DNA of 13,017 nucleotides from an uncultured Bacteroidales bacterium (lineage in GTDB: Bacteria > Bacteroidota > Bacteroidia > Bacteroidales > P3), in the NCBI GenBank assembly GCA_937906975.1, contig CALCUN010000186.1:1-13017 (forward strand). The letters run 5' to 3'. The position numbers were made by a program, and so were the translations under genes. How positions within the stretch are numbered: the stretch's first letter is position 1; each line of letters opens with the position of its first letter. Below, piece by piece: positions 1 through 13,017 of this stretch. Under the pieces are notes generated by a model. That model worked only from the letters and a program-made list of their open reading frames with translations. It did no database searches and was not told the origin of the DNA.

Positions 1-63
1 AAGTGTTTGACTATGAAGTTGCAGGCCGAGTAAAACAAAACCTAAGGTGATTATTTTTTTCAT
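1..63 (-). CDS. Secreted protein, N-terminal fragment (signal peptide only)
   Basis: An open frame starts at the ATG at 63-61 and runs off the left edge after 21 codons. The visible residues begin MKKIITLGFVLLGLQ and continue LHSQTL. This is a typical signal peptide: two lysines, a hydrophobic core, then a likely cleavage site before Gln (HS|Q), as is common in Bacteroidota. The product is therefore probably exported to the periplasm or outer membrane, but nothing of the mature domain is in view and no function can be given. A full consensus promoter at 114-144 points into it, leaving a 5' leader of about 45 nt, which strongly supports the call despite its shortness. There is no Shine-Dalgarno sequence, as for most genes here. 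Confidence 0.75.
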   Translation of the reverse strand, partial: MKKIITLGFVLLGLQLHSQTL

Positions 64-113
64 AAGAATTATAAATTTTTTTTAGGTAAAAATGTATTCA
101 ATACACAATAGTG

Positions 114-144
114 CAAATTTATATAAAAATATTAAATTTACAAA
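114..144 (-). promoter_or_regulatory. Bacteroidota-type promoter for the secreted protein at the left edge
   Basis: On the minus strand there is a -33 box TTTG (144-141), a 19-nt spacer, and a -7 box TAAATTTG (121-114). This matches the Bacteroidota sigma-ABfr consensus TTTG-N19-21-TAnnTTTG exactly. Transcription would begin around 105-108. Confidence 0.7.
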
Positions 145-156
145 CCTTAAAAAAAG

Positions 157-239
157 GAAATTATTTCTTTGCTTTAGAAAATTATTTCTTTGCTTTAGAA
201 AATTATTTCTTTGCTTTTTCAAATTTTTTCTTTGCTTTT
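157..239. repeat. 21-bp tandem repeat, about four copies
   Basis: The core CTTTGCTTT recurs exactly every 21 bp, at 167, 188, 209 and 230. The first three units share AAATTATTTCTTTGCTTTAG-like sequence almost perfectly; the fourth is degenerate. The array lies directly upstream of the promoter at 114-144 and downstream of the terminator at 266-293. An open frame through it only translates the repeat, so it is not a gene. It may be an A/T-rich upstream element or a slippage-prone spacer. Confidence 0.75.
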
Positions 240-252
240 TTCGAATTTTTCT

Positions 253-293
253 TAGGAAAAAAATAAAGGGTGAAAGAATTTACTTTCACCCTT
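253..293 (-). terminator. Rho-independent terminator of the T9SS protein gene
   Basis: There is a perfect 11-bp stem, AAGGGTGAAAG (266-276) with CTTTCACCCTT (283-293), and a 6-nt loop. On the minus strand it is followed by TATTTTTTT. It sits 22 nt after the stop codon of the gene at 316-1530. Confidence 0.85.
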
Positions 294-315
294 CGTTTTA
301 TTGTGTTTTAAAATA

Positions 316-1530
316 TTATCTTACAACTACTTTTGAAGTATAAACAGATGTGTTATTCATAACTTTTACAAGGTAGCAACCCTCTTGCAAAGATGAAACA
401 TTGATTACTTTTGAGTTTGTAACTTCATCTTGCATCATAACACGACCTGCCATGTCTATGATTTCCATTTGATGAACTCCTTCGCCTAAACCTGATAGAA
501 TGATTATATCATCAGTTGGGTTAGGAGCGATTGTCAAAGGAAATTCTTTTACATCTGCCAATCCAACTGCGTCAATATCTACATAATTGTATTCATAATC
601 ACATACATATTGTAAAGTGAAGTTTGCATCTAATGCCCAATATTCTTCAAGTCTGTATGTGTTTTTATTTGTGTAGGTTTCAGGACGAGTCATTTCAGGA
701 GTCCAAGGCATAAGTGTTTCTTCCAAAAGGCGATTATCAAAAGTGAAAATAGAACGTTCCGTTTCGTTTTCATTAGCATCGTATGCGTGTATTTCGGTGC
801 AATTACCATTTTCATCGTATGTGTAAGTTCTTGTGCCATAAACGCTCCAAGCAAATCCATCAAAAGTGTTGTATGTAATAAGACTTAATTTTCCTTCATT
901 ATATGAATAATCTATGCGTTCATTAGCAGTAAATGTTGAATTAGAAGAAAAAGGATCGTCAGCATAACTCCATGTTTCAGTAGTTAAAAGACCATTTGCA
1001 TATTCATATTCTACCATTTGCAAAAGCATATCACCCATTGTTAAATCGGTGCTTATTAATTGACCTTGCGGATTGTAGAAATATTCATACAAACCACCTA
1101 ATTCAAATTCTCCACCAAAGTTATTGTAATTTGCTCGTGATGCAATTAAGCCTTGATTATTGTATGTGTATTCCAAATAATAAACATTTACCCAAGTGTT
1201 ACCCATTAATTGATAGCCATCAAGACGCACCATTTGATTTTGTTCGTTGTAACGAATAGAATCTATCAATTCATATTCAGCAGGAACAATTTCGTGAACT
1301 GCAACTAAACGACGATAAGCATCATAATGATATTCACAAGTTATGTAAAGGTCATCAGTATTGTAAGAAGACAAAGCATAATTGTAATCACCACTTAAAG
1401 CCATTTTTTCAGCAGGACGGAAATTAATTGTTTTTTTATCATCGCCTCTTTGCGAATGTCTTTGAAACCCTTGTGCAGACACAGAAACCACCACTGCACA
1501 ACAAATCATAAATAATAAAATCTTTTTCAT
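316..1530 (-). CDS. T9SS-sorted secreted protein with YD-like repeats
   Basis: A 404-residue exported protein. The start at 1530 (MKKILLFMICC...) is chosen because it opens a clean signal peptide cut before Gln20 (VSA|Q). The frame is open further upstream to 1647, but that stretch would overlap the helicase gene and bury the signal peptide. Residues about 60-270 contain roughly six short Tyr-rich units, such as YEYTYNNQG, YEYFYNPQG, YSYNEG and YTYDENGN, which resemble the YD/RHS-like repeats common in Bacteroidota surface proteins. Residues about 331-404 form a type A T9SS sorting domain: APNPTDD, then IIDMAGRV, then the terminal LVKVMNNTSVYTSKVVVR strands. The protein should cross the outer membrane by T9SS and be attached or released with loss of this tail. 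Its substrate or role is unknown. It has its own -7 box and a strong terminator, so it is probably monocistronic. Confidence 0.9.
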   Translation of the reverse strand: MKKILLFMICCAVVVSVSAQGFQRHSQRGDDKKTINFRPAEKMALSGDYNYALSSYNTDDLYITCEYHYDAYRRLVAVHEIVPAEYELIDSIRYNEQNQMVRLDGYQLMGNTWVNVYYLEYTYNNQGLIASRANYNNFGGEFELGGLYEYFYNPQGQLISTDLTMGDMLLQMVEYEYANGLLTTETWSYADDPFSSNSTFTANERIDYSYNEGKLSLITYNTFDGFAWSVYGTRTYTYDENGNCTEIHAYDANENETERSIFTFDNRLLEETLMPWTPEMTRPETYTNKNTYRLEEYWALDANFTLQYVCDYEYNYVDIDAVGLADVKEFPLTIAPNPTDDIIILSGLGEGVHQMEIIDMAGRVMMQDEVTNSKVINVSSLQEGCYLVKVMNNTSVYTSKVVVR

Positions 1531-1558
1531 ATTACTTTTTATTTTAAGTTTATAAATG

Positions 1559-1566
1559 CAAAGGTA
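1559..1566 (-). promoter_or_regulatory. -7 promoter box of the T9SS protein gene
   Basis: The minus strand reads TACCTTTG, a perfect TAnnTTTG box, about 29 nt upstream of the ATG at 1530. No clear TTTG is seen 19-21 nt further upstream. The missing half would fall inside the last codons of the helicase gene. The box lies in the 56-nt gap between the two genes. Confidence 0.5.
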
Positions 1567-1586
1567 GGAAAAGTTTTTTAAAACTA

Positions 1587-4500
1587 TTATATTTTGGATA
1601 AGTGTGTTATGATTATTGCAAGGAGATCCTGTCCATAAAACTCCCAATACTTTTCTCCAAATCCATAAATGTCCATTATTTCTTCATGGCTTGTTGGTCT
1701 GTTGGTTGCTAATTGTACAAGAATTTGATTTGTAAGAATAGGGGCATTTTCTTTTTTGTAGTTATTCTTGTATTTATATAGTTTATCAAATAAAGACAAA
1801 TCTGTAAGTAAATTATCAAATGAATCAACAGCAATTTTTACTACTTGATCATTCAAATATATGTCTTTGTATTTTATTGCATTTATTGTTTGAGGCTTTC
1901 GTTCTCTTATTTGTTTTTCTTCTATTATTTTAGGAGGTAAATCTTTTATGTTTTCTTCCTTGTAGTAGGATTGTTTTTCTATTGATTCATCATTTACTCC
2001 AAATTTATTATTAAGCCAAAACTTGTAATGTGTTTTATTTAATGAACGATTACAACCTGAATTGTCTTTTTTGTAATTGGTACAACCTAAGAAAAAGTCA
2101 TTGTTATTTTGTTTTACTATTAAATATCCGTCTTTGCACCAATCACATTTATGAATCGACATTTCTTTTTCTCGTTTATCATTTGTCATAAATCCGCAAA
2201 TTTCTTGGTCGTTTGTGCATATCCAAAGTTTTAATCCATAGTTTTTATTCCATTTTAGTTGCATTGGATAACCACATTTAGGACATTTGTTTTTTACATC
2301 GGTGTTTTCTTTTGCATTTGCGGATAATTCTCCTGTGAGTGTAAGATTTGGATAGTTATGTGGTTCGTTTAGTAATTCTTTTATAAATTCTGATGGTCTG
2401 TTTTTAGGTGTTATTATAAAGACTCTATTTTTTGTTCTTGTTAGTGCTACATAAAATAGTCTTCTTTCTTCGGCATAATTGTATGAGTCATCGTATGATA
2501 CTACAAGTTTTAAGATTGGGTCATCTTCTACCTTGGAAGGAAATCCGTATGTATTGTCTTTTGCATTTATTATTATGACATTTTCTGCACTTAAGCCTTT
2601 TGAACTATGTGCTGTCATAAAACTTAGTTTTACTTTTGAACCATATTTGCTTGAAAATACGTTTCCGCTTTTTTCATCATAGCTAAATTGATTTGATTTA
2701 CACATATTTCTTGCGTCAAAGCCATATCTTCCAATAAATAGGATAGAGGGTATTTGTGATTTCTTTTCTATGGAGTTGAATTTTATGATTTGACCTATTA
2801 TTTCGTTTAAAGCAAATCCTATGTTGTAAAATACTCCTCCTTTTTCTGTTGGTTTATTCAATGAATAACTATCATCATAGGTGTGAATAAAGACAGGATT
2901 GTTGATTCTTTTAGGGGAGATTAAAGCTTTCTTTATTTGGTTGGAGTTTTTTTGGATAAAGTTACCTGCAATGTTTATAATCTCTTGTGCATTGCGATAG
3001 GTGTGTGTTATTTTTAGTTCACAACCATAGCCAACTACATTGCAAAATTGTGTAAATAAAGGAAGGACAGAGCCACTAAAAGCATAAATTGATTGCCAAT
3101 CGTCTCCAACTGCCATTATTTTTGCATTGCATAATTGTGATATTTCTTTTATTAGATTATATCTTTGTCTTGATATGTCTTGATATTCATCTACTATTAT
3201 ATATTTAAAATCTATTTTTTCTTTTGAGAGTTGTTTGTTTTTGATTATTAGAGCCGAGTTATTTATCATATCTTGAAAATCAATATAATTAAACTCTTTT
3301 AATGTTTTTTGGTATTCAAGAAAACATACCTCACATATTTCTAAAAATAATTGTGTTCTTGGATTTTTTACTGTTTGTTTAAATTCACTGAATTTTTGAT
3401 AATTGTATCCTTGTGTTTTGAAATTGCCAATGAAACTACAAATAAAGAGGGTTAATTTTGTGATATACTTGCTTTCTTGTTTGTCTATGAGTTGTTTATA
3501 AATCTCTTCGGAGTTTCTTTTATTTAGAGTATAACCTCTTTTTACTAATTCTTCTTCGAGATGAGAAAGTAGTGAGCGTTTGTCTTTGTATTTTGAGAAT
3601 GTGTATATTAAATCTGTCTTGTGTTGTCTATGTAGGAGTATTTTTTTATTAACAATACTCTTGTATTTATCTAATTCTTCTTGGGAGTATCTATTGTTTT
3701 TTCCATCTTCCGTAATGCCAAAATGTTCAATATATGAGGTTTTATCTCCTTGTTTTATAATGAAATCTGGTGTATAAGGTTTGTTTGAATCTAATATGCG
3801 ATATTGATAAATTGGTTCATACTCATATTCAATTTGGTTAAGGTATAGAAAGTTTGCAATCATAACCTCATCAATTGAACGTAAAGTTTCATTTCTTAGG
3901 GTTTCTTTTTTGTTTGTTTTTCTATCAATTATTTCTTTTGCATATTCGTTAAGATTACTTTTTAGAGAAGAAAAGTCGCTATTAGCTATGAATTTAAAAT
4001 ATTCATTTATGTTCTTATCCTCGTAAGGTGCAGAAATATATGATGCAAAGAATAGAATTAGTTTATCAACTAATACATGGTCTTTTAGAATGTTTGTTTT
4101 AAGATAGTTGTTTATGATATTGTAAAGAAAACCTCCATCTACAACCTTTTTTTGTTCTGTTTCGCTTTGGCGTAATATGGAATAGCCAATAGAATGAAAC
4201 GTACTTATTGTGGCAGGTATTTTTAATTTGTGATTTATTCTTTCTTTTAATTCTTCCACTGCTTTGTTTGTGAAAGAGATTACTAAGATTTGAGAGGGGT
4301 TAATCTTTTGTTTTTCTGTCAAATACTTTACTTTGGCTGCAATTGTTGTTGTTTTGCCCGCACCAGCTCCTGCAATTACAAGAGTGTGGTCTTCATCTGT
4401 TAAAATAACTCGCCTTTGTTCCTTATCAAGCATAATGGAAGAATCGCAATCTTTTAGGATTGTATCAAGATATGCTTGTTCTGATTTTAAATGTCTTTGA

Positions 4501-4847
4501 ATAAAATCTTCATTATGGGCTTTTATTGTGGGAGATTCTAATTTTAGATTTTGAATTTCTTTATATAAGGAAGTAAAGCGGTTGATTTGCTTAATATTTA
4601 TTTTGTATTTTTTAGAAAAGTCATTTAGTAAGCCATTATTGTAAATGGGTAGTAAAGAATTGTAAAGTTCTTCGTATTCGGTAATTAGATTTTTATAATC
4701 GCTTCTTGCAATAAAACAATCTTTTTTAAGTAATTCATCTATTTTATTGTTGAAGACTAAAATATCAGAGTATAATTTATGGGTAAACTTGTTAGAAGAA
4801 ACTATTATCTCTTCTTTTTTGCGTTTTAAAAAGTCAAATATCCCCAT
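1587..4847 (-). CDS. UvrD/Rep-type SF1 helicase with nuclease-like insert, two zinc ribbons and HRDC-like tail
   Basis: A 1086-residue ATP-dependent DNA translocase, expected to act in the cytoplasm on DNA repair or recombination intermediates. SF1A motifs appear in order: Q motif (LDKEQRRVIL, 140-149), Walker A GAGAGKTT (160-167), Ia (about 187-200), Walker B IIVDEYQD (550-557), III GDDWQSIYAFSG (581-592), IV THTYRN (614-619), V TAHSSKGL (745-752) and VI YVALTRTKNR (799-808). Inserted at about 320-380 is a PD-(D/E)XK-like pattern: E327, PDF with D361, and IEHFG with E374. The usual lysine two residues after the Glu is Phe, so cutting activity is doubtful. Two topoisomerase-type zinc ribbons follow (C855/C858/C877/C884 and C901/C904/C922/C932), then an HRDC-like region (about 1020-1083). 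It resembles helicase IV-like proteins more than UvrD or PcrA, which are shorter and lack these additions. All motifs are intact. A defence role cannot be excluded, but nothing next to it suggests one. Confidence 0.9.
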   Translation of the reverse strand: MGIFDFLKRKKEEIIVSSNKFTHKLYSDILVFNNKIDELLKKDCFIARSDYKNLITEYEELYNSLLPIYNNGLLNDFSKKYKINIKQINRFTSLYKEIQNLKLESPTIKAHNEDFIQRHLKSEQAYLDTILKDCDSSIMLDKEQRRVILTDEDHTLVIAGAGAGKTTTIAAKVKYLTEKQKINPSQILVISFTNKAVEELKERINHKLKIPATISTFHSIGYSILRQSETEQKKVVDGGFLYNIINNYLKTNILKDHVLVDKLILFFASYISAPYEDKNINEYFKFIANSDFSSLKSNLNEYAKEIIDRKTNKKETLRNETLRSIDEVMIANFLYLNQIEYEYEPIYQYRILDSNKPYTPDFIIKQGDKTSYIEHFGITEDGKNNRYSQEELDKYKSIVNKKILLHRQHKTDLIYTFSKYKDKRSLLSHLEEELVKRGYTLNKRNSEEIYKQLIDKQESKYITKLTLFICSFIGNFKTQGYNYQKFSEFKQTVKNPRTQLFLEICEVCFLEYQKTLKEFNYIDFQDMINNSALIIKNKQLSKEKIDFKYIIVDEYQDISRQRYNLIKEISQLCNAKIMAVGDDWQSIYAFSGSVLPLFTQFCNVVGYGCELKITHTYRNAQEIINIAGNFIQKNSNQIKKALISPKRINNPVFIHTYDDSYSLNKPTEKGGVFYNIGFALNEIIGQIIKFNSIEKKSQIPSILFIGRYGFDARNMCKSNQFSYDEKSGNVFSSKYGSKVKLSFMTAHSSKGLSAENVIIINAKDNTYGFPSKVEDDPILKLVVSYDDSYNYAEERRLFYVALTRTKNRVFIITPKNRPSEFIKELLNEPHNYPNLTLTGELSANAKENTDVKNKCPKCGYPMQLKWNKNYGLKLWICTNDQEICGFMTNDKREKEMSIHKCDWCKDGYLIVKQNNNDFFLGCTNYKKDNSGCNRSLNKTHYKFWLNNKFGVNDESIEKQSYYKEENIKDLPPKIIEEKQIRERKPQTINAIKYKDIYLNDQVVKIAVDSFDNLLTDLSLFDKLYKYKNNYKKENAPILTNQILVQLATNRPTSHEEIMDIYGFGEKYWEFYGQDLLAIIITHLSKI

Positions 4848-4867
4848 AACATATTGCTTTTTGTAAA

Positions 4868-4897
4868 AAATCGGGAGTTAATTAAAACTCCCGATTT
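4868..4897 (-). terminator. Hairpin after gcvP, possible leaky terminator within the helicase leader
   Basis: There is a perfect 12-bp stem, AAATCGGGAGTT (4868-4879) with AACTCCCGATTT (4886-4897), and a 6-nt loop. On the minus strand only three T follow the stem before ACAAAA, so termination may be partial. On the plus strand TTTTTT follows 3 nt later. It lies 31 nt past the gcvP stop and only 20 nt before the helicase ATG. Confidence 0.8.
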
Positions 4898-4928
4898 AAG
4901 TTTTTTATGCTTGTTTTTTTCTTTTTGC

Positions 4929-7763
4929 TTATTCAGCCCAAGATACTACAAGGTTTCTATCGCCGTATGCGTCATCTACTCTTGAAGAACATGGCCAGTA
5001 TTTGTCATCGTGTTCAAGAGGGAAGGCTGCCATTTGACGAGTGTATGGTCTATCCCATGTATCTGCACAAACTACTTGCATTGTGTGAGGTGCGTTCATG
5101 ATGATATTGTTTTGTTTGTCTGCTTTTCCTTCTTCTATGTCGCGAATTTCTTGACGGATTTGGATTAAAGCATCGCACAATCTATCCATTTCTGACAATG
5201 GTTCTGATTCTGTTGGTTCTATCATCAATGTTCCGTGAACAGGGAATGCAACTGTTGGTGCGTGGAAGCCGTAGTCCATTAAACGTTTTGCTATATCTCC
5301 GCATTGTACTCCTGAACTTAATGAGAATTGGTTGCAATCCATGATAAATTCGTGAGCACACATTCCGTGAGTTCCTGTGTAAAGGATATTGTAAGCAGTT
5401 GCTATTCTTGTTCTCATGTAGTTTGCGTTCAAGATAGCGTATTTTGTTGCTTGTGCAAGTCCTTCTCCACCGCACATTTTCAAGTATCCGTAAGTGATAG
5501 GTAATAATCCTGCACTTCCGAATGGTGAAGCAGCAACTGGTGAGCCTTTTGTAGAACCTGTTGATATTGTTCCGTGAGTTGGAAGGTAATCAGCAAGAGC
5601 TGCTGTACAACCAATTGGTCCAACTCCTGGGCCACCACCACCGTGAGGCATTGCAAATGATTTGTGTAAGTTTAAGTGGCAAACGTCAGCTCCCATAAAG
5701 CCTGGTGATGTTAAGCCTATTTGAGCGTTCATGTTTGCTCCGTCCATATAAACCAATCCACCGTTTTCGTGAATGATGTTTATAATATCTATAATTCCTT
5801 CTTCAAACACACCGTGAGTAGAAGGGTAAGTAACCATTAAGCAAGAAAGGTTTTCTTTATTTGCTTCTGCTTTTTCTTTCAAGTCAGCAATATCGATTTC
5901 TCCCTCAGCAGTTGTTTTGATTACTATGATATTCATTCCTGCCATTGCAGCAGAAGCTGGGTTTGTTCCGTGAGCAGAAGCAGGGATTAAACAAACTGTT
6001 CTGTTTGCTTGTCCGTTTGCGATTTGGAAATTACGTATTGTCATCAATCCTGCGTATTCTCCTGCTGCTCCTGAGTTAGGTTGAAGACTTACTTTCGCAA
6101 ATCCTGTGATTTTAGAAAGGATTCTATCCATATCTTCAACAAGTTCATAATAACCCTCTGCTTGATTTCTTGGAACAAATGGGTGAACGTTTGCAAATTC
6201 TGACCAAGTGAATGGTATCATTTCCATTGCAGCGTTTAGTTTCATTGTACAAGAACCAAGTGGTATCATAGCTCTATTCAATGACAAGTCTTTTACTTCC
6301 ATTTTCTTTAAGTATCTCATCATTTCTGTTTCTGAATGATAAGAAGAGAATACTTTTTGAGTTAAGAAAGCTGATTGTCTTTGTAATTTAGCAGGGATTG
6401 AATTAGGAGCTTGACAACAAGCAAAGCCCGTAAATTCTTTTCCAGCAGCTTGTGCTAACACTATTAAAACTCTTTCTACACCTTGGCAAGAAGTAGTTTC
6501 GTCAGTAGAAATACCTATTGTTTTGTTGTCAATCAATAAGAAGTTGATTTTGTTTTCAACCGCAACTTGACAAACCTTTTCAGCATCAACAGGACATGCT
6601 AAACGAATTGTATCGAAGAATGTTTCGTTTAATTGAGTATATCCGTAAGCTTTTGCATTTTCAGCAATAGTATTTGCTGTTTTGTTTATATCTTGTGCTA
6701 TTTCTCTAATTCCTTCTTGTCCGTGATAAGCCGCATATTGACCTGCCATTATAGCAACAAGAGCTTGAGCAGTACAGATATTAGAAGTAGCTTTTTCACG
6801 TTTGATATGTTGTTCTCTTGTTTGAAGAGCTAAACGGAAAGCCTTATTACCTTGTGCATCTACTGTTTGACCAATGATTCTACCAGGCATTGTTCTTTTG
6901 AAGTTTTCAGTACAAGCAAAGTAAGCAGCAGAAGGACCACCAAAACTCATTGGACAACCAAATCTTTGAGTTGTACCGCAAACGCAATCAGCACCCCATT
7001 CTCCTGGAGGAGTCAATAAAGCCAAACTCATTAAGTCAGCAGCCACTGCAACAAATATTCCTTTTGCTTTTGCATTAGCAGTAAATTCTGCATAATCCAA
7101 TACTTCACCCTTACGATTTGGATATTGAACTATTGCACCAAAGAAAGTTTCATCAAGAACAGTGTCATCACTTCCTACAACAACTTCTATTCCACGAGGA
7201 ACGGCTCTTGTTTTGATAACATCTATTGATTGAGCGAAAAGATTTTCACTAACAAAGAATTTATTAACATTATCTTTTTGTTGTTGGCGGCTTCTTGAAC
7301 CATAGAACATCAACATAGCTTCCGCACAAGCAGTAGCCTCATCAAGTAAAGACGCATTAGCCAAAGGCATTGCTGTCATAGAGCAAATCATTGTTTGGAA
7401 AGTGAAAAGAGTTTCCAAACGGCCTTGAGAGATTTCAGCTTGGTAAGGAGTGTAAGAAGTGTACCAACCTGGATTTTCTAAAATATTTCTTTGTAACACA
7501 GCAGGAACTATTGTATTGTAGTAACCTTGACCAATGTAAGTTTCATACATTTTGTTCTTAGCTGCCATGCCTTTCAACATAGTAAAATACTCATATTCGT
7601 TCATACCTTGAGGAAGGTCCAAAGGTTCTTTAAAACGAATCTTCGCTGGAATTGTCTTGTCAATAAGTTCATCAATGCTACTAACACCGATTACCTTTAA
7701 CATCTTCTCAACCTCTGCTGGTTGAGGACCGTTATGACGATGTGCAAAGTTGTTTGTTATCAT
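4929..7763 (-). CDS. gcvP: Glycine dehydrogenase (decarboxylating), P-protein of the glycine cleavage system
   Basis: Pyridoxal-phosphate enzyme that decarboxylates glycine and passes the aminomethyl group to the lipoyl arm of H-protein (GcvH). It is a 944-residue single-chain P-protein, close to the usual length of about 950, with both homologous halves present. The N-terminus has the family signature RHNGP (about 9-13). The PLP-binding motif HLNLHKSFAMPHGGGGPG puts the Schiff-base lysine at K701. Other conserved blocks are PLGSCTMKLN (501-510), the QPNSGAAGEYAGL stretch (561-573), SAHGTNPASAAM (597-607) and TYPSTHGVFEE (645-655). It is the last gene of a probable operon with fabD and a nitroreductase; the gap to the latter is 21 nt. 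The partner genes gcvT, gcvH and lpd are not in the window, so the system must be completed elsewhere. No riboswitch is visible, and the short gap leaves no room for one. Confidence 0.97.
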   Translation of the reverse strand: MITNNFAHRHNGPQPAEVEKMLKVIGVSSIDELIDKTIPAKIRFKEPLDLPQGMNEYEYFTMLKGMAAKNKMYETYIGQGYYNTIVPAVLQRNILENPGWYTSYTPYQAEISQGRLETLFTFQTMICSMTAMPLANASLLDEATACAEAMLMFYGSRSRQQQKDNVNKFFVSENLFAQSIDVIKTRAVPRGIEVVVGSDDTVLDETFFGAIVQYPNRKGEVLDYAEFTANAKAKGIFVAVAADLMSLALLTPPGEWGADCVCGTTQRFGCPMSFGGPSAAYFACTENFKRTMPGRIIGQTVDAQGNKAFRLALQTREQHIKREKATSNICTAQALVAIMAGQYAAYHGQEGIREIAQDINKTANTIAENAKAYGYTQLNETFFDTIRLACPVDAEKVCQVAVENKINFLLIDNKTIGISTDETTSCQGVERVLIVLAQAAGKEFTGFACCQAPNSIPAKLQRQSAFLTQKVFSSYHSETEMMRYLKKMEVKDLSLNRAMIPLGSCTMKLNAAMEMIPFTWSEFANVHPFVPRNQAEGYYELVEDMDRILSKITGFAKVSLQPNSGAAGEYAGLMTIRNFQIANGQANRTVCLIPASAHGTNPASAAMAGMNIIVIKTTAEGEIDIADLKEKAEANKENLSCLMVTYPSTHGVFEEGIIDIINIIHENGGLVYMDGANMNAQIGLTSPGFMGADVCHLNLHKSFAMPHGGGGPGVGPIGCTAALADYLPTHGTISTGSTKGSPVAASPFGSAGLLPITYGYLKMCGGEGLAQATKYAILNANYMRTRIATAYNILYTGTHGMCAHEFIMDCNQFSLSSGVQCGDIAKRLMDYGFHAPTVAFPVHGTLMIEPTESEPLSEMDRLCDALIQIRQEIRDIEEGKADKQNNIIMNAPHTMQVVCADTWDRPYTRQMAAFPLEHDDKYWPCSSRVDDAYGDRNLVVSWAE

Positions 7764-7784
7764 TTTGCCTAATTTTTATTTTGT

Positions 7785-8348
7785 TTATAATTCTATTTTC
7801 TTTTCATTTCTCATATAAGAATTGAAATGCACAATATCTTTTAAAGGTTTGCGAATCTTTTTCCTTGTAATAGTAGCGGGATAACCCAAAGCAATCACTA
7901 AAGGAATACGTTTATTATCGGGCACATCAATAAGCTTTTTAAGACCCTTTTCATCAAACCAACCAAGTATGCAAGAACCAAGACCTAACTCAGAGGCTTG
8001 CATACACATATTATTAGCCGCAATTCCTATATCTAACAACGGATACTCCTTATCCTTAATCACACAACCAATAGAGGCAGTAAAATTAGCCTTTTCCAAA
8101 ACTATCGCTATCAAACAAGGCACTTGCTTAACAAAACGATTCATTCCCATAGTAGCAATACGCCTTTGAGCTTGTTGAAGGATAGGCTCACTATCAATCA
8201 CCACAAACGACCACGGTTGAGAATTGCAAGCAGAAGGAGAGAGGCGAGCAGCCTCAATGCAAGCAAGCACCTTTTCCTCCTCCACCTTTTTGGAAGAATA
8301 TTTCCTATCGCTTTGCCTTTTAAGTAATAGTTCTTTAAAAGTATCCAT
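7785..8348 (-). CDS. Nitroreductase-family flavoprotein
   Basis: A 187-residue protein of the FMN-dependent NAD(P)H oxidoreductase (nitroreductase) family, usually a cytoplasmic homodimer. Family marks are the N-terminal phosphate-binding RQSDRKY (11-17, usual RRSxRxY), SPSACNSQPW (37-46), the helix and loop DIGIAANNMCMQASELGLGSCILGWF (106-131, the usual GLGSCWIG-type segment), ALGYP (153-157) and a C-terminal RKPLKDIVHFN (166-176). The physiological substrate cannot be read from sequence; nitroaromatics, quinones or flavins are all possible for the family. It lies 15 nt after fabD and 21 nt before gcvP on the same strand, so it is almost certainly transcribed with them. No shared pathway with either is evident. 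Confidence 0.9.
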   Translation of the reverse strand: MDTFKELLLKRQSDRKYSSKKVEEEKVLACIEAARLSPSACNSQPWSFVVIDSEPILQQAQRRIATMGMNRFVKQVPCLIAIVLEKANFTASIGCVIKDKEYPLLDIGIAANNMCMQASELGLGSCILGWFDEKGLKKLIDVPDNKRIPLVIALGYPATITRKKIRKPLKDIVHFNSYMRNEKKIEL

Positions 8349-8363
8349 TTATATAATCAAGAA

Positions 8364-9248
8364 TTAAATGCTAGCAGAAATAAACTCTCCGTCAGCCTTA
8401 ACCTTTTTAATCAAACCTTGAAGAACTTGACCAGGACCAACTTCAACAAAAGTAGTCGCACCATCTTCAACCATAGCCTTAGAAATTTGAGTCCATTTCA
8501 CAGGAGCAGTCAATTGAGCGATAAGATTTTCTTTGATTTGAGCAGGCTCAGTCATAGGTTGAGCATTTACGTTTTGATAAACAGGACAAATAGGAGATTG
8601 AATATTAGTATTAGCAATAGCCTCAGCCAATTCAACTCTTGCAGGCTCCATAAGAGGAGAGTGGAAAGCACCACCAACCTTTAAAGGTAAAGCTCTTTTA
8701 GCACCAGCAGCCTTCAAAGCTTCACAAGCCTTGTTGATTCCTTCCATAGAACCAGAAATAACCAATTGACCAGGACAGTTGTAGTTAGCAGGAACAACAA
8801 CTTCTTCAATACCTGCACATACTTCTTCTATTTTTTCATCATCTAAACCAATGATAGCAGCCATTGTACTAGGCTCTAACTCACAAGCCTTTTGCATAGC
8901 ATTAGCTCTTGCAGCCACAAGACGTAAACCATCTTCAAAACTCATAGCCTTAGCAGCCACCAAAGCAGAAAACTCACCCAAAGAGTGTCCTGCAACCATA
9001 TCAGGTTTAAACTCTTCGCCCAAAGCATGAGCAAGAATAACAGAATGTAAGAAAATAGCAGGCTGAGTAACATTAGTTTGTTTTAATTGTTCATCAGTAC
9101 CTGCAAACATAATATCGGTAATTCTAAAACCTAATATTTCATTTGCTTTTTCAAACAATGCTTTACATTCTTCATTGTTATCATATAGGTCTTTACCCAT
9201 TCCAACGAATTGAGCACCTTGACCTGGAAATACGTATGCTTTTTTCAT
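8364..9248 (-). CDS. fabD: Malonyl-CoA:ACP transacylase
   Basis: Transfers malonyl from CoA to acyl carrier protein, supplying the extender unit of type II fatty-acid synthesis in the cytoplasm. It is full length at 294 residues (E. coli FabD has 309). It has the GQGAQ oxyanion motif (9-13), the nucleophile S89 in GHSLGE, R114 in ARANAM for the malonyl carboxylate, the catalytic H196 in GGAFHSPLM, and Q245 in the QLTAPV block. The C-terminal FVEVGPGQVLQGL motif is intact. The start at MKKAYVFPGQ is the only sensible one. It is the first gene of the fabD - nitroreductase - gcvP unit, with a -7 box 30 nt upstream. No other fatty-acid genes (fabF, fabG, acpP) are in the window, so it is separated from a classical fab cluster here. 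Confidence 0.97.
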   Translation of the reverse strand: MKKAYVFPGQGAQFVGMGKDLYDNNEECKALFEKANEILGFRITDIMFAGTDEQLKQTNVTQPAIFLHSVILAHALGEEFKPDMVAGHSLGEFSALVAAKAMSFEDGLRLVAARANAMQKACELEPSTMAAIIGLDDEKIEEVCAGIEEVVVPANYNCPGQLVISGSMEGINKACEALKAAGAKRALPLKVGGAFHSPLMEPARVELAEAIANTNIQSPICPVYQNVNAQPMTEPAQIKENLIAQLTAPVKWTQISKAMVEDGATTFVEVGPGQVLQGLIKKVKADGEFISASI

Positions 9249-9277
9249 AGTCTATTTCTTTTTTTAGATTTAATTTG

Positions 9278-9308
9278 CAAATGTACAAAAAAACAATAGT
9301 TATAGAAA
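9278..9308 (-). promoter_or_regulatory. Promoter of the fabD operon
   Basis: The minus strand has a perfect -7 box TACATTTG (9285-9278). A degenerate -33 box TTTC (9308-9305, consensus TTTG) lies 19 nt upstream of it. The predicted leader is about 22 nt. The box is part of a 17-nt sequence (9269-9285) repeated exactly at 11604-11620 before the outer-membrane protein gene. Confidence 0.6.
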
Positions 9309-9396
9309 AAAATCAAAGAAAAAAACAAAGAAAAAAATAATTTTTCAAAGACTTTTTACTGACAAAATTATATAGAAAATGTAAATAATTTAAATC

Positions 9397-9482
9397 ATTC
9401 GTTGGAAAAAGTGTAATAACACCCTATTTATTCGTTGGAAAAAGTGTAATGACACTTTGTTTATTCGTTGGAAAAAGTGTAA
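9397..9482 (+). repeat. 33-bp tandem repeat, three copies, in the ATPase promoter region
   Basis: The 20-bp core ATTCGTTGGAAAAAGTGTAA occurs without mismatch at 9397-9416, 9430-9449 and 9463-9482, a period of exactly 33 bp. The first two cores are followed by 13-nt tails that differ (TAACACCCTATTT and TGACACTTTGTTT). The tail of copy 2 supplies the -33 box and the end of copy 3 supplies the first bases of the -7 box of the ATPase promoter. The period is close to three helical turns, so proteins bound to each copy would lie on the same face of the DNA. Confidence 0.9.
9441..9458. promoter_or_regulatory. Inverted repeat overlapping the -33 box of the ATPase promoter, possible operator
   Basis: AAAGTGT (9441-9447) and ACACTTT (9452-9458) are perfect inverted repeats around AATG. 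The right arm overlaps the TTT of the -33 TTTG at 9456-9459. The equivalent in copy 1 is decayed. It could be a repressor site or an RNA hairpin; this is inferred from position only. Confidence 0.45.
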
Positions 9483-9487
9483 ATTTG
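9456..9487 (+). promoter_or_regulatory. Consensus promoter of the DUF4143 ATPase gene
   Basis: TTTG (9456-9459), a 20-nt spacer, then TAAATTTG (9480-9487), fully matching the Bacteroidota consensus. The repeat core at 9463-9482 fills the spacer. The predicted start near 9493 leaves a leader of about 14 nt before the ATG at 9507, with no Shine-Dalgarno sequence. Confidence 0.7.
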
Positions 9488-9506
9488 CAAAAAATAAACA
9501 AAAATC

Positions 9507-10877
9507 ATGCTTAAAAGAAAAATAGAATCTGTTTTGACGGAATGGAAGAAGTCTAAAAATAAAAAACCTCTTGTGATAAAGGGCATTCGTCAATGTGGTA
9601 AAACATATATAGTTCAGAAATTTGCAAAAGAGAATTATGAAAATGTGGTTTATGTGAATTTTATTCTTGAACCGGATAAAAAATCAGCCTTTTCTGGTAG
9701 TATAGATGTTGATACCATAATTCTAAACCTATCAGCTTTAATTCCGAATAGTCGTTTCATAAAAGAAAAGACTTGCATAATACTTGATGAAATTCAAGAA
9801 TGTAAAGAAGCAAGGACTGCCCTGAAATCATTTCAAATAGATGGACGATTTGATGTTATTTCAACAGGCTCACTTTTGGGCGTAAGGGGATATGAAAATA
9901 GGAGGAAAGAAGGGCAAGACTCTATTCCTGTTGGATATGAAACGATAATAGAGATGTATCCTTTGGATTTTGAAGAATTTTTATGGGCAAATGGAATAAA
10001 TAATAAGGTGATTGATTCAGTGAAATCGTGCTTTGAAAAAGAAACAGTAGTTCCGGAAGGTATTCATAATGCAATGATGGAATTATTATATAGATATGTC
10101 ATTGTAGGAGGTTTGCCTGAGGTCGTAAACACGTTTCTTGAAACAAAAAACATTGAACTTACATATCAATTACAACGTAATCTTATAGCGGAATACGAAG
10201 AAGATATGATTAAGTATGCAGACAACTCCGATAAAGTACGTATTCGAGAATGTTTTGAATCAATTCCTAAACAATTAGCCAAAGAGAATAAGAAATTTCA
10301 ATATTCCGTTGTAAGAAAAGGCGGTCGCTCATCTCAATATATAGGAAGTATTCAATGGCTTGAAGATGCAGGATTAGTAAAAAGATGTTATAATACACAA
10401 ATTACGGAATTGCCACTTGAAGGAAATGCCATTAAAGACTGTTTTAAATTATACACCACAGATATTGGTCTTTTTGTCGCTATGCTTGACTATGGTACAC
10501 AAGCAGATATACTAAAAGGAAATCTTTTAGCCTATAAAGGCTCTATATTTGAAAATCTTATAGCAGATTTTCTTTGTAAATCAGGACAGAAGTTGTATTA
10601 CTTCCAAAAGGATAGTGGTTTAGAGTTAGATTTTCTTGTCAGATACAAAGGAGAATGCGTAGTGATTGAAGTCAAAGCAAAATCAGGAAAAACAAAAAGT
10701 TTAAAAACAGTTCTAAAAAACAAAAATATTTACCACGTTAATCATGCAATCAAACTTGGAAAATATAATATCGGACGAGAAGAAGAAATGCTTACAATAC
10801 CTCTTTATATGGGTTTTCTTATTCAAGATACTCTTTCTGATGTTATAGTGCCTGATATCGATTTGAGAATTTTGTAA
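9507..10877 (+). CDS. AAA ATPase with DUF4143 (nuclease-like) C-terminal domain
   Basis: A 456-residue protein of the AAA_14/DUF4143 family, which is present in many copies per genome in Bacteroidota and is poorly understood. The N-terminal ATPase has Walker A GIRQCGKT (26-33), Walker B IILDEIQE (91-98) and a sensor-like DVISTGSLLG (116-125). A helical, winged-helix-like middle (about 240-320) leads into a C-terminal domain with a PD-(D/E)XK-like signature: FEN with E349, ELDFLV with D375, and IEVKAKSGK with E388 and K390. All core residues are present, so nuclease or DNA-binding activity is possible, though members are often annotated only as ATP-binding proteins. The start MLKRKIESVLTEW is typical of the family. 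It is the only complete plus-strand gene in the window and forms a closed unit: repeats and promoter before it, terminator overlapping its stop codon after it. Substrate and role are unknown. Confidence 0.92.
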   Translation: MLKRKIESVLTEWKKSKNKKPLVIKGIRQCGKTYIVQKFAKENYENVVYVNFILEPDKKSAFSGSIDVDTIILNLSALIPNSRFIKEKTCIILDEIQECKEARTALKSFQIDGRFDVISTGSLLGVRGYENRRKEGQDSIPVGYETIIEMYPLDFEEFLWANGINNKVIDSVKSCFEKETVVPEGIHNAMMELLYRYVIVGGLPEVVNTFLETKNIELTYQLQRNLIAEYEEDMIKYADNSDKVRIRECFESIPKQLAKENKKFQYSVVRKGGRSSQYIGSIQWLEDAGLVKRCYNTQITELPLEGNAIKDCFKLYTTDIGLFVAMLDYGTQADILKGNLLAYKGSIFENLIADFLCKSGQKLYYFQKDSGLELDFLVRYKGECVVIEVKAKSGKTKSLKTVLKNKNIYHVNHAIKLGKYNIGREEEMLTIPLYMGFLIQDTLSDVIVPDIDLRIL

Positions 10878-10915
10878 AAAAAACTCGCAAGATTTGTTTC
10901 CTGCGAGTTTTTTTT
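10876..10915. terminator. Bidirectional terminator between the ATPase and beta-barrel genes
   Basis: There is a 14-bp stem made of eight A plus CTCGCA (10876-10889) and TGCGAG plus eight T (10902-10915), with a 12-nt loop. It starts within the ATPase stop codon. Both strands end in eight T, so it can stop transcription of both convergent genes. Confidence 0.85.
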
Positions 10916-10936
10916 GAAGTTTTTTTTCTTATTGTA

Positions 10937-11584
10937 TTAGAATCTAAAACGTGCTCCTATGTTTGTTGAAAGGAATGTTCTTCCAAATGATATGAAAAAT
11001 AGGTCAGAGTTCATTTCACCGATTTGTTTTCCTGAGTCAAGGTTGGTGAATAGTAGGGAAGGGGTTGCAAAAAATGATAGATTCTTTGTTGCTTTGTATT
11101 CTAAGGAAAGTCCTAATTCAGTTGCAAATTTTGAGTTTAAACGACCTATTATTGCTGTAGTGTTTGATTGGGAGTAAAGGTTTTCTGATTTTTCCATAAT
11201 TACTCCGATACCTAAATAAGGCGATAATTCAAAAGAGTTACCCATTTTATAAGAATAAGCGGCACTTAGTCCAATGTAGTTTAAGTTTTCAATCCTTTGT
11301 ACTCCATCATAATATGTTGAAGTGAAATAATATGTGTTTGCTGTGTGAAAATAGTCTATTTTGAAAGTTAATTTGTCGTTGTATCTAATTCCCGCACCCA
11401 TTTTGTAGTTTAAACAATTAGGGAAAGATGTAATGTGAGAACTTTCAACATTCAATCCTCCAACTGTATTGTAGGAAGTTGATTTTCCAAAAGATACATC
11501 AAAAGTAAATGCTACTTTTTTTTCTTGTGCAAACATTGTTGTTGCAATTAGCAGACATACTGCAATGAATGTTAGTTTTTTCAT
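10937..11584 (-). CDS. Outer-membrane beta-barrel protein
   Basis: A 215-residue exported protein. A signal peptide (MKKLTFIAVCLLIATTMFA|Q, cut before Gln20) is followed by alternating polar and hydrophobic strands with aromatic girdles, for example KLTFKIDYFHTANTYYFTS, YIGLSAAYSYKMG, FELSPYLGIGVIM and LSLEYKATKNLSFFATPSLLF. The chain ends in GARFRF, with the terminal Phe typical of outer-membrane barrels. The size fits a small barrel of about eight strands, of the OmpA/OmpW or outer-membrane beta-barrel families widespread in Bacteroidota. No periplasmic peptidoglycan-binding domain is present. The function (pore, adhesion or structural) cannot be told. It converges on the ATPase gene and has its own -7 box about 30 nt upstream, so it is probably monocistronic. 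Confidence 0.8.
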   Translation of the reverse strand: MKKLTFIAVCLLIATTMFAQEKKVAFTFDVSFGKSTSYNTVGGLNVESSHITSFPNCLNYKMGAGIRYNDKLTFKIDYFHTANTYYFTSTYYDGVQRIENLNYIGLSAAYSYKMGNSFELSPYLGIGVIMEKSENLYSQSNTTAIIGRLNSKFATELGLSLEYKATKNLSFFATPSLLFTNLDSGKQIGEMNSDLFFISFGRTFLSTNIGARFRF

Positions 11585-11612
11585 ACTATTTTTTATTTTT
11601 TAATTTAATTTG

Positions 11613-11620
11613 CAAATGTA
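11613..11620 (-). promoter_or_regulatory. -7 promoter box of the beta-barrel gene
   Basis: The minus strand reads TACATTTG, within the same 17-nt sequence TTTAATTTGCAAATGTA (11604-11620) found at the fabD promoter. The -33 box is not clear; the nearest match, TTTC at about 11643-11646, is spaced 22 nt away. The leader would be about 22 nt. Confidence 0.5.
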
Positions 11621-11729
11621 TAAAAAAAAACAAAGAAAAATTGAAAAAAATACTTTTATTTTTAAATCTCTGTTTTTCTTTGTTTTAAAAACCCTTTTAA
11701 CTTGTTTGTGTTAAATAATAAAGTGATTT

Positions 11730-11761
11730 TTTGTTCGTAAACGAATAATTTCTTAATTTTG
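11730..11761 (+). promoter_or_regulatory. Orphan consensus promoter on the plus strand
   Basis: TTTG (11730-11733), a 20-nt spacer and TAATTTTG (11754-11761) match the Bacteroidota consensus fully. The palindrome TTCGTAAACGAA (11734-11745) lies directly after the -33 box and could be an operator. No plus-strand gene follows; the next DNA is a GC-rich block and a terminator. The rest of the 11585-11809 gap (about 11640-11729) is plain AT-rich sequence with no feature I can support. Confidence 0.6.
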
Positions 11762-11766
11762 TACCA

Positions 11767-11828
11767 TCTCAGCAACCATGCGTTGAAGGAGAAACGGGGG
11801 CGATATATTCTATCGCTCCTTGCTTTTT
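11767..11828 (+). ncRNA. Candidate small RNA of about 60 nt converging on the BECR-like gene
   Basis: No known RNA family is recognised. Three signals support it: a consensus promoter ends at 11761, a 38-nt block (11765-11802) is about 58% GC in otherwise very AT-rich intergenic DNA, and a hairpin with a T-tract ends at 11828. A small upstream stem, CAAC-CATGC-GTTG (11773-11785), precedes it. AAGGAG (11786-11791) can pair with CTCCTT (11816-11821), competing with the terminator stem. Its last 19 nt are complementary to the end of the convergent gene, including the stop codon. Alternatives are a promoter stranded by insertion of the neighbouring pair, or a structured 3' end of that operon. Confidence 0.35.
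11796..11828 (+). terminator. Hairpin plus T-tract ending the plus-strand small transcript
   Basis: There is a 10-bp stem, GGGGGCGATA (11796-11805) with TATCGCTCCT (11811-11820, two G-U pairs), and loop TATTC. On the plus strand TGCTTTTTAT follows. On the minus strand the stem contains the stop codon of the convergent gene and is followed by CGTTTCTCC, a poor T-tract, so the plus strand is the better fit. It may still shield the 3' end of the minus transcript. Confidence 0.55.
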
Positions 11829-12307
11829 ATATATACTTCGTATTCTTTTAATAATTTCTCTTTTCTTGATTTATATTCTATTAAATAAGCAGTCCAAGGT
11901 AAGATATAATCTTTTGCTTTTCTCAATACTACTAAATAATTTTCTTCTTCATGAAATATAAGAATATTTGTTTTGTTAGCACGAGTATTTTCCCATACTT
12001 TTAAATAAGGATGTTCCGATTTGTTAATCATTGCCGCAGGCCAGCTTATTCTTTCCATTCGTCTTAAATCAGGTTCTCTATTTGCCTCATCTTCTCCTTC
12101 GGAAGTCATGTGCCAAAAAGTAGCTTCTTTTTCTTGAAAAAGTGGATATTTCTTTAAACCAAGTCTTACTCCTCTGAATATTGGACGATTTATAATAAAA
12201 TCTCGTTTAAAGCATTCGTAAACAGCTTCAAGATATTTGAGAAAATCTCCGTTAAACTCATCTAATTCAATTAAGTTTGGAAGATTAAAGTATTCTTTAT
12301 TTTCCAT
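11810..12307 (-). CDS. Putative BECR-fold RNase-like protein, partner of DUF3800
   Basis: A 165-residue soluble protein with no signal peptide or membrane segment. The start at 12307 (MENKEYFNL) is preferred; the frame is open to 12346, but those extra codons lie wholly inside the upstream gene. The N-terminal half is helical. The core has FWHMTSEG (H66), EPDLRRMERISWP (R82, R83, R86, W89), KVWENTR, and a last pair of strands YLVVLRKAKDYILPWTAYLIE (T139, Y141). The His, Arg and terminal Thr-x-Tyr pattern resembles phage-type PBECR nucleases (barnase, EndoU, colicin E5/D and RelE-like fold), which cut RNA without metal. This assignment rests on motif resemblance only. The gene overlaps the DUF3800 gene by 11 nt, so the two are probably translationally coupled. 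No separate antitoxin gene is seen. The stop codon TAG sits in a hairpin shared with a candidate convergent small RNA. Confidence 0.75.
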   Translation of the reverse strand: MENKEYFNLPNLIELDEFNGDFLKYLEAVYECFKRDFIINRPIFRGVRLGLKKYPLFQEKEATFWHMTSEGEDEANREPDLRRMERISWPAAMINKSEHPYLKVWENTRANKTNILIFHEEENYLVVLRKAKDYILPWTAYLIEYKSRKEKLLKEYEVYIKSKER

Positions 12308-13004
12308 AACTAGGGTGCCAAATAAAAATGTTAAACTTGTTTTCACGAAATAAAGTACTAGCCATTAAATTGTAGCCACTTCTAGTTTTTATACGTTCAA
12401 TTAGTTTTAATTTAGCTTCACTAGTATTTTTGTTTCTGTGAAGATAAGATAGTGCACCTATCATCAAATCAGCTAATGCTACTAGCTCAACTTCTTCTGA
12501 ACGGACTTGTTGTACTTTGCGTATAAGTTTTCTATTAAAATCATAATGATTATTGCATAACACTTCGTGTAGTTTTTCTACTTTACGCTGTCCTCGTGTA
12601 TCTTTTATATCAATATATATATTATATTCTGAACCAGGTTCAAAAAGTGTTTTTAGCATATTGAAGTACATTTTATAGTAAAAATCATCGTGAGTTTGTT
12701 TGTATAACTCATGTATTAATTCTTGTTTATTAGGGACAACTAATACACGAAAATGTAAATCGCTATTATCAAAAAAATAATTGACAATATCCATATAGAA
12801 ATCAAGTTTACCCATGGATACTTTATTCCATTTTATTTCAAATTTCTCGCTTAATCCATGTTCTTTTTTAATTTCTCTTATGCGATTAAATATTTCATTT
12901 TTTTTGTTGTGAGGACACCATATTCCTCCTATTGTCATTGCTTTTTCTCCATCGTGTTCTAAATGACAACTTTCATCACAATATATGTTATATAAATTTC
13001 CCAT
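12297..13004 (-). CDS. DUF3800 protein (predicted RNase H-like fold)
   Basis: A 235-residue protein that appears complete. It has the DUF3800 landmarks: an opening strand YNIYCDES (D10, E11, S12), GGIW (26-29), EIKW (K58), a central strand YNIYIDIKD (D132, D135), and the C-terminal signature VRSEEVELVALADLMIGALS with D179. The spaced acidic residues D10, D132 and D179 fit an RNase H-like active site, as proposed for this family, so a metal-dependent nuclease is plausible but not proven. DUF3800 genes are common in phages, mobile elements and accessory islands. It precedes and overlaps the BECR-like gene. Unlike every other gene in the window it has a perfect ribosome binding site, AAGGAG, 6 nt before the ATG. 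Its promoter lies beyond the right edge, so genes further upstream in the same unit cannot be excluded. Confidence 0.88.
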   Translation of the reverse strand: MGNLYNIYCDESCHLEHDGEKAMTIGGIWCPHNKKNEIFNRIREIKKEHGLSEKFEIKWNKVSMGKLDFYMDIVNYFFDNSDLHFRVLVVPNKQELIHELYKQTHDDFYYKMYFNMLKTLFEPGSEYNIYIDIKDTRGQRKVEKLHEVLCNNHYDFNRKLIRKVQQVRSEEVELVALADLMIGALSYLHRNKNTSEAKLKLIERIKTRSGYNLMASTLFRENKFNIFIWHPSYGK

Positions 13005-13010
13005 AATTTA

Positions 13011-13016
13011 CTCCTT
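13011..13016 (-). promoter_or_regulatory. Canonical Shine-Dalgarno sequence of the DUF3800 gene
   Basis: The minus strand reads AAGGAG-TAAATT-ATG, a full anti-SD match at optimal spacing. It fixes the start at 13004. None of the other start sites in the window has such a match, and Bacteroidota genes usually lack one. Confidence 0.8.
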
Positions 13017-13017
13017 A

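Follow-up and report, generated by a model that had tools for sequence, protein, structure and literature searches.

The DNA analysed here, a stretch of 13,017 nucleotides from an uncultured Bacteroidales bacterium that we call the window, ends in two overlapping genes, A and B, which together make up its last 1.2 kb; the sequence stops 13 nt upstream of A. The features of this end are listed below, the overlap being taken from the sequence and the gene coordinates and the likely ribosome-binding site from the sequence.

12297..13004, minus strand: gene A (RlfA-like, DUF3800), ATG start, 235 amino acids; RNase HII fold predicted; acids D10, E11, E56, D132 and D179 conserved
11810..12307, minus strand: gene B (RlfB-like), ATG start, 165 amino acids; predicted BECR-type fold; conserved H66, R77, R83, R86, T139 and Y141
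12297..12307, minus strand: overlap of 11 nt, the end of A over the start of B
13011..13016, minus strand: AAGGAG, likely ribosome-binding site of A

The sequence-only reading of this DNA had described two overlapping minus-strand genes, and the coordinates and the 11-nt overlap confirm that description. A mechanical list of open reading frames offers an earlier, GTG start for B (178 amino acids); we took the ATG (165 amino acids) as the start because it fits the relatives. Read on the minus strand, a TAA occurs ten bases before the ATG of A, at the window edge, which hints that an upstream gene could end there, and in 11 relatives the gap between the upstream gene and A ranges from −4 to +27 nt. 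Searches for the DUF3800-associated RNA motifs of Rfam gave none at gathering score in 19 pair loci and none at E up to 1 in the window, which reaches 13 nt upstream of A.

Elsewhere in the window, a UvrD-type helicase of 1086 residues is encoded at 1587-4847; it contains an HRDC domain, and its zinc ribbon scores just under the cut-off. The helicase parts of this protein match the PADLOC profiles GajB and RTasHel, and we read the gene beside it as glycine dehydrogenase. Short tandem repeats are present at 158-253 and 9397-9482 (units of 21 and 33 bases).

Comparison with existing catalogues identifies the pair. It is PADLOC PDC-M04 and RlfAB of phage P1, hence already catalogued, and the earlier impression that the pair was undescribed is not supported. 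The PADLOC profiles match A as PDC-M04A (E 3.9e-98) and B as PDC-M04B (E 1.7e-65), so that the window carries the same two adjacent genes with strong profile matches; the catalogue text names no fold or mechanism, whereas folds are predicted here. Protein A is 49% identical to P1 RlfA over 225 residues and B is 37% identical to P1 RlfB, the P1 genes (RapA-RapB in P7) having the same order as in the window and one base in common. A homologous pair in the same order is found in Bifidobacterium phage Bbif-1 (47% identity for A and 29% for B), and both the P1 and the Bbif-1 pairs score as PDC-M04. Unlike many cellular relatives, these two phage pairs have no restriction-modification (R-M) gene in the stretches that were read. 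The PDC candidates of PADLOC were reportedly defined in a 2024 preprint by Payne et al.; that preprint lay outside our literature search, which found neither the name PDC-M04 nor a test of the pair.

Several names attached to B and its relatives were set aside. PHROGs places B in a family named replication protein, which fits phage P1, but we regard the label as unsupported. Nothing supports the label "oxidoreductase" on public entries for RlfB relatives (P0123 and others). The source label "rflB" led to nothing in papers, the name of the P1 gene being rlfB.

Protein A matches Pfam DUF3800 (PF12686) with E 1.1e-12 and 49.4 bits against a curated cut-off of 21, and matched no family in NCBIfam. 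A sequence search of the PDB gave nothing convincing (best E 0.0019, a designed protein). Its structural model matches an RNase HII-like fold over most of the chain, and A is accordingly predicted to have the RNase HII fold, which is in line with the RNase H-like character that the sequence-only reading had ascribed to DUF3800. The acids D10, D132 and D179, singled out in that reading, are present and conserved: D10, E11 and E56 are each invariant across 73 aligned pairs (73/73), and D132 and D179 are each kept in 72 of the 73. D10, E11, D132 and D179 may correspond to the RNase HII catalytic acids.

Protein B matched no family in Pfam or NCBIfam. When 70 of its relatives were searched against Pfam, no family matched more than two members, and the best match (E 0.0032, one member) is likely due to chance. 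Sequence comparison with the PDB gave nothing convincing (best E 0.95), and a scan of viral contigs with B found no relative. The AF2 model of B (pLDDT 93.8) contains a four-stranded antiparallel sheet with helices and is nearest to BECR proteins, as had been suspected from the sequence; the 21 top-ranking structural matches are colicin D, CDI, RelE/HigB/YafQ/ParE-type toxins and RegB, at modest Z. Foldseek against the PDB returned nothing significant (its top row, at E 0.88, is TreTu, a different toxin), and the BFVD search gave a single match, an uncharacterised phage protein, at E 5.0e-12. From the model, B is predicted to be a small BECR-type fold. The proposed His-Arg-Thr-x-Tyr pattern largely stands. 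Across the 73 aligned pairs, H66 and R83 are invariant (73/73), R77 is kept in 72, R86 in 65 with K in four more, position 139 is T or S in 70, and position 141 is Y or F in 70. R82 stands apart: close relatives aligned in 27 rows nearly all keep it, which does not hold for a 70-row alignment, and the residue scoring over the 73 pairs did not include it.

The association of the two genes was surveyed in two partially overlapping sets of genomes (L003 = G318, L004 = G001, L006 = G083, L033 = G002). The first came from a scan of named genomes with one B peptide pattern, a choice biased towards B proteins that have the H66 motif. The scan yielded 44 loci, whose titles point to Bacteroidales, Gamma- and Deltaproteobacteria, Nitrospira, Dehalococcoidia, Leptospiraceae and Bipolaricaulota, among others. 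In 43 of the 44, the gene immediately upstream of B, and on its strand, is A (in two of these as the end of a larger protein), and in 42 of the 43 loci with both genes a start codon for B is found no later than the final base of A. This count bears out the earlier idea of a conserved two-gene unit. Neither of the outcomes that the sequence-only reading had named as refuting it was observed: the model of B is similar to BECR proteins, and homologues of the two genes are nearly always neighbours. In the single locus without A (L023), B is an open frame adjacent to HsdR; since no start codon is found near its beginning, this B may be a remnant.

The second set comprises 393 genomes from the order of Bacteroides congonensis (G001), which we refer to as Bacteroidales. 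B was found in 31 genomes and A in 31 genomes, and B adjoins A for all 32 A genes. Twenty of these sites were read in fetched loci, nine were established by coordinates, and in three (L072-L074) B had initially been missed, the B of L074 being weak (E 1e-4). The 32 genes correspond to 34 A rows, as one split gene gave two rows and one row was a distant DUF3800 protein (G148, E 4e-12). Four of the 32 pairs are irregular, with an internal deletion in B (G343), a stop in B (G095), a split A (G052), and an apparent deletion joining the pair (G018). The split A of G052, where B is open, could be a sequencing error. The joined reading frame (L064/L096, G018) is missing the final part of A together with the beginning of B; it thus looks like a deletion and was not used as a fusion. 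Three of the 31 B-bearing Bacteroidales genomes have B without a nearby A, as fragments in G025 and G358 and in diverged form in G117. In the class of Marinobacter (369 genomes), B was found in five genomes, one of which (G443) has a B fragment without A. The diverged B-like protein of G117 (L108, 8373-8729), which has no DUF3800 partner, is located four genes after a IIG-like protein, and B may therefore have other partners.

The distances among A proteins correlate with those among B proteins (0.82, compared to a highest value of 0.21 in 999 permutations). Exchange between pairs is nevertheless suggested by L008 (7223-8495) and L090 (7920-9240), whose A proteins are 91% identical while their B proteins are 40% identical and the methyltransferase and Res about 55%; this difference indicates that recombination affects A and B independently of each other inside type III loci and that the pair is mosaic.

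Of the 44 named loci, 21 have genes of R-M systems (type I, type III and type IIG-like) no more than four genes away from the pair, 15 have none and eight are too near a contig end. Among 33 further loci from other genomes, 18 have R-M genes (one of them, L108, being the B without A), 12 have none and three are at a contig edge. Every R-M neighbour counted is on the same strand as the pair. These labels derive from custom profiles built on ten Pfam-checked seeds and one IIG seed from L044, and the weakest among them are those of L023, L031, L081, L100, L101 and L109, where a single helicase- or HsdS-like gene outside the Pfam-checked set carries the label. A Pfam check of more neighbours found several unrelated housekeeping and surface genes at some other pair sites, and those loci count as having no R-M or, if a contig end was too close, as edge loci (L009, L014, L016). 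With relatives in R-M loci as well as in phages, the conflict setting proposed in the sequence-only reading is borne out.

The R-M neighbours identified by Pfam are of several kinds. HsdR and an HsdM-type methyltransferase accompany the pair in L003, HsdR, HsdM and HsdS in L030, and HsdM in L022. In L005 an N6/N4 methyltransferase and a ResIII helicase flank the pair, as in type III systems; L007 has a methyltransferase, L028 a ResIII gene, and L012 and L013 have N6 and N6/N4 methyltransferases near the pair. L095 contains an Eco57I plus ResIII protein and L102 an Eco57I/TaqI-type protein. In L042 and L044, A is fused to an Eco57I/type IIG-like methyltransferase and makes up the C-terminal part of the protein (1,572 and 1,508 residues, respectively), with B immediately downstream. 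In L044 a large gene lies just upstream of the fused one, and by our own reading it encodes a putative helicase. A protein of 965-973 residues, similar to that of the large gene and labelled PLDhel by us, is encoded in L005-L008 upstream of the methyltransferase-A-B-Res block, at a distance of a few genes. In L025 an NB-ARC (STAND-type) protein (4481-7084) is located between a type I-like methyltransferase and the pair.

As a control, we located the methyltransferases of three Pfam families in the 31 A-bearing Bacteroidales genomes. A methyltransferase is found within 8 kb of 15 of the 32 Bacteroidales pairs, as counted by hand, compared with about 1.3 expected from methyltransferase density, an expectation that takes no account of defence-island clustering.

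The relationship between the pair and its surroundings was further assessed on one quick tree of 73 A proteins. Rows with a broken, shortened or joined A or B (L086, L087, L096, L111) were left out, as were rows without A or B, including L002, where the gene caller missed B. The presence or absence of R-M neighbours changes at least 16 times on this tree, and at least nine changes are forced by well-supported branches when contig-edge rows are counted as not R-M. The R-M label is only mildly clustered, with 20 changes compared with a mean of 24.7 in shuffled labels, where 14 of 500 shuffles reached a value this low; the context is therefore labile. The type of system also switches between near relatives: it is type III in L028 but type I in L030-L035, IIG in L102 but type I in L110, and type I in L092 but IIG in L095. 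With at least 16 context changes, the tree suggests that the pair was recruited repeatedly into three kinds of R-M locus. The window copy belongs to a five-row clade (support 96) with L003 and L004, arranged HsdR-HsdM-A-B, and the type III loci L008 and L090. All four partners are embedded in R-M loci. As the window ends 13 nt upstream of A, it is from these closest relatives that we infer that the window copy probably also lies beside an R-M gene.

These results lead us to suggest that RlfAB could well be a second line of defence, in which RlfB, with its predicted BECR-type fold, and RlfA, with its predicted RNase HII fold, would act when restriction is blocked or breached. The observations behind this suggestion are the pairing, the fixed order and overlap, the conserved catalytic-type residues, the embedding in R-M loci on the same strand, and the two fusions of A to a methyltransferase. 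In such a scheme B would be the RNA-cutting effector, and a block or breach of restriction would lead RlfB to cut RNA and so halt translation. A and the R-M complex would set the activity of B, A perhaps sensing or cutting an RNA-DNA hybrid or other nucleic acid, and the outcome would be growth arrest or abortion of the phage. Points against B as an effector controlled by A and the R-M complex are that some loci have no R-M genes, that the pair is likely under lytic control in P1, and that the structural scores of B are modest. In a stronger version, which we put forward with more doubt, RlfAB would guard restriction as a plug-in module passed among type I, III and IIG systems. Its RNase HII-fold partner would hold the BECR RNase, and the module would sense that restriction has been beaten and kill or stall the cell by RNA cutting; rlfAB of P1 would be the same weapon carried by a phage.

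The phage setting could instead point to a function in phage replication or host takeover, with A clearing away RNA primers or hybrids and B acting in RNA processing during lytic growth. The P1 genes follow repL/oriL and have an annotated C1 operator, their annotation reads as possibly associated with lytic replication, and the predicted RNase HII fold of A would suit RNA-DNA hybrids. We nevertheless consider such a function very improbable. In the excerpted sources, rlfA and rlfB are both non-essential in a CRISPRi screen of P1 (PMC10695390), and the rlfAB region is one of eight highly variable regions in P1-like elements (PMC9603915) and is replaced in some elements (PMC6906374). Plasmid records tell a similar story, with 680 matching the neighbouring bplB by blastn compared with 101 matching the window B by tblastn; of five bplB records viewed, one has the DUF3800 gene in this place, which in the remaining four is taken by hokD, by a transposase with hokD, or by ParA and DUF3892 genes. 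Many copies in named genomes, moreover, lie beside R-M genes. More distant DUF3800 proteins (25-26% identity) occur in a Mannheimia phage and in phage Chuche, where no B-sized gene is annotated just downstream on their strand.

The small overlapping two-gene unit, the RelE-like fold predicted for B, the coupled presence of A and B, and the carriage of the pair by the plasmid-prophage P1 would also be expected of a toxin-antitoxin system, with B as an RNase toxin that A neutralises and the whole as an addiction element stabilising R-M loci and phage-plasmids. However, A is the larger of the two proteins and carries invariant catalytic-type acids, unlike a simple antitoxin, and we find this explanation rather unlikely. 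The occurrence of B without an intact A, in the possible remnant of L023, in G117 with its diverged B, and in G052, where A is split and B open, is a weak argument against it. It is likewise unlikely, in our view, that A itself carries out restriction, as an RNase H-fold nuclease for DNA or RNA-DNA hybrids that replaces or supplements HsdR or Res with B as a helper. RNase H folds are also used by DNA nucleases, and the fusion of A to the C-terminus of type IIG-like methyltransferases would agree with such a role; in many loci, however, HsdR or Res is still present next to the pair, so that a nuclease is not missing, and B still follows A in both fused loci.

A second line of defence formed by RlfAB would have a counterpart in the PrrC and RloC anticodon nucleases linked to type I R-M systems, which likewise place an RNase-type gene in R-M operons, likely as a back-up when restriction fails. 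PrrC-type proteins carry a HEPN nuclease together with an ABC-ATPase, whereas RlfAB would combine the predicted BECR protein with an RNase HII-fold partner and occurs with three R-M types. Pfam searches found no ATPase family in A or B and no HEPN family in A, B or the relatives of B. In the part of PMC12707154 consulted, PrrC is embedded in a type IC locus and activated on inhibition of the restriction enzyme, and the restriction guards PrrC and PARIS are named together. BECR proteins such as colicin D, CDI toxins, HigB, RelE, YafQ and RegB have a fold like that predicted for B and share with it a conserved His/Arg/Thr set; B differs in having an extra N-terminal helical part and a fixed DUF3800 partner, and no sequence relationship to BECR proteins was found in the PDB or Pfam. 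DUF3800 proteins with a predicted RNase H fold are described as defence accessories in V-A2 and VI-F CRISPR loci (PMC10910872, PMC12669027); these are TPR-fused or CRISPR-linked, the excerpts mentioning no B partner, while RlfA has one.

What this analysis adds is that the pair is identical with RlfAB of P1, that BECR and RNase HII folds are predicted for it, and that it is embedded again and again in R-M loci of three kinds. Few examples of restriction guards such as PrrC and PARIS have been found so far. If the proposed role is correct, RlfAB would be a guard with a different RNase fold, swappable among three R-M types, and the coupling of restriction to RNA cleavage would be a general strategy. 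It would also give the "replication" genes of P1 a testable function and a catalogued defence candidate a mechanism.
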